A stretch of DNA of 64,000 nucleotides. It comes from Hungatella hathewayi. GTDB taxonomy: Bacteria > Bacillota > Clostridia > Lachnospirales > Lachnospiraceae. This document shows positions 1 to 64,000 of this stretch, one piece after another. Position numbers and translations under genes: made by a program. The notes below the pieces were generated by a model, which had not been told where the DNA came from, made no database searches, and saw nothing but the letters and a program-made list of their open reading frames with translations. Position 1 is the stretch's first letter. Each line of letters opens with the position of its first letter. The stretch lies in contig CP102274.1 in NCBI GenBank assembly GCA_025149285.1, positions 1,193,501 to 1,257,500 on the forward strand, written 5' to 3'.

Positions 1-78
1 CGTACTCTGACCGCTTATGTGTGATACTCTTCATGTAACCTATAGTATACGACGAATTACGGATTCGCACAAGACTGT

Positions 79-498
79 CTATGTAATTTTATCCATCCAT
101 TTTTTCAGATTATACACTGTTTTCGGATCGATGAAGTGTTCCACTTTTTCGGCCTGCTCCAGCTCATTGGTGGTTTGATTGATAAAGCAGAAGAAATCCT
201 GCAGCACCGTATGGCGGAACAGGAGATAGCGCCCAAGCTGAAGCCCCGCTTCCGTCAGCGTGACGGTACCGTATTTCTCAAACCGTACAAGTCCGTGGCT
301 GCGCAGGTTTCCAGCCATCTTTGAGGCGGATGACGGCCGGACATGAAGACATTTGGCAAGGTCCCCGATCCGGACCGGGGTGCCGTCCTGGCTGAGGCGG
401 CAGATCATTTCCAGATAGTCCTCCATAGAGGAGGTGATCTGGATGTGCTCCAGAAGGGAATAGCCTTTTAGTGTATAAAAATTATCTTCCTGATCCAT
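79..498 (-). CDS. DtxR/MntR-family metal-dependent transcriptional regulator
   Basis: 139-aa protein with an N-terminal winged helix (about residues 20-75: DYLEMICRLSQDGTPVRIGD followed by the recognition helix PSSASKMAGNLRSHGLV) and a C-terminal helical metal-binding/dimerisation part rich in H, E and C. The length suits a DtxR/MntR protein without the SH3-like third domain. I chose the ATG at 498 because AACGGAGGTAAACAA lies just upstream; an in-frame ATG 27 bases earlier has no such site. It is transcribed away from feoA across a ~200-base gap. In Firmicutes such proteins repress feo or mnt genes when Fe(II) or Mn(II) is plentiful, so control of the adjacent feoAB is a fair inference, not shown. 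Confidence 0.88.
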   Translation of the reverse strand: MDQEDNFYTLKGYSLLEHIQITSSMEDYLEMICRLSQDGTPVRIGDLAKCLHVRPSSASKMAGNLRSHGLVRFEKYGTVTLTEAGLQLGRYLLFRHTVLQDFFCFINQTTNELEQAEKVEHFIDPKTVYNLKKWMDKIT

Positions 499-700
499 TT
501 GTTTACCTCCGTTATGTGTCTGCATATCAGTTCAATATATTCCGGCTGAGAACAATCTATGACGGCCGCGGCGGGGGCTTAAAAATAATTGCCGTCAGGG
601 AAACAGTCTGCCGTCAGGAAAGAAGGAAAAAATCTCCCGGAACCACTGTACCAGCCTTCGCATATGTTAGGATATGGAAACATTTACGGAGGTAAATTTA
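499..700. promoter_or_regulatory. Divergent control region between the DtxR-type gene and feoA
   Basis: About 200 bases without a gene, between two outward-facing genes. It contains two near-identical direct repeats, GCCGTCAGGGAAA at 591-603 and GCCGTCAGGAAA at 610-621 (19-base period, two turns of the helix). These may be a protein-binding site. I see no clear sigma-70 consensus pair and no classical DtxR palindrome. Both flanking genes have GGAGG sites, at about 505-510 (minus strand) and 687-692. Confidence 0.45.
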
Positions 701-1072
701 ATGACAGAAGTAATCCAGTTAACAGACTTGAAAAAGGGTCAGAAAGCGGTGATTTCCGAACTGGCCGTTTTTGATGATATGAGACGGCGGCTTCAGGACA
801 TCGGTCTGATTGAAGGAACTGTAGTGGAGTGTGTGGGAAAGAGCCCGCTGGGAGACCCCTGCGCCTACATTATCCGGGGGGCGGTCATAGCCCTCAGGAG
901 CGAGGACTCCGGCCGTGTGATGGTATATAGAAAGGAATCAGAACATCAGGGAGCGAGAGAGGGGAAGGAACAGCGTGCTGAGAGCCCGGATATGGCTTTA
1001 GCCGCAGATACCGCCTCAATCTGTGAGGGGAAGGCAGGACAGGAGGAAACGGAGGACGTATTATGGGGTTAA
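701..1072 (+). CDS. feoA: FeoA-domain protein, ferrous iron transport
   Basis: 123 aa. Residues ~1-75 form a FeoA SH3-like domain ([12 protein letters not shown], then [20 protein letters not shown] and the [18 protein letters not shown] segment). Residues 76-123 are a polar tail not found in minimal FeoA. The ATG at 701 is preceded by ACGGAGGTAAATTTA; an in-frame ATG at 674 lacks a ribosome site. The stop overlaps the feoB start by 10 bases, so the two are translationally coupled. FeoA is a small cytoplasmic partner of the FeoB iron permease. With feoB broken downstream, its function here is probably lost. Confidence 0.9.
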
Positions 1073-1236
1073 GCAGAGATTCTGTGGGGATCAAGTCTGT
1101 GGACTGCGGACTTGAAATCAAAAAACGCCGGGAAGATGATAAGGTCATCGCGCTGGCAGGTAACCCGAATGTGGGGAAGAGTACGGTATTTAATGAAATG
1201 ACTGGAATGAATCAGCATACCGGTAACTTAACTTAA
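1063..1236 (+). pseudogene. feoB: feoB 5' fragment, truncated by phage integration
   Basis: Encodes 57 residues: a short N-terminal tail, then the start of the FeoB G domain with the P-loop GNPNVGKST and the G2-side sequence [13 protein letters not shown]. Normal FeoB continues WPGKTV. Here the reading runs into phage DNA and ends LT-stop. The missing continuation (GNWPGKTV) is found in frame at 46744. The last native codons are at about 1216-1224. The fragment cannot transport iron. FeoB is the inner-membrane GTP-dependent Fe(II) permease. Confidence 0.93.
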
Positions 1237-1242
1237 CGGTAA
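1219..1242. other. attL of the prophage
   Basis: ACCGG at 1219-1223 is shared with the right end (46741-46745). One mismatch follows (T here, A at the right end) and then AACT is shared again. TTAACGGTAA at 1233-1242 is the right arm of the phage attachment site and is the exact inverted complement of TTACCGTTAA at 46718-46727. The integrase gene ends six bases further on. Confidence 0.85.
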
Positions 1243-1247
1243 AACAA

Positions 1248-2639
1248 TTACAAAAAGATAATTTGATATTTCCGGTTCCGCCCAATGCTCTTTGATACAC
1301 GGATTTCCTTAATAATTGACCTCCAGAAGGCCCTCTTTTCCTCATTGTTTAAATTATTATAGATGATCTCAAAATTGCAGTCCAGAACTTGCTTAAGCGG
1401 TTTTAGATTTTTTATTGGTTGTTCCATGTCTGGGAGGGCAGCAAGCTGTTCCTCATACTCCGCGCGGTCTTTTTTATATTCTTCCAGATTGATCACTTCA
1501 TTCAGGTACAAATCCTTCAAACGGTCTAGTTTCCTGCGGATCTTATTCTTTTTTGCGCGATTATCAATTCTCTTGGCTTCCCCTGTCTCAAAATCTACCA
1601 GATAGCCGCTTAACTCTTCCCGGATGTGTTCTAATAAATATTCTTCAATCCTCATTTCTCGAATCTCACCGCCGTTGCTGCATTTTTTGTATGCACGGTA
1701 CTGCAGGCATTCATAGGCAGGATATTTGTAGCGATAGACTTTTCCGCTGGTCCTGCGGCTCACGACGTTAATGTGGCAGCCGCTCATTTTATGACCACAC
1801 TCGTCACAAATCAGGATTCCTGAGAATATGTAGGGATATTTTTGGCTGGAGCGTATCGTGCTGTTGTTGTCAAGGACACGTTGAATGTCCTGATACATCT
1901 CGTCAGAAATTAGGCGCGGACAGTAATTTTCGTTGCCGCGATAACGGCCGGTGTATTTCTCGTTTCGCAGGATACTGTTTTTTAGGTTCTGGATACTCAT
2001 ATTTATTCCGTGGGTTTCCCGCATGTAGTTTACGGTTTTGGCAAGTCCCTGTTCCCGATGGAAGTACTGAATACTATCCAACATCGCGGGTGCCTCGTCA
2101 GAAAAAACTAAATGCTTATTTTGAATCATGTAGCCGCGCGGCACCTTTCCGGTTATAACTTCGCCATGCTCTACCTTGCTTCGGAACACGTCGGCAACAC
2201 GAAGACCGCCGTTCTGTGCCTCCAGCTCCGCCCAGGTCATAGACTGGGCCACGAATGCCCGCCCGTAGGGCGTGGAGGTGTCAAAATAAGGTTGGTCAAT
2301 GGCTGTCCAGGCTACGTTGTATTTATCTAATATAACCTGAGTGTTAAGATAATGGCGAAGACTCCTGAACCATCGATCTAATTTCGTGAATATGATGAGA
2401 TCGACCAGGCCGGCCTTGACATTCCTGATCAGGCGGGTAAAGTCATCGCGATCCAGCTTCTGGCCGGAGACGCCGTCGTCGATATAGGTATCTTGAAGGA
2501 TCATATTCTGGTGATCATCAATATATTTAGTTCCGCGTTCCTTTTGATCACGAATAGAATCACCACGTTCAGCCTGCTCATCTGAGGACACACGGATGTA
2601 GAGCGCTACACGTAAAAGGGTGGTCTGGGGCTTTGTCAT
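1248..2639 (-). CDS. Large serine recombinase (phage integrase)
   Basis: 463 aa. Residues 10-150 form the resolvase catalytic domain, with the nucleophile in YIRVSSDEQ (Ser18) and the arginine-containing motif FTKLDRWFR. A recombinase DNA-binding domain follows (~160-260), then a zinc ribbon with CDECGHKMSG and a second Cys group near YECLQYRAYKKCSN (~275-330), then a coiled-coil region (~355-410). These are the parts expected of the phiC31/TP901-1/TndX class. The ATG at 2639 has AAGGAGATG upstream. It lies beside attL and reads towards it, as expected of the enzyme that put the phage into feoB. Excision would need a directionality factor. Confidence 0.95.
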   Translation of the reverse strand: MTKPQTTLLRVALYIRVSSDEQAERGDSIRDQKERGTKYIDDHQNMILQDTYIDDGVSGQKLDRDDFTRLIRNVKAGLVDLIIFTKLDRWFRSLRHYLNTQVILDKYNVAWTAIDQPYFDTSTPYGRAFVAQSMTWAELEAQNGGLRVADVFRSKVEHGEVITGKVPRGYMIQNKHLVFSDEAPAMLDSIQYFHREQGLAKTVNYMRETHGINMSIQNLKNSILRNEKYTGRYRGNENYCPRLISDEMYQDIQRVLDNNSTIRSSQKYPYIFSGILICDECGHKMSGCHINVVSRRTSGKVYRYKYPAYECLQYRAYKKCSNGGEIREMRIEEYLLEHIREELSGYLVDFETGEAKRIDNRAKKNKIRRKLDRLKDLYLNEVINLEEYKKDRAEYEEQLAALPDMEQPIKNLKPLKQVLDCNFEIIYNNLNNEEKRAFWRSIIKEIRVSKSIGRNRKYQIIFL

Positions 2640-2659
2640 AATATCATCTCCTTGGTTAA

Positions 2660-2689
2660 GTGTATTAATTTGGGGTATAAAAAATACAC
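2660..2689. repeat. 7-bp inverted repeat upstream of the integrase
   Basis: GTGTATT at 2660-2666 and AATACAC at 2683-2689 form a perfect inverted repeat ~25-50 bases upstream of the integrase start. It could be an operator or an mRNA leader hairpin. No function is shown. Confidence 0.35.
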
Positions 2690-2692
2690 CTC

Positions 2693-2813
2693 TTGTCAGG
2701 ATAGTCTGGAAATGATATAATCAATTTGCGAGAATGATATATCTTTCCGGAATGATCCGGCAAGAGAATCTATGTGAAAGGCTCTGGGAGTTCGCAGCTC
2801 CTGGGGCTTTTTT
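2693..2813 (+). ncRNA. Candidate small RNA transcription unit antisense to the lysogeny genes
   Basis: A consensus-like promoter, TTGTCA (2693-2698), 17-base spacer, TATAAT (2716-2721), points rightward. Transcription should start near 2728. A 12-bp hairpin (2779-2790 with 2798-2809, all positions paired if G-U is allowed) is followed by a T run ending at 2813, a Rho-independent terminator. The predicted product is ~85 nt and lies between two minus-strand genes. It also contains a 32-codon reading frame (2734-2832, ends past the terminator) without a good ribosome site, so an RNA product is preferred. Confidence 0.5.
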
Positions 2814-2820
2814 CATCTAT

Positions 2821-3336
2821 TTATTCAAATAAATCTGAAAAATCTACCTTGACTTCATCAAATGAATTGTTCTCATATTCGGGAATCCAAAACGATTTTA
2901 TATTTGCAAAATCTTGATACCTTAAAGCGCTATTAGTATCGATCTTTTTTGCGTATTTTACGTCTTCAATAGTAATTCCAAACATAGGAAGAATATCTTC
3001 CTTCGACTCAAATGTAAAGGGGTCTCCATCGGTGTGATTATATGAATCAGCATGTATTGAAATACGCTGAACTTTATCGCTGTTTAGCATAAATTCAAAT
3101 TCATTATTGTTATAAAAACAGGAGATTATAGGAGAATAAAGATTTCCTACTTCATAATTCCATTCCTCACGTGATTCTGGTTCTCCCATTTTTTCAATAA
3201 GTTCTGCTTCGGACATACCGCAGAACTGTTGAACATCCAATATAATCTCAACATTTTTTTCGGGTTCAGACTCTTTTGAAGAACAGCCACATACAAGCCC
3301 TACAATAATTAAGACAGACAATATTACTTTCTTCAT
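2821..3336 (-). CDS. Putative lipoprotein, possible lysogenic-conversion gene
   Basis: 171 aa starting MKKVILSVLIIVGLVCGCSS, a lipoprotein signal peptide. The likely lipidated residue is Cys18, with V-C-G before it. The ATG at 3336 has AGAGGAAG upstream; an earlier in-frame ATG would hide the signal peptide. Mature residues ~33-55 (FCGMSEAELIEKMGEP) resemble the helix-turn segment of SmpA/OmlA-like domains, but this is weak. It sits between integrase and repressor genes, a common place for genes expressed in the lysogen. It would be exposed on the outer face of the membrane. Function unknown. Confidence 0.65.
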   Translation of the reverse strand: MKKVILSVLIIVGLVCGCSSKESEPEKNVEIILDVQQFCGMSEAELIEKMGEPESREEWNYEVGNLYSPIISCFYNNNEFEFMLNSDKVQRISIHADSYNHTDGDPFTFESKEDILPMFGITIEDVKYAKKIDTNSALRYQDFANIKSFWIPEYENNSFDEVKVDFSDLFE

Positions 3337-3394
3337 ATATTCTTCCTCTTTTATTTTCGACGTATTAAAGGCGATAGTCCACATTTTGATATTT

Positions 3395-4084
3395 TTATCT
3401 CAGTACATAGTTCTGTAACCGTTCAGGAAAATATCTCTCAAGCATATCGTGATACTCTGCCCATGCAGTGTGTTTTTCTTTGGATTCTTTATGCTCAACG
3501 ATACGCTTGGGTTTTGAAACCGTCATTTCCGGTATAATAACGGGGAAAAACCAGTTATGTATTTCTTGATTTATTTCTTTGCACTCACTTAAATGGCACA
3601 TCTTATAATCTTCGTATATCCGATTCGCGGCCATGCAGGATACTCCATAAGTACGACAAATACCTCTGACACTATCTGATCGCATATGCCATACAGTGGC
3701 ACGGGGAACAAGAATATTACTGGCAAAATAATCTGCGAGGTCCTCAAATGATTTATCCGTTGAAGGAAGATTCATTATAAAATGTCCGAGTTCATGCATT
3801 AATGAAAACCGTATACGTTCAAGTGTATTTTTTTCATTATAGGCAATAATTTTTTCGTAAGTAAAGGCGTCTTCTGTGCAGCTCTGGCATATCACATATA
3901 GCTCAGTGTTGATCTCTTTCAGTTCAGAATAACTCAAAACTTTAAAACCATAATGCCGAAGTATTGAAAAGCAATCAATTGGAAAAGTAGTTATATTGCA
4001 TTCCTTGTAGACGGTTAATACATAGCTGAGCAGCCTTTTAAGTCCTGCTCGGTTAAAATCGGTGCAGCATAAATAATTTCTCAA
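3395..4084 (-). CDS. ImmA/IrrE-family metallopeptidase
   Basis: 229 aa with a zinc-peptidase motif HELGH in the segment RFSLMHELGHFIMNL (~residue 98) and a downstream DYFASNILVP helix typical of the family. It starts at TTG 4084, five bases after the repressor stop, with GAGG inside the end of the repressor gene, so the two genes are coupled. In ICEBs1 and many phages, ImmA cleaves the partner repressor after DNA damage to trigger induction. The same role here is inferred from the pairing with the CI-like gene. Confidence 0.85.
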   Translation of the reverse strand: MRNYLCCTDFNRAGLKRLLSYVLTVYKECNITTFPIDCFSILRHYGFKVLSYSELKEINTELYVICQSCTEDAFTYEKIIAYNEKNTLERIRFSLMHELGHFIMNLPSTDKSFEDLADYFASNILVPRATVWHMRSDSVRGICRTYGVSCMAANRIYEDYKMCHLSECKEINQEIHNWFFPVIIPEMTVSKPKRIVEHKESKEKHTAWAEYHDMLERYFPERLQNYVLR

Positions 4085-4089
4085 TAAAA

Positions 4090-4413
4090 TCAGTCCTCAA
4101 ATTCAATTTCGGACAGAAGCTGTATCAGGCGCATTTTCTGCTCAACAGACATTTTCTTTCCGTTTCTGGCTACAAGTTTTTCTACATCAGCATAGGTGGG
4201 CTCTTGATGGATAACTTTTTTCTTATCATCGAAGTCATCAAGAGATAAACCCAACACATGTGCTATAGCTTTTAATGTTTCTAGTTTAGGGTCCTTAGTA
4301 GCGCCACTTAAAATCTTATTTAATGTTCCTAGCGGTACGCCAGATTTTTCAGATAATTCTTCTGTTGTCATTCCCAACTTCTTCTTATATTCTGCTATCT
4401 TCTCTAATCCCAT
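4090..4413 (-). CDS. CI-like XRE-family repressor
   Basis: 107 aa. Residues ~4-60 are a helix-turn-helix of the XRE/lambda-repressor type (LGMTTEELSEKSGVPLGTLNKI). The C-terminal ~45 residues are charged and lack a LexA/S24 peptidase domain, fitting inactivation by the neighbouring ImmA rather than self-cleavage. AGGAGG precedes the ATG. It is divergent from a Cro-like gene across three CCGTTAACGG palindromes, one of which lies inside the opposing promoter. It likely maintains lysogeny. Confidence 0.88.
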   Translation of the reverse strand: MGLEKIAEYKKKLGMTTEELSEKSGVPLGTLNKILSGATKDPKLETLKAIAHVLGLSLDDFDDKKKVIHQEPTYADVEKLVARNGKKMSVEQKMRLIQLLSEIEFED

Positions 4414-4435
4414 TTTTTAAACCTCCTACGGTAAT

Positions 4436-4464
4436 ATTTTACCTCTCATAGTCGCTAAAGTCAA
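4436..4464 (-). promoter_or_regulatory. Repressor (maintenance) promoter
   Basis: On the minus strand TTGACT (4459-4464), a 17-base spacer and TAAAAT (4436-4441) form a good sigma-A promoter reading into the CI-like gene. The operator at 4475-4484 lies just upstream of its -35 box, where bound repressor could activate or repress. Confidence 0.75.
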
Positions 4465-4474
4465 GATTAATTTG

Positions 4475-4484
4475 CCGTTAACGG
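4475..4484. promoter_or_regulatory. Operator 1, CCGTTAACGG
   Basis: Perfect 10-bp palindrome, one of three identical copies in 83 bases of the immunity region. It sits upstream of the repressor promoter -35 box. Confidence 0.8.
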
Positions 4485-4505
4485 AAAATTAATTAAAAAA
4501 GCAGG

Positions 4506-4534
4506 TTGACATTTTCCGTTAACGGATATATACT
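4506..4534 (+). promoter_or_regulatory. Early (Cro-side) promoter
   Basis: TTGACA (4506-4511), 17-base spacer, TATACT (4529-4534), a near-consensus sigma-A promoter reading into the Cro-like gene and probably the early operon. An operator palindrome (4516-4525) lies inside the spacer, so bound repressor would block RNA polymerase directly. Confidence 0.85.
4516..4525. promoter_or_regulatory. Operator 2, CCGTTAACGG
   Basis: Second identical palindrome, located between the -35 and -10 boxes of the rightward promoter. It is 41 bases from operator 1 and 32 from operator 3 (start to start). Confidence 0.85.
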
Positions 4535-4547
4535 GATTAAGTACTAA

Positions 4548-4557
4548 CCGTTAACGG
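4548..4557. promoter_or_regulatory. Operator 3, CCGTTAACGG
   Basis: Third identical palindrome, downstream of the expected transcription start and directly before the GGAGGG ribosome site of the Cro-like gene. Confidence 0.8.
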
Positions 4558-4570
4558 AAAGGAGGGCAAT

Positions 4571-4780
4571 ATGTACTATCGTTTAAAAATTGAAATAAGT
4601 AGAAGAGGATATACAATTGAAAAATTTGCCTCTATGCTTAGCATTTCTGAAAAGTCATTGCGAAATAAGATTAATGGAACTACTGAATTTACGTGGTCCG
4701 AAGTTTTAGCAATCCGAGATCTAATAGATCCCGATATGCTATTGGAAGAATTATTTAAAAAAGAAAGCAAAATAGCCTAA
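4571..4780 (+). CDS. Cro-like XRE-family regulator
   Basis: 69 aa. Nearly the whole protein is a helix-turn-helix (RRGYTIEKFASMLSISEKSL followed by RNKINGTTEFTWSEVLAI). AAGGAGGGCAAT precedes the ATG. It is the first gene of the rightward transcript, opposite the CI-like repressor. By position it would act like Cro, favouring lytic growth. No direct evidence of which operators it prefers. Confidence 0.8.
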   Translation: MYYRLKIEISRRGYTIEKFASMLSISEKSLRNKINGTTEFTWSEVLAIRDLIDPDMLLEELFKKESKIA

Positions 4781-4782
4781 AA

Positions 4783-4796
4783 CAAACTTATGTTCG
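4783..4796. promoter_or_regulatory. Possible SOS (LexA/DinR) box
   Basis: CAAACTTATGTTCG matches the Gram-positive LexA consensus CGAAC-N4-GTTCG at 9 of 10 defined positions. It lies just after the Cro-like gene. No matching promoter was found close by, so this is tentative. Confidence 0.3.
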
Positions 4797-4881
4797 ATAC
4801 GACAAATATACCACTATCGAATATCTGTGTCAATGGAAAAAGGAGCAAATGCTCTTTGAAAATTTAGGAGGTGAAAAAAGG

Positions 4882-5139
4882 ATGAAAAAAGATAAAAAGA
4901 AACCACTCCCTGCTCAAAGAAAAAATGTCTTTGGAAGAAAGTGGTATTCAACAAACATATCTGCTACTGAATATTTCGATAATAATTTGAACGATTGCTG
5001 GCAGGCAATCTACAAATTATCTTTATTAGTGATTGTTATGATTGTGATTCTGTTTAGAAAAGGTCTATTCAATCATTTTAACAATTTCATTGTAAACATC
5101 AGCAGCAAGTTGAAAGAAAGATTCTCTCCCGGTAATTAA
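4882..5139 (+). CDS. Small phage membrane protein, unknown function
   Basis: 85 aa. A basic N-terminus (MKKDKKKPLPAQRKN), then one hydrophobic segment LSLLVIVMIVILF (~residues 45-60), then a basic C-terminus. I chose the ATG at 4882, which has TTAGGAGGTGAAAAAAGG upstream, over the in-frame ATG at 4849. Its last 75 bases overlap the convergent minus-strand gene. I do not recognise the family. Confidence 0.6.
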   Translation: MKKDKKKPLPAQRKNVFGRKWYSTNISATEYFDNNLNDCWQAIYKLSLLVIVMIVILFRKGLFNHFNNFIVNISSKLKERFSPGN

Positions 5140-5406
5140 GAGCAAAAGTTTCAATATGTAAGTACATGATTTCGCATATTCCCCGACTGTTGTGATATTT
5201 AAACACGATAGTGTTTTTCTTTCTTCGGGAAAGGTCTCCGAAAGTATATTACAAAGTTGTTGGAGCTTTTGTGTTATTTCATCAGGTAATTGAATTTGCG
5301 AATTTTGTGCTTTTACAAGTAATTCATACTTATCCATTTTCAACTGGTAATAAGTTAAGGCTGAAAGTTCTTCCCATGTGAAGGTTTTTAGTTCTTCATA
5401 CGTCAT
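5065..5406 (-). CDS. Hypothetical helical phage protein
   Basis: 113 aa starting MTYEELKTFTWEELSALTYYQLKMDKYELL, a repeated [TY]xxELxxxTxxEL pattern, followed by predicted helices. The ATG at 5406 has GGGGGATAATAAAT upstream. It is the only minus-strand gene in the early region and converges on the preceding membrane-protein gene with a 75-base overlap. Function unknown. Confidence 0.55.
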   Translation of the reverse strand: MTYEELKTFTWEELSALTYYQLKMDKYELLVKAQNSQIQLPDEITQKLQQLCNILSETFPEERKTLSCLNITTVGEYAKSCTYILKLLLLITGRESFFQLAADVYNEIVKMIE

Positions 5407-5539
5407 ATTTATTATCCCCCTTTCTTTGGTATTCCGGTGGCAGCCGGTAAGACAATTATAGAACGGAGAAAGCCAGAAATCAACAAGCAACAAGTACAAC
5501 CAGTCATACATACAATCTACCAGAGAGGGGTGGTGAGAA

Positions 5540-5689
5540 ATGAAAGATACTGTAGTTGCGCTTAACAGCGTTAATGTGGAACGGGCGTTTGAGGCTTTGG
5601 CTCGGATTTTTACGGCGCGGGGAGAATGTACAGTGACCGTGAAATCTATCAGAAAAAAAGACGAGGTACAGAAAGATGAAACCGCTTAA
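5540..5689 (+). CDS. Small hypothetical early protein
   Basis: 49 aa (MKDTVVALNSVNVERAFEAL...) preceded by GAGAGGGGTGGTGAGAA. Basic middle, acidic tail. Its last 14 bases overlap the next start, suggesting coupled translation. Not recognised. Confidence 0.6.
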   Translation: MKDTVVALNSVNVERAFEALARIFTARGECTVTVKSIRKKDEVQKDETA

Positions 5690-5906
5690 TAGCGGTACTG
5701 ATGGACAACCCCGCATTACAGGAAGGAGGAGGATCTGCATCAAACCAAATGCAACATGCAACACCTGCCGGTGCCGTAACCGCTGCATAGAGGCAAGCCG
5801 GCGGTATGTGTGCAGGGATTATGAAAGGAGGGACAAGCCGTGCAAAAGTATTACACAGACCTCGACGACTTCGAGGACGACAGCCGATCCCGCCTGCTGG
5901 AAGTAA
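5676..5906 (+). CDS. Small Cys-rich (zinc-knuckle-like) protein
   Basis: 76 aa with CNTCRCRNRC and a later VCRDY, a spacing that suggests metal binding. GAGGTACAGAAAG precedes the ATG, which overlaps the previous stop. The C-terminal ~25 residues look random and overlap the next gene by 67 bases, so either this tail or the next start may be misjudged. Function unknown. Confidence 0.5.
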   Translation: MKPLNSGTDGQPRITGRRRICIKPNATCNTCRCRNRCIEASRRYVCRDYERRDKPCKSITQTSTTSRTTADPACWK

Positions 5907-5992
5907 CAGAGCGGTGGCTGATGCCGGCGGTTATCTTTGTGGCTGGTGTGATTATCATTTTAGCAGTTTGCGTTTCACTGGAAGCGTTGTAA
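5840..5992 (+). CDS. Small single-pass membrane protein
   Basis: 50 aa from GTG 5840 (GAAAGGAGGGACAAGCC upstream). An acidic N-terminus (MQKYYTDLDDFEDDSR) is followed by a hydrophobic segment MPAVIFVAGVIIILAVCVSL. Not recognised. It overlaps the Cys-rich gene in another frame. Confidence 0.6.
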   Translation: MQKYYTDLDDFEDDSRSRLLEVTERWLMPAVIFVAGVIIILAVCVSLEAL

Positions 5993-6007
5993 GAGGGGAG
6001 AAAGACA

Positions 6008-6316
6008 GTGAAGAGAGTTAATGCCGAAGAAACATATTTTGACAGCATGAACGATATGGTTATTGTCCTGTGTTGCAAGGAGGATATCGCTGAAGAAGGG
6101 CCTGAACACATAGTGCTGGAGCCGGTATGGAAAAAATACGAATCGGACGACAGCCCTGTAGAATATCTGACACTGGCGGATATTTCAGAACAGTTTCAGG
6201 GACGCTGTTGTCTCATGGTGATAGCGGAAACTCCTTTGAGTGGACGTATATATCGCTATGATAACTATGGTGAAAAGGAATGGCTGGAAGTCGGGACAAC
6301 TTGTGGTTATGCATAG
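6008..6316 (+). CDS. Hypothetical early phage protein
   Basis: 102 aa, GTG start with GAGGGGAGAAAGACA upstream. Acidic, no membrane segment, with an aromatic C-terminal part (RIYRYDNYGEKEWLEVG) that may be a small beta domain. Part of the plus-strand early operon. Function unknown. Confidence 0.65.
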   Translation: MKRVNAEETYFDSMNDMVIVLCCKEDIAEEGPEHIVLEPVWKKYESDDSPVEYLTLADISEQFQGRCCLMVIAETPLSGRIYRYDNYGEKEWLEVGTTCGYA

Positions 6317-6338
6317 AGCTGCAGGAGGAGGGAATCAA

Positions 6339-6548
6339 ATGCAGAGAGAAACAATCATGAAGCAATTAGAAAAGCAGGCGCGGTATGCGCAGCGCTCTTT
6401 GTCGCGTGATCTGCTCTATCAGACATATGGACAGGCTTGTATGGCGCGCCAGTTGGAAGCAATAACGAAAGATGAGTTTATGCAGATCAATCACATGACG
6501 GTGTACTTTATGAATACCCATGCAAGAGAACTGGAAGAAGGAAGGTGA
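6339..6548 (+). CDS. Small hypothetical helical protein
   Basis: 69 aa from ATG 6339, preceded by GCAGGAGGAGGGAATCAA. A longer in-frame version from 6240 overlaps the previous gene and lacks a ribosome site, so it was rejected. Mostly helical, charged (MQRETIMKQLEKQARYAQRS). Not recognised. Confidence 0.65.
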   Translation: MQRETIMKQLEKQARYAQRSLSRDLLYQTYGQACMARQLEAITKDEFMQINHMTVYFMNTHARELEEGR

Positions 6549-6553
6549 GAACG

Positions 6554-6880
6554 ATGAAGAAACGATTAGAGAAGAAGAGGGAGAAGCGGAAGCGTGAACA
6601 GATCCACAGATTGCTTGATCTGGCGCTGGATATCAACGGATTGGAACCCAGAAAGCAAGGCATTACGGGCGATCTTCCGACAGCATTTTTTAAGTTTTCT
6701 GGGCAAGTGGGCTGGATAGATATTCATATGTATTCTACTGGTTGGAATTCCGACAATTATCCGGATGTGGAAATGCTTCCGAGTACAAATAGCCTTGGAG
6801 AACTTTCCTACGCGGTACGCCGTATGGAGGCGTTAAAAGCAGAAACCCCAGGAGCGGCAACTCCCAGGGATTCAAGGTAA
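6554..6880 (+). CDS. Hypothetical early phage protein with basic N-terminus
   Basis: 108 aa. It begins with a very basic helix (MKKRLEKKREKRKREQIHR), followed by a mixed segment containing GWIDIHMYSTGWNS. GGAAGGTGAG precedes the ATG and overlaps the previous stop. Function unknown. Confidence 0.65.
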   Translation: MKKRLEKKREKRKREQIHRLLDLALDINGLEPRKQGITGDLPTAFFKFSGQVGWIDIHMYSTGWNSDNYPDVEMLPSTNSLGELSYAVRRMEALKAETPGAATPRDSR

Positions 6881-6933
6881 CTGATAATAATTTGACACCC
6901 TCATTATAGCAGAGGGAGACAGGAGAAATCAAG

Positions 6934-7236
6934 ATGGTACAAGCAAAAGAATTACCAAATGAAGTAATGGATCGCATAGTACTGCGGAATTCAATCCTCG
7001 ACAGTCTTCCAGATCATGCTCTCGAAAAAGCCGATTTTATTCTGGAGCAACTTCAGAATTCTTATACTGGAGTTCTTCCAGATGATGACCAAATGCGAAG
7101 CTGGAGTAATAACCGAGAAGTTATATGTGCATACATCGACATCACCAGAGACTACGTGTGGAGAGTGCAGGAAGAATTGGAGGCAATTCGCGCGGCGCTT
7201 AAAAATGAAAACGAAATAGATCGAGAAAGGGGATAG
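6934..7236 (+). CDS. Hypothetical early phage protein
   Basis: 100 aa, acidic and helical; CAGGAGAAATCAAG precedes the ATG. Three bases separate it from the next gene. No motif recognised. Confidence 0.65.
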   Translation: MVQAKELPNEVMDRIVLRNSILDSLPDHALEKADFILEQLQNSYTGVLPDDDQMRSWSNNREVICAYIDITRDYVWRVQEELEAIRAALKNENEIDRERG

Positions 7237-7239
7237 AAG

Positions 7240-7461
7240 ATGGCAAAAGAACTGAAATGTGAGATCCTGGAGACTCTGATCGAGTTTCCGGGCGAAGGAA
7301 AGTACCACAAGGAGTTGAACCTGGTGAAATGGGGAGACCATGAACCGAAGTACGACCTTCGCGGCTGGAACGCGGATCGGTCTGAGATGACAAAAGGAGT
7401 CACGCTCACAAAGGATGAGCTGATGATATTAAAGAAAGAATTAGGAGGAATCGAATTATGA
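7240..7461 (+). CDS. YdbC/PC4-like single-stranded nucleic acid binding protein
   Basis: 73 aa. The pattern KELNLVKWGDHEPKYDLRGW followed by KGVTLTKDELMILKKEL matches the YdbC/PC4 fold, in which a beta sheet binds single-stranded DNA and a C-terminal helix gives the dimer. AAGGGGATAGAAG lies upstream. It overlaps the next gene by four bases. It leads into the replication block, which suits an ssDNA-binding role. Confidence 0.75.
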   Translation: MAKELKCEILETLIEFPGEGKYHKELNLVKWGDHEPKYDLRGWNADRSEMTKGVTLTKDELMILKKELGGIEL

Positions 7462-7940
7462 TGATTACAGCAACTTTTGAAAGTATCCAGGAAATGCGGG
7501 AGTTTGCAAATGCAGTTTCGACGGTCGAAACTGATGCACTGATGGAATTAGCGAATGGGCCAGATCATTACCGCCAGGCAAATCCGACAATACAGTTTAC
7601 CGGCACGCCTCCGGTACAGCAGGCTGCGTCAGTAACTCCACCAGTACAGCAGGCACCAGTTACCCCTCCACCAGTACAGCAGACGCCGGTAACGCCACCA
7701 GTACAGCAGACTCCACCAGTTACCCCTCCGCCAGTACAGCAAGCACCAGTACAGACGACAGCGCCGTCTTACACGCCTGATGATCTGGCAAGGGCAGCCA
7801 TGACGCTGATGGATTCCGGCAGGCAGGGCGACCTGATTGATCTTCTGGCCCAGTTTGGCGCAGACACCCTTACGCATCTGCAGCCGGAGCAGTACGGAGC
7901 GTTTGCGACTGCTCTTAGAGGATTGGGGGCGCCGATCTAA
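7458..7940 (+). CDS. Phage protein with PVQQ-rich linker, replication block
   Basis: 160 aa in three parts: an N-terminal ~45-residue domain (MMITATFESIQEMREFANAV), a low-complexity linker of repeated TPPVQQ/APV units (~50-100), and a C-terminal helical domain (YTPDDLARAAMTLMDSGRQG onward, ~105-160). The proline repeat is coding. It overlaps both neighbours by 1-4 bases, so it is tightly coupled to the DUF2800 gene. The role is unknown; the domain-linker-domain layout suggests a tether. A 17-nt palindrome shared with two other loci lies inside the gene at 7515-7531. Confidence 0.7.
   Translation: MMITATFESIQEMREFANAVSTVETDALMELANGPDHYRQANPTIQFTGTPPVQQAASVTPPVQQAPVTPPPVQQTPVTPPVQQTPPVTPPPVQQAPVQTTAPSYTPDDLARAAMTLMDSGRQGDLIDLLAQFGADTLTHLQPEQYGAFATALRGLGAPI
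7515..7531. repeat. Palindrome GTTTCGACGGTCGAAAC, copy 1
   Basis: Perfect palindrome with 8-base arms around one G; the symmetry extends to 21 bases (7513-7533). Copies also occur at 17450-17466 (one mismatch) and 45073-45089. Here it codes for VSTVET. Confidence 0.75.
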
Positions 7941-9139
7941 TGGGACATGCTGAGAGAGATCATGCATTATTAAGCGCTTCCGGGGCGCATCGGTGGCTGT
8001 ACTGCACCCCCAGCGCCCGGCTGGAAGAAGGGTTTCCGGATACCACATCGGAAGCAGCCGCAGAAGGCACGCTGGCCCACGAGTTAGCGGAGCTGAAAGT
8101 CAGGAACTATTTCCACGGCGTCGAGTTTGGGAAAAAGAAACTGACGGCGGCTATCAACAAGCTTAAGAAAAAGGAACTGTGGCAGGAAGAGATGATGGGG
8201 TATACAGACGAGTACCTCGATTACATAAAAGGTGTTGCGCTTGCAATGAAGAACCAGCCTTATGTAGCGACCGAAAAGCGGGTTGATTTCTCCGCTTATG
8301 TTCCTGATGGATTCGGGACTGCGGACTGTATCCTGATCTGTGGCAACGTGCTGCACATCATTGACTTTAAATACGGGAAGAACCCTAACGGTCGGGTGGA
8401 GGCGGAAGGGAATCCCCAGCTTGCCCTATATGCTTTGGGGGCCTATGAAATGTACAAGATTCTGTATCCGATCGAGATAATCCGGATGTCAATTGTACAG
8501 CCCCGGCTTTCGGACGGAATCTCTGAGTGGGAGTGCCCGCTGGAAGAACTGCTCTCGTGGGGGCAGTACGTGAAAGGCCGGGCAGAACTTGCGATTAAGG
8601 GCGAGGGTGATTATTTCCCGAGTCCGGAAACATGTAAGTACTGCCGGGCGCGGGGGCAGTGCAGGGCCAGAGCCGATGAGAATGTGAAACTTGCATTTTC
8701 GGAAGATCTCGGGAAACTTCCGCCACTTATCTCTAATGCAGAGGCAGGAGACTACCTGCGGAAGGGTGTCGATGTGGCAAAATGGCTAGAAGCCTTAAAG
8801 GACTATGCCCTTAAGGAGTGTCTGGCAGGAAAAGAAGTTCCTGGCTGGAAGGCCGTGTCAGGCCGTGGTGGCCGTGATTGGACAGATATGGACAAAGCGT
8901 TTGAAACTCTCGTCAAAAGTGGCGTAGCTGAGGAAGCAGTACTGTGGGAAAGAAAGCCGCTGTCACTCGCCCAGGTAGAGACAACGGTAGGGAAGAAGGA
9001 TTTTGCCGACGCTGTAGGCGAGTACGTTGTATGGAAGCCAGGGAAGCCGGCACTGGTAGAAGCATCGGATAAGAGACCGGCAATTACAAATAAATTAACC
9101 GCCGCAGAGGCGTTCAAGGAGGAAAAAGTAAATGAATGA
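7940..9139 (+). CDS. DUF2800 protein, Cas4/RecB-like nuclease fold
   Basis: 399 aa. N-terminal SASGAHRWLYCTPSARLEE; a central nuclease-like part with IIDFKYGKNP (the D and K of a PD-(D/E)XK core, ~residue 137) and GNPQLALYALGAY; then a C-terminal cysteine set CKYCRARGQCRARA (~232-245) typical of the Fe-S nuclease branch. It always travels with DUF2815 and a phage DNA polymerase, as here. Probably a DNA end-processing nuclease in phage replication or recombination. Confidence 0.85.
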   Translation: MGHAERDHALLSASGAHRWLYCTPSARLEEGFPDTTSEAAAEGTLAHELAELKVRNYFHGVEFGKKKLTAAINKLKKKELWQEEMMGYTDEYLDYIKGVALAMKNQPYVATEKRVDFSAYVPDGFGTADCILICGNVLHIIDFKYGKNPNGRVEAEGNPQLALYALGAYEMYKILYPIEIIRMSIVQPRLSDGISEWECPLEELLSWGQYVKGRAELAIKGEGDYFPSPETCKYCRARGQCRARADENVKLAFSEDLGKLPPLISNAEAGDYLRKGVDVAKWLEALKDYALKECLAGKEVPGWKAVSGRGGRDWTDMDKAFETLVKSGVAEEAVLWERKPLSLAQVETTVGKKDFADAVGEYVVWKPGKPALVEASDKRPAITNKLTAAEAFKEEKVNE

Positions 9140-9848
9140 TTTAACCAATGTAACAACCGGAGAAGTGAGATTATCTTATGTACACCTGTTTAAGCCGTAT
9201 GCAGCGATGACAGGACAGGAGGAAAAATACAGTGTAACAGTTCTAGTACCGAAGACGGACGTAGACACCATGGGACGTATTAATGCGGCCCTCGATGCCG
9301 CAAAGCAAAAGGGGATCAGCGAGAAATGGAACGGTCAGTGTCCGCCGATCGTACCCGTGCCCGTCTATGACGGAGACGGGGTTCGTCCTTCTGATGGGAT
9401 GGCCTTCGGCCCAGAGTGTAAGGGCCACTGGGTATTTACAGCCAGTGCCAAGGTGGATTACCGGCCGGAAGTCGTGGACAAGATGGGAAATCCAATCATA
9501 AACCAGTCCGAGGTATACAGCGGTATGTATGGCCGTGTGAATGTATCCTTCTACCCGTATTCTTTCGGCGGAAAGAAGGGAATCGGCTGTGGCCTGGGGC
9601 CGGTTATGAAGACAAGAGACGGAGAATCATTGGGGGGCAGTGCGCCGAGCGCAGCGCAGGCGTTTAATGTCCAGCAAGGACAGGCGACTGCCGGATATGC
9701 AGCGCCTCAGTACGGGGCAGCTATGCCAGCGACTCCGGGTGCTGCTGGTTATGCTCCGCAGACCACAGCACCGTGGAACGGAGCCGGACAGCCAGCAGCA
9801 CAAGCCGCAGCGCCAAGATTACACCCGATTACCGGGCAGCCATATTGA
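9132..9848 (+). CDS. DUF2815, phage single-stranded DNA-binding protein
   Basis: 238 aa. The N-terminal ~170 residues are the DUF2815 domain (TGEVRLSYVHLFKPYAAMTG, ending in GGKKGIGCGLGPVMK). The tail is rich in A, Q, P and G and ends in LHPITGQPY. This tail resembles that of SSB-like proteins, though not acidic. GGAGGAAAAAGTA precedes the ATG, which overlaps the DUF2800 stop. It probably coats ssDNA at the phage replication fork. Confidence 0.85.
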   Translation: MNDLTNVTTGEVRLSYVHLFKPYAAMTGQEEKYSVTVLVPKTDVDTMGRINAALDAAKQKGISEKWNGQCPPIVPVPVYDGDGVRPSDGMAFGPECKGHWVFTASAKVDYRPEVVDKMGNPIINQSEVYSGMYGRVNVSFYPYSFGGKKGIGCGLGPVMKTRDGESLGGSAPSAAQAFNVQQGQATAGYAAPQYGAAMPATPGAAGYAPQTTAPWNGAGQPAAQAAAPRLHPITGQPY

Positions 9849-9895
9849 TATTAGGGGGGCCGGAAGGCCCCTCAATCTGACAGGGAGGGACGTAT

Positions 9896-11866
9896 ATGCA
9901 TCATCTATCAATTGATATCGAGACAAGGAGCAGTATAGACATTGGGAAGGCTGGTGCCTATAAGTACGCACAGTCTCCGGACTTTGAAATCCTCCTGTTT
10001 GCATACCAGTGGAATAACGATCCCGTTAAGGTTATAGATCTCAAAAACGGGGAAGAGCTCCCTTGCTGGTTAATGCAGGCCCTGGCAGATCCCAATGTTA
10101 TCAAGCACGCCTACAACGCCGCTTTTGAGTGGTACTGCCTTAACTGTGCCGGCTACGAGACTCCGATCGAACAGTGGCGCTGCACCATGGCCCACGGCCT
10201 GTACTGCGGCTATACTGCTGGACTGGACGCTACGGGCAAAGCAATCGGCCTCCCGCAGGATAAACAGAAGCTGACTACAGGCAAGGCCCTGATCCGGTAT
10301 TTCTGTGTGCCTTGTAAGCCAACAAAAACCAACGGAAGCCGTACATGGAACCAACCGTGGCACGATACGGATAAGTGGGAGCTGTTTAAGGAGTACTGCC
10401 TACAGGACGTTGTGACAGAGAGGGAAATCTTAAAGCGGCTGGACTTGTTCCCGATGCCGGAAGAGGAAGAGCATCTGTGGCAGATGGACGTCTTGATGAA
10501 TGCTTATGGCGTCCGGGTAGATACGGATCTGATCGAGGGGGCCTTATACATCGACCAGATCAGCACGCAGCGCCTGACTGATGAGGCAATAAGCCTGACT
10601 GGCTTGCAGAATCCAAACAGCGCGGCTCAGCTGCTTCAGTGGCTGCGGGATAACGGTACGGAAGCGGACAACCTGCAGAAGGCTACTGTCGCGGAGCTCC
10701 TGGGCGGAATCAATCCGAACAAGGTGAGGCGCATGTTAGAGATCCGCCAGCAGTTAGGGAAGACGTCTATCAAGAAATATGTGGCAATGGATACGGCCCG
10801 TGGCGAGGGCGACCGGGTGCGGGGACTTACTCAATACTACGGAGCCAACCGGACAGGAAGGTGGGCCGGGCGCCTGGTGCAGATGCAGAACCTGCCGAGG
10901 AATTATCTTAAGACCCTGGACTACGCCCGTAACCTTGTTAAGGCTAAAAACTACGATGGCGTGAGGATTCTTTACGGCAATGTGCCGGATACGCTTTCCC
11001 AGCTGATCCGGACAGCGTTCATCCCATCCGCGGGCCATAAATTCGTTGTGGCTGATTTCTCAGCTATTGAAGCCCGCGTCATCGCCTGGTTAGCTGGAGA
11101 GCAGTGGGTTAATGAAGTATTTGCCACGCACGGAAAGATTTACGAGGCTACAGCCTCTCAAATGTTTGGCGTGCCGGTGGAGCGTATCGCGAAGGGAAAC
11201 CCGGAGTACAGCCTCAGACAGAAGGGGAAGGTCGCCACACTGGCCCTGGGATACCAGGGAGGCACATCGGCGCTGATTGCAATGGGCGCCCTGCAGATGG
11301 GCCTGACAGAAGAGGAATTGCCGGACATCGTACAGAGGTGGCGGCAGGCGAATCCTCGGATTAAGGGCCTGTGGTATGCGATTGAGAATGCAGCCCTTGC
11401 CGTCATGGAGACAGCGCAGCCGCAGGGGATTAACGGACTTATTTTTGCACTGGAAGGAGATATTATCTACGGTCAATCTTTTCTCACCGTCCGGCTGCCG
11501 AGTGGCCGCAAGCTGTTTTATCCAAAGCCGTTTTTGAAAGAAAACCGTTTTGAGAAGATGGCCGTCCATTACTACACGGTAGGCCAGCAGACACGGAAGT
11601 GGGAAGTTACAAGCACTTACGGCGGCAAGATGGTCGAAAACATCGTTCAGGCCATCGCCAGGGACTGTCTGGCGGTAACACTGGAGAGGATCGCATCTAA
11701 GGGTCTGCAGGTGGTGTTCCATGTCCATGACGAGGTTATCATCGACGCCCCCATGGAGACGACGGTGGAAGAGATCTGCGATCTGATGGCGGAGCCGATC
11801 CCATGGGCGCCGGGGCTGGTGCTGAAAGGCGCTGGATTTGAAAGTAGTTATTATATGAAGGACTAG
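9896..11866 (+). CDS. Phage family A DNA polymerase
   Basis: 656 aa. Residues ~1-190 are a 3'-5' exonuclease domain starting HHLSIDIETRSS (exo I). The polymerase domain follows, with motif A VVADFSAIEARVIAWLAGE (~384), the motif B region around RQKGKVATLALGYQGG (~440) and motif C VVFHVHDEVIIDAP (~608). There is no 5' nuclease domain, as usual for phage PolA. CAGGGAGGGACGTAT lies upstream of the ATG. It replicates the phage genome with the DUF2815 SSB and the VapE-type helicase. Confidence 0.94.
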   Translation: MHHLSIDIETRSSIDIGKAGAYKYAQSPDFEILLFAYQWNNDPVKVIDLKNGEELPCWLMQALADPNVIKHAYNAAFEWYCLNCAGYETPIEQWRCTMAHGLYCGYTAGLDATGKAIGLPQDKQKLTTGKALIRYFCVPCKPTKTNGSRTWNQPWHDTDKWELFKEYCLQDVVTEREILKRLDLFPMPEEEEHLWQMDVLMNAYGVRVDTDLIEGALYIDQISTQRLTDEAISLTGLQNPNSAAQLLQWLRDNGTEADNLQKATVAELLGGINPNKVRRMLEIRQQLGKTSIKKYVAMDTARGEGDRVRGLTQYYGANRTGRWAGRLVQMQNLPRNYLKTLDYARNLVKAKNYDGVRILYGNVPDTLSQLIRTAFIPSAGHKFVVADFSAIEARVIAWLAGEQWVNEVFATHGKIYEATASQMFGVPVERIAKGNPEYSLRQKGKVATLALGYQGGTSALIAMGALQMGLTEEELPDIVQRWRQANPRIKGLWYAIENAALAVMETAQPQGINGLIFALEGDIIYGQSFLTVRLPSGRKLFYPKPFLKENRFEKMAVHYYTVGQQTRKWEVTSTYGGKMVENIVQAIARDCLAVTLERIASKGLQVVFHVHDEVIIDAPMETTVEEICDLMAEPIPWAPGLVLKGAGFESSYYMKD

Positions 11867-11877
11867 GAGGGGAGAAC

Positions 11878-14283
11878 TTGCAGAATAACAGGAAGCTGCA
11901 GATCAGCACGGCCGGGAGCCGGAAATCAACACACTGGCCGCGGTGTGAGATCATGTGGTCCGAATTTACCGAAAAATTGAAAACTCCCATCCGGGGGGCG
12001 GAGACCCTGGAACAGTATCTCGCGCTGCCAAAGGCCAGACAGGACGACCTAAAAGACGTGGGCGGCTTTGTGGGCGGAACGTTTACCGGAGACCGTCGGA
12101 AACCGGAATGTGCGGAAGGCCGGGATCTTTTAACGCTGGATCTGGATAATATTCCAGCGGGGCAGGCCGATGACATCCTGCGGCGCGTGAGCGGTCTTGG
12201 GTGTGCGGCGGCTGTCTACAGCACCCGGAAACATGCCGGATACGCTCCCAGGCTCCGTGTGATCGTTCCACTGGACCGGACGGCCACGGCGGACGAATAC
12301 GAGCCCGCAGCGCGGAAACTGGCGTCACTGATTGGGATTGAGTTCTGTGATCCGACAACCTTCGAAGTCAACAGGCTGATGTACTGGCCGTCGTGCTGCA
12401 TTGACAGCCAGTACTTATACGAGGTGTACGACAACCCGTTCTGCAGTGCTGATGGCTTGCTAGGTATGTATGGTGACTGGAGGGATATCAGCCAGTGGCC
12501 GCAGGTTCCCGGGACCGAAGCAATCGAACGCCGGCGGCTGGCGAAGCAGGAGGATCCCACAACAAAACGGGGCGTGATCGGTGCATTCTGCCGGACATAC
12601 AGTATTACTCAGGCGATGGAAATGTTTATCCCCGGCATGTATGAGGAGACGGCCTCTCCTGGCCGGTATACATACACAGGAGGCGAGACAACGGGTGGTG
12701 CCATCATCTACGATGGGGACCTGTTCCTGTACTCCCACCACTCCCATGATCCGTGCTGTAATCAGCTTGTCAATGCCTACGATCTGGTCCGGCTCCATAT
12801 GTACGGAGACCGGGACGTCGAGGCGAAGGAGGGTACACCAGTCAATAAGCTGCCGTCTTTCGTGGCTATGAGCAGGCTTGCTATGGACGATAAGGCCGTA
12901 GCTGACCTGATAGCCAAAGAGAAGCACGAGGCGGCTGTGGCGGCCTTTGCGGAGCCCACAGAGGGCGTCAGGAGTGAGGACTACAGCTGGTTGAGCGGCC
13001 TCGAAGTAGACGGAAACGGGAACTATAAGAAGACAGTCAATAACATGATTATCGTGCTGCAGAACGATCCCCTGTTGAAAGGCAGGATTGTAACGGACGA
13101 GTTTGCTAACCGGGGGCTTGTCCTGGGAGAACTACCGTGGAGCAAGGAAGTTGGAAGGCGCCAGTGGAGTGATCCGGATGATGCGGGATTCTTCTGGTAT
13201 ATGGAAAATTTCTACCACATTGCCCAGCAGGACAAGCTGGATCGGGCCCTTACCATCGTAGGCGAGCAGAATAAGATTAACGAGGTTAGGGATTACCTAA
13301 AGGGCCTCAAATGGGACGGCGTGAAGCGTGTGGATACCCTGCTGTCGGAGTACTTAGGGGCAGAGGATACCCCATATACAAGGGCCGTAATGCGGAAATC
13401 CCTGTGCGCTGCAGTAGCAAGAGCAGTAGAGGGCGGCGTTAAGTATGATTACATGCCAATCTTTACAGGGCCCCAGGGCCTCGGAAAGAGTTCGTTCCTT
13501 AATATATTGGGAAAGTCGTGGTTCTCCGACAGCCTGACATCGTTCGAGGGCAAGGAGGCCGCAGAACTGATACAGGGAACGTGGATCAACGAGGTCGGGG
13601 AACTGACGGCCATGACGAGGCAGGAGACCTCTGCGGTGAAGCAGTTTTTAAGCAAGCGGGAAGATATCTACAGAGCGGCATACGGCCGCAGGACGGAGCG
13701 GTACCCGAGGCGGTGCGTCTTCTTCGGTACTTCCAATGACAGCGAGTTTCTGAAAGACAATACGGGAAACCGCCGGTTCTGGCCTGTTGACGTTGGCGTA
13801 CATCCGGCAAAGCGGTCAGTATGGAATGATTTACCGGCTGAGGTGGACCAGATCTGGGCGGAAGCCTATATGTACTGGGCGCTGGGAGAGCCGTTATATC
13901 TTTCAAAGGAGATTGAAGCCTTAGCAATCGAACAGCAGGAGCGTCACAGGGAAGCGTCTGGAAAAGAAGGAATGATCCTGGATTTTCTGGAGAAGATGAT
14001 CCCTTCTAATTGGGACCAGATGGATCCTTTAAAGAGGAAAATGTACTGGCAGGGAACACTTCAACTGCCGGAGGGAGCGTTACTGGTTCCGAGGGAAAAA
14101 GTTTGTGCAGTGGAGATCTGGGTGGAGTGTTTTAACGGCGATCCCCGATATCTAAAACGAATGGACAGTACAGAAATCAATAACGTGCTACAGAATATCA
14201 GTGGCTGGAAGCGTAATAAAACTACACGGAGATATGGTCCGTACGGGCAGCAAAAAGGTTTTGAACGGGTGACTACTAACTAG
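11878..14283 (+). CDS. VapE-type primase/helicase (virulence-associated E family)
   Basis: 801 aa from TTG 11878 with AGGAGGGGAGAAC upstream. The N-terminal ~300 residues carry a primase-like part (LLTLDLDNIPAGQADDILRR, ATADEYEPAARKLASLIG). The C-terminal half is a P-loop ATPase of the VapE family, Walker A GPQGLGKSSFLNILG (~530), sensor/arginine region FFGTSNDSEFLKDNTGNRRF (~620). Likely the phage replicative helicase and primase. The end of the gene runs into iteron-like repeats, suggesting the origin lies beside its initiator. Confidence 0.9.
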   Translation: MQNNRKLQISTAGSRKSTHWPRCEIMWSEFTEKLKTPIRGAETLEQYLALPKARQDDLKDVGGFVGGTFTGDRRKPECAEGRDLLTLDLDNIPAGQADDILRRVSGLGCAAAVYSTRKHAGYAPRLRVIVPLDRTATADEYEPAARKLASLIGIEFCDPTTFEVNRLMYWPSCCIDSQYLYEVYDNPFCSADGLLGMYGDWRDISQWPQVPGTEAIERRRLAKQEDPTTKRGVIGAFCRTYSITQAMEMFIPGMYEETASPGRYTYTGGETTGGAIIYDGDLFLYSHHSHDPCCNQLVNAYDLVRLHMYGDRDVEAKEGTPVNKLPSFVAMSRLAMDDKAVADLIAKEKHEAAVAAFAEPTEGVRSEDYSWLSGLEVDGNGNYKKTVNNMIIVLQNDPLLKGRIVTDEFANRGLVLGELPWSKEVGRRQWSDPDDAGFFWYMENFYHIAQQDKLDRALTIVGEQNKINEVRDYLKGLKWDGVKRVDTLLSEYLGAEDTPYTRAVMRKSLCAAVARAVEGGVKYDYMPIFTGPQGLGKSSFLNILGKSWFSDSLTSFEGKEAAELIQGTWINEVGELTAMTRQETSAVKQFLSKREDIYRAAYGRRTERYPRRCVFFGTSNDSEFLKDNTGNRRFWPVDVGVHPAKRSVWNDLPAEVDQIWAEAYMYWALGEPLYLSKEIEALAIEQQERHREASGKEGMILDFLEKMIPSNWDQMDPLKRKMYWQGTLQLPEGALLVPREKVCAVEIWVECFNGDPRYLKRMDSTEINNVLQNISGWKRNKTTRRYGPYGQQKGFERVTTN

Positions 14284-14460
14284 GAAAAATAAAGGTAGTC
14301 ACGACAACTTATAAGGTAGTCATACAAAGTAGTCAGTAGTCACTAAAGTTGTCATACAAAGTAGTCGCGAAAATCCGCATAAACACTAGCTATTCTTATT
14401 AATGACAACTATGACTACCAATTATATATAGAGTAGTAAAAATAGATAAATTAGATAGAT
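14270..14460. other. Candidate phage replication origin with GTAGTCA iterons
   Basis: GTAGTCA occurs at 14295, 14316, 14329 and 14336, with variants GTTGTCA at 14348 and GTAGTCG at 14361. Inverted forms occur at 14270 (TGACTAC), 14403 (TGACAAC) and 14412 (TGACTAC). The 16-mer GTCATACAAAGTAGTC is repeated exactly at 14319-14334 and 14351-14366, 32 bases apart. An AT-rich stretch (ATTATATATAGAGTAG and on to ~14460) follows. No gene lies between 14284 and 14522. The layout fits an origin. Confidence 0.6.
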
Positions 14461-14522
14461 ACGTGTACTGCCTGTGGCGCCTATATCAGGTATCACATAC
14501 ACGCGTGAGGAGGAAGGTTGCG

Positions 14523-14858
14523 ATGCTGGAAAAAGACATTGAGAAGATATTAGTGAATGAAGTTAAGAAGCTGGGAGGCCGCGCCTATAAGTGGGTAAGC
14601 CCAGGTAATGATGGAGTGCCCGACCGGATCGTAATTCTGCCAGGGCTGCGGCCGGTGTTCGTGGAATTGAAAACGGAGAAAGGCCGGCTTTCGGCGATTC
14701 AGAGAGTCCAGATTGAGCGGCTAAAGAAAATGAAACAAGACGTAAGTGTGTTGTATGGGGAGCCGCAGGTCAGAGATTTCCTGGAGGAGTGTAAGCACCG
14801 GTTAGGTTTACTGGCATACTTGGAAGATTGTCATTTTTACGATGACGAGGAGGAGTGA
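14523..14858 (+). CDS. VRR-NUC domain nuclease
   Basis: 111 aa: a stand-alone VRR-NUC (PD-(D/E)XK) domain. Visible catalytic residues are the D of GVPDRIVILPG (~38), E and K of VFVELKTEKG (~50-52), and Q of SAIQRVQ. The ATG at 14523 has GAGGAGGAAGGTTGCG upstream; an in-frame start at 14463 lacks one. Such small phage nucleases act on branched DNA or in recombination. A degenerate copy follows immediately. Confidence 0.87.
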   Translation: MLEKDIEKILVNEVKKLGGRAYKWVSPGNDGVPDRIVILPGLRPVFVELKTEKGRLSAIQRVQIERLKKMKQDVSVLYGEPQVRDFLEECKHRLGLLAYLEDCHFYDDEEE

Positions 14859-14864
14859 TAGCAG

Positions 14865-15236
14865 ATGACGAAGATAGATCTCGAACAGAAAATAAAAGAC
14901 GCCGTTGACGCTAGAGGTGGCAGGATGCATGAGATCAGCGTGGGAAATACACCTGGTTTTCCGGGATACATGGTAATTCTTCCAGGTGGACACGTTGGAT
15001 TCGTGGAAATTGGGAAACCAAACAGGAACCAACTTATCGCTTTGAGAAACCAAATTTCAGAGTTGCGGACGTTAGGCTGTGCTGCCATGGCGATAGACAA
15101 CGAAAGCCAGATTAACAGTATGATGATGTATATCCTGTCAGATGCCGGAAAAGATCCATCGTGGAATGCTTACCAGGATTACAAAGCCGGTATGACCGGA
15201 TATGGAATTGAGCATAAAGGAGATGATGCTCTATGA
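14865..15236 (+). CDS. VRR-NUC-like paralog lacking catalytic residues
   Basis: 123 aa that align along their length with the preceding nuclease (GGR...SxGNxxGxPxxxVILPG...FVE...Q...LRxLG). The key residues have changed: PD became PG in GFPGYMVILPG, ELK became EIGK so the lysine is displaced, and the Q position differs. It therefore looks like a duplicated copy that has lost nuclease activity but kept the fold, with a C-terminal extension of ~30 residues. It overlaps the helicase gene by four bases. Possibly a regulatory or DNA-binding partner. Confidence 0.65.
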   Translation: MTKIDLEQKIKDAVDARGGRMHEISVGNTPGFPGYMVILPGGHVGFVEIGKPNRNQLIALRNQISELRTLGCAAMAIDNESQINSMMMYILSDAGKDPSWNAYQDYKAGMTGYGIEHKGDDAL

Positions 15237-22729: not shown

Positions 22730-23479
22730 ATGGCAAGGCCGAGAAGCCCGAACAGGGACAAAGCCTGTGAATTATGGCTGAAAAGTGGAAAGAAACGTCC
22801 ACTGAAAGATATAGCGGCGGAGCTGAAAGTATCAGAGGAACAGATCCGCAAATGGAAGAATCAGGATAAGTGGGCTAAAGTAACGTTACCTAATGCGAAA
22901 AGTAACGTTACCAATCGTAAAGGCGGGCAGCCGGGGAATAAGAATGCTGTCGGCCACGGCGGCACCGGACCGCCGGGAAACAAGAACGCAGTCACTACGG
23001 GAGAGTTTGAAACTCTCTTTTTTGATACACTGGAAGACGACGAGAGGCTGCTGATCGGCATGATCCAGCCAGATAAAGAGAAACTACTTCTTCAAGAGAT
23101 CCAGCTCCTGACAGTCCGGGAGCGCCGGATGCTGAAACGAATTGAAGATTTGCGGGATTGCGATTTCACGACAGTTAAAAAGAAAAAGGGAACAGAAAAA
23201 GATAAATGGACAGATTTAAAAGAGGATCAGGCAGTCCTGGGGCAGATCCAGTCCATTGAAGATGCATTGACCCGTGTCCAGGGCCGAAAGCAACGAGCAA
23301 TTGAGTCCCTGCATAAATTTGGTTTTGATGATGCACGCCTGGAAATTGAACTTATGAAGGTGGAACTAGCAACTCTGAAAATTGGAGGCCAGGAAGCAGA
23401 GCAGGAAGATGATGGGTTCCTGGCAGCACTGAATGCAGAAGCCGAAAGTCTGTGGGAGGCAGGAGTCGATGACAATTAA
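22730..23479 (+). CDS. terS: Terminase small subunit
   Basis: 249 aa from ATG 22730 with GAGAGGTGGTGG upstream. An N-terminal helix-turn-helix (ACELWLKSGKKRPLKDIAAE and VSEEQIRKWKNQDKW) is followed by the GQPGNKNAVGHGGTGPPGNK linker typical of clostridial TerS, then helices for oligomerisation. It recognises the phage packaging site and loads the large subunit. Overlaps terL by 11 bases. Confidence 0.9.
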   Translation: MARPRSPNRDKACELWLKSGKKRPLKDIAAELKVSEEQIRKWKNQDKWAKVTLPNAKSNVTNRKGGQPGNKNAVGHGGTGPPGNKNAVTTGEFETLFFDTLEDDERLLIGMIQPDKEKLLLQEIQLLTVRERRMLKRIEDLRDCDFTTVKKKKGTEKDKWTDLKEDQAVLGQIQSIEDALTRVQGRKQRAIESLHKFGFDDARLEIELMKVELATLKIGGQEAEQEDDGFLAALNAEAESLWEAGVDDN

Positions 23480-24908
23480 AGAGCATATTGCCAGTATGAA
23501 GGAGAAACTGGCTCGGCTGAAAGAAAAGCGGGGAATTCTCACAAAAGTACAGACTTTCAAGTTCCAGCCATTTTCACAGAGACAGAAACAGATTCTTACC
23601 TGGTGGCTGCCTGACAGCCCGGTGAAGGATTATGACGGTATTATCGCCGATGGCGCTATCCGATCAGGTAAAACCATCTGTATGTCTCTGTCATTTGTCT
23701 TCTGGGCGATGAGCGCATATAATGGTCAGAACTTTGCCATGTGTGGCAAGACTATTGGCTCGTTCCGGCGTAACGTCCTCTTCTGGTTGAAATTAATGCT
23801 TCGGAGCCGCGGGTACCGGGTATCAGATCATCGGGCTGACAATCTGGTGGAAATCAGCCGCGGCCAGATAACGAACTACTTTTATATCTTTGGTGGTAAG
23901 GATGAGCGCAGTCAGGACCTGATTCAGGGTATCACACTGGCCGGCCTCTTCTGTGATGAGGTGGCTCTGATGCCGGAGTCCTTTGTCAATCAGGCAACCG
24001 GCCGGTGCTCGGTTACTGGTTCGAAGTACTGGTTTAACTGCAATCCGGACGGCCCATATCACTGGTTCAAGGTCAACTGGATTGATAAGGCCATCGGTTA
24101 TCTTGGTAAGGAAAAAGTGGCAAAAATCCGGGAAGACGCAGCTAAGACAGGGGCTGATCCGGCGCTCAAGAAACTGCTGTATGTCCATTTTACGATGGAT
24201 GACAATCTGAGTTTATCGGAGGAGATTAAGGCCAGATACCGCAGTATGTATACCGGGGTATTCTTCGAGCGGTATATCATGGGCCTGTGGGCAATGGCCG
24301 AGGGCATTATCTATGATATGTTCGACCTTGCCCGAAATGCAACGGACACAGAAGCGCTGGCGGTGTCCTATAAGACAAAGACAGGACATGATTTCTGGAC
24401 AGATGAGCGGTACGTCAGCTGCGATTACGGAACCCAGAACCCTACGGCCTTCTTGTTGTGGAATAAGGCTGCCGATAAGAAATGGTACTGCCGGCGGGAA
24501 TATTACTACTCAGGCCGCGACAAGGGGAGGCAGAAGACGGATAAGGAGTTCTCCGATGACCTGACAGCCTGGCTTGACGGTATTGCAATTAAGGCGGTTA
24601 TTCTGGATCCGGCAGCGGCCAGCTTTAAGGCTCAGCTGGAGAAGGACGGTTATAAAGTGAAAAAAGCAAAAAATGATGTTTTGGACGGAATCCGGTTTGT
24701 GGCCACGTTGCTGCTTCAGGGTTCTATTTTTATTGACTCTTCCTGTGATAACCTGATTAAAGAGTTTGCCTCCTATATCTGGGACGCGAAAGCAGGGGAG
24801 CGTGGTGAGGATAAGCCGGTAAAGGAACATGACCATGCATTAGATGCCTTGCGGTATTTCTGTATGACTATAATCAGGAATCGGTCGGGAATGAAGATTA
24901 TGAAATAG
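23469..24908 (+). CDS. terL: Terminase large subunit
   Basis: 479 aa from ATG 23469 with GGGAGGCAGGAGTCG upstream. ATPase Walker A DGAIRSGKTICMS (~59-71), Walker B GLFCDEVALMP (~158), nuclease domain with SCDYGTQNPTAF (~318) and a late acidic HDHALDALRYF (~458). The pattern is that of SPP1/PBSX-like TerL. It powers DNA packaging and cuts the concatemer. Confidence 0.94.
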   Translation: MTIKEHIASMKEKLARLKEKRGILTKVQTFKFQPFSQRQKQILTWWLPDSPVKDYDGIIADGAIRSGKTICMSLSFVFWAMSAYNGQNFAMCGKTIGSFRRNVLFWLKLMLRSRGYRVSDHRADNLVEISRGQITNYFYIFGGKDERSQDLIQGITLAGLFCDEVALMPESFVNQATGRCSVTGSKYWFNCNPDGPYHWFKVNWIDKAIGYLGKEKVAKIREDAAKTGADPALKKLLYVHFTMDDNLSLSEEIKARYRSMYTGVFFERYIMGLWAMAEGIIYDMFDLARNATDTEALAVSYKTKTGHDFWTDERYVSCDYGTQNPTAFLLWNKAADKKWYCRREYYYSGRDKGRQKTDKEFSDDLTAWLDGIAIKAVILDPAAASFKAQLEKDGYKVKKAKNDVLDGIRFVATLLLQGSIFIDSSCDNLIKEFASYIWDAKAGERGEDKPVKEHDHALDALRYFCMTIIRNRSGMKIMK

Positions 24909-24919
24909 AGGTGAGAAGT

Positions 24920-26341
24920 ATGGAGTTGGAAGTTGTGAAAAAGCTGATTAAGAAGTATACGGCGGGGCATGGTGCTTTTCTTGCCGAGGCCGATACTGCG
25001 GATCGGTATTATCGGAACCAGACGGATATCTTACTGGAGCCGCCTAAGAAAAGAGAAACAGAGCAAGGAGAGAACCCGCTGCGGAATGCAGATAACAGGA
25101 TCCCCCTCAACTTCCACGGTCTCCTGGTCAATCAGAAAGCGTCCTATATGTTTACAGCGCCGCCTCTGTTCGATCTGGGCGATAAGGCATCTAATAAAGC
25201 ATTGACGGCGTTCCTGGGGGATAAGTATGCTAAGACTTGCAAGGATCTCTGTGTAGAGGCTTCCAACGCTTCTGTGGCATGGCTGCACCTATGGAAGGAC
25301 AAAGCGAGCGGGCAGTATAAGTATGCCATAGTGCCATCAGGACAGGTGATTCCAGTGTGGAGCAATAATCTGGAGAGAGAGCTTAAAGGAGCATTACGCT
25401 GCTATCATGACATCACGGATGAGGGCAAGGAACTGGACGTCTACGAGTACTGGAATGATACGACCTGTCAGGCGTACGCAATTGAAGCTGGGGGCGTAAT
25501 TGACACCGGGCTGATGCCGTACAATTCGTTTACACTGATCGACACGGCAGGAAACAGCAACCTGGTTAACGAGTTCAAGCATGATGTCGGTGAGGTTCCT
25601 TTCTTCCCATTCTTCAACAACAACATTGACACGGGCGATCTGGACAACATCAAGCCACTGATCGACGTGTACTGCAAGGTGTTCAGCGGTTTCGTCAACG
25701 ACCTAGAAGATATTCAGGAAGTTATTTTTGTGCTTACCAACTATGGCGGCGATGATCTGGGCCAGTTCCTCCGTGAACTGAAGGACTACAAAGCAATTCA
25801 GATCGAGAATGAAGGCGGGGAGGACAAGTCAGGAGTTTCCACCCTAACGATTGAGCTGCCGGTGGAGGCCCGCAAGGAGCTGCTGGCTACGACCCGGAAA
25901 TGTATTTTTGAACAGGGGCAGGGTATTGATCCGGACCCGCAGAATTTTGGTAACAGCTCAGGCGTGGCCCTGGGCTTTTTATATTCCCTATTGGAGCTTA
26001 AATCGGGACTGATGGAGACAGAGTTTAAACTGGGCTTCGGCCGGTTTATCCGGTGCATCTGCCGGTTACTGAATATCAAGATCAAAGACGACACAATCGT
26101 TCAGACATGGACACGCACCAGTGTCAAGAATGATCTGGAACTTTCCCAGATTGCCCAGCAGTCGAAGGGGGTGATCTCTGATGAGACCATCGTGTCAAAG
26201 CACCCGTGGGTCGAGGATCCGGAAAAAGAAATGGATATCCTCAATAAGCAGAAGGAAGCAGAAGCAGAGGCGCAGCGGGAGATATCTGATATGTTCCCGA
26301 AGAAGAAAGAGGATCCAGACGAAGGTGAGGGCGATGAGTAA
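24920..26341 (+). CDS. Phage portal protein (SPP1 gp6-like)
   Basis: 473 aa from ATG 24920 with AGAGGTGAGAAGT upstream. Characteristic sequences: TADRYYRNQTDIL, NRIPLNFHGLLVNQKASYMF, GEVPFFPFFNN, DLEDIQEVIFVLTNYGG and SGVALGFLYSLLELKSGLME. The tail is acidic. The portal is the dodecameric DNA gate at the head vertex. Its stop overlaps the minor head gene by one base. Confidence 0.92.
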   Translation: MELEVVKKLIKKYTAGHGAFLAEADTADRYYRNQTDILLEPPKKRETEQGENPLRNADNRIPLNFHGLLVNQKASYMFTAPPLFDLGDKASNKALTAFLGDKYAKTCKDLCVEASNASVAWLHLWKDKASGQYKYAIVPSGQVIPVWSNNLERELKGALRCYHDITDEGKELDVYEYWNDTTCQAYAIEAGGVIDTGLMPYNSFTLIDTAGNSNLVNEFKHDVGEVPFFPFFNNNIDTGDLDNIKPLIDVYCKVFSGFVNDLEDIQEVIFVLTNYGGDDLGQFLRELKDYKAIQIENEGGEDKSGVSTLTIELPVEARKELLATTRKCIFEQGQGIDPDPQNFGNSSGVALGFLYSLLELKSGLMETEFKLGFGRFIRCICRLLNIKIKDDTIVQTWTRTSVKNDLELSQIAQQSKGVISDETIVSKHPWVEDPEKEMDILNKQKEAEAEAQREISDMFPKKKEDPDEGEGDE

Positions 26342-27351
26342 TGGGCTATTGGGAGAAGCGTCAGGAAGCCATGTACAAGGCCGGAGAGATGCAGATTAAT
26401 CAGTATTACACACAGCTGGAAAAGGCGTTTAACCAGACTCGGAGAGAACTACAGAAGACGATAGAAGCCTTTTACTTCGAGTACGCCGAGGAAAACGGCT
26501 TATCCTATGCGGCGGCTCAGCGGCAGCTGTCAAAGGCTGAGATCGGCAACCTACGGGACTTTATCGACCTCGCCATGGAAAATATCGGGAAGCATAATCA
26601 GACCGTCAATAACATGTCTATCAAGGCCAGGATCACCCGGTACCAGGCGTTGGAGGCACAGGTGGATGCAATGCTCCGCCAGTTGTATGCGGTTGACTAC
26701 CAGGCCGCTGCGGAACAGACCATGAAAGCGGTCTACGAGGATACCTATTATCATACATGGTACAATATCGATCAGTTCCATGGCTTTCACGCGGCATTCG
26801 CTCAGGTGGATCCACACTCGGTGGAGAAGCTGCTGGAGTATCCTTTCAATGGCGCTAACTTTTCCAGTCGGTTGTGGAAGCAGAAGGACCATCTTCAGGC
26901 ACAGCTGATGGAATCGCTAACAACTATGATGGTACAGGGAAAGAGTCCGCAGGCGCTTACAAATGATTTTGCGAAAAAGCTGAACGTCAAAAAGTTCGAT
27001 GCTTACCGCCTTCTGCATACAGAAAGTTCTTTCTTGATGAGTGAGGCCACTCACGCAGGTTATAAGGAAGACGGAGTGGAGAAGTACCAGATTCTTGCTA
27101 CGCTGGATAGTAAGACCTGCGATATCTGCGGGGACAAAGACGGCGAAGTCTACGAGGTCGGGAAAGAGATTACTGGCGAGAATATGCCGCCGTTCCACTG
27201 TTTCTGCCGTTGCACAGACGTACCTTATTATGTCGATGATGATCGGTCCGGGGAAATGCGCGTGGGACGTGATTTGGAGACAGGAGAGAATGTAGAGGTG
27301 CCGACCGGCATGACATATAAAGAGTGGAGGAAGCAATATGTACGAGATTAG
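26341..27351 (+). CDS. Minor head protein (Mu F/SPP1 gp7-like)
   Basis: 336 aa. The C-terminal ~110 residues are the Mu F-like domain (TESSFLMSEATHAGYKEDGV, ATLDSKTCDICGDKDGEVYE, NMPPFHCFCRCTD) with paired cysteines likely to bind zinc. The N-terminal part is helical. It works with the portal in head assembly and DNA ejection. Confidence 0.9.
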   Translation: MGYWEKRQEAMYKAGEMQINQYYTQLEKAFNQTRRELQKTIEAFYFEYAEENGLSYAAAQRQLSKAEIGNLRDFIDLAMENIGKHNQTVNNMSIKARITRYQALEAQVDAMLRQLYAVDYQAAAEQTMKAVYEDTYYHTWYNIDQFHGFHAAFAQVDPHSVEKLLEYPFNGANFSSRLWKQKDHLQAQLMESLTTMMVQGKSPQALTNDFAKKLNVKKFDAYRLLHTESSFLMSEATHAGYKEDGVEKYQILATLDSKTCDICGDKDGEVYEVGKEITGENMPPFHCFCRCTDVPYYVDDDRSGEMRVGRDLETGENVEVPTGMTYKEWRKQYVRD

Positions 27352-27523
27352 ATTGACGGGCGGAGAAGAAATAAAAATGCACTGCGAGAAGAGTGCTGAC
27401 GAGATGCTTGAATGGATTAACATGATTTGCGAAGAGGGATTTGAATTTATGAGTTGCGACCAGCTGGATGGCAAAACGGTCATGATAAGAGTCAGTGAAA
27501 TCCGAACAATTACCAAGTTATAA
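27338..27523 (+). CDS. Small hypothetical head-region protein
   Basis: 61 aa (MYEIRLTGGEEIKMHCEKSA...), with GAGGAAGCAAT before the ATG and overlapping the minor head gene by 14 bases. A single beta-alpha-beta fold is likely. Not recognised. Confidence 0.6.
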   Translation: MYEIRLTGGEEIKMHCEKSADEMLEWINMICEEGFEFMSCDQLDGKTVMIRVSEIRTITKL

Positions 27524-27638
27524 GCACGCAGGGTAAACCTGAGTGTTATTTTCGCCTTTTTTGGTATCTCAGGCGCAAAAGAGGGAGACATCACCGGGCA
27601 CGACCGGGACAACAAGTGAAGATGAAAGGAGCAAGAAA

Positions 27639-28232
27639 ATGAAGAAAGAGGATTTAGTAGCAAAAGGATTATCGGAGGAGCACGCACAGATCGCAGTCGA
27701 TGCATGGAATGAGGCCGTGAAAGGCTTTGTGCCAAAGGACCGTTTCGACGAGGTAAGCGGTAAGCTGAAGGAAGCAAACTCGACGATCGAGACGCTTAAG
27801 AAGGACAACTCTGACAATGAGGAGCTTCAGAAGCAGGTCAATGAGTATAAGGAGAAGGTGACGGCCTTGGAGATTGCGTCAGCCAACACGGTGAAGGAAT
27901 ACGCCCTGAAGGATAAACTGAAAGAGGCCGGCGTGGTTGATGCTGATTACATTATCTACAAGCAGGGCGGGCTTGACAAGTTCACGTTTGACAAGGACGG
28001 GAAGCCGGTCGGAATCGACGATATTGTGAAGCCCCTGAAGGAGTCCTCTCCCCATCTGTTTAAGACGGAGCCGGGGGCAGACTATAGACCAGCCGGCGGC
28101 GGGACTCCTCCGGCTAAGAATCCATTTGCAAAAGACAGCTTTAACCTTACCGAACAGGGAAAGCTGCTGAAAGAAAATCCGGCTCAGGCACAGGTATTGG
28201 CTGCGGCAGCCGGAGTAACCATCAACGTATAA
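27639..28232 (+). CDS. Phage scaffolding protein (GP20/DUF4355-like)
   Basis: 197 aa from ATG 27639 with GAAAGGAGCAAGAAA upstream. A long central coiled coil (SGKLKEANSTIETLKKDNSD, QVNEYKEKVTALEIA) and a basic end with PAKNPFAKDSFNLTEQGKLL. Charge and coil are typical of scaffolds that shape the procapsid and then leave. It directly precedes the capsid gene. Confidence 0.88.
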   Translation: MKKEDLVAKGLSEEHAQIAVDAWNEAVKGFVPKDRFDEVSGKLKEANSTIETLKKDNSDNEELQKQVNEYKEKVTALEIASANTVKEYALKDKLKEAGVVDADYIIYKQGGLDKFTFDKDGKPVGIDDIVKPLKESSPHLFKTEPGADYRPAGGGTPPAKNPFAKDSFNLTEQGKLLKENPAQAQVLAAAAGVTINV

Positions 28233-28252
28233 GAAAGGGAATAGGTGATTAA

Positions 28253-29257
28253 ATGCCAGTAACAAAATTATCCGATGTCATTGTACCGGAACTGTTCACA
28301 CCTTATGTCGTGAACCGGACCATGGAGTTATCCGCACTCTTCCAGAGCGGAATTATCACAAATAATGCAGAGTTTGACCGTCTGGCCAGTGAAGCGGCAC
28401 CGATCCACCAGATGCCGTTTTTCGAGGATCTGAGCGGAGATTCTGAGGACATTATCGAGGATCAGGATCTGACTGCAAAGAAGATCACGTCTAACAAAGA
28501 TGTATCTACGACAGTGCGCAGGGCTAATATGTGGGCTGCCACAGATTTATCGGCTGCGCTTGCAGGCAGCGACCCGATGGCAGCTATCGGTGACCTGGTA
28601 GCGGGATATTGGGCGAGAGAGTACCAGAAGATTCTGATCCAGGTGCTTTCCGGAGTGTTCGGCAGCTATCAGACTGCAACGGAGCCGGCAGAGACCAAAA
28701 CACCGCTTGCAGACCATATCCTGGATATTTCTACGGCAGGTTCAGCGGCGGCCCAGAAGATCAGTGCCAGCGCTTTTATTGATGCTTTGCAGCTGCTCGG
28801 TGACGCACAGGGACAGCTGACGGCTGTGGCCATGCACAGCGCCACAAAGGCTTTTCTGAAGAAAAATAACCTGATCGACACAGAACGGGATTCTACTGAT
28901 GTTGAGTTTGATACCTACCAGGGACGCCGGGTAATTGTGGATGATGGCTGTCCGGTCGCAGATGGCGTATATACCACCTATTTGTTTGGCCAGGGGGCAA
29001 TTGCATTCGGAAATGGTTCTCCCGTCGGCTTTGTTGCTACTGAAGTAGATCGAGACAAGAAGAAGGGATCCGGTGTAGATTACCTGATTAACCGTAAGAC
29101 GTTCATCATGCATGCACGTGGGATCAAATGGACTGACCTTGCCAGAGAGCATGTAGAGACTCCGACGAAGGCGGAACTGATGAATGCCATCAACTATGAA
29201 AGAGTCTATGAGCCGAAGCAGATCAGGATCGTTGCGTTTAAGCATAAGATCGGATAA
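28253..29257 (+). CDS. Major capsid protein (HK97 fold)
   Basis: 334 aa. Typical MCP sequences: TKLSDVIVPELFTPYVVNRT at the start, QMPFFEDLSGDSEDI, ADLSAALAGSDPMAAIGDLV-like segment, ALQLLGDAQGQLTAVAMHS, GRRVIVDDGCP, YTTYLFGQGAIAFGNG. Lies after the scaffold and before decoration proteins. Forms the icosahedral shell. Confidence 0.93.
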   Translation: MPVTKLSDVIVPELFTPYVVNRTMELSALFQSGIITNNAEFDRLASEAAPIHQMPFFEDLSGDSEDIIEDQDLTAKKITSNKDVSTTVRRANMWAATDLSAALAGSDPMAAIGDLVAGYWAREYQKILIQVLSGVFGSYQTATEPAETKTPLADHILDISTAGSAAAQKISASAFIDALQLLGDAQGQLTAVAMHSATKAFLKKNNLIDTERDSTDVEFDTYQGRRVIVDDGCPVADGVYTTYLFGQGAIAFGNGSPVGFVATEVDRDKKKGSGVDYLINRKTFIMHARGIKWTDLAREHVETPTKAELMNAINYERVYEPKQIRIVAFKHKIG

Positions 29258-29270
29258 GGAGGTCTGACAT

Positions 29271-30185
29271 ATGGCAGTTAAGACAGTACAGGCCGTAATT
29301 AACGGTGTTACAACCACACTGACCTATAACAGTACCTCGAAGAAATATGAGGCCACAATTACAGCGCCGGCCACGTCGTCTTATAACAATAACGACGGGC
29401 ATTATTTTCCAGTGACGATCAAGGCCACGGACGAGGCCGGGAATGTGACCACAAAAAATGACACAGATGCCACTCTCGGAAGCAGCCTGCAGCTCCGCGT
29501 AAAGGAGAAGACGGCCCCGACTATTACAATCACATATCCGACGGCCAGCGCACTGATCATCAATAATAAGCCAGCGATCCGCTGGAAGGTTACGGATAAC
29601 GACTCTGGCGTCAATCCAGATACGATCGGTATTACCATTGACAGTGGCAGCAAGATTACAGGCAGCGCCATTACAAAGACGGCCATCACTGGTGGATATG
29701 ATTGTACCTATACACCGACTACAGCCTTGGCAGATGGCAGCCATACAATTAAGATCGATGCGTCCGATTATGACGGCAACGCCGCGGCCCAGAAGAGTGT
29801 CACCTTTAAGATCGACACTGTTCCGCCGACACTGTCAGTCACGGCTCCGGTAAATGGTTTGATTACGAATAAGGCGGCCTGCACTGTAGCCGGTACGACC
29901 AATGATATCACGTCCAGCCCAGTAACTGTGACGGTTAAGCTTAACAGCGGATCAGCAGAGGCCGTGACGGTAGGGGCAGATGGTTCCTTCAGCAAGGCGT
30001 TGACGCTGGTGGCTGGAAGTAACACGATCACAGTTGTGGCAACGGACAGCGCGGGCAAGTCTACGACGGTGGTCAGGACAGTAACTCTCGATACCGTGGC
30101 TCCGACGATCAGGGCCGTAACGCTCACGCCTAATCCGGTAGATGCCGGTAAGACTTATGTGATCAGCGTGGAGGTTACCGACTAA
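29271..30185 (+). CDS. Head decoration-like protein with tandem Ig-like domains
   Basis: 304 aa, GGAGGTCTGACAT upstream. Three or so bacterial Ig-like repeats, seen as APTITITYPTASALIINNKP, VPPTLSVTAPVNGLITNK and VAPTIRAVTLTPNPVDAGK, with linker patterns such as TDEAGNVTT and TDSAGKSTT. Position after the capsid gene suggests an outer head protein. Ig folds on phage heads can bind mucus glycans; that role here is inference only. Confidence 0.8.
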   Translation: MAVKTVQAVINGVTTTLTYNSTSKKYEATITAPATSSYNNNDGHYFPVTIKATDEAGNVTTKNDTDATLGSSLQLRVKEKTAPTITITYPTASALIINNKPAIRWKVTDNDSGVNPDTIGITIDSGSKITGSAITKTAITGGYDCTYTPTTALADGSHTIKIDASDYDGNAAAQKSVTFKIDTVPPTLSVTAPVNGLITNKAACTVAGTTNDITSSPVTVTVKLNSGSAEAVTVGADGSFSKALTLVAGSNTITVVATDSAGKSTTVVRTVTLDTVAPTIRAVTLTPNPVDAGKTYVISVEVTD

Positions 30186-30197
30186 GGAGGCAATGCC

Positions 30198-30521
30198 ATG
30201 GCAGTAGCACGTGTATTTGGCCTGGTAGATGGCATAGAAGTAATACTACAGAAAGTAGATGAGGACCGGTGGAGTGTGCCGGTCCCTTTTGATGCTGACG
30301 GAGAATATGTGGTAGAGGTGGTGGCCGAAGATGAAGCAGGAAACCAGACGTATCTTTCAAAGATGCTTTATACCGTAGATGCCGGAAATATCTGTATTCA
30401 CGCGCTGCCGCTTCCAAAGTATACGTTTGAGCTCCTTCAGGCGCCATATCAAATGGAGCCGCAGTTTACAGAGTATCTGTTTACACGATTGATTCCAGAA
30501 TGTCAGGAGGTGGCATTATGA
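30198..30521 (+). CDS. Ig-like domain head-region protein
   Basis: 107 aa, AAGGAGGCAATGCC upstream. Carries one Ig-like motif (YVVEVVAEDEAGNQTYLSKM) resembling the preceding protein, plus an aromatic C-terminal segment (YTFELLQAPYQMEPQFTEYL). Probably a second decoration or connector protein. Confidence 0.7.
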   Translation: MAVARVFGLVDGIEVILQKVDEDRWSVPVPFDADGEYVVEVVAEDEAGNQTYLSKMLYTVDAGNICIHALPLPKYTFELLQAPYQMEPQFTEYLFTRLIPECQEVAL

Positions 30522-30793
30522 TACGTTTTATTTTGGGCGAAGACAGACATGTAAAGTATTTCGTCCATTCTGTCAAGTCAGAATACTTTGTTGTTAAAGA
30601 TGCCACCTATGAACTGATATATAATGGCGAAGTAGAGGCATCAGGCGGCTGTGAAGTGACCCAGGAGGAAGATGGAAGCTTTGTAGACGTGAAAATTCAG
30701 CCAACGTACCGGAGCAATCTTTACATTTTGGAAATCACGTTGATGATTGCGGACGAGGTTATTAAGAACCGGGAGCAGATGGAGGTGGTCTGA
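30518..30793 (+). CDS. Hypothetical head-region beta protein
   Basis: 91 aa from ATG 30518 with CAGGAGGTGGCATT upstream. Beta-rich (VKYFVHSVKSEYFVVKDATY). Overlaps both neighbours by 1-4 bases. Probably an accessory head or decoration protein. Confidence 0.65.
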   Translation: MIRFILGEDRHVKYFVHSVKSEYFVVKDATYELIYNGEVEASGGCEVTQEEDGSFVDVKIQPTYRSNLYILEITLMIADEVIKNREQMEVV

Positions 30794-31044
30794 TGGCGGT
30801 GCGGATTGAAGCTGTGGAGTTAAGCCGGAATCCGGTTTCCGTCAAAGAGCGTCTTATTGTGAGCGTATCTGTCGTTACGCACGGATATCTGGGAAGGTCA
30901 ACCAATGCTGAACTGACTTCCTATACAAATGGACAGTTAAGGCTGAGAGGAGAATCCGTTCCTACTTATGCACAGCTTCAGGAATACCGCCATTCAGCTC
31001 TTCACAGTATGACTCATCAGCAGATTGAATCCATGGAGGTGTAA
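30793..31044 (+). CDS. Hypothetical head-tail region protein
   Basis: 83 aa (MAVRIEAVELSRNPVSVKER...), GGAGGTGGTCTG upstream. The first half again looks like the start of an Ig-like strand set. Not otherwise recognised. Confidence 0.6.
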   Translation: MAVRIEAVELSRNPVSVKERLIVSVSVVTHGYLGRSTNAELTSYTNGQLRLRGESVPTYAQLQEYRHSALHSMTHQQIESMEV

Positions 31045-31045
31045 A

Positions 31046-31420
31046 ATGAATAGTAATGAGATGCTGCAGACAGTAAAGCAAAATCTGCGGCTGGGTACAG
31101 AAGACCATGATCTGATCATCTCGGATCTGATTCTGACAGTCTGCGATTACTGTAACCTGGATCCGGATTGCGTACCGGATATTCTGGAACCCTTTGTACG
31201 GAAAAAGGCGAGAGGAATAATCGAGTACGAGGCATCTGAAGGCAGCGGATATAATCCAGAGATTGCAAGTATCAAGGAAGGCGATGGAAGCATTACCTGG
31301 GCGCAGACGGAGGGAAATACGAAGGCAAGTATCTATGGCCTGTCTGAGAGCGATAAGGCAGGTCTGAGGAGGCACAGGAGGCTGAGAGGATATGCGAAAC
31401 CCGTATGCAAGAATGTATGA
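31046..31420 (+). CDS. Head-tail connector protein (gp6/YqbG-like)
   Basis: 124 aa from ATG 31046 with ATGGAGGTGTAAA upstream. Helical, with SDLILTVCDYCNLDPDCVPD and EPFVRKKARGIIEYEASEG typical of DNA-packaging/connector proteins of the gp6-like family, followed by a basic tail. Confidence 0.75.
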   Translation: MNSNEMLQTVKQNLRLGTEDHDLIISDLILTVCDYCNLDPDCVPDILEPFVRKKARGIIEYEASEGSGYNPEIASIKEGDGSITWAQTEGNTKASIYGLSESDKAGLRRHRRLRGYAKPVCKNV

Positions 31421-31727
31421 CGCTAAAATGGATGTGTACCGATGGACAGACGTTGAAATAGATGGTATCACAAAGCAGGTAAGAGCAGCCGTGGCAACTG
31501 GGCGTCCCTGTCGGTACAGTTCTTCGGGCCAGGTATCCACCGGCGCACCAAATCCGGCCATTGTGAACAGCCATAAGCTGTTCTGCAGCCTGGAGGAAGA
31601 CATCAGGGAAGGAGATCAGCTGCTGATCACACTCAGAACCGGAAAGAACATCGAGGCTGATTTGGGAGAGTGCCACCCGTATTCCTATCAGTGGCAGTGT
31701 GAAATAAAGAGAGATGATAATGTATGA
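31392..31727 (+). CDS. Head-tail adaptor/stopper (YqbH/XkdH-like)
   Basis: 111 aa overlapping its neighbours. Beta-rich small protein with MDVYRWTDVEIDGITKQVRA and FCSLEEDIREGDQLLITLRTG, the pattern of head-completion (stopper) proteins in the PBSX-type order. It should seal the portal and take the tail. Confidence 0.75.
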   Translation: MRNPYARMYDAKMDVYRWTDVEIDGITKQVRAAVATGRPCRYSSSGQVSTGAPNPAIVNSHKLFCSLEEDIREGDQLLITLRTGKNIEADLGECHPYSYQWQCEIKRDDNV

Positions 31728-32227
31728 GTAGTAGCAATTACCGTAGGAATAAGGCTGCTATTGACCAGTTCCGGAAAGAACTTATGGCGATGGTGGAGGA
31801 TATCCAGCAGATTGATAAGAAGGTGCTTAACAAGGCTGTAAACGCCGGTGCGGCCTATGCGAAGCGGCGTACGCCTGTAGGAGATCACCCCAACCCAGTA
31901 ACTTTCATTGTGAATAATGGCCCTGGCGTCAGAAAAGTTGTAAGTTTTAAAGTTAAGAATCCGGGAGTTGGCGGATTCTTGCGAAAAAGCTGGCATAAGC
32001 TTCCGACAAAGAAGACAAAAGCAGGCGTGGAGACGGAGCTGGTGAACACCGCAGAGTATTCCACATATTGGAATTACGGCCATCGCATCGTAACGAAAAA
32101 AGGCGGTCCAACAAAAGGTTTTGTAAAAGGTACGTTCGTGCTGGAAAAAACCAGGGGATACATCGAGAAGCAACTGGTGAAGGAGTTCGAGAAAGAAGTA
32201 AAGGCGGTGCAGAGCAAGCATGATTGA
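31724..32227 (+). CDS. HK97 gp10-like tail completion protein
   Basis: 167 aa. NKAVNAGAAYAKRRTPVGDH near residue 45 and YSTYWNYGHRIVTKKGGPTK with FVKGTFVLEKT near the end are the HK97-gp10/XkdI pattern. Joins tail to head. Overlaps both neighbours. Confidence 0.85.
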   Translation: MSSSNYRRNKAAIDQFRKELMAMVEDIQQIDKKVLNKAVNAGAAYAKRRTPVGDHPNPVTFIVNNGPGVRKVVSFKVKNPGVGGFLRKSWHKLPTKKTKAGVETELVNTAEYSTYWNYGHRIVTKKGGPTKGFVKGTFVLEKTRGYIEKQLVKEFEKEVKAVQSKHD

Positions 32228-32627
32228 AAAACTATATAAGAATATCGCGGCTGGATTGAAGGCAGTCAGGCCGTGCAAGGTGTACGTTGAAGATGTGCCG
32301 CAGAACTTTGCACAACCGTCTTTTCTGGTTACCTTCTATGAACAGGAGCCTTCCAAAGGTATTAATGGCCGACTTAAGAATTCAGTCAGGGTAGACGTAT
32401 CATACTTTCCGGCGACTGACAGAGAACCTTATGAGGAATGTTGGCTTGTTGGTCAGGATTTGAGCCGGGAATTTATAGTGGCAGATTTCAAAATCAGAAA
32501 TAGAAACTTAAAGATTGTGGATAGTGTCCTGCATTTCCTTTTCGATGTTGACTACCGGGAATATCAGGAAAACAACAGCACAGCAATGCAGACAATATCA
32601 CAAAACACAGACATAAAGGAGGAGTAA
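32220..32627 (+). CDS. Tail completion/terminator protein (XkdJ/YqbJ-like)
   Basis: 135 aa. Opens with LYKNIAAGLKAVRPCKVYVE, then PSFLVTFYEQEPSKGINGRL, then RNLKIVDSVLHFLFDVDYRE. These features and the place directly before the sheath gene match YqbJ/XkdJ-like proteins. Confidence 0.78.
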   Translation: MIEKLYKNIAAGLKAVRPCKVYVEDVPQNFAQPSFLVTFYEQEPSKGINGRLKNSVRVDVSYFPATDREPYEECWLVGQDLSREFIVADFKIRNRNLKIVDSVLHFLFDVDYREYQENNSTAMQTISQNTDIKEE

Positions 32628-32630
32628 GCC

Positions 32631-33674
32631 ATGGCAGGAACATGGGAATCCCAGAATAAGGTACTGCCCGGAGCCTATATCAATATCCGGACGAATGAAC
32701 CGCTGTCTATTACACCGGGGGACCGCGGGATCGTTGTTATCCTGCAGGAAATGAGTGTGGGCACTGATGGTGCTGTGTATACGATCACGGCAACAGAAGC
32801 AGCGTGGCCAGACGGAGCCACGGCTGCAGATAAGAAACTGGCTGCAGAGGCACTGAAGAAGGCAAAGACCGTATTGGTATATAAACTCAAAGCAAGTCAC
32901 AAAGCAGCTGACGTCACTTCGGCTCTTACTGCCCTTAAAACAGTTCAGTTCAATACCCTCTGCTATCCCTATGATGGAGAGGGCGAGGAAGTCAACAAAA
33001 CAGCGATTGCGACATGGATCAAGGCCATGAGGGACGATGAGGGTGTGAAGTGTCAGGCGGTGCTCGCGAATCATGTGGCAGACAGCGAGGGGATCATCAA
33101 TGTTGTTCAGGGCATCATCATGCAAGGGAATCAGGAACTGACGGCTGCAGAGGTAACTGCATGGGTGGCAGGAGCCACAGCCGGTGCAAGTATCACTACG
33201 TCAAATACTGGTATGGTTTATGCGGGGGCCATCGACGTTAAACCCCGAATGACAAAATCAGAGATGGAGGCGGCTGTCACTGCGGGTAAGTTCATTTTTA
33301 AGGTAGACACTGCCCAGAATGTATCTGTAGTGTATGACATCAACTCCTTAACTGCGGTTACGGTGGACAAAGGAAAGATGTTCACGAAGAACAGAGTGAT
33401 TCGGACTGTTGACAATATCGCCAACGATATCACGAAGATCTTTGAAGCGAATTATGTCGGGAAAGTCAATAATAATGATGAAGGCAGATCTCTTCTGAAG
33501 GCGTCTCTGGTGGACTACTTTGCTACACTTCAGACAATGGGGGCGGTTCAGAATTTTGAGACTGATGACATTACGGTCACGAAGGGAAATGATTCGGATG
33601 CTGTTGTGATCGAAGCAGCGGTACAGCCGGTTGACAGCGTGGAGAAGATCTACATCACAGTTAATCTGTCGTAA
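32631..33674 (+). CDS. Contractile tail sheath protein (XkdK-like)
   Basis: 347 aa. Begins MAGTWESQNKVLPGAYINIR, the usual start of XkdK-type sheaths, and ends AAVQPVDSVEKIYITVNL, the beta-strand end that links subunits. Its presence shows a contractile (myovirus-type) tail. AAGGAGGAGTAAGCC upstream. Confidence 0.92.
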   Translation: MAGTWESQNKVLPGAYINIRTNEPLSITPGDRGIVVILQEMSVGTDGAVYTITATEAAWPDGATAADKKLAAEALKKAKTVLVYKLKASHKAADVTSALTALKTVQFNTLCYPYDGEGEEVNKTAIATWIKAMRDDEGVKCQAVLANHVADSEGIINVVQGIIMQGNQELTAAEVTAWVAGATAGASITTSNTGMVYAGAIDVKPRMTKSEMEAAVTAGKFIFKVDTAQNVSVVYDINSLTAVTVDKGKMFTKNRVIRTVDNIANDITKIFEANYVGKVNNNDEGRSLLKASLVDYFATLQTMGAVQNFETDDITVTKGNDSDAVVIEAAVQPVDSVEKIYITVNLS

Positions 33675-33686
33675 GGAGGACATGAC

Positions 33687-34160
33687 ATGGGAAATTATAC
33701 AAAACTCACAGACCTGGTGACAGGCAGTGAAGGAAGCGCCTTTATCACGATTGATGGCCAGAACCGGTACTTTTTCGAGATTTCAAAAGTAGATGCCAGC
33801 ATCGAGTTCAAGGTGATTGCAAAGCGGCTCCTGGGGCATCGTATGACACAGCATAAGGTTGTAGGAGCGGAGGGAAAAGGTACACTGACAATGTACAACG
33901 TAAGCCCAGCCGCACTTGCGGTCTATCAGCAGTATATCAAAGAGGGTAAGGTCCCGCAGATCAGTATTCAGACCACGAATGAGGATCCTGCATCTACTGT
34001 GGGACGCCGGGTGGTGGTTATGAGGAACTGTATTCTGGCAAAGGCTCCGGTGGCATATCTGGACGACTCCAGCGAAGATCTGAACACCGTAGATACGGAT
34101 TTTACATTTGATGATGTGGATGAGTTAGAGAGCTATGCGTTCCCGGAAAATATGAGATAG
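33687..34160 (+). CDS. Tail tube protein (XkdM-like)
   Basis: 157 aa. TDLVTGSEGSAFITIDGQNR, AKRLLGHRMTQHKVVGAEGK and a late LNTVDTDFTFDDVDELESY match the DUF2001/XkdM tube family. Forms the inner tube on which the sheath contracts. Confidence 0.92.
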   Translation: MGNYTKLTDLVTGSEGSAFITIDGQNRYFFEISKVDASIEFKVIAKRLLGHRMTQHKVVGAEGKGTLTMYNVSPAALAVYQQYIKEGKVPQISIQTTNEDPASTVGRRVVVMRNCILAKAPVAYLDDSSEDLNTVDTDFTFDDVDELESYAFPENMR

Positions 34161-34173
34161 GAGAAGAAAAAAT

Positions 34174-34575
34174 ATGGGAAGTTTAAATGCATTTTTACAC
34201 CCGGAGCAGACAGAAAACCGAGAGGTGTTTGTATCCAATAGATTTAAAGAAAATGGAAAGCCGGTTCCGTTTGTGATCCGCCCGGTCACTCAGCAGGAGA
34301 ATGAAGGACTGATTAAGAAGTATACGAAAAGAGATAAAAAGGGAAACGAATCCTTTGACCGGGTAGCTTACAATCAAGAATTAACTGCAGCAGCGGTGGT
34401 AGAACCAGAACTTGAAAATACGGAATTACAGAATGCGTATGGCGTATTAGGAGCATCAAAATTGTTAACAAAAATGCTTTATGTTGGTGAATATGGTGCG
34501 CTTTTAGAAGCAGTGTATGATATTTCCGGCCTGGATAAGGATATCAACGAAGATATTGACGAGGCAAAAAACTGA
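34174..34575 (+). CDS. Tail assembly chaperone, short form (XkdN-like)
   Basis: 133 aa, GGAGAAGAAAAAAT upstream. FVIRPVTQQENEGLIKKYTK and NAYGVLGASKLLTKMLYVGE are typical of XkdN-like chaperones between the tube and tape-measure genes. It ends in the slippery heptamer A AAA AAC (34566-34572) followed at once by TGA. A fraction of ribosomes should shift back one base to make a longer form. Confidence 0.88.
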   Translation: MGSLNAFLHPEQTENREVFVSNRFKENGKPVPFVIRPVTQQENEGLIKKYTKRDKKGNESFDRVAYNQELTAAAVVEPELENTELQNAYGVLGASKLLTKMLYVGEYGALLEAVYDISGLDKDINEDIDEAKN

Positions 34576-34742
34576 TAAAGCAGGGTGATGTTGAGTTAAA
34601 TTATGCTCACTTTGCCCTGCAGAAACTCCATTTAATACCCTCGTTTTTGGTGTCTATGAGCCAGCGGGAGCGTGCTTTCATATACGCAAGTATTGATCTT
34701 AGAATAGAAGAAGAGAAAAGGCTTGCCAATCAAATGAAATAG
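34174..34742 (+). CDS. Tail assembly chaperone, -1 frameshifted long form
   Basis: Slipping -1 on A AAA AAC (34566-34572) opens a 56-codon extension (LIKQGDVELNYAHFALQKLH ... RLANQMK) ending in TAG at 34740. The fusion is ~189 aa. A stem starts seven bases downstream: GCAGGG (34580-34585) with CCCTGC (34615-34620), with inner pairing GTGA/TCAC. The extension has no start codon with a ribosome site and its protein looks real. This matches the G/GT arrangement of lambda and other tailed phages. Confidence 0.85.
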
Positions 34743-34752
34743 GAGGTGTATC

Positions 34753-36735
34753 ATGCCAACATTAAGCGCAATGTTCCGGCTGATGGACGGATACAGCACT
34801 ACTTTAAATAAATTCATTGGAAAAGTAGACGCTGCCTCCACGAAAACTTTGGGGGCAAGCAAGAACACGGATAAACTTAATGACTCTATGGACCGTACTG
34901 GCCGTGTTGCAGAAGCAGCAAGCTCTGGGGTTGCTAAATTTGTCGGAACAGTAGCCAGTCTTGCTGCGGTGAAAAAGGTTATGGATTTTACTGACACCTA
35001 TACTAATACTAACGCTAGACTTGCTATGATTACAAAGAGCTTAGAAGAACAGAAGGCACTCCAGGAAGATATTTTTGCTGCAGCTAACCGCGCGCGAGGG
35101 CAGTATGACGATATGGCTAACGCTGTAGCAAAAATGAAGATGCTGGCAGGTGATGCTTTTGGAAGCAATCAGGAAGCTATCGGCTTTACAGAACTGCTTC
35201 AGAAATCATTGAAAGTATCTGGAGCTGGGACATCGGAACAACAATCTGCATTTTTGCAATTAACGCAGGCCATGGCGTCCGGAAAACTGCAAGGTGATGA
35301 GTTCCGATCCATTATGGAAAATGCACCAATGGTGGCCAATGCCATCGCAAAATATCTTGATGTATCAAAAGGTGAATTGAAAGAATTATCATCAGATGGC
35401 GCAATTACAGCAGAAATTATTAAAAATGCGATGTTTGATTCAGCTGATGATATCAATGAAAAGTTTAAGACTATGCCACAGACTTTTGGAGATGTATGGA
35501 ATCGAATAAAAAATGCAGGAACACAGGCTTTTGGTGGAGTATTTCAGAAAATTAATAACATACTTAACTCTGATGCAGGGCAGCGATCAATTAATAATTT
35601 AATCGGAGCCATTTATTTGGCGGGTGAGGCAATGGAGGGATTTATTGATTTTTGCGTTACTGCATGGCCAATGGTATCACCGTTTATCTGGGCAGCAGCT
35701 GCCGCGGTAGGAGCTTACGCGCTTGCCTTAGGAGTATCTAATGGACTGGCGTTAATATCGGCGATACGTACAGGAGCTCAGGCTGTAGGCGTTGGTTTGT
35801 ATGCTTTGGCACTATGGGCAACTACGGGAGCAACATGGGGAGCCGTAACTGCTGAATTAGGACTTACAGAAGCTCAATTGGGAGCAAATGCCGCAATGTA
35901 TGCCTGTCCGATTGTTTGGATTGTTGGGCTGATACTGGTATTGATTGCAGTATTTTATGCAGCTGTTGCGGCAGTGAACCATTTTTCAGGATCAACGATA
36001 TCAGCAACAGGTATTATCGGTGCAGTAATAGGAGGCTGGGCGGCAGCTGTAATCAATTATTTTATTATGATGTATAACATGATTGCCGAAGTGGTTAATT
36101 TCTTTGCCAATGTGTGGAATGATCCAATAGCCGCTGTGAAAATTTTGTTCTATGATCTGGCTTCTACAGTCATAGGCTATATTGCTGAAATGGCTCGCTC
36201 AATAGAAACTATTATTAACAGGATACCAGGCGTAAATGTGCAGATCTCTGCAGGGCTGGATAATTTTAAAGCAGGGCTTGAAAAAGCGGCTACAGAAGCA
36301 AAAGACGCAGCCGGTTGGGAAGAAGTCGTTAAGAAAAAAGACTTTTTGAATGGCGCTGATTTTGCTAATAAAGGCTATGATCTCGGCGCAGGACTGGCTG
36401 ATCGTGCCTCTAACCTCTTTTCTGGTTTCGCCCCGAAAGATCCCAAAGGCTTGGACTACAGCCAGTTTGCCACTGCCGGTAATCCGGCAACTGTGAAAGG
36501 AACCGGAAAAGGTGGCGCGGTGAAGGTCGAGAATGAAGAGGATATCGAATGGATGCGCAGGCTTGCAGAACGTGATTATATCGCCAGAATCGCCCAGAAT
36601 ACACTTGCGCCAAATATCAAGGTAGAATTCAACGGTCCGATTACCAAAGAGGCAGATACCGACAACATCATGAGTCATGTATCTGAACAGCTCAAAGAAA
36701 TGATTGCAACTGCTCCAGAGGGGGTGCCGGCTTAA
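34753..36735 (+). CDS. Tail tape measure protein
   Basis: 660 aa, AGGAGGTGTATC upstream. N-terminal tape-measure pattern (SAMFRLMDGYSTTLNKFIGK, AAVKKVMDFTDTYTNTNARL, FLQLTQAMASGKLQGDEFRS), and hydrophobic segments at ~310-440 (FIWAAAAAVGAYALALGV, VWIVGLILVLIAVFYAAVAA) that may enter the membrane during ejection. It sets tail length: 660 residues predicts a tail of ~100 nm by the usual 0.15 nm per residue. Confidence 0.92.
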   Translation: MPTLSAMFRLMDGYSTTLNKFIGKVDAASTKTLGASKNTDKLNDSMDRTGRVAEAASSGVAKFVGTVASLAAVKKVMDFTDTYTNTNARLAMITKSLEEQKALQEDIFAAANRARGQYDDMANAVAKMKMLAGDAFGSNQEAIGFTELLQKSLKVSGAGTSEQQSAFLQLTQAMASGKLQGDEFRSIMENAPMVANAIAKYLDVSKGELKELSSDGAITAEIIKNAMFDSADDINEKFKTMPQTFGDVWNRIKNAGTQAFGGVFQKINNILNSDAGQRSINNLIGAIYLAGEAMEGFIDFCVTAWPMVSPFIWAAAAAVGAYALALGVSNGLALISAIRTGAQAVGVGLYALALWATTGATWGAVTAELGLTEAQLGANAAMYACPIVWIVGLILVLIAVFYAAVAAVNHFSGSTISATGIIGAVIGGWAAAVINYFIMMYNMIAEVVNFFANVWNDPIAAVKILFYDLASTVIGYIAEMARSIETIINRIPGVNVQISAGLDNFKAGLEKAATEAKDAAGWEEVVKKKDFLNGADFANKGYDLGAGLADRASNLFSGFAPKDPKGLDYSQFATAGNPATVKGTGKGGAVKVENEEDIEWMRRLAERDYIARIAQNTLAPNIKVEFNGPITKEADTDNIMSHVSEQLKEMIATAPEGVPA

Positions 36736-37391
36736 TGTCATACTCAGTATATTTCAAATATGGCAGCAAGAAATATAAGCTTCCGGTCAATCCGGAGGAG
36801 ATTAAGAGATCAAGAGAACTTAATATCGAAACGTATCAGGTGTTGGAGGAAGGGCAGGTTTCTATCCCTTCCTACTGTGCTTTGGAGGAGTTCAGCTTTG
36901 AGGCTGAGTTCCCGGGACACAATGTCAGCTACATGGAATCCGGTACAGAAGCCGATGCAGATTATTACGAGAAGATGTTCCGGAAGGCTCAGAAGAATAA
37001 GAAGCCGATCCGGTTCATTGCATCGAATGATATTTCAGATGATATCAGCGTCAAGGTACTGGTAAAGAGTGTAGAGGTAGTGGAAAAAGCAGGAGAAGAA
37101 GGGGATAAGTATATATCATTGACACTCATGGAGTATAAAGGGGCCGGAAAAAGGTATGTAGCTGTCCAGACTCCTGATGCTACGGTAAAGCAGGAGGAAA
37201 CGCCCCTTGCTGAGAATCCTGCGGTAACTGCAAATAAAACACACACAGTACAGTCGGGAGATACGCTGTGGGGGATAGCTAAGAAGTATTATGGCAATGG
37301 ATCCCAATATCCGAAGATCATGTCAGCCAATCCAGCTATTAAGAATGCGAACCTGATCTATCCCGGCCAGGTATTTACAATACCGGCATAG
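36735..37391 (+). CDS. LysM-domain baseplate protein (XkdP-like)
   Basis: 218 aa. N-terminal ~150 residues as in XkdP (YSVYFKYGSKKYKLPVNPEE), then a LysM domain at the C-terminus (THTVQSGDTLWGIAKKYYGN to LIYPGQVFTIPA). LysM binds peptidoglycan; in phage baseplates this protein caps the tape measure. Overlaps the tape-measure stop by one base. Confidence 0.9.
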   Translation: MSYSVYFKYGSKKYKLPVNPEEIKRSRELNIETYQVLEEGQVSIPSYCALEEFSFEAEFPGHNVSYMESGTEADADYYEKMFRKAQKNKKPIRFIASNDISDDISVKVLVKSVEVVEKAGEEGDKYISLTLMEYKGAGKRYVAVQTPDATVKQEETPLAENPAVTANKTHTVQSGDTLWGIAKKYYGNGSQYPKIMSANPAIKNANLIYPGQVFTIPA

Positions 37392-37400
37392 GAGGCGCAT

Positions 37401-38354
37401 ATGGAAGTATTAGTTGAAACAGGAGGATATATTTACGATATATCGGGCATGTGTACGGAAATATCCTGGTCGGATGTTCTTAATGATGGATCCGGCAGCA
37501 TGGATATCTCGTATATCAATGATGATCTTATATTGCAAAACGGAGATGTTGTTCGCCTGACTGATAACGATCAGGCTGATGGCATCTTTTTTGGAACTGT
37601 TTTTAAGGTATCCGGCGATGAATCCGGAATTATTAAGGTTAAGGTCTATGACCAGCTGCGGTATGCAAAAGCAAAGGAGATCATTGTGTTGGAAAATGGG
37701 ACACTGAAGAACCTGGTACAGAATATGTGCACCTTTTTGTCCCTGAACCCCGGTACGCTGGAGGAACCGGGATATGTATTACCGACCATTGCAGATTCGG
37801 ATAAAACATGGCTTGATGAAGTGACGCAGGCCATCTCTGATACGCTGATTGCGACACAGGAGATGTATTGCGTCCGTGATGAGTATGGATCTGTATGTCT
37901 CTGGAATATGCGAAATTTGCAGCTTCCGCTTGTATTGGGAGACCGGAGCCTGTGCACCGGCTACAGCTGGGAGAAGTCTATTGATGATGATTTTTATAAC
38001 CGGATCAAGGTAGGCTGGAAAGATGAGGAAAGCAAGAAAATGGATGTAGGTGCCGCAGCCGATCAGGAATCCATAAACCGATACGGGCTGCTCCAGTATT
38101 TCGAAACATCGGCTTCTGGAATTGATAATGCGGCAAAAGCACAGGAACGGGCGAACAGTCTTCTGAAGCTGTACAACCACGAGAAGGAAACACTGAAGTT
38201 GGAATGCCTGGGAGATCTCCGGATACGTGCCGGAAACAGCATCTATGGGAGCATAGAGGACATTGAACTTAATCGCAGGCTTATCGTAAAGAAAGTAACA
38301 CACGATTTTCTGCCGGTTCATACGATGAAAGTTGAGGTGATGACTGGTGAATGA
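37401..38354 (+). CDS. Baseplate hub protein (XkdQ-like)
   Basis: 317 aa. [40 protein letters not shown] and [19 protein letters not shown] match XkdQ, the hub related to phage late control gene D (gp27-like fold). Confidence 0.88.
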
Positions 38355-38622
38355 CAGGAATGGAGCGAATGAACTATTTAACGTCATAAAAACGATAGTA
38401 AACAATTACCTGAATAATCGGAAGGTGGCTGCGGTAGTAATCGGGGAGTACAAAGGGAACGCCGTTATGGTCGGGAACCTTCCGATCCCCATGAGCATGA
38501 TAACCGGGAATATGGTATCGAAGATAGCTGCCGGTGATAAAGTCAGGCTTCTTCGAAACGACGGCGGCCGGGAGTACTATATTCTGGAAATCATCGGAAA
38601 GCCATACCAGACAGGAGGATAA
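38347..38622 (+). CDS. DUF2577 baseplate protein (XkdR-like)
   Basis: 91 aa from GTG 38347 overlapping the hub stop. Small beta domain ([40 protein letters not shown]) as in XkdR/DUF2577, an OB-fold like the spike base. Confidence 0.85.
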
Positions 38623-38627
38623 TTTAT

Positions 38628-39011
38628 ATGAAGCTGACGACCGATTTGACGCTGCGGGAACCGATTTATGAAGGGAAGACTTATAAAGTATTGCCCGGCA
38701 AGATAGAAGGGTATGTGAACGATCTGGAGTCATTAAAACAGGCAATCTATAAAGTGTTGGCTACAGAACAGTTCGAGTATCCCATATACAGTTTCAGTTA
38801 TGGAATCGCTTGGAAAGAACTAATCGGGGAGGAGCAACCCTATGTACGGGCGGAAATGAAGAGAATGATACAGGAAGCACTGTTACGTGATGACAGGATA
38901 CGAGAGGTTGATGGATTCAGCTTTTCTTTTACTGGGGACACGTGCCAGTGCTCTTTTAATGTCTTCAGTATTTATGGAGATATCGAAATAGAAATGGAGG
39001 TGCCTGTATGA
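38628..39011 (+). CDS. DUF2634 baseplate wedge protein (XkdS-like, gp25 fold)
   Basis: 127 aa, GGAGGATAATTTAT upstream. SLKQAIYKVLATEQFEYPIY and YGIAWKELIGEEQPYVRAEM are the gp25-like lysozyme-related wedge pattern. Overlaps the next start by four bases. Confidence 0.88.
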   Translation: MKLTTDLTLREPIYEGKTYKVLPGKIEGYVNDLESLKQAIYKVLATEQFEYPIYSFSYGIAWKELIGEEQPYVRAEMKRMIQEALLRDDRIREVDGFSFSFTGDTCQCSFNVFSIYGDIEIEMEVPV

Positions 39012-40033
39012 CATATGAGGAGCTGTTACAGGCTATGCTGGACAGAGTACCGAGTAACGTGGATAAGAGGGAGGGAAGCATCATATATGATGCTCTGGCA
39101 CCGTGTGCTTACTTTCTGGCACAGCAGAATTTCCAATTGGAAAACTATCTGGATCTGGTCTTTCCGGATACCGCAGTCGGCGAGTATCTGGACAGGGCAG
39201 TAGCTGCTTTCGGAGTGACAAGAAAACCGGCCAGCGCTGCAGTACGAAAAATGATAACAACAGGAGCGGTACCAATAGGCAGCCGCTGGGGAATAAATTC
39301 CCTGGCTTATGTTGTCACGCGTGAACTGGCATCTGGTACGGAGTACGAGGCCGAGTGCGAAACTTCGGGCGACATCGGAAACCAGTATTCAGGATCCGTG
39401 CAGCCGATCTCAAATATAACGGGAGTGACCGCTGAACTGACTGATATTATAACAGCAGGAGCCGACGAGGAAACGGATGGAGCCCTGCGGGAGAGATTCC
39501 TGCAGAAAGTGCGGCTTCCAGCTACGTCAGGAAACGCATACCACTATAAGTTGTGGGCTTTAGATGTGCCGGGTGTCGGAGATGCCAGGGTATTTCCACT
39601 GGACAGTGGCCCTGGTACCGTGACGGTCCTGATCGTGGACAGTGATAAGAATATAGACACATCCCTTGAACGCGCAGTATCGGCTTATATGGAAACGATC
39701 CGCCCGATCGGAGCCAGTGTCACGATCGACAGCCCGTCTTCCATGGCTGTCAACGTCGTGGCTGATGTTACCCTGGACGGAAGCAAAGCAAAAGATGATG
39801 TGCTGCAGGCATTCCGTACCTCTTTAATCACATACCTCAAAGGGCTGGTATTTACAGACTATCGTGTCAGTTATGCAAGGATCGGGAGCCTGCTCCTGGC
39901 CACGGAGGGGGTGCAGGATTATGATAACCTGACGTTGAATGGTTCCATGGCAAATGTGATTATTACTGATAAAGCTATTCCGGTTATAGGAACCGTAGAT
40001 TTTTCGGAGGTGAGGATGTATGGAGCTAATTAA
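39008..40033 (+). CDS. Baseplate J-family protein (XkdT-like)
   Basis: 341 aa. RVPSNVDKREGSIIYDALAP near the start, ETDGALRERFLQKVRLPATS with GNAYHYKLWALDVPGVGDAR in the middle: the baseplate J (gp47-like) signature. Connects wedge to fibres. Confidence 0.92.
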   Translation: MTYEELLQAMLDRVPSNVDKREGSIIYDALAPCAYFLAQQNFQLENYLDLVFPDTAVGEYLDRAVAAFGVTRKPASAAVRKMITTGAVPIGSRWGINSLAYVVTRELASGTEYEAECETSGDIGNQYSGSVQPISNITGVTAELTDIITAGADEETDGALRERFLQKVRLPATSGNAYHYKLWALDVPGVGDARVFPLDSGPGTVTVLIVDSDKNIDTSLERAVSAYMETIRPIGASVTIDSPSSMAVNVVADVTLDGSKAKDDVLQAFRTSLITYLKGLVFTDYRVSYARIGSLLLATEGVQDYDNLTLNGSMANVIITDKAIPVIGTVDFSEVRMYGAN

Positions 40034-40649
40034 GCTGCTTCCGGATTACTATTCCGAAAATGAAACTATGAAGACGCTGCAAAGTATTCTGTCAGAACAG
40101 ACAGATGGCCTTGACATGGAAATGTATAAGACCATCGATAACTGTTTTGTGGGATCTGCCTCGGATGCACTCACACGGTATGAACACTTACTTGGCCTGG
40201 TCCCTGATGCCGCTAAATCTGATCGGTATCGTCGGGAACGCATTAAGGCGAAGATATCCGGAGCCGGAACGACCACCACTTCCCTGATCCAGAATATTGC
40301 GGAAAGCTTTACAAACGCGGCTGTTAATATTGTGGAGAATTTTCCGGCGTATACCATCACTGTTCGGTTTACGGGTACATCAGGCATACCGGGGAATATG
40401 GCAGATATCAAACAGACGATAGAAGAGGCGGTGCCCGCCCATTTGAAGGTGCTGTATGAGTACATTTTTAACACCTATGGAGCAGTCGGAACTTTTACAC
40501 ATGCAGAACTGGCGGCGTATACGCATGAGCGGATCCGTGGCGGACACCTTAAAAATAGAATTCAGGAACTGCAAGCCTATCAGCATGCCGAGCTGGCACA
40601 GCTGACACACAATGAATTATCGAAAGGAGAGTTACCGAATGGCAACTAA
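40020..40649 (+). CDS. DUF2313/YmfQ-type baseplate protein (XkdU-like)
   Basis: 209 aa. KLLPDYYSENETMKTLQSIL and RREYR-like RRERIKAKISGAGTTTTSLI are typical of YmfQ/XkdU. C-terminus has AELAAYTHERI and AELAQLTHNEL repeats. It is the last baseplate gene before the fibre, and its end overlaps the fibre gene by 11 bases. Confidence 0.88.
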   Translation: MELIKLLPDYYSENETMKTLQSILSEQTDGLDMEMYKTIDNCFVGSASDALTRYEHLLGLVPDAAKSDRYRRERIKAKISGAGTTTTSLIQNIAESFTNAAVNIVENFPAYTITVRFTGTSGIPGNMADIKQTIEEAVPAHLKVLYEYIFNTYGAVGTFTHAELAAYTHERIRGGHLKNRIQELQAYQHAELAQLTHNELSKGELPNGN

Positions 40650-41271
40650 TACGACAAATTATAATTTCAAGAAACCAGATGAGAGCGATTTCTACTCAGT
40701 TCAGGATCAGAACAATAACTGGGATAAAGCAGATGCTGCATTGAAAGACCTGGATACACCGACTTTTGAAGATTACTCTGGGAGTACGACGGTCCCAGAT
40801 GCTGCTACAGCAATCAATAACATCAAAAGTAAAGGGAAGTTGTCCACAATAGTAAGTAACGTGAAAGCAGCGTTTAAGGGCGCGTGTCTGATCGGCCAGA
40901 TCGTAAACAACTGCGTGACCAATAATGCCAAATTACCACTTTCAGCAGCCCAGGGCAAGGCTTTGATGGACCTTTACACTCAGTTAAATAGTGATTTAAC
41001 GGCAATGGTTATTGGTAACAAAAAAATTACGTGGAACACATATTGCGTGGTAACCACAGACGAGAATGGAAATTGTAATATACCATTTGGTTATACCTTT
41101 GCAGATACCGATATCTGTGTAATACCTATGGTAGCGTATTCATATGAGCAATGCTCGGCCAGTGTACGCGGAGTTAATACTACCGGATTTTCAGTGTCCG
41201 TAAACGTAGCCGGGCAACATTGGACGAATAAGGAGATCACACTAATCTGGGTCGCCATCGGCAACAAATGA
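40639..41271 (+). CDS. Tail fibre protein with exchangeable C-terminus (cassette A expressed)
   Basis: 210 aa from ATG 40639 with AAAGGAGAGTTACCG upstream; an earlier in-frame start lies inside the previous gene. Residues 1-120 are constant: phage fibre sequences TTNYNFKKPDESDFYSVQDQ and AKLPLSAAQGKALMDLYTQL ending in N-S-D-L. That N-S-D-L is encoded by the recombination site AATAGTGATTTA (40987-40998). Residues 121-210 are the variable receptor-binding part. Three other C-termini that could join at the same codons lie downstream. Expected to determine host binding. Confidence 0.9.
   Translation: MATNTTNYNFKKPDESDFYSVQDQNNNWDKADAALKDLDTPTFEDYSGSTTVPDAATAINNIKSKGKLSTIVSNVKAAFKGACLIGQIVNNCVTNNAKLPLSAAQGKALMDLYTQLNSDLTAMVIGNKKITWNTYCVVTTDENGNCNIPFGYTFADTDICVIPMVAYSYEQCSASVRGVNTTGFSVSVNVAGQHWTNKEITLIWVAIGNK
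40987..40998 (+). repeat. Inversion site A (AATAGTGATTTA)
   Basis: Core of four related sites. Here it lies in a palindrome GTTAAAT-AGTG-ATTTAAC, the arm-spacer-arm form used by tyrosine recombinases. Read in frame it gives N-S-D-L, so exchange keeps the reading frame. Confidence 0.85.
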
Positions 41272-41277
41272 TCATTT
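41266..41277. repeat. Palindrome AAATGATCATTT at the A/B cassette junction
   Basis: Perfect 12-bp palindrome that contains the stop of cassette A (TGA, plus) and part of the stop of cassette B (TAA, minus). A related imperfect sequence, AAAATGATCAATTT, lies between cassettes C and D at 43105-43117. Confidence 0.6.
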
Positions 41278-41551
41278 AAGTTGTGGTGGTAGTAAGGTAT
41301 CCTATGAGATTATTATCCACATACATTTTTACACGGCCATTAGCAATCGTAAAAGTGACCGGATTAGTGGGACATGTCGATACATACCCAACCTGATTAC
41401 TATCAATATGGGCAAGAATCTGTCCGCTGACATTTTCTAGCGATATGGGATTATTCCGGCTGGTAACGACGATTCCCGACGCGGCCGAACCAGTATATAA
41501 TTTGGATTTGAGTTGAGTATTTCCATTTGTAACCTCACCTAAATCACTATT
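41276..41551 (-). other. Silent tail-fibre C-terminal cassette B
   Basis: On the minus strand, from site B, an open frame reads N-S-D-L then 87 residues (GEVTNGNTQLKSKLYTGSAA ... NNLIGYLTTTTT, stop TAA at 41276-41278). It has no start codon or ribosome site. It faces cassette A end to end, and the A and B sites are inverted repeats, so inverting 40987-41551 would fuse it in frame to the fibre. Confidence 0.88.
41540..41551 (-). repeat. Inversion site B
   Basis: Minus-strand AATAGTGATTTA, identical to site A over 12 bases, opposite orientation, 564-bp span between outer edges. Confidence 0.85.
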
Positions 41552-41630
41552 TTACTTAGTAACGAACATGATCGGTGGACGATATAAGGCCCTACCCTTT
41601 ACAATGATCAGTGAAGGAGGGCTTATTTAT

Positions 41631-42650
41631 ATGGTAGAGAAGATACTCGAAAATGTAGTCAATGAGATGGCACCGCATCTCAGCCAGGATCAGCTGGAGC
41701 ACTTAAGCAATGTACTGTACGTCAATTTCCACGGCATGGAAGTCCAGGAGCAGTGCACGGAGCTGACGGCCAGCGGGGAAGACGGCGACGAGGCTAAGAT
41801 CCGAATGTTTGTGGCTTCGAAAAAGGCGGTGAATCGGCAGACCAATACGTTAAAGCAGTACACCCGGGAGATCTGCAATATGCTGGATTTCCTGGGGAAG
41901 CGCTTGGAGGATATCACCGGCATGGATCTGCGGTATTATTACGGTGTGATGAGGGAGCGCCGAGGGATTAAGATGTCAACGATGCAGACACGGCTCCATT
42001 ACCTGTCCAGCTTCTGGGACTTTATGATCACAGAGGATCTGGTGAGCAGCAATCCAGTTAAAAAGGTAGGTCTATTAAAGATCGAGAAGACAATCAAAAA
42101 GCCGTTCTCGGCAGCAGAGATGGAAGCGCTGCGGACCAGCTGCAGCGAGCTGCGGGATCGAGCGCTGGTAGAATTTCTATATAGTACCGGCGTCAGGGTT
42201 TCGGAACTGGTATCGCTTAACGTGGGAGATATTGAGATGGGGAAACAAGAACTTATTGTATATGGTAAGGGTAGCAAGGAGAGAAAGACATATTTGACAG
42301 ATGGAGCTAAGTTCTATCTGCGCCGATATCTTAGGACGCGCTGTGAAAATGAAGGAATGACCATGGAGGAGTTACAGGGCCGGCCGTTGTTCGCGACGCT
42401 GGACCGGCCGCATGGCCGCCTGACGGTAGCCGGGGTACAGTATATGCTCCGCCAGTTGGGGCGGAGAGCCGGAGTTGAGGGAGTGCACCCACATCGATTC
42501 CGTCGGACGATCGCAACGGATCTTTTATCCCGTGGAATGCCGATCGAGCAGGTCAAGGAGTTCCTGGGACACGAGAAGCTAGACACGACAATGATCTATT
42601 GTACCGTTAAGACCGAAAGCGTCCAGGCATCGCATAGAAAATACGCTTAA
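41631..42650 (+). CDS. Tyrosine recombinase (shufflon-type invertase of the fibre locus)
   Basis: 339 aa from ATG 41631 with GAAGGAGGGCTTATTTAT upstream. N-terminal SAM-like DNA-binding domain (~80-165), then the XerC/D-type catalytic domain with the full set of residues: Arg in YSTGVRVSELV (~188), Lys in VYGKGSKERK, HPHRFRRT (~286), LGHEKLDTT and the nucleophile in MIYCTV (~322). The phage already has a serine integrase, and this gene is flanked on both sides by silent fibre cassettes and four short sites. It is therefore the probable enzyme of cassette exchange, like Rci of plasmid shufflons. Confidence 0.9.
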   Translation: MVEKILENVVNEMAPHLSQDQLEHLSNVLYVNFHGMEVQEQCTELTASGEDGDEAKIRMFVASKKAVNRQTNTLKQYTREICNMLDFLGKRLEDITGMDLRYYYGVMRERRGIKMSTMQTRLHYLSSFWDFMITEDLVSSNPVKKVGLLKIEKTIKKPFSAAEMEALRTSCSELRDRALVEFLYSTGVRVSELVSLNVGDIEMGKQELIVYGKGSKERKTYLTDGAKFYLRRYLRTRCENEGMTMEELQGRPLFATLDRPHGRLTVAGVQYMLRQLGRRAGVEGVHPHRFRRTIATDLLSRGMPIEQVKEFLGHEKLDTTMIYCTVKTESVQASHRKYA

Positions 42651-42768
42651 AAACTGTATATTATATGCTGATTTAAGCGGGCTTTTGGGGTCGCTCTATT
42701 AAGTTTACCCTGATGGCCATGCAAGCGCGGGAAACGGGCAAAATGAAGGTGATATGAGCACTGAATGA

Positions 42769-42780
42769 TATAGTGATTTA
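42769..42780 (+). repeat. Inversion site C (TATAGTGATTTA)
   Basis: Differs from sites A and B at the first base. Preceded by TGAATGA, similar to TAAATGA at site D. Same orientation as site A, so A-C recombination would delete the segment between them, including the recombinase. Confidence 0.8.
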
Positions 42781-43104
42781 GCTGTGGCAATCGGCGAGAC
42801 ATCAAATATAACGAGCGCCAGTTTCACTGGCAAGATCATTTGGCAAAATTTAGGAAGACTAACGACACTGAGTTTTGAGCTTACGACAAAAAAAGAACTT
42901 GCTTCTGGGGCTACATACGAGCTTATCTCGATTGCGGAAGGTATACCCAGTAAAAAGGCCAATTGTGTGCTGACGACATCTGATGGTAAACCGTACTACT
43001 GCTATTCGTCGCCTGATGGCAAGTTTTATGTTGCAAACTATACCGGTGCAGCTATCCCTGCCAACAAGGTATTATACGGTCAAATAGCCTTTATTTCCGC
43101 GTAA
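42769..43104 (+). other. Silent tail-fibre C-terminal cassette C
   Basis: Read from site C: Y-S-D-L then 107 residues (AVAIGETSNITSASFTGKII ... NKVLYGQIAFISA, stop TAA). An in-frame stop just before the site and the lack of a ribosome site show it is not expressed alone. It needs inversion to become joined to the fibre gene. The sequence is unlike A and B, so it may give a different receptor specificity. Confidence 0.85.
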
Positions 43105-43110
43105 AAATGA

Positions 43111-43310
43111 TCAATTTACCGTTACTGGTATTGACCATATAATTTCCCATTGTGCTGTTTTGGGATTATACCTTACCAGATTGACACCATTATTATAAAA
43201 TTAACCAGCGATTTTGATCCATCGTTATGTTTAAAAACAAAATATCTTTTTTCGCCGTCAGTGCCGAATTCCATACCATTAACGTTTCCAACGATAGCTA
43301 AATCACTATA
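43111..43310 (-). pseudogene. Silent tail-fibre cassette D, broken by a one-base loss
   Basis: Minus strand from site D: Y-S-D-L AIVGNVNGMEFGTDGEKRYF VFKHNDGSKSLVNF, then the frame is lost at a TTTT run (near 43193-43200) and ends early in IIMVSIW-stop. Adding one T restores YNNGVNLVRYNPKTAQWEII WSIPVTVN and a stop (TGA at 43111-43113), ~62 residues in all. This is decay, a phase-variable tract or a sequencing slip. Confidence 0.75.
43299..43310 (-). repeat. Inversion site D
   Basis: Minus-strand TATAGTGATTTA with the same flank as site C. Inverted relative to A and C. A-D inversion would flip ~2.3 kb including the recombinase. Confidence 0.8.
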
Positions 43311-43343
43311 TCATTTAGTCAACACCACAAAAATGAAAATTCT

Positions 43344-43363
43344 GGCCCTTAAAGGGCCTTTTT
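43344..43363 (+). terminator. Terminator closing the fibre cassette locus
   Basis: GGCCCTT / AAGGGCC hairpin with a T run at 43359-43363, directly after site D. Marks the right border of the variable locus. Confidence 0.8.
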
Positions 43364-43396
43364 ATATACAAAAAATCAAGAAAGGAAGTAAAAATT

Positions 43397-44137
43397 ATGG
43401 AAAAAATCAGAATTGGAAATCAGGAGACTCTTTTTGAGATCGAATCGATCCGTCCGGTATCGGAAAATGTCATGCAGCTTGTATTTCCTGATACCGTGCC
43501 ATCTGTATGGGGGGATATCACCATCTACACGGACGATGGCACGGAAGCAACTACTTTGACAGGTTATGACACAGTGTATCGTGATGAGGGCCAGACTGTG
43601 TATCTGTCTAACGATGGAAGCGTCTATACAGCGCCTGAGACGCCAGAGGGGCCGGGAGAACCGCCGGAGCCATATATTCCAACACTGGAGGAGCTGCAGG
43701 CCGCAAAACGCCGGGAGATATCCGTAGCCTGCCAGCAGATTATCTATCAGGGCGTTAATGTTCAACTATCAGATGGCAGTACCGATCATTTCGCGCTGAC
43801 GATCGAGGACCAGCTTAATCTCTTCGGTAAGCAGATCCAGGTAACCTCTGGTGCTGCTCAAATTGAGTATCATGCAGACGGCCAGCCGTGCCGCTTTTAC
43901 AGCGCGGAAGATATGCAGGCTATCATTACGGCAGCCATGTGGCACGTAAGCTACCACACGACCTACTGTAACGCGATTAATATGTGGATTGCAGGTTGCG
44001 AGACTGCAGAGGAGATACAGGTAATTTTTTATGGTGCAGATGTCCCACCGGCATACCAGTCAGAGGTGCTGCAGTCATACTTGACGCAGATCGCTGCAAT
44101 TGCGGGAGGTAATGCAGATGGCGCTGATCCTGCGTAA
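43397..44137 (+). CDS. Hypothetical phage tail-region protein
   Basis: 246 aa, AAAGGAAGTAAAAATT upstream. N-terminal beta domain (MEKIRIGNQETLFEIESIRP), a proline-rich hinge (ETPEGPGEPPEPYIPTLEEL, ~85-105) and a C-terminal helical domain (CQQIIYQGVNVQLSDGSTDH onward). The layout resembles tail-tip or fibre-assembly accessory proteins (DUF4376-like C-terminus), but I cannot name it with confidence. It lies just outside the invertible locus, so it stays fixed. Confidence 0.6.
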   Translation: MEKIRIGNQETLFEIESIRPVSENVMQLVFPDTVPSVWGDITIYTDDGTEATTLTGYDTVYRDEGQTVYLSNDGSVYTAPETPEGPGEPPEPYIPTLEELQAAKRREISVACQQIIYQGVNVQLSDGSTDHFALTIEDQLNLFGKQIQVTSGAAQIEYHADGQPCRFYSAEDMQAIITAAMWHVSYHTTYCNAINMWIAGCETAEEIQVIFYGADVPPAYQSEVLQSYLTQIAAIAGGNADGADPA

Positions 44138-44537
44138 GTACTTGGTGTTGATGGCTACCGGCGGTCTGTTGTATGTGGCTCTGGAGCTTGTCTGGCGTGG
44201 TCGGAGCCACTGGACCATGTTTTTACTGGGCGGGACTTGCTTTATCTGCCTGGGGCTGATCAATGAGATCCTGCCATGGAGCATGGCGCTGTGGAAGCAG
44301 ATCCTGATCGGCATGGCCACCATAACCGTTCTGGAGTTTATTACAGGCTGCATAGTCAACCTGTGGTTGGGCTGGAATATCTGGGATTACAGCGGGCTGT
44401 CTGGTAATATACTCGGTCAGATCTGCCCGCAGTATTGCCTTCTGTGGCTGCCGGTAAGCTTGGCTGGAATCGTCCTGGACGACTGGCTGCGGTACTGGTG
44501 GTGGGGTGAGGAGAGGCCGCGATATAAATTATTTTGA
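44118..44537 (+). CDS. Multi-pass membrane protein (putative ABC-transporter type IV family)
   Basis: 139 aa from ATG 44118 with GGGAGGTAATGCAG upstream. About four hydrophobic segments (YLVLMATGGLLYVALELVW, WTMFLLGGTCFICLGLINEI, QILIGMATITVLEFITGCIV, YCLLWLPVSLAGIVLDDWL). Similar to the PF06541-type membrane proteins often found in clostridial prophages beside holins. A lysis or superinfection role is inference. Confidence 0.65.
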   Translation: MALILRKYLVLMATGGLLYVALELVWRGRSHWTMFLLGGTCFICLGLINEILPWSMALWKQILIGMATITVLEFITGCIVNLWLGWNIWDYSGLSGNILGQICPQYCLLWLPVSLAGIVLDDWLRYWWWGEERPRYKLF

Positions 44538-44553
44538 AAGGACGGTGCCATAT

Positions 44554-44871
44554 GTGATTGAAACGGAGTTCATTGAGCGTTTGACAAAAGTCGAAGAGCG
44601 ATCAAAGAGTAATACTCACCAGATAGATGATCTGAAGCCGGTTATTAATGAGATCCATACAATGTCTAAGACTATGGTGGAGTTGATTGGTGAGGTGAAA
44701 TATACAAATGAGAATGTATCAGAACTAAAGGACAAAGTAGAGATTCTGGAGAAGGAACCAGCGAAGCAGTGGTCGGCAACGAAAAAAACATTTTTTACAT
44801 CAATTACCAGCTCCATCGGAACAGCGGTGGCGGCTGGTATTTTGTATTTATTAAGTAGAGGAGGATTTTGA
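44554..44871 (+). CDS. XhlA-like hemolysin/holin-associated protein
   Basis: 105 aa from GTG 44554 with GAAAGGACGGTGCC upstream. A coiled coil (~10-70) followed by a C-terminal membrane segment (SITSSIGTAVAAGILYLLS) is the XhlA pattern. In PBSX, XhlA acts with the holin XhlB and the amidase XlyA in lysis. Confidence 0.82.
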   Translation: MIETEFIERLTKVEERSKSNTHQIDDLKPVINEIHTMSKTMVELIGEVKYTNENVSELKDKVEILEKEPAKQWSATKKTFFTSITSSIGTAVAAGILYLLSRGGF

Positions 44872-44872
44872 T

Positions 44873-45073
44873 ATGAACGAGAAAACAAAGAGATGGATTA
44901 AAGCCGCAGGAATCCGGGCAGTCAAGACCATGGCACAGACCGCAGTAGCTACGATCGGCACAGCTGCCGTGCTGGGCGATGTCAACGGTCCGATGGTAAT
45001 CAGTGCATCGGTACTGGCCGGAGTGCTGTCGCTACTTACCAGCGTGGCCGGGCTGCCGGAGATAACAGAATAG
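44873..45073 (+). CDS. Phage holin
   Basis: 66 aa, AGAGGAGGATTTTGAT upstream. Amphipathic start then two hydrophobic stretches (TMAQTAVATIGTAAVLG, MVISASVLAGVLSLLTSVAG), matching small r1t/LLH-type holins. It should form the membrane lesion that releases the amidase. Confidence 0.82.
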   Translation: MNEKTKRWIKAAGIRAVKTMAQTAVATIGTAAVLGDVNGPMVISASVLAGVLSLLTSVAGLPEITE

Positions 45074-45089
45074 TTTCGACGGTCGAAAC
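45073..45089. repeat. Palindrome GTTTCGACGGTCGAAAC, copy 3
   Basis: Perfect copy touching the holin stop codon. It is the only one of three copies outside a coding frame. Confidence 0.75.
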
Positions 45090-45136
45090 TCCCAGCCGGC
45101 AGGGTGAGAGCCGGAGCTGCTGCGAGATCGCAAAAA

Positions 45137-45167
45137 GTTGTGATATTACAACTTGTGACGTCACAAG
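45137..45167. repeat. Paired palindromes between holin and amidase
   Basis: GTTGT...ACAAC (45137-45152) abuts the perfect 16-bp palindrome CTTGTGACGTCACAAG (45152-45167). They lie in the 144-base gap between the holin and amidase genes and could be operators or mRNA hairpins controlling lysis timing. A G/C-rich stretch with TTTT follows at ~45171-45197, a possible attenuator. Confidence 0.5.
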
Positions 45168-45217
45168 ATTTTGGGCCTGGGGGAACCTGGGCCTTTTCAT
45201 ATTTAAGGAGGACGATT

Positions 45218-45967
45218 ATGTTACCTATTACGAAACAAATCAAACAGATTAATTGCTACGCAAGTCAGAATCACCCAAAGTACATCGTGATCCACGAGAC
45301 AGACAACTTTAAAAAGGGCGCCGGAGCTGAATCTCATGCCAGAGCGCACAACAACGGCAACCTTGATACATCGGTCCATTATTACGTTGATGATGTAGCA
45401 ATCTACCAGACACTCAACCATACAGACGGAGCATGGGCCGTCGGCAAGCAGTACGGCACGCCGTTGGTGGCCGGAGTCAATAACAACAATACGATCAATA
45501 TCGAGATATGTGTTAATCCGGACAGCGATTATGACAAGGCGCGGCTTAACTGCGTGGATCTGGTGAGACATCTGATCCAGGAGACGGGGATCCCTGCTGA
45601 TCGGGTAATCCGGCACTACGATGCGAAACGGAAGTGGTGCCCTCGCAAGATGATGGACAATCCGGAGTTATGGACGGACTTCTGCCTGCGGATCCGCGGC
45701 CAGGAAGACGACGTGAAGAGTTTCGAGGACGGAGCCGGGAACTGGCATTTCACGATCAATGGAGAACTGCAGAAAGCGCGGTGGATTAAGTACAAGAATA
45801 AGTGGTTCTATGTGGACGATGCTGGGAACATGGTAACCGGTTATGCGATTATCGGCGGTCTGGCCTACATGCTTAATCCGTCAAAAGTGGATATGGCGAC
45901 GTACGGGGCGTTGTTGGTCACGAATAATCTCAGCCAGGGCAATCTCGAGGTGCAGTGGGTAGGGTAG
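45218..45967 (+). CDS. N-acetylmuramoyl-L-alanine amidase (endolysin)
   Basis: 249 aa from ATG 45218 with AAGGAGGACGATT upstream; a longer in-frame version from 45104 has no ribosome site. Amidase_2 (T7 lysozyme-type) domain with zinc-ligand context YIVIHETDNF (~25) and DRVIRHYDAKRKWCPRKM (~135), then a short C-terminal cell-wall-binding repeat-like segment (WIKYKNKWFYVDDAGNMVTG). Degrades host peptidoglycan at lysis. Confidence 0.92.
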   Translation: MLPITKQIKQINCYASQNHPKYIVIHETDNFKKGAGAESHARAHNNGNLDTSVHYYVDDVAIYQTLNHTDGAWAVGKQYGTPLVAGVNNNNTINIEICVNPDSDYDKARLNCVDLVRHLIQETGIPADRVIRHYDAKRKWCPRKMMDNPELWTDFCLRIRGQEDDVKSFEDGAGNWHFTINGELQKARWIKYKNKWFYVDDAGNMVTGYAIIGGLAYMLNPSKVDMATYGALLVTNNLSQGNLEVQWVG

Positions 45968-46042
45968 TCAATACTTGTCACCTTTGTCCCCTTTTTGCAT
46001 ATAATAAACTATAATTTATCATATTAAAAGGGGAAATAAATC

Positions 46043-46273
46043 ATGTGTAATATATGTAGATGTCTCTGTGGTAACTGGTGTGGTTGTAGAAATAATTGCT
46101 GTAATAATTGCTGCAGATGCGTATGCAACAATCCCTGTGAGAATAAATGCAATTGCAGCGATAACAATTGCTGTTTCGATCCATGCGCCAGAGAGAGAAA
46201 AGAAGCTTATGAGGCCGGATTTAGAGACGGCTGTAATAATGCTTCCTGCAGGCAGAATAACTGTGGCTGCTAA
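46043..46273 (+). CDS. Extremely Cys-rich small protein (moron)
   Basis: 76 aa with about a third cysteine, in CxxC and CC clusters (CRCLCGNWCGCRNNCCNNCC). The C-terminal third is charged helix (ARERKEAYEAGFRDGC). AAAAGGGGAAATAAATC precedes the ATG. TATAAT sequences (46002 and 46010 areas) and a downstream terminator suggest it is transcribed alone. It could be a metallothionein-like or surface protein. No family is recognised. Confidence 0.65.
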   Translation: MCNICRCLCGNWCGCRNNCCNNCCRCVCNNPCENKCNCSDNNCCFDPCARERKEAYEAGFRDGCNNASCRQNNCGC

Positions 46274-46290
46274 TGGATAGATACAAAAAG

Positions 46291-46311
46291 GGCGGTCCGC
46301 AGTGGGCCGCC
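46291..46311 (+). terminator. Hairpin after the Cys-rich gene
   Basis: GGCGGTCC / GGGCCGCC with loop GCAGT. The T run after it is poor, so termination may rely on the next hairpin. Confidence 0.45.
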
Positions 46312-46394
46312 TATTGTCATAACTATATTTATCTGCTATACTGTTTGTAGATGGGGGAGCGGTGGCAAGCCCGCCCTCCCTTGTCTTTTCTCTT

Positions 46395-46419
46395 AAGCCT
46401 ATTCGGGCTTATTTTTTTT
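46395..46419 (+). terminator. Rho-independent terminator at the right end of the phage
   Basis: AAGCCT / GGGCTT hairpin followed by eight T. It would stop rightward phage transcripts before attR. The remaining sequence from 46274 to 46509 has no gene; GC-rich inverted segments occur near 46351-46381 and 46470-46512. Confidence 0.7.
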
Positions 46420-46509
46420 GCATCACACCACGGTCCGAAAAACGTTATATAAGTATGCTCATATCAGCAGGGCGGCAGCTGCCCCCATTAGCTCCGCCCT
46501 GTCTCCTAT

Positions 46510-46692
46510 CTACATCAACCGGTATCTCGTGTCCGGTGTGCGCTGCGTCAAAGACCACATGGCGGTAATATCCATGTTGAGGAGTATCTCAGCCATCTCG
46601 CGAGTCTCCTGATACTTTGCGTTTCTGGAAGCCTGGGCGTGCCGCTGGTAAGTTTCGATCAATTCAAAAAACAATTCGTCTGTTCTGTTCAT
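46510..46692 (-). CDS. Small hypothetical protein beside attR
   Basis: 60 aa (MNRTDELFFELIETYQRHAQ...), with ATTGGAGGGAGAGAAAAG before the ATG at 46692. Helical. It starts ~25 bases from the phage attachment-site arm; in the circular phage it would lie next to the integrase across attP, both on the same strand. A regulatory role in integration or excision is possible but not shown. Confidence 0.55.
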   Translation of the reverse strand: MNRTDELFFELIETYQRHAQASRNAKYQETREMAEILLNMDITAMWSLTQRTPDTRYRLM

Positions 46693-46717
46693 CTTTTCTC
46701 TCCCTCCAATTTCTATC

Positions 46718-46745
46718 TTACCGTTAAATGATATTAACCGACCGG
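46718..46745. other. attR of the prophage
   Basis: TTACCGTTAA (46718-46727) is the left arm of the phage site, and ACCGG (46741-46745) is shared with attL. feoB resumes in frame immediately (GGA AAC TGG CCC GGC). The rebuilt attP is 47 bp between outer arm edges and its centre falls at the A of ACCGG, placing the likely crossover in ACCGG. Confidence 0.85.
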
Positions 46746-48558
46746 AAACTGGCCCGGCAAGACCGTGGCCAACGCCCAGGGTTACGCAAGTGACGGAGAG
46801 CAGGGCTACGTTATGGTGGATATCCCCGGCTGTTACTCTCTGATGGCCCATTCTACAGAGGAAGAGGTGGCAAGGGATTTTATCTGTTTTGAAAATCCGG
46901 ATGCGGTCATCGTCGTCTGTGATGCCACCTGTCTGGAACGAAACTTAAACCTGGTGCTTCAGATCTTAGAGGCCAACAGGCGGGCGGTTGTCTGCGTCAA
47001 CCTTATGGATGAAGCAAAGAAGAAATCCATTACGATCCGGTTCGATATCCTGGAGGAGCGGCTGGGAGTTCCCGTCATCGGTACCGCGGCCAGAAGCGGG
47101 AAAGGGCTGGAACAGATCTACGAAGGGCTTAACCGTGTGCTGGAACTGAAAAGAGAGATGGTGGAAGCAGAAGAGGTAGAGGCAGAAGAAGCCACAGAGG
47201 CAAAGGAAGCCACAGAGGCAGAAGAAGCCGTAGAAGCAGAAAAATCCGTAGACAGACGATTTGCGGAAAATCCGGCGCCGCGGATTCTTATCCGGTATCC
47301 GGAATACATTGAGGCGGCTATCGCCCGGCTTACCCCGGCGGTAAAGAAGACAGCCGGTGAAGGAGTCAATATCCGCTGGCTCTGTGCCCGTCTCCTGGAT
47401 TCCAATGAAAATCTGATGGAGGCCGTCCGCAAATATCTCACACCGGTGGCAGAATCGGAGGAAGTCTCCTCCCTTCTGATGGAAATCCGGGAGGAATGGC
47501 AGGAACGCGGCATCTCGCAGAAACAGGTGAGCGATGATATGGCGTCCGTCTTTATCCGAAAAGCAGAATTTCTCTGCCGGGGCGCGGTTGTATTTGAAAA
47601 TCAGACGTATGACAAGAAGGATCGCCTCCTGGACCGTCTGTTTACAAGCAAGGCCACAGGATTCCCCATTATGTTTCTGATTCTTCTGGGAGTTTTCTGG
47701 CTGACGATCACAGGAGCCAACTATCCGTCGGAACTGTTAAGCAGCGGCCTGTTCTGGCTGGAGGACCGGATCAGCGATCTGTTTCTTACCGCCGGCATGC
47801 CTGTTGTCTTAAATGATCTTCTCGTCCACGGCGTTTACCGCGTGCTGGCCTGGGTTATTTCAGTTATGCTGCCGCCAATGGCAATCTTTTTCCCGCTGTT
47901 TACGCTGCTGGAGGACTTCGGTTATCTTCCAAGAGTTGCGTTTAACCTGGACCGGTGTTTCAAGCGCTGTGCCGCCTGCGGAAAACAGGCATTGACCATG
48001 TGCATGGGCTTTGGCTGCAATGCCGCCGGGATCATTGGCTGCCGCATCATCGACTCACCGAGGGAACGTCTGATCGCCATGATTACGAACAACTTTGTCC
48101 CATGCAATGGCCGTTTCCCGACCATGATTGCCATCATCACCATGTTTTTCGTGGGAAGTGCCGCCGGGGCATTTTCCTCCGTTCTGTCCGCTGCAATCCT
48201 GGCGGGAGTCATCGTGCTCGGCGTGCTCATGACGCTTCTGATTTCAAAGATTTTATCGGCTACCGTGTTAAAGGGCGTGCCCTCCTCCTTCACGCTGGAA
48301 CTGCCGCCATACCGGAAGCCGCAGATTGGAAAGGTCATCGTCCGCTCCATTTTCGACAGAACCTTATTCGTACTGGGCCGCGCCATCGCGGTGGCGGCAC
48401 CGGCAGGTCTGATTATCTGGCTGATGGCGAACATCTCTGTGGGGGATGCAACGCTTCTGGCACACTGCTCCGGATTCTTAGATCCCTTTGCCCGGGTGAT
48501 TGGAATGGACGGCGTCATACTGCTGGCATTTATTCTCGGCTTTCCGGCTAACGCCTGA
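46744..48558 (+). pseudogene. feoB: feoB middle fragment, cut at both ends by mobile elements
   Basis: ~604 codons continuing from the 5' fragment: GNWPGKTV, G3 VDIPGCYSL, G4 NLMDEA, G5-like GTAARSGKG, a Glu-Ala-rich low-complexity stretch (repeated EATEAKEATEAEE near 47164-47245), then membrane segments and the FeoB signature CGKQALTMCMGFGCNAAGII. It breaks off in LLAFILGFPAN, which normally goes on to further gate helices, and ends A-stop in new DNA. It lacks its own start. The final part of feoB should lie beyond the second element. Confidence 0.92.
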
Positions 48559-48563
48559 GTTAT

Positions 48564-48622
48564 AATAAGCATAACCTCAGAAAAGCTTGCAACCATGCGG
48601 CTTTCACCGGGTTATGCTTATT
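48564..48622. other. Long imperfect hairpin at the element's left end
   Basis: AATAAGCATAACC (48564-48576) and GGTTATGCTTATT (48610-48622) are perfect 13-bp inverted repeats, with AAAGC/GCTTT nested inside and TTTTCT after. This could be a terminator, or a recombinase arm since it starts ~10 bases from the feoB junction. From here to 48860 there is no gene and no promoter I can support. Confidence 0.55.
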
Positions 48623-48860
48623 TTCTATTCATTCAGCAATTCAGACGTAGGGGATAAAAACAGTAGAGAATGGAATATTACAGTGACAAAATTAATGAAG
48701 GAGAGCTGTCTGCATTGAAGTCCTGATATCTGACTACAGTTGATCCATTTAATCTGAATAGGTGAAGAGAAAACATACTGTAAAGTACCAATGAGAGGAG
48801 GATCGTGTCGTTTTTTCTTTTTTATCCAAACTTTGAAGCAGCAAGAAAGGAATTACAAAA

Positions 48861-49649
48861 ATGGGAAAGGTAATCGGTATCGTAAATAAGAAAGGCGGAG
48901 TGGGTAAAACCACTACCGCCACCACTCTTTCGTACTTGCTAACGAAAAGGGGGTACAAGGTTGCATTAATTGATTTTGACGGCCAGAGGCACAGTACACT
49001 TCTTTCCGGAGTGCTGTGCCCGGAGCAGTTACCATTTACTATCTATGATCTTCTGAAAAGGCTGGTAATGGATGAGCCATTGCCGGAGGCAGGCGAGTAT
49101 GTCATTCAGACAGAAAACGGTGTTCACCTAATACCTGCCAATGAGAAACTCGATAACTTTGAAAAGCTGATGAGTGATGCTACGTTCTGTGAGTACAAAC
49201 TAAAAGAGTTCGTGGATACCATTCGAGACAGCTATGACTATATTATCATTGATTGTATGCCAAAGATGGGAATTCCAATGATTAATGTTATGATCTGTGC
49301 GGACAGTCTTATTATTCCGCTGCAATCTGAGACGCTGGCGGCAGAGGGAATGAGCGCGTTTCTACGGGCTTACCATAAGATACAGAGCCGATGCAATAAG
49401 AACTTGAAAATAGAAGGAATCCTTTTTACGATGGACAATCAGAGGACCAGGGTCTCCAAGCGAGTGAAAAGTCAGGTGGAGAACTCGTTGGGAGAAAAGG
49501 TACATATTTTTTCTAATACCATACCGCGTTCTGTCAGGGTTGCAGATTCCGTGGATGCTGGAATGACAATCTGCGAACTGGAACCGGCGAACCCGGCAGC
49601 CGTGGCATATGAGAGATTTGCGCAGGAGGTGATCGACAGTGGCAACTAG
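48861..49649 (+). CDS. ParA-family partition ATPase
   Basis: 262 aa, AAAGGAATTACAAAA upstream. Deviant Walker A NKKGGVGKTTTATTL (~9-23), Walker B-like YIIIDCMPKMG (~127) and the ParA MipZ-like ending VAYERFAQEV. With ParB it segregates the circular form of the element or stabilises it. Overlaps parB by 11 bases. Confidence 0.92.
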   Translation: MGKVIGIVNKKGGVGKTTTATTLSYLLTKRGYKVALIDFDGQRHSTLLSGVLCPEQLPFTIYDLLKRLVMDEPLPEAGEYVIQTENGVHLIPANEKLDNFEKLMSDATFCEYKLKEFVDTIRDSYDYIIIDCMPKMGIPMINVMICADSLIIPLQSETLAAEGMSAFLRAYHKIQSRCNKNLKIEGILFTMDNQRTRVSKRVKSQVENSLGEKVHIFSNTIPRSVRVADSVDAGMTICELEPANPAAVAYERFAQEVIDSGN

Positions 49650-50790
49650 AATTCCGAAAATTCCTACAAAGAGTTCGCTTTTGTCAATCAGTCTGGAAAG
49701 TGCAGATAATGTTTTGGATTTCCCGATAAAGGGGGAACCAGAGAAACCAGGAGTGTCGGAAGTATTAACGGAAAGGAACCAATTTTCTGCTGCTTCAAAA
49801 GAACAACTAGAGATGGAGTTTGATCAGATGAAGCCATTTTCCGATCACCGATTTAAACTCTATACAGGAAAACGCCTGGAAGATATGGTGGACAGCATAA
49901 GAAATTATGGTATTTTGCAGCCGTTGATTTTGTGGCATAGGAGGGAGGAATATATTCTCCTCAGCGGTTATAACAGGCGGAATGCGGGAATCCTGGCAGG
50001 TTTAAAGAAAGCACCTGTGGTGATAAAGGAGAACCTGTCGCATGAAGAGGCTGTTTTGATTATGGCGGAGACGAATTTAAGACAGCGTTCTTTCTCTGAT
50101 TTAAGCGAGTCTGAGCGCGCGTTTTGTTTGAAGCAGCATTATGATGCTTTAAAAAGTCAGGGGAAACGTACAGACCTGTTAAATGAATTAGATGAGTTAC
50201 TAAATTCTGATGATAACGCAGGTGCTTCAACCGTGTCAGAATCTGTGACGAGGTCGCAGAATGGTGAAACGCCAGAGAACGAAGCATCAACTGTGTCAAA
50301 AACTGTGACGAGGTTTCGGACCGATGAAAAGCTGGGAGAAAAGTATGGATTAAACCGGGATAAGGTTGCCAAATATGTCCGGATCGCTGGATTGATTCCA
50401 CCTTTATTAGAACGGTTTGACCAGGGAGAGATCACGTTTCTCGCGGCCTATGATCTTTCTTTTATCGAAAACACAGCGTATCAGGAAATACTGGAAGAAT
50501 ACTTACAAGGTGGATATCGTCTGGATACAACAAAAGCTGCACTGTTCCATTCTTATGCGAAAGAAGGCAATCTCACGGAGAAAACGATAGCAGAGATTTT
50601 GTCAGGGCAGAAAAGTGAAATATTAGAAATAGCAAAGCATAAAACTTTTCGATTAAAGCCGACTGTTATTTCACGTTATTTTACACCCGTTCAAAGTAAG
50701 AAGGAGATTGAAGAGACCATTGAAAAGGCTTTGGAATTATATTTTTCCAAAGACGAGATGAAGGAGCAGACCGTTGTCAAGAGCAACTGA
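49639..50790 (+). CDS. ParB/Spo0J-family partition protein
   Basis: 383 aa from GTG 49639. ParB N-terminal nuclease/CTPase-like domain with FKLYTGKRLEDMVDSIRNYG, LLSGYNRRNAG and AETNLRQRSFSDL, then a helix-turn-helix (KLGEKYGLNRDKVAKYVRIA). Between them lies an internal tandem duplication: ASTVSESVTRSQN and ASTVSKTVTRFRT (50221-50322). It binds a centromere-like site near here, not identified. Confidence 0.9.
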   Translation: MATRIPKIPTKSSLLSISLESADNVLDFPIKGEPEKPGVSEVLTERNQFSAASKEQLEMEFDQMKPFSDHRFKLYTGKRLEDMVDSIRNYGILQPLILWHRREEYILLSGYNRRNAGILAGLKKAPVVIKENLSHEEAVLIMAETNLRQRSFSDLSESERAFCLKQHYDALKSQGKRTDLLNELDELLNSDDNAGASTVSESVTRSQNGETPENEASTVSKTVTRFRTDEKLGEKYGLNRDKVAKYVRIAGLIPPLLERFDQGEITFLAAYDLSFIENTAYQEILEEYLQGGYRLDTTKAALFHSYAKEGNLTEKTIAEILSGQKSEILEIAKHKTFRLKPTVISRYFTPVQSKKEIEETIEKALELYFSKDEMKEQTVVKSN

Positions 50791-53096
50791 TTTATGTGAA
50801 CTTTATCAAAACGCTGTCAAAATGCTGACCCAGAACCCGCAGGAATGGATCGGACTTCTGGCAAGCGCAGCTAAATTTTATAAGCTGTCTTTCGATAAAA
50901 ATGTGCTGGTGTATATGCAGAGACCGGAGGCCGGGCTGATTGCCACAATGAGGGACTGGAATATCAGAACCGGCCGCTATGTCAATAAACACTCAAAAGC
51001 GATTGCCGTGCTGGATATGAGCGATCCGAAAGCAAGATTAACGTATTATTTCGATTTTGCCGATACGCATGGAGACTTGGAGAGCCTTCAGAAGACGATG
51101 GAACTGATCTGGAAAGTAGAAAATCAGTATAAATCTGATCTGCTGATGCGTTTTCAAGAGAAATATGGAACTGCCGGAAAGAGTATTGAAGAAGCACTGG
51201 TTCAGATGGTTATGCAGCAAACAGAAAAAATATTGAACCTTTATATGGAAGGCTTTGCGGTGCGGGAACCGGAATCAATCTTATATGGAGCGCCACTGGA
51301 GGCTGTGAAAGATGAATTTGCCACATACGTTCAAAACAGCGCTGTCTATATCGTATTAAAGAAATGTGGTCTTTCCACGGATATCATAAGTGAAGATGCT
51401 TTTAACCATATCAGCCATTATGGAAGCCTGGAATTATTTATGCAGCTGGGTGCCTGTTCGACAGCAGCTGCGCGAACGGTTTTGAGGCAGATTTATCAGG
51501 AAATAGAGAATATCAAGGAAGAAAGGAGCCGCTTATATGAGCAGAGAAGCCTTAATGCCTCTGGAATACACCGAGAGGGAAGATGGAATGCTGTATCCGA
51601 ACCTGAACATTTCAAAGGAGAAACAGTACGACCAGATACCGACCGGAAAATACGGGAAAATCTGGAAGGAGTTCATGATGGAATGCCATCCGGAACGGAT
51701 GACCGAGTTAATCCTGAGGGGAGAAATCAACCGGATGATAACGAAAGTAGACGAGGAAGCGGAGGAGCGGAAAGAACAGCTGATACAGAAATTATTGGAG
51801 AATCAGCCGATGCCGGTGAATGGAACCATGATGAACCGGGCGGCACACATGAATCTTTTAATGATGACAGCGGAAGAAGTGATTATTCGGGAAGTAGTCT
51901 GCCAGATGAGATAAACAGAATAGAAGACAGAGAAACAGCACGGTCTGATGGAGAGAAAGGTTCATCGGGGCGTGCTTTTTTTGTACCACGAAGATACAAC
52001 GATGGAGAGAACCGGCAGTATTATAGGGAGATTTTGACGGATACGATTTTGTATCCAGTAGCAGATCTTGCAGAGCGAAGTGTAAGAGATAGAAGAGATT
52101 TTGAGAAAGATAGCGATTCCCAGATTAGCCTTTTCAAATTCGGATTAGTTGATGAGAATACCGATGACGTGGGCGGTATTCTGGGGGAACTTCCTGAAGA
52201 AACGAGAATAGTGATTCCAGATAAAACCGCGATAGAAATACCAGTCATCAAAGAACCACCAGCATCTAAGGGAAAAGATGAAAAATCAAGTAGAGAAGAA
52301 TCAGTTACAGAAAAACAAGTCACTGAGGAACAGACTACAGAAGAATCAAATAAAGATAAATCGACAATAGAAAAAACAGACGAAGAAGAATCAACCAAAG
52401 AAGAATCGACCAAAGAGGAATCAACCAAAGAAGAATCAGTCACAGAAGAACCGCCTGCAGTCAGATATAACTACGTCTATTCCGAAAATCACCATTTATA
52501 CGATGGCGGTCCGAAAGAAAAATGCCGAAACAATATCGAGGCGATTCGCCTGTTAAAAACACTAAAACAGGAAGGCCGCCATGCAACGCCGGAAGAGCAG
52601 CTTACCCTTGCTAAATACGTAGGCTGGGGAGGGCTTGCCAACGCACTGACACCAGAAAAACGCGGCTGGGAAAAGGAATACGATACCCTGCAGAACCTTC
52701 TCGATGAGGACGAAATGCGGAGTGCTGCAGAATCTTCTCTGACAGCTTATTATACCGAACAGCAGATTATTAAACATATTTATGCAGCTTTAGAACGGTT
52801 TGGATTCCAAAAAGGAAATATTTTAGATCCCGCTATGGGAACCGGAAATTTCTACTCGGTTCTTCCAGACAGCATGAAAAAATCGGCTCTTTATGGGGTA
52901 GAGATTGACCGGCTGTCGGGAAGCATTGCAAAGGAATTATATCCCAACGCCTATATCGAGATAAAGGGATATGAGGATATAGAATTTTCTAATAACTTCT
53001 TTGATGTGGCGGTGGGGAATATTCCATTTAACTCTATTAAGATCAGTGACCGCCGGTATGACCGATATGGATTCCGAATCCATGACTATTTTATCG
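50774..53096 (+). CDS. LtrC-like/N6-methylase/SNF2 helicase giant protein, exon 1
   Basis: From TTG 50774 (AAGGAGCAGACCG upstream) to the group II intron: 774 codons plus one base. Domains: ArdC/LtrC-like N-terminus (QNPQEWIGLLASAAKFYKLS, ~20-110), helical and acidic linkers (repeated TKEES near 52390-52440), then an adenine methyltransferase with ILDPAMGTGNFYSVLP (~682) and GNIPF (~747) in place of NPPF/Y. Splicing gives ...HDYFI-A-KTLDLVRPGG, matching the usual HDYF-AK-LD-VRPGG of this family. Spliced total is ~2201 aa. Confidence 0.88.
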
Positions 53097-55819
53097 GTGC
53101 GACTCGTTCCTAAGTGAAAAGCTTAGGTGTAAATTGGAAAGCGAGGTGAAACAGTATATTTGCAAACTAACAATTCGATTGGTGGAATGATGGGGTAACG
53201 CCCAGAAACGCCAACCTTGATACTCCGACTGGCTCTGCTCAAAAGGCAGATGTTCAGAAGCTCGGTGAAGTCGGCAGAGAGTTACCGTCTTACAGTTGTG
53301 AAAACAACTGTAACGAAAGCTATCCAGAGGTGGATGGTGTAGCCTATATGCCGGAGGTCTACAAAATATCTATGGTGAGAATGACTGTAAAAAGTCTGAC
53401 GAATCCTCGAATGTAAGGGTCTATAAGTAGGCTGTATAGAAATGTGCAGTTATCCAGAGGGATAGTATGTGGGGTAAAGTAAAAATCGAAGATATGAAAT
53501 ACCCTATGCCGTTACAGGCGGGATCAAGCATACAGGTTCAGAGAGGACACCTACGGGTATATGTATAGATAGAATTGTTGGAACGAGGAAAGCAGAAAAG
53601 CTAACCAAAGGTTAGTTAACGCAGGAAATCATAACTGCGTGAGTTTTCTGTGAGAGCGATGGCACGACCGTTGATGTTCCTGTAATGGGAACGGAGGAAC
53701 AGCCATTAGCCGTCTATGATTTTCAAATAATAACAAAGTAAACATTCACAGCTTCGAGTATGACAAAGAAAATCAAATCCGAAAGGAGGAGATGCCTGTG
53801 ACAACTACGAAGCAGAAAAAGAACTCAAAAATACGCCATTTGGAGTATTATGACTTGCAAAATACGCTTGACACATTGTACGCAGATAGCGGGCGTGGGA
53901 AGATTTTCAATAATCTCATGCCACTCATTGAGAGCGAAGAAAACATTCGCCTTGCTTATCGAAACATAAAACGCAATTCTGGAAGCAATACAAGCGGAAT
54001 AGACAGGCTAACGATTAAGGATATTGAAAAGATTCCCGAAACAAAGTTTGTTGAAATTGTGAGAAAGAAACTCCAATGGTATAAACCCAAAGCAGTAAGA
54101 AGAGTTGAAATTCCAAAACCGAACGGAAAGTTAAGACCGCTCGGTATCCCTGCGATATGGGATAGGATAGTCCAACAATGTATTTTGCAAATCCTTGAAC
54201 CTATCTGTGAAGCTAAATTCAGCGACAGAAGCAATGGGTTTCGACCGAACAGGTCAGCAGAGCACGCTATTGCACAAGCATATGCGTTTATGCAAAAATC
54301 CCATCTGCACTTTGTTGTGGACATTGATATTAAAGGATTCTTCGATAATGTCAACCACAGCAAGCTGATAAAGCAGATGTGGAACATAGGAATACAGGAC
54401 AAAAAGTTGCTATGTGTGATTAAGGAGATGCTAAAAGCTCCGATTGTTTTGCCAAACGGCGACACAATTTACCCCCAGAAAGGAACGCCGCAAGGCGGAA
54501 TCCTATCGCCTCTACTGTCCAACATTGTTCTTAATGAACTGGACTGGTGGATAATAAGCCAGTGGGAGAAACAACCTGCCCATAATGTTCGTGACCATAT
54601 CACGAAAACAGGAGCAATCCACAGAGGGCGAGCTTATGACGCATTTCGTAAATCGGGATTAAAAGAGATGCACATGGTAAGATACGCTGACGATTTTAAG
54701 ATATTTTGCGCTACCCGAAAAGATGCCGACAGAGCATATCATGCAACGAAGGCGTGGCTTCAGGAGCGATTGAAGCTGGAAATCAGCGAAGAAAAGTCTA
54801 AAATCGTCAATCTGAAAAAAGGCTATTCGGAATTTCTTGGGTTTAAGCTCACTCTTATGAAAAAAGGGGCGTCCTATGTTGTCAAATCGCATATATGCGA
54901 CAAAGCAAAGCGCCGAGAAACGGACAAACTGAAAGGTCAAATCAAAAAGATAGCACATCCCAAAAACGATGAGGAACGAGCTACTCTTATCAACGAATAC
55001 AATTCTATGATTATGGGTATGCATAACTATTTTCAGATTGCAACCTGTGTGAGTTCGGATTTCGCAGATATGGGGCGAGAAGTTGATGTTGTGAAACTAA
55101 GCCAATTAAAGCGAAAGGCACTTTCCGCAAAAGGAGATTACAAAGGATTTTCGTTCATTGAAAAGAAATACGGAAAAAGCAAACAAATCCGATTCTATAG
55201 TGGCAAACCTTTGATACCCGTTGCTTATGTTAAGCACAAAAATCCAATGTGGAAGAAAAAATCGGTAGGCAAATACACGTCAGAGGGCAGACGAGAAATT
55301 CATAAAAATCTTGGCATAGATACCAGAACAATGCTTCTCCTTATGAGAACAAAGGAAGTAGGTCGAAGTGTTGAGTATATGGATAACCGAATTTCTCTCT
55401 ATGTGGCACAGTACGGAAAATGTGCAATTACAGGGAAAATACTGGAATTACACGAAATTCATTGTCACCACAAAAAGCCTGTCAGTCAAGGTGGAGACGA
55501 CAGATACGAAAACTTGATTATTTTACACAAGGATATACACCGATTGCTACACGCAACAAAAGAAGAAACAATCAAGGCTTACCTCTCACAACTACAGCTC
55601 ACCTACAAACAAAAGGCAAAGCTGAACAAGCTACGCCAACTGGCAAATATGCAAGCCATCTAATATTAAAATGAGTTTCTTTACTGCTCGAAAATTGTAA
55701 GTTTACTTTAGTTAATACCGAATCATAAACGGTGGAACGCCGTGTGCGGTGAAAGTCGCACGCACGGTGTGGAGCGGGGGAAAATCCGAAGATAACTTCA
55801 AAGGATTACCTATCGCTAT
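53097..55819 (+). mobile_element. Group II intron (2723 nt) in the methylase-helicase gene
   Basis: 5' end GTGCGAC at 53097 fits the GUGYG rule. Domain V is at ~55737-55772 (core CCGTGTGCGGTGAAAGTCGC then ACGCACGG). Domain VI follows and the intron ends ...CGCTAT, an AY end. Removing 53097-55819 joins ATC-G|CA-AAG in frame. Bases 53114-53791 are the domain I-III ribozyme part and domain IV carries the reverse transcriptase. It sits inside a conserved methylase motif region, where it must splice for the host gene to work. Confidence 0.92.
53792..55663 (+). CDS. ltrA: Group II intron reverse transcriptase/maturase with HNH endonuclease
   Basis: 623 aa, GAAAGGAGGAG upstream (a GTG six bases on is an alternative start). 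RT palm with the RFRPNRSAEH-type segment GFRPNRSAEHAIAQAY, GTPQGGILSPLLSN and catalytic YADD in MVRYADDFKIF (~296). The thumb/maturase domain covers ~350-500 and a C-terminal HNH endonuclease (CAITGKILELHEIHCHHKKP, then LIILHKDIHRLLHA) covers ~545-605. It promotes splicing and retrohoming. All key motifs are intact, so it may be mobile. Confidence 0.94.
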   Translation: MPVTTTKQKKNSKIRHLEYYDLQNTLDTLYADSGRGKIFNNLMPLIESEENIRLAYRNIKRNSGSNTSGIDRLTIKDIEKIPETKFVEIVRKKLQWYKPKAVRRVEIPKPNGKLRPLGIPAIWDRIVQQCILQILEPICEAKFSDRSNGFRPNRSAEHAIAQAYAFMQKSHLHFVVDIDIKGFFDNVNHSKLIKQMWNIGIQDKKLLCVIKEMLKAPIVLPNGDTIYPQKGTPQGGILSPLLSNIVLNELDWWIISQWEKQPAHNVRDHITKTGAIHRGRAYDAFRKSGLKEMHMVRYADDFKIFCATRKDADRAYHATKAWLQERLKLEISEEKSKIVNLKKGYSEFLGFKLTLMKKGASYVVKSHICDKAKRRETDKLKGQIKKIAHPKNDEERATLINEYNSMIMGMHNYFQIATCVSSDFADMGREVDVVKLSQLKRKALSAKGDYKGFSFIEKKYGKSKQIRFYSGKPLIPVAYVKHKNPMWKKKSVGKYTSEGRREIHKNLGIDTRTMLLLMRTKEVGRSVEYMDNRISLYVAQYGKCAITGKILELHEIHCHHKKPVSQGGDDRYENLIILHKDIHRLLHATKEETIKAYLSQLQLTYKQKAKLNKLRQLANMQAI

Positions 55820-58800
55820 CAAAGACACTGGATTTAGTCCGTCCTGGTGGAATCATTGCATTTATTACATCGAAGTTTACCCTGGACAAGAAAAATTCTT
55901 CGATCCGAAGCTACATCGCGCAGCGTGCAGAGTTGATTGGAGCGATCCGTCTGCCGAAAAATGCATTTTATCAAGTTGCAGGAACGACAGCGACGACGGA
56001 TATTTTGTTTTTACAGAAACGGGAACAGGAGATTGTTCCGGATAAAAGGGAGATTAACTGGCTTTCTATCGAGGAAGATGAAAATGGTGTTCCTGTCAAT
56101 TCTTATTTCATCGATCATCCGGAAATGATACTGGGAACAATGGCATTTGACGCGAGTATGTATGCGAATGAGGCTACTACAAGCTGCCTTCCTTTTGAAG
56201 ATCAGCCTCTGGAAGAGCTGCTTAACAATGCAGTGGGGAAGCTGCAGGCAGTTTATCGGGAGCCCGATACAGAGCTTGCAGTGGATGGTGATTCGGAAGT
56301 GAAAGACTGGCTTCCGGCAAGACCTGAGGTGAAGAATGGCTGCTATGCCCTGATCGAAGACAAGCTGTACTATCGGGAAGATTCCAGAATGTATTTGCAG
56401 GCCATCGGTGGAATGAAGGAAGAACGGATAAAAGGGCTTCTGGAGATAAAGGACGCACTATGGAACTTAATTAATTTCCAATCCAGGACAGAAGAGGAAC
56501 GGATTGATGACGGATACCCTGCGGACTTTGACATCGGTTTGAAACGATATTTAAATGAACTGAATCTGGTATATGACCGGTTTACTGCCAGATATGGGTA
56601 TGTGAACTCATTTGCCAATATAACTGCTTTTGCAAAGGATAGTGACAGTCCACTGCTTCGTTCCATTGAGGACCCCAAAAAGGACGAAGACAGAAAAAAG
56701 ATCAAAGGAGAGTATCAAAAGGCTATTGTATTCTATCAGGCAACAGTGAGACCGAAAATGGTTCCGAAACGGGCAGATAGTGCGGAAGAAGCGCTTCAGT
56801 TATCCATTAACATGAAAGGCCGTATTGATTTGGATTATATACAGTATCTATACCACACGCCTGATCATGAAAATTTCAGCAAGGATGAGATCATTGCAGA
56901 ATTGGGGACGAGAATTTATCAGGATCCGGCTGCCTATGATGGGAAACCCTATAAAGGCTGGGTCATAGCGGAAGAGTATTTGAGCGGTTACGTAAAAGAT
57001 AAGCTGAAGGAAGCTGTTTTCTACGCAAAAGAAGAACCGGAGCGATTTAACCGCAATGTGGAAGCACTGCAACAGGTTCAGCCGCAGCCGCTGACACCGG
57101 AGGATATCAGTTTTACATTGGGAGCCACCTGGATACCGACCGAGTACTATGAAGCATTTATGTACGAAAAGTTTGAGACGCCGAGTTATCTGCAGGGCGG
57201 AAGTTCTGGCATCGGAATTGAATTTGCTCCCTATACCGGAGAGTATCACATCACCCGAAAAAGTGCGGAACCGAATTCCGTATGCGTCAACGCAACTTAT
57301 GGAACCGCAAGGAAAAATGCTTATGAAATCCTGGAGATATCCTTAAATCTGAGGACCGTGGAGGTGAAAGACCGGGTAGAATATGTGGACTCTTACACCG
57401 GGGAAGATAAAGTGAAATACGTGTTAAACCGCGCAGAGACCCTTCTGGCAAGGGAAAAGCAGGCACAGATGAAGCAGGAATTTGAAAGCTGGCTGTTTGA
57501 GGAACCGGAACGGGGAGATGCGCTTACGAAGCTCTATAACGATCGGTTCAATAATATCCGGCCCAGAGAATTTAATGGAGACGGCTTAATGTTTCCTGAT
57601 TTAAACAGCGCCATCCACTTGAGAAAAAATCAGAGAGACTTAATTGCCCGTGGGATTTATGGAAATACGAATGTTCTGGGAGCCCATGAAGTAGGAGCAG
57701 GCAAAACGTTCAGCGCGGTTGTGATTGCGCATGAACGAAAACGTCTGGGAGTCTGCCATAAGCCGCTGATTGCCGTACCCAATTACTTAGTCGGGCAGTG
57801 GGCCGCAGATTATATGAAACTCTATCCTCAGGATAACCTTTTGGTTGCTACGAAAAAGGATTTGGAGAGGAAGAACCGGAGACGCTTTGTCAGCCGGATT
57901 GCGACAGGAGATTACGATGCGATTATCATGGCTCACAGCAGCTTTGAATTAATCAATCTGTCGAAGGAAAAACAGCTTTCGGCGATTCAGGAAGAGTTGA
58001 ATGAGATCAGCGATGCAATTGCAGACGAAAAAGGAAGGCTGGGGAAAAGCTGGACCTTAAAACAGCTCTGTGCATTTCAGAAAAATCTGCAATTCCGCTA
58101 TGACTATTTATTTAATGAAGATAAAAAAGACAATACAATCAATTTTGAGCAGCTGGGCGTGGACTGCCTGATTATTGATGAAGCTCATACTTATAAAAAC
58201 AACTACAGCTTTACTAAAATGCGGAATGTTGCCGGTGTAGGAGGAAAGAGCAGCCAGCGGGCCATGGATATGTATATGAAAAGTCAGTATATCAATGAGA
58301 TTACTGGGGAGAAGGGACTGATCTATTTAACGGGTACGCCGGTTACAAATTCTATGAGTGAGTTGTATGTGATGCAGAAAGCGCTGCAGCCATCGGAATT
58401 AAGATCGAGAGGTATTTTTCTCTTTGATTCCTGGGCAAGCACGTTTGGTGTTGTGGAATCTTCCCTGGAGCTTCGACCGGAGGGTACCGGGTACCAGATG
58501 AAGAGCCGGTTTGCCCATTTTCACAATCTTCCAGAACTGATGTCTATGTTTACTCTGGTTGCCGATATCAAAACAACGGATATGCTTCCGGAGATACCGG
58601 TTCCAAAGCTGAGGACCGGAGCATTTCAGGCAGTAAAGACCATGATTACACCGGAACAGAAAGAAAAAATGGCGGAACTCGTCATGCGGGCAGAGGATAT
58701 CCGAAACGGGAGAGTGGACAGTACGGAAGACAACTTTTTGAAACTGACGAATGAGGCCCGGCTATTAGCCATTGATCCAAGGATCCTGGATTTTAGTATT

Positions 58801-60102
58801 TCTTACAACCCGAATACCAAACTGAACGTATGTGCCCAAAATGTAGCGTCTATTTACCATGAAACTGCAGAAAAAAAGTCTACACAGCTGATCTTCTGCG
58901 ATAAGGGGACACCGAAACCGGATGGCAGCTACAGCTTTTATCAGGCGCTAAAAGAGGAGATGACGGCTGCGGGTGTAAAGGATGAGGAGATTGCCTTTAT
59001 TCATGATTATAATACGGATATACAGAGGGCAGAGCTGTTTGAAAAGGTGAAGACAGGGGAGATCCGGATCCTGATAGGAAGTACGGAAAAGATGGGAGCT
59101 GGCATGAACGTACAGGATAAATTGATTGCGCTGCATCATCTCGATGTGCCTTGGAGGCCGGCTGATTTGACACAGAGAAATGGCCGTATTCTTAGGCAGG
59201 GAAATGAAAATGAGGAGATTTCCATTTTTAACTATATTACGGAGCAGACGTTTGACGCTTATCTGTGGCAGATTTTAGAGCAGAAGCAGAAGTATATCAG
59301 CCAGATTATGACGGGACGCTCAGCGGCCAGAAGCTGTGAGGATATCGATGAAACGGTACTGCAATATGCAGAGTTTAAGACATTGGCTGCAGATCCCAGG
59401 ATGAAACATAAAATGGAAGTAGATAATGAAATTTATCGCTTACAGACACTGAAAGCCTCCTGGAAAGCCAATCACCAGGAGCTTCAAAATGATGTGATTT
59501 TCAGTTATCCAAGCCGGATCGAGAAATGTCGGGATCAGATTGAAAAATACAGAGTCGATGTAGAACGCTACCACAAAAACAAGAGAGTGGATTTTTCTAT
59601 GACTTTAGAACATAAGGCCCACAGAGGCAGGAGTGAAGCCAGTGATCATTTGGAACTCCTGTTTTGGAGACTGGGAAAAAGTGAGGGAGACACTTTGGTG
59701 ATTGGAAGTTACGCGGGATTTACGATCTCTTTGACTCGTGGCATTAGCGGCATCATTAATGTTGAACTGACTGGAAAAGGCATATACGGTTTTACCGCAG
59801 GTCCATCTAGTTTGGGAAATATCACAAGGATTGAGAATACGATCGGAAGGTTGGATGAGCTAAAACTGGATATGGAAGTGAAGCTGGAAGATTTGGAGAA
59901 ACAGTTAAAGGCTGCAAAGCTGGAGTTGTCCAAACCATTTAAAGATGAGGAAAAGTTAAGAGAATTATTAAAAGAACAGGTTCATCTGGCTCTGGAACTT
60001 GAATTTCAGATGGAAGAAGATAAGCGGCCCGAAGATACTCCTGTTGATGAAGTGCTAGAAAGTAAATCAGAGAGTTTTTATGAGGATTGTATGGAACAAT
60101 GA
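55820..60102 (+). CDS. LtrC-like/N6-methylase/SNF2 helicase giant protein, exon 2
   Basis: Starts with CA completing the Ala codon after splicing, then 1426 codons. It begins with the rest of the methylase (KTLDLVRPGGIIAFITSKFT), then a long middle region, then a helicase: motif I GAHEVGAGKTFSAVV (~1395 of the spliced protein), DEAH in LIIDEAHTYKNN (~1562), TGTPVTNSMSEL, and motif VI QRNGRILRQGNE (~1893). The C-terminus is coiled. Similar proteins occur on conjugative elements and may modify and protect incoming DNA; the exact role is unknown. Confidence 0.9.
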
Positions 60103-60112
60103 GGAGGTTGAC

Positions 60113-61123
60113 ATGGTTACTAAACAGAAACCGATGCCATTTACAAAGGAAGAGGTCGAAAAAATTTACAATACGAATATCATTGATTTTGCAGTAGAAA
60201 ATGGTTTGATTCTTGAAAAGGGTGATGCAAATACGGTCCACGTAAAGAACAGCGGTGGGTTGTATTTATTTAAGCATGGCCGTGGATTTCACTGGTTCAC
60301 AACGGGGAAACATGGAAATATCGTTGAATTTGCCATGGAATACTTTGGACTGAGCAAGGTGGAAGCCATGGAGAGCGTCCTGGGAAGCCGCGCTTACGGT
60401 TCCACGTTTACGGTTGCGGAACCCGTTAAAGAGAAAACGAAGAAGATGGTTCTGCCGCCCCGTGATAGAAATAATAATCGGGCCGCATTATATCTGGTAA
60501 GCGATCGGAAACTGGATGAGGATATTGTCTATGCGTTGATGGATCAGGGCAGGATTTTTCAAGTGAGACAGGAGATCAATGGGAAGAAATATATTAACTG
60601 TGCATTCGTGGGCTACGATCAGGAGGATACGCCCCGTTATTGTTCTCTGAGGGAAATGAAACTCCATGGGGGATTCCGACAGGATGTTGAAAATTCTGAT
60701 AAGACTTATGGTTTTCTTATGCCTGGCAGAAGCAAACGGGTATACGAGTTTGAAGCACCGATTGATGCCATTAGTCACGCTACATTGTGTAAGCGGTTTG
60801 GGATTGATTGGACGAAGGATTACCGTATCTCAGAGGGCTGCCTTTCGGATCGCGCATTGGAACGTTTTTTGAAAAACCACCCGGAGATTAAGGAGATTGT
60901 TTTCTGCTATGACAATGACAGCGAGGGCCATCTGCCGGATGGGACGCCGCATAATCATGGTCAGGTAAAAGCGGAAGAAATGAAAAAGAAATATGAGAAA
61001 CTGGGTTACTGGACGGCGATTCAGACACCGCACTTGAAGGATTTTAACCAGGATCTGATGGAATACTACCATTTTCCAGAGCAGGAACAGGAGGAAAAGA
61101 AGGGGGAGGAAATGGAACGGTGA
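60113..61123 (+). CDS. DUF3991 and Toprim domain protein
   Basis: 336 aa from ATG 60113 (GAGGAGGTTGAC upstream). DUF3991 zinc-less primase-like N-terminus (GGLYLFKHGRGFHWFTTGKH, IVEFAMEYFGLSKVEAMESV) and a Toprim domain with IVFCYDNDSEGH (DxD-like) preceded by VYEFEAPIDAISH. Probably a primase or topoisomerase-like enzyme priming the transferred strand. Follows the helicase gene by 10 bases. Confidence 0.85.
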   Translation: MVTKQKPMPFTKEEVEKIYNTNIIDFAVENGLILEKGDANTVHVKNSGGLYLFKHGRGFHWFTTGKHGNIVEFAMEYFGLSKVEAMESVLGSRAYGSTFTVAEPVKEKTKKMVLPPRDRNNNRAALYLVSDRKLDEDIVYALMDQGRIFQVRQEINGKKYINCAFVGYDQEDTPRYCSLREMKLHGGFRQDVENSDKTYGFLMPGRSKRVYEFEAPIDAISHATLCKRFGIDWTKDYRISEGCLSDRALERFLKNHPEIKEIVFCYDNDSEGHLPDGTPHNHGQVKAEEMKKKYEKLGYWTAIQTPHLKDFNQDLMEYYHFPEQEQEEKKGEEMER

Positions 61124-61440
61124 TGGGAGGAACAGGGGAAACAAAGATAGGGAAAAAGCATATGGAGATATTGCTGGCCGATCTCTTGATTTCACTGCTA
61201 GAGGTTGATGAAGAAGAAAAGACAGAAATGGAGACTTTTTTAGAGAAGTATCCATTCACTGCTTTGCTTAGGGAATATCCTGTGCTGGGGCTGTCAGTAG
61301 AGACTGAGAGAAAATTGGAGGCAATTGCCATGTTGGAGTCATATGACGGAAGGGATGTATCATGGAGACAGTCCGAACCAGCCGGGAACATTTCATGGAC
61401 GGATTCAGCCGGATCACCGGAATCAGTAAAAGGAAAATAG
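61123..61440 (+). CDS. Hypothetical ICE protein
   Basis: 105 aa starting at the ATG that overlaps the previous stop (GGGGGAGGAAATGGAACGGTG upstream, a slightly distant site). Acidic helical first half (ILLADLLISLLEVDEEEKTE). The last 79 bases overlap the RadC-like gene in another frame. Not recognised. Confidence 0.55.
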   Translation: MGGTGETKIGKKHMEILLADLLISLLEVDEEEKTEMETFLEKYPFTALLREYPVLGLSVETERKLEAIAMLESYDGRDVSWRQSEPAGNISWTDSAGSPESVKGK

Positions 61441-62042
61441 AGGAGTATTCCAAGCAGTTTGATTTATTGCATATCGTTGACCACCCGATTGCGGCGGGGG
61501 TGACGGAAGCGCAGTATAAAAAGATCGTTCAGCTAAGAGAATTTTTAAATGCATATCAATCGTTGAGGAAAATCGAGTGGGAGGAACGGATCATACTAAG
61601 TGGCAGTGAGCGTTCGAAAGAATATTTTATTTCGCAACTGGCATATTACAGGGAACGGGAAATGATCCTTTGTGCATATCTTGATTCCGGTTGTGGGGTG
61701 ATATCCTGCGAAAAAGTTGCGGAAGGGACCGTGGACCGGTCACCTTTTTTTACCCGTGAACTCTTAAAAAGAGTGCTTCAGCTAGACGCAGTAGGAGTTG
61801 TTTTGGCTCATAACCACCCGGGGAATTCATTGAAGGCAAGCGAGCAGGATATTGCTATTACAAATCAATTGAGGGATGCGCTCGGTGCATTGGCAATAAA
61901 GGTATTTGATCATATTATTGTTGGAGCAGACAGGGCAGTCTCTTTGTACCAGGAGGGAATCATACCAGCAGATCACCAGTTTCAAGATGGGATAGCAATG
62001 GTAAATCTATACGAAAGTGAGGAAAACGGTTATGAGCGTTAG
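61362..62042 (+). CDS. RadC-like JAB-domain protein
   Basis: 226 aa. The C-terminal JAB metallo-domain has the full set: E in the early strand (ILCAYLDSG), AHNHPGNSLKASEQD (HxH...S...D) and FDHIIVGAD. The N-terminal HhH-like part is partly replaced. RadC-like genes are standard passengers of conjugative elements; their biochemical role is unsettled. Confidence 0.87.
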   Translation: METVRTSREHFMDGFSRITGISKRKIEEYSKQFDLLHIVDHPIAAGVTEAQYKKIVQLREFLNAYQSLRKIEWEERIILSGSERSKEYFISQLAYYREREMILCAYLDSGCGVISCEKVAEGTVDRSPFFTRELLKRVLQLDAVGVVLAHNHPGNSLKASEQDIAITNQLRDALGALAIKVFDHIIVGADRAVSLYQEGIIPADHQFQDGIAMVNLYESEENGYER

Positions 62043-62190
62043 GAATAATGCTCGGAGAGGAGGAGTACAGGTAAGGGCGCCGACCATATTCTTTTCCGCT
62101 TTTGAAAGCAGCGCAGCGAATGATGGACCGCTTGCGGGACATCAAAAACTTAGGAACAAAATCTTTGATTTTGGCTTAAGGCAGGAATAG
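62032..62190 (+). CDS. Possible small basic protein
   Basis: 52 aa (MSVRNNARRGGVQVRAPTIF...), ATG overlapping the RadC-like stop with GAGGAAAACGGTT upstream. No recognisable domain. Its stop codon is the first base pair of a hairpin array. May not be real. Confidence 0.4.
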   Translation: MSVRNNARRGGVQVRAPTIFFSAFESSAANDGPLAGHQKLRNKIFDFGLRQE

Positions 62191-62247
62191 GCGGGTTCCA
62201 CCCGCCGGTAAAACAGCTTGCAGGCAAAGCCTGCAACGGGGTTCCCG
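62190..62247. other. Array of three strong hairpins
   Basis: Three successive stem-loops with three-base loops: 62190-62196/62200-62206 (GGCGGGT), 62218-62225/62229-62236 (TTGCAGGC) and 62237-62240/62244-62247 (CGGG). They lie in the ~160-base stretch without a sure gene before the PAPS-reductase-like gene. Could be an RNA element, an oriT-like structure or a pausing site. None followed by a T run. Confidence 0.5.
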
Positions 62248-62352
62248 TATAAATTGCGGGTTATGGTTGGAACTTCAAGGATATCGAGACTTAATGACAA
62301 GAAAAGAGACAGCGAGCAATGAAAGAGGTGTCTTATCCTCGACGATATTACA

Positions 62353-63237
62353 TTGTTTGGTGAAGTTGATAAAGTAGAGGTTGCGATTGAAAGAATCCGA
62401 GTATTAGCTGATCGGGCAATACTAAATGACCCGAGAGGTTTTGTGGTGTGTGACAGTGGAGGAAAAGATTCCAATGTGATTAAGCAGCTGGCATATCTGT
62501 CAGGTGTACCATTTGAAATTGTACATAACCATACGACAGTGGACTATCCGGAAACCGTATATTACGTGAGAAGGGAGAAAAAACGGTGGGAGAAGTTGGG
62601 AATTTCCTATACGGTCAGTTATCCCACTTATAAAGGAAAGCGGACCACCTTTTGGGAATTGATTCCGCTAAAAGGGCCGCCGCTGCGTCACCGGCGCTGG
62701 TGTTGTAATGTGCCGAAAGAATCGCAGAACTGCAACCGGTATATTATTACCGGAGTGCGATGGGAGGAAAGCGCCAGGAGAAAACAGAATCGGGCGGCCT
62801 ATGAGATCCAGCGGACTACGAAGGATCGGATTAAGCTGCAAAATGATAACGATGCAAAACGGAAACTGATGGAAATCTGCCAGGTGAAAGGAAAAGTAAT
62901 TGTGAATCCGATCATTGACTGGACGACAACGGAGGTGTGGGAATTTATTGACCGATACCAGATTGTTACCAATCCTTTGTATCAGGAAGGGCACAAGAGA
63001 ATTGGCTGTGTGGGCTGTCCGATGGTAGATAATAAGTATGAACTGGAGAAGAATCCGGAATTTAAACGCATGTACCTCAATGCATTTCAGAAATGTGTGG
63101 AGAACAAACCGCCGAGCCGCCATGGCTGGAAAACGGGACAGGAACTCTACGATTGGTGGGTAAATGGAGGCCGGGGAATGGATTCGGATCAATTATGCCT
63201 GTTTGATCTTTTTCCGGAAGGAGATGATGAAGATTGA
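62353..63237 (+). CDS. Phosphoadenosine phosphosulfate reductase-family protein
   Basis: ~294 aa counted from TTG 62353. PP-loop-type ATPase/adenylylation motif CDSGGKDSNVIKQL (~33), then WCCNVPKES, RRKQNRAAYE and a C-terminal Cys set RIGCVGCPMVDNKYE. Such proteins on mobile elements are related to DndC-like sulfur-transfer and DNA-modification enzymes, but no dnd neighbours are seen. The frame is open upstream through LILDDITLFGE with AAAGAGGTG just before, so the true start may be a rarer codon at ~62335-62350. Confidence 0.82.
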   Translation: MFGEVDKVEVAIERIRVLADRAILNDPRGFVVCDSGGKDSNVIKQLAYLSGVPFEIVHNHTTVDYPETVYYVRREKKRWEKLGISYTVSYPTYKGKRTTFWELIPLKGPPLRHRRWCCNVPKESQNCNRYIITGVRWEESARRKQNRAAYEIQRTTKDRIKLQNDNDAKRKLMEICQVKGKVIVNPIIDWTTTEVWEFIDRYQIVTNPLYQEGHKRIGCVGCPMVDNKYELEKNPEFKRMYLNAFQKCVENKPPSRHGWKTGQELYDWWVNGGRGMDSDQLCLFDLFPEGDDED

Positions 63238-63704
63238 ATCAGAAAACCCAAAAGCGTTCTGTGAATTTTCCCTCGGAAACATTAAAAACACTGGACAAGC
63301 TGGCTGCCAGGGAACATACGACGACTTCCGAATTAATCCGGAACTTTGTGGAAGAAGGACTGAAGGTAAATGGTTATGAAGAACAGGTAGACTTCATTGC
63401 CAGAATAATCCGGCAGGAGATCACAGCGGTCTATCATGTGGAGGATATCAAAGCCATCAGTGATCACAGTACAGATCGTCTGGCAAAAATGTTAATGAAG
63501 ACAGGGAAAATCAATGCGGCCATGTTTTTCCTGCTGGTAAAGGTATTGATTCATCTTGCAGACCGGAGGAGTCTGGAGGAAATGGAACATATGGTATCAG
63601 AAGCTGTTGTTCTGGGAGTCGATTATATGCAGAAGAAAGACTTCCAGATCAACAGCTTTTTGTATGATACCGATTTTCTGATGCATTTGGCAGATAAATT
63701 ATAA
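63234..63704 (+). CDS. Ribbon-helix-helix plasmid/ICE protein
   Basis: 156 aa from TTG 63234 overlapping the previous stop (GGAGATGATGAAG upstream). N-terminal RHH DNA-binding motif (SVNFPSETLKTLDKLAAREH with TTTSELIRNFVEEGL) and a helical C-terminus (MFFLLVKVLIHLADRRSLEE). Probably a regulator or relaxosome accessory of the element. Confidence 0.75.
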   Translation: MNQKTQKRSVNFPSETLKTLDKLAAREHTTTSELIRNFVEEGLKVNGYEEQVDFIARIIRQEITAVYHVEDIKAISDHSTDRLAKMLMKTGKINAAMFFLLVKVLIHLADRRSLEEMEHMVSEAVVLGVDYMQKKDFQINSFLYDTDFLMHLADKL

Positions 63705-63735
63705 CCAGAAAAAACGAATTCCAGGAGGGATCTAT

Positions 63736-64000
63736 ATGAATTACGAAGAATTTAAGAGTTATGTATTGGGTCATATCAAGGACTATTTGGGTGAAATGGA
63801 CCCAGAGATCGACATGAAGATTGAGCAAACCGAAAATAAATTATTTGAGGAAGTGGACGCTCTGGTTCTTAGTAAACCGGATAGAGAATACTCGACCAAT
63901 ATCTTTTTGGATAAGGCATATGTGGCTTACATGGGTACGGGAGATATGGAACCCATTATGAAAGACATCGCGGCGACGGTGCGAAAATCGGAAAAGCAAT
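63736..64000 (+). CDS. DUF5688-like protein, cut by the window end
   Basis: 88 codons visible from ATG 63736 (CCAGGAGGGATCTAT upstream). Starts MNYEEFKSYVLGHIKDYLGE, and FLDKAYVAYMGTGDMEPIMK matches the start of DUF5688 proteins common on lachnospiraceal elements. Continues past 64000. Confidence 0.65.
   Translation, partial: MNYEEFKSYVLGHIKDYLGEMDPEIDMKIEQTENKLFEEVDALVLSKPDREYSTNIFLDKAYVAYMGTGDMEPIMKDIAATVRKSEKQ

What the first reader, a model, noticed from the sequence alone, without database searches (positions are those of the whole stretch)
40639..43363. Shufflon-like tail-fibre switch with four C-terminal cassettes around a tyrosine recombinase
The fibre gene's constant part ends in N-S-D-L, encoded by AATAGTGATTTA. 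The same 12-mer (first base variable) begins three other C-terminal frames that lack start codons: B (minus, 41276-41551), C (plus, 42769-43104) and D (minus, 43111-43310). A complete tyrosine recombinase sits between B and C although the phage integrates by a serine enzyme. Site A is a palindrome GTTAAAT-AGTG-ATTTAAC. Adjacent sites are inverted, so each exchange keeps the frame. This is a phage host-range switch built like the R64 shufflon.
Basis: partly seen in the sequence, partly recalled or inferred. Interest (0 to 1): 0.93.

Follow-up and report, generated by a model that had tools for sequence, protein, structure and literature searches.

The report
Phage tail-fibre tip shuffling switch
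This phage, dormant in a bacterial chromosome, keeps four interchangeable tips for one tail fibre around a gene for a predicted DNA-flipping enzyme, and database proteins carry the same fibre base joined to each of the four tips (the fourth in an intact form), so the phage likely switches which bacteria it can attach to.

Summary
Four ATAGTGATTTA sites (+,-,+,-) carry four fibre C-termini around an intact Xer-type tyrosine recombinase. Correction: cassette D is out of frame here after 45 codons; intact homologues exist.

Three results go further. (1) A sister prophage in the same chromosome, with a 98%-identical recombinase but another fibre base, has segment C-D inverted (98.8% identity). (2) All 120 database proteins listed (of 1681 found) keep this fibre base (>=85%) up to the site and then carry 34 tip families, among them base+B (100%/100%), base+C (100%/99%) and base+intact D (100%/98%). 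(3) Distant homologues show the same '+ - recombinase + -' layout with site words of their own (28 of 74 loci; controls 0 of 416). One clade shuffles type I restriction hsdS genes instead.

It works like the R64 shufflon, but the enzyme is not a recognisable Rci relative. The closest published phage case is the Bifidobacterium Rin shufflon; here the recombinase lies inside the shuffled array, cassettes are paired tail to tail, and site word and hosts differ. Inversion within one culture and a receptor role of the tips are inferred. New variant of a known kind.

The parts
40639..40986 (+). constant N-terminal part of the tail fibre gene (116 codons)
   Evidence: kept at >=85% identity in all 120 listed database relatives; weak Phage_fiber_rpt match (24.1 bits, cut-off 27)
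40978..40998 (+). site A (core ATAGTGATTTA at 40988-40998)
40987..41271 (+). cassette A, joined to the constant part in this copy (94 codons)
41266..41277 (.). palindrome AAATGATCATTT where cassettes A and B meet
41276..41551 (-). cassette B, silent, no start codon (91 codons)
   Evidence: found joined to this constant part in P0034 and P0043
41540..41560 (-). site B
41568..42650 (+). Xer-type tyrosine recombinase, predicted shufflon invertase (alternative start 41631)
42760..42783 (+). site C
42769..43104 (+). cassette C, silent, in frame from the site (111 codons)
   Evidence: found joined to this constant part in P0026, P0018, P0093 and P0120
43105..43116 (.). near-palindrome AAATGATCAATT where cassettes C and D meet
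43173..43310 (-). cassette D, silent; open for 45 codons only, homology runs on to about 43111
43296..43319 (-). site D
43344..43358 (+). terminator-like stem-loop just outside site D
   Evidence: 2 such found, 2.4 expected from shuffles: weak
40020..40649 (+). Mu Gp48-like tail gene upstream of the fibre
39008..40033 (+). baseplate J-like gene upstream
1248..2639 (-). serine-integrase-like protein of the prophage

Best explanation
The locus is a tail-fibre switch of the shufflon type: four inverted sites in one reading frame flank four alternative fibre C-termini (one out of frame in this copy) around a tyrosine recombinase gene, and the recombinase is predicted to invert the DNA between sites so that another C-terminus is read onto the constant N-terminus. 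Shown: sites, frames, an intact recombinase gene, an inverted sister copy in the same chromosome, and natural proteins that join this constant part to B, C and intact D. Inferred: that this recombinase makes the exchanges, that they happen while one lysogen or phage stock grows, and that the tips bind receptors. The segments A|B and C|D each hold two cassettes tail to tail. Inversions A-B, C-D, A-D and B-C would between them bring each of the four cassettes to the constant part; B-C inversion would turn the recombinase gene itself. The crossover lies within ATAGTGATTT: the base before it (codon N or Y) stays with the outer flank, and in L020/L021 the eleventh base goes with the cassette. In this copy the D form would be a truncated fibre.
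For: Four-site layout and shared frame. L009, sister prophage in the same chromosome: C-D segment inverted, 98.8% over 563 bp, neighbours collinear. Constant 100% + B 100% (P0034, 11 contigs), constant 100% + C 99% (P0026, 20 contigs), constant 100% + D 98% against L009's D (P0038, 15 contigs), beside the A form P0001 (9 contigs); all 120 listed relatives change after NSDL at the site, 34 tip families. L084: constant part in frame with D, cassette A at the far site. L020/L021: flanks 99.4% and 99.2% alike, A-B content different, change inside the site. Further inversions or side changes in other subfamilies: L069/L144, L142/L144, L078/L169. Exact '+ - R + -' order in 28 of 74 homologous loci against 0 of 86 other stretches and 0 of 330 shuffles; all four frames open >=40 codons in one reading in 22 of 25 fibre-type loci against 59 of 5000 shifted controls.
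Against: No reads: switching within one culture is not seen, and the database proteins may come from different strains. 46 of 74 loci with good flanks lack the exact layout by the strict detector; some are members it misses (L009, L018), many show no site family. D is broken here. L084 pairs D with A, which exchanges at the sites alone cannot give, so another route of cassette mixing exists. Sites A/C and B/D are in direct order, so deletion would have to be avoided by a bias not shown here. Receptor binding untested; this fibre hits only PHROGs of unknown function.
Confidence: 0.93

Rival explanations
1. Fibre C-termini are exchanged between phages by ordinary homologous or horizontal recombination at a conserved codon run; the parked cassettes and the recombinase are relics or serve something else.
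For: L084's D|A pairing needs exchange outside the sites. D is decayed in this copy. Database isomers may come from different strains.
Against: The inverted C-D segment of L009 with breakpoints at the sites; parked cassettes B and C intact in the one shared frame; each cassette is 97-100% identical between parked and joined forms for B, C and L009's D at their best matches; the site-recombinase-site order recurs with different site words.
Confidence: 0.05
2. The array once shuffled but is now frozen in the A state in this lysogen, because the enzyme is not expressed or D has decayed.
For: D is out of frame; no read data.
Against: Recombinase intact and 98% identical to the sister copy whose C-D segment is inverted; cassettes A-C intact; exact A, B and C forms with a 100% constant part in the database.
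Confidence: 0.1
3. The recombinase is an integrase or dimer resolvase of the prophage and its place among the repeats is coincidence.
For: Matches XerA, XerC and XerD models, all below their cut-offs, and integrase PHROGs.
Against: A serine-integrase-like gene is present; homologues down to 35% identity sit in the same four-site order with other site words and, in one clade, among hsdS genes.
Confidence: 0.015
4. A diversity-generating retroelement changes the fibre end.
For: A reverse transcriptase gene (RVT_1 + HNH) lies at 53792-55663.
Against: It carries an HNH domain as group II intron proteins do (recalled) and lies 10 kb away; the cassettes are unrelated (16-22% identity), not mutated copies, and a whole segment is inverted.
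Confidence: 0.005

Closest known systems
Rin shufflon of Bifidobacterium prophages (PMC6109161: abstract, passages and section 8 read) and its Eggerthella lenta counterpart (PMC8778435: passages read)
   Same: Prophage tyrosine recombinase without arm domain, constant RBP part plus several C-terminal cassettes, short asymmetric sites, natural isomers
   Different: There the recombinase flanks the array on one side, variable genes are in tandem, and site words are TTCCCTAACCC or ttccgtat. Here the recombinase lies between two tail-to-tail cassette pairs and the site word is ATAGTGATTTA; hosts are Lachnospiraceae. Relationship of the enzymes not tested.
R64 shufflon (Rci; PMC5430464 passages, PMC11852207 abstract and first of five parts read; R64 rci compared)
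   Same: Several inverted sites, segments with two opposed partial ORFs, constant N-terminus with alternative C-termini, asymmetric site with a variable left arm
   Different: Pilus adhesin on a plasmid, rci beside the array; Rci has an extra C-terminal domain and its own site word, and shows only a weak match to this recombinase (22% over 146 residues, E 0.02)
Type I restriction hsdS inversion loci with a tyrosine recombinase, e.g. PsrA/cod of Streptococcus pneumoniae (PMC7096588: abstract and passages read)
   Same: Recombinase gene within the locus, several inverted repeats, target domains swapped; hsdS relatives of this very recombinase family are found here with the same four-site layout
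   Different: Target is hsdS, not a fibre; PsrA itself was not compared
Mu Gin, P1 Cin and p15B Min (as described in PMC6109161, section 8; otherwise recalled)
   Same: Fibre tip choice by DNA inversion in a phage
   Different: Serine recombinases; here a tyrosine recombinase

Membership tests
Shufflon (multiple-inversion system), in the general sense | three or more recombination sites in both orientations, separating alternative coding ends | tested here: met
   four sites + - + -, four cassettes in one frame
Shufflon (multiple-inversion system), in the general sense | a recombinase gene at the locus | tested here: met
   41568-42650
Shufflon (multiple-inversion system), in the general sense | isomers exist in nature with breakpoints at the sites | tested here: met
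Shufflon (multiple-inversion system), in the general sense | inversion within a clonal population, dependent on the recombinase | not testable with these tools
   needs reads or experiments
R64/Rci shufflon family | recombinase homologous to Rci | tested here: not met
   22% over 146 residues, E 0.02 for one comparison
R64/Rci shufflon family | extra C-terminal domain after the catalytic part | tested here: not met
   the protein ends 16 residues after Y344
Rin-type phage shufflon | tyrosine recombinase of XerD-like make-up without arm-binding domain | tested here: met
   XerA/C/D-like over residues 81-358 and a SAM-like N-domain; the first ~80 residues are unassigned
Rin-type phage shufflon | recombinase at one end of a tandem array of variable genes | tested here: not met
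   recombinase between sites B and C; cassettes in opposed pairs
Rin-type phage shufflon | recombinase belongs to the Rin clade | not tested
   no named Rin sequence was fetched
Serine-invertase fibre switch (Gin/Cin/Min) | serine recombinase at the fibre locus | tested here: not met
   the enzyme at the locus is a Phage_integrase-family tyrosine recombinase; the serine enzyme found lies at 1248-2639

The most novel reading that the evidence does not exclude
One Xer-derived recombinase lineage runs two sides of an arms race in Lachnospiraceae with the same four-site device: phages shuffle fibre tips with it, and restriction loci shuffle hsdS with it. Its sites sit in the codons of a short L-N-x-x-L-like motif in both targets. 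Because the recombinase lies between sites B and C it flips its own gene against the late operon and so switches itself on and off, and it acts in trans on orphan two-site fibres of other prophages in the same chromosome (L094).
Probability: 0.35. Interest if true: 0.82.

Novelty: new variant of a known kind. Interest (0 to 1): 0.68.

Why it matters
If it works as proposed, temperate phages of Lachnospiraceae have a built-in way to change the fibre tip, with 34 tip families seen on this one constant part among 120 listed proteins. It extends tyrosine-recombinase phage shufflons from the actinobacterial prophages in print to a broad clostridial family with a distinct, self-contained architecture, and ties that family by enzyme, site format and layout to shuffling restriction loci, which act against phages. 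Single consensus assemblies of such phages would hide most of their fibre repertoire.

Tried and rejected
Diversity-generating retroelement: rejected. Rci membership: rejected. Frozen relic: rejected for A-C as a family-wide reading, kept for D in this copy. L084 as a simple deletion product of the window's order: rejected, because A|B and C|D keep their pairing under any exchange at the sites while L084 pairs D|A. Contig ends as proof of live shuffling: L083 ends at the core of site A and L085 four bases after it, but provirus trimming and short-read assembly can end contigs there too, so this is only a hint.

Searches that gave nothing or little: DNA search of 40500-43500 in INPHARED, no match; protein search in INPHARED, 518 records, none at 60% identity or more; PLSDB, 4606 records, none at 60% or more. 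The clade's site matrix found few sites near the distant recombinases, which use other words. The second genome of the genus, G046, has no match. Promoter scan: 12 promoter-like sites against 6.3 expected, not used.

Literature: ten searches. No title or abstract opening in the listings described a tyrosine-recombinase fibre shufflon in Lachnospiraceae; two searches gave 0 papers. Most subscription papers and all preprints are missing from the library. Papers opened: PMC6109161 (abstract, passages, section 8), PMC8778435, PMC5903667, PMC7096588, PMC5430464, PMC6755750, PMC8987985 (passages only), PMC11852207 (abstract and part 1 of 5).
Full report
What is there. In a Mu-like tail operon (baseplate J 39008-40033, Gp48-like 40020-40649) the next gene encodes a 210-residue fibre (40639-41271). 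Its codons 117-120 (N-S-D-L) cover the word ATAGTGATTTA. The word occurs four times in the window and nowhere else in it, even with one mismatch: + 40988, - 41540, + 42770, - 43299. Inverted pairs of sites extend to 21-28 bp at 79-96%. A matrix from 23 sites of this clade scores the four at 31-36 bits; the next place scores 13.1. Those 23 sites include these four and were picked for at most one mismatch, so their uniformity is partly by selection; sites of L018 and L033 differ in the last four bases. Each site begins an open frame in the same phase: A 94, B 91, C 111, D 45 codons; only the site in the fibre gene has a long open frame upstream. D is out of frame in this copy; homologues in L009 and L084 are open for 66 codons. 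A, B, C and L009's intact D are 16-22% identical to each other. Between B and C lies a complete Xer-like recombinase. A serine-integrase-like gene lies at 1248-2639.

Natural isomers. The same chromosome holds a second copy of the recombinase at 98%. There (L009) the segment between sites C and D is inverted, 98.8% over 563 bp, while the recombinase stretch (97.5%) and the downstream gene (84.9%) are collinear. That prophage has another fibre constant part and other A and B cassettes, so the module sits behind a different fibre. In viral contigs L020 and L021 the flanks are 99.4% and 99.2% identical but the A-B content differs, with the change inside the site. A viral contig of a 90% identical phage (L084) has this constant part in frame with D (87.5% to L009's D) and cassette A (85%) at the far site. 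L069/L144, L142/L144 and L078/L169 show inversions or side changes in other subfamilies.

A search with the fibre gave 1681 relatives, the best 120 listed. All 120 keep the constant part (>=85%) followed by NSDL; by a 35% identity / 60% length rule their C-termini form 34 families. Families matching the window: A 16 proteins, D 16, C 4, B 2. Closest: P0034 (constant 100%, B 100%, 11 contigs), P0026 (100%, C 99%, 20 contigs), P0038 (100%, L009's D 98%, 15 contigs), and P0001, the window's own A form (9 contigs). Cassettes of the other two prophages of the chromosome also occur on this constant part (P0062 100%/100%; P0017 100%/96%). The second prophage's fibre behaves alike: of 439 relatives 120 are listed, 119 were examined, and 103 keep its constant part (>=80%) to within three residues of the site, with 43 tip families; 66 of the 103 then read NSDL, but 23 read DGKV, DSAI or DSVI, so some of that family change without this site.

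Crossover. When C or D is joined to the constant part the junction reads NSD, while their parked copies read YSD, so the base before the core stays with the outer flank. In L020/L021 the eleventh base goes with the cassette. The exchange therefore lies within ATAGTGATTT.

A family. Around 110 recombinase loci I looked for any 10-mer present at least three times, on both strands, within 3.5 kb. The exact order + - recombinase + - appears in 28 of 74 loci with at least 2.5 kb on both sides (L163 duplicates L078); controls give 0 of 86 stretches elsewhere (55 window, 31 other pieces of this genome) and 0 of 330 shuffles. The other 46 of 74 do not show it; L009 and L018 are members the strict rule misses, many others show no site family. 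The site word changes between subfamilies but often keeps a TAAAY-N4-RTTTA form, with AGTG, GATA, AATA or GAGA at the centre; by the genetic code it reads as an L-N-x-x-L-like run. In 22 of 25 loci not classed as hsdS, all four sites open at least 40 codons in one shared reading, against 59 of 5000 shifted controls. Fibre constant parts hit tail or tail-fibre PHROGs in 6 of 9 tested; this window's, L026's and L144's hit families of unknown function only.

Link to restriction systems. Fourteen of the 110 loci hold an hsdS-like gene by similarity to three query genes; those three are Methylase_S by Pfam. On a tree of 96 recombinases the hsdS label needs 2 changes against 13.3 in shuffles (quick method, many near-copies). 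Seven hsdS loci have the exact four-site layout.

Two-site forms. L084 and a third prophage of this chromosome (L094) have two opposed sites and two cassettes but no recombinase beside them in the stretch held. The enzyme of the other prophages could flip L094 in trans; untested. L084's D|A pairing cannot come from exchanges at these sites alone. The palindrome at cassette tails (AWTGATCAWT in 10 of 22 segments of the close clade, and only at the two junctions in the whole window) is a candidate place for such mixing; this is a guess.

Self-flipping enzyme. B-C inversion would turn the recombinase gene. Its direction agrees with the fibre in 17 of 22 scored loci and is opposite in 5 (L026, L072, L078, L122, L169), and also in L018 by inspection. 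L072 and L073 are neighbours on the tree with opposite directions. If the gene is read from the late operon it would silence itself by flipping; inference.

Comparison. It works like the R64 and Rin shufflons. It is a member of neither as tested: the R64 enzyme shows only a weak match, and Rin differs in layout and site word, its clade not being tested. PsrA of pneumococcus is a studied analogue on hsdS with the recombinase inside the locus.

Distribution and limits. 40 of 397 genomes of the host family have a recombinase relative at E <= 1e-60, hsdS types included. No INPHARED record reaches 60%. No reads were available, so switching within one culture is not shown; receptor binding is inferred from position and tip diversity; the sources of P0034, P0026 and P0038 are not disclosed, so their genomic surroundings were not seen.

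Noticed in passing
L094 (G000:C1:4340000-4358000), sites 12563(+) and 13237(-), fibre gene 12951-13937(-): Third prophage of the same chromosome: the same site word in a fibre gene, two opposed cassettes (95 and 126 codons), no recombinase beside them; a possible trans target.
   Followed up: partly
window 41266-41277 and 43105-43116: TGATCA palindromes where two unrelated cassettes meet tail to tail; AWTGATCAWT in 10 of 22 such segments of the close clade and at only these two places in the whole window. Role unknown.
   Followed up: partly
L070 (same as L139), 7576-9760: A related recombinase with seven repeat positions all on its 3' side by the detector, closer to an R64 or Rin layout.
   Followed up: no
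L028 6556-11610 and L027 640-3694: Two recombinase copies in one locus: tandem with repeated cassettes (L028), convergent (L027); duplication or assembly artefact.
   Followed up: no
L086, L087: Related phages (baseplate J 62%) with similarity to part of the fibre constant region but no site at matrix score 15 or more in the stretch held.
   Followed up: no
window 53792-55663 (+): Reverse transcriptase with HNH domain, group II intron-like.
   Followed up: no
window 46043-46273 (+): 76-residue, very cysteine-rich open frame near the end of the phage late genes; may be host.
   Followed up: no
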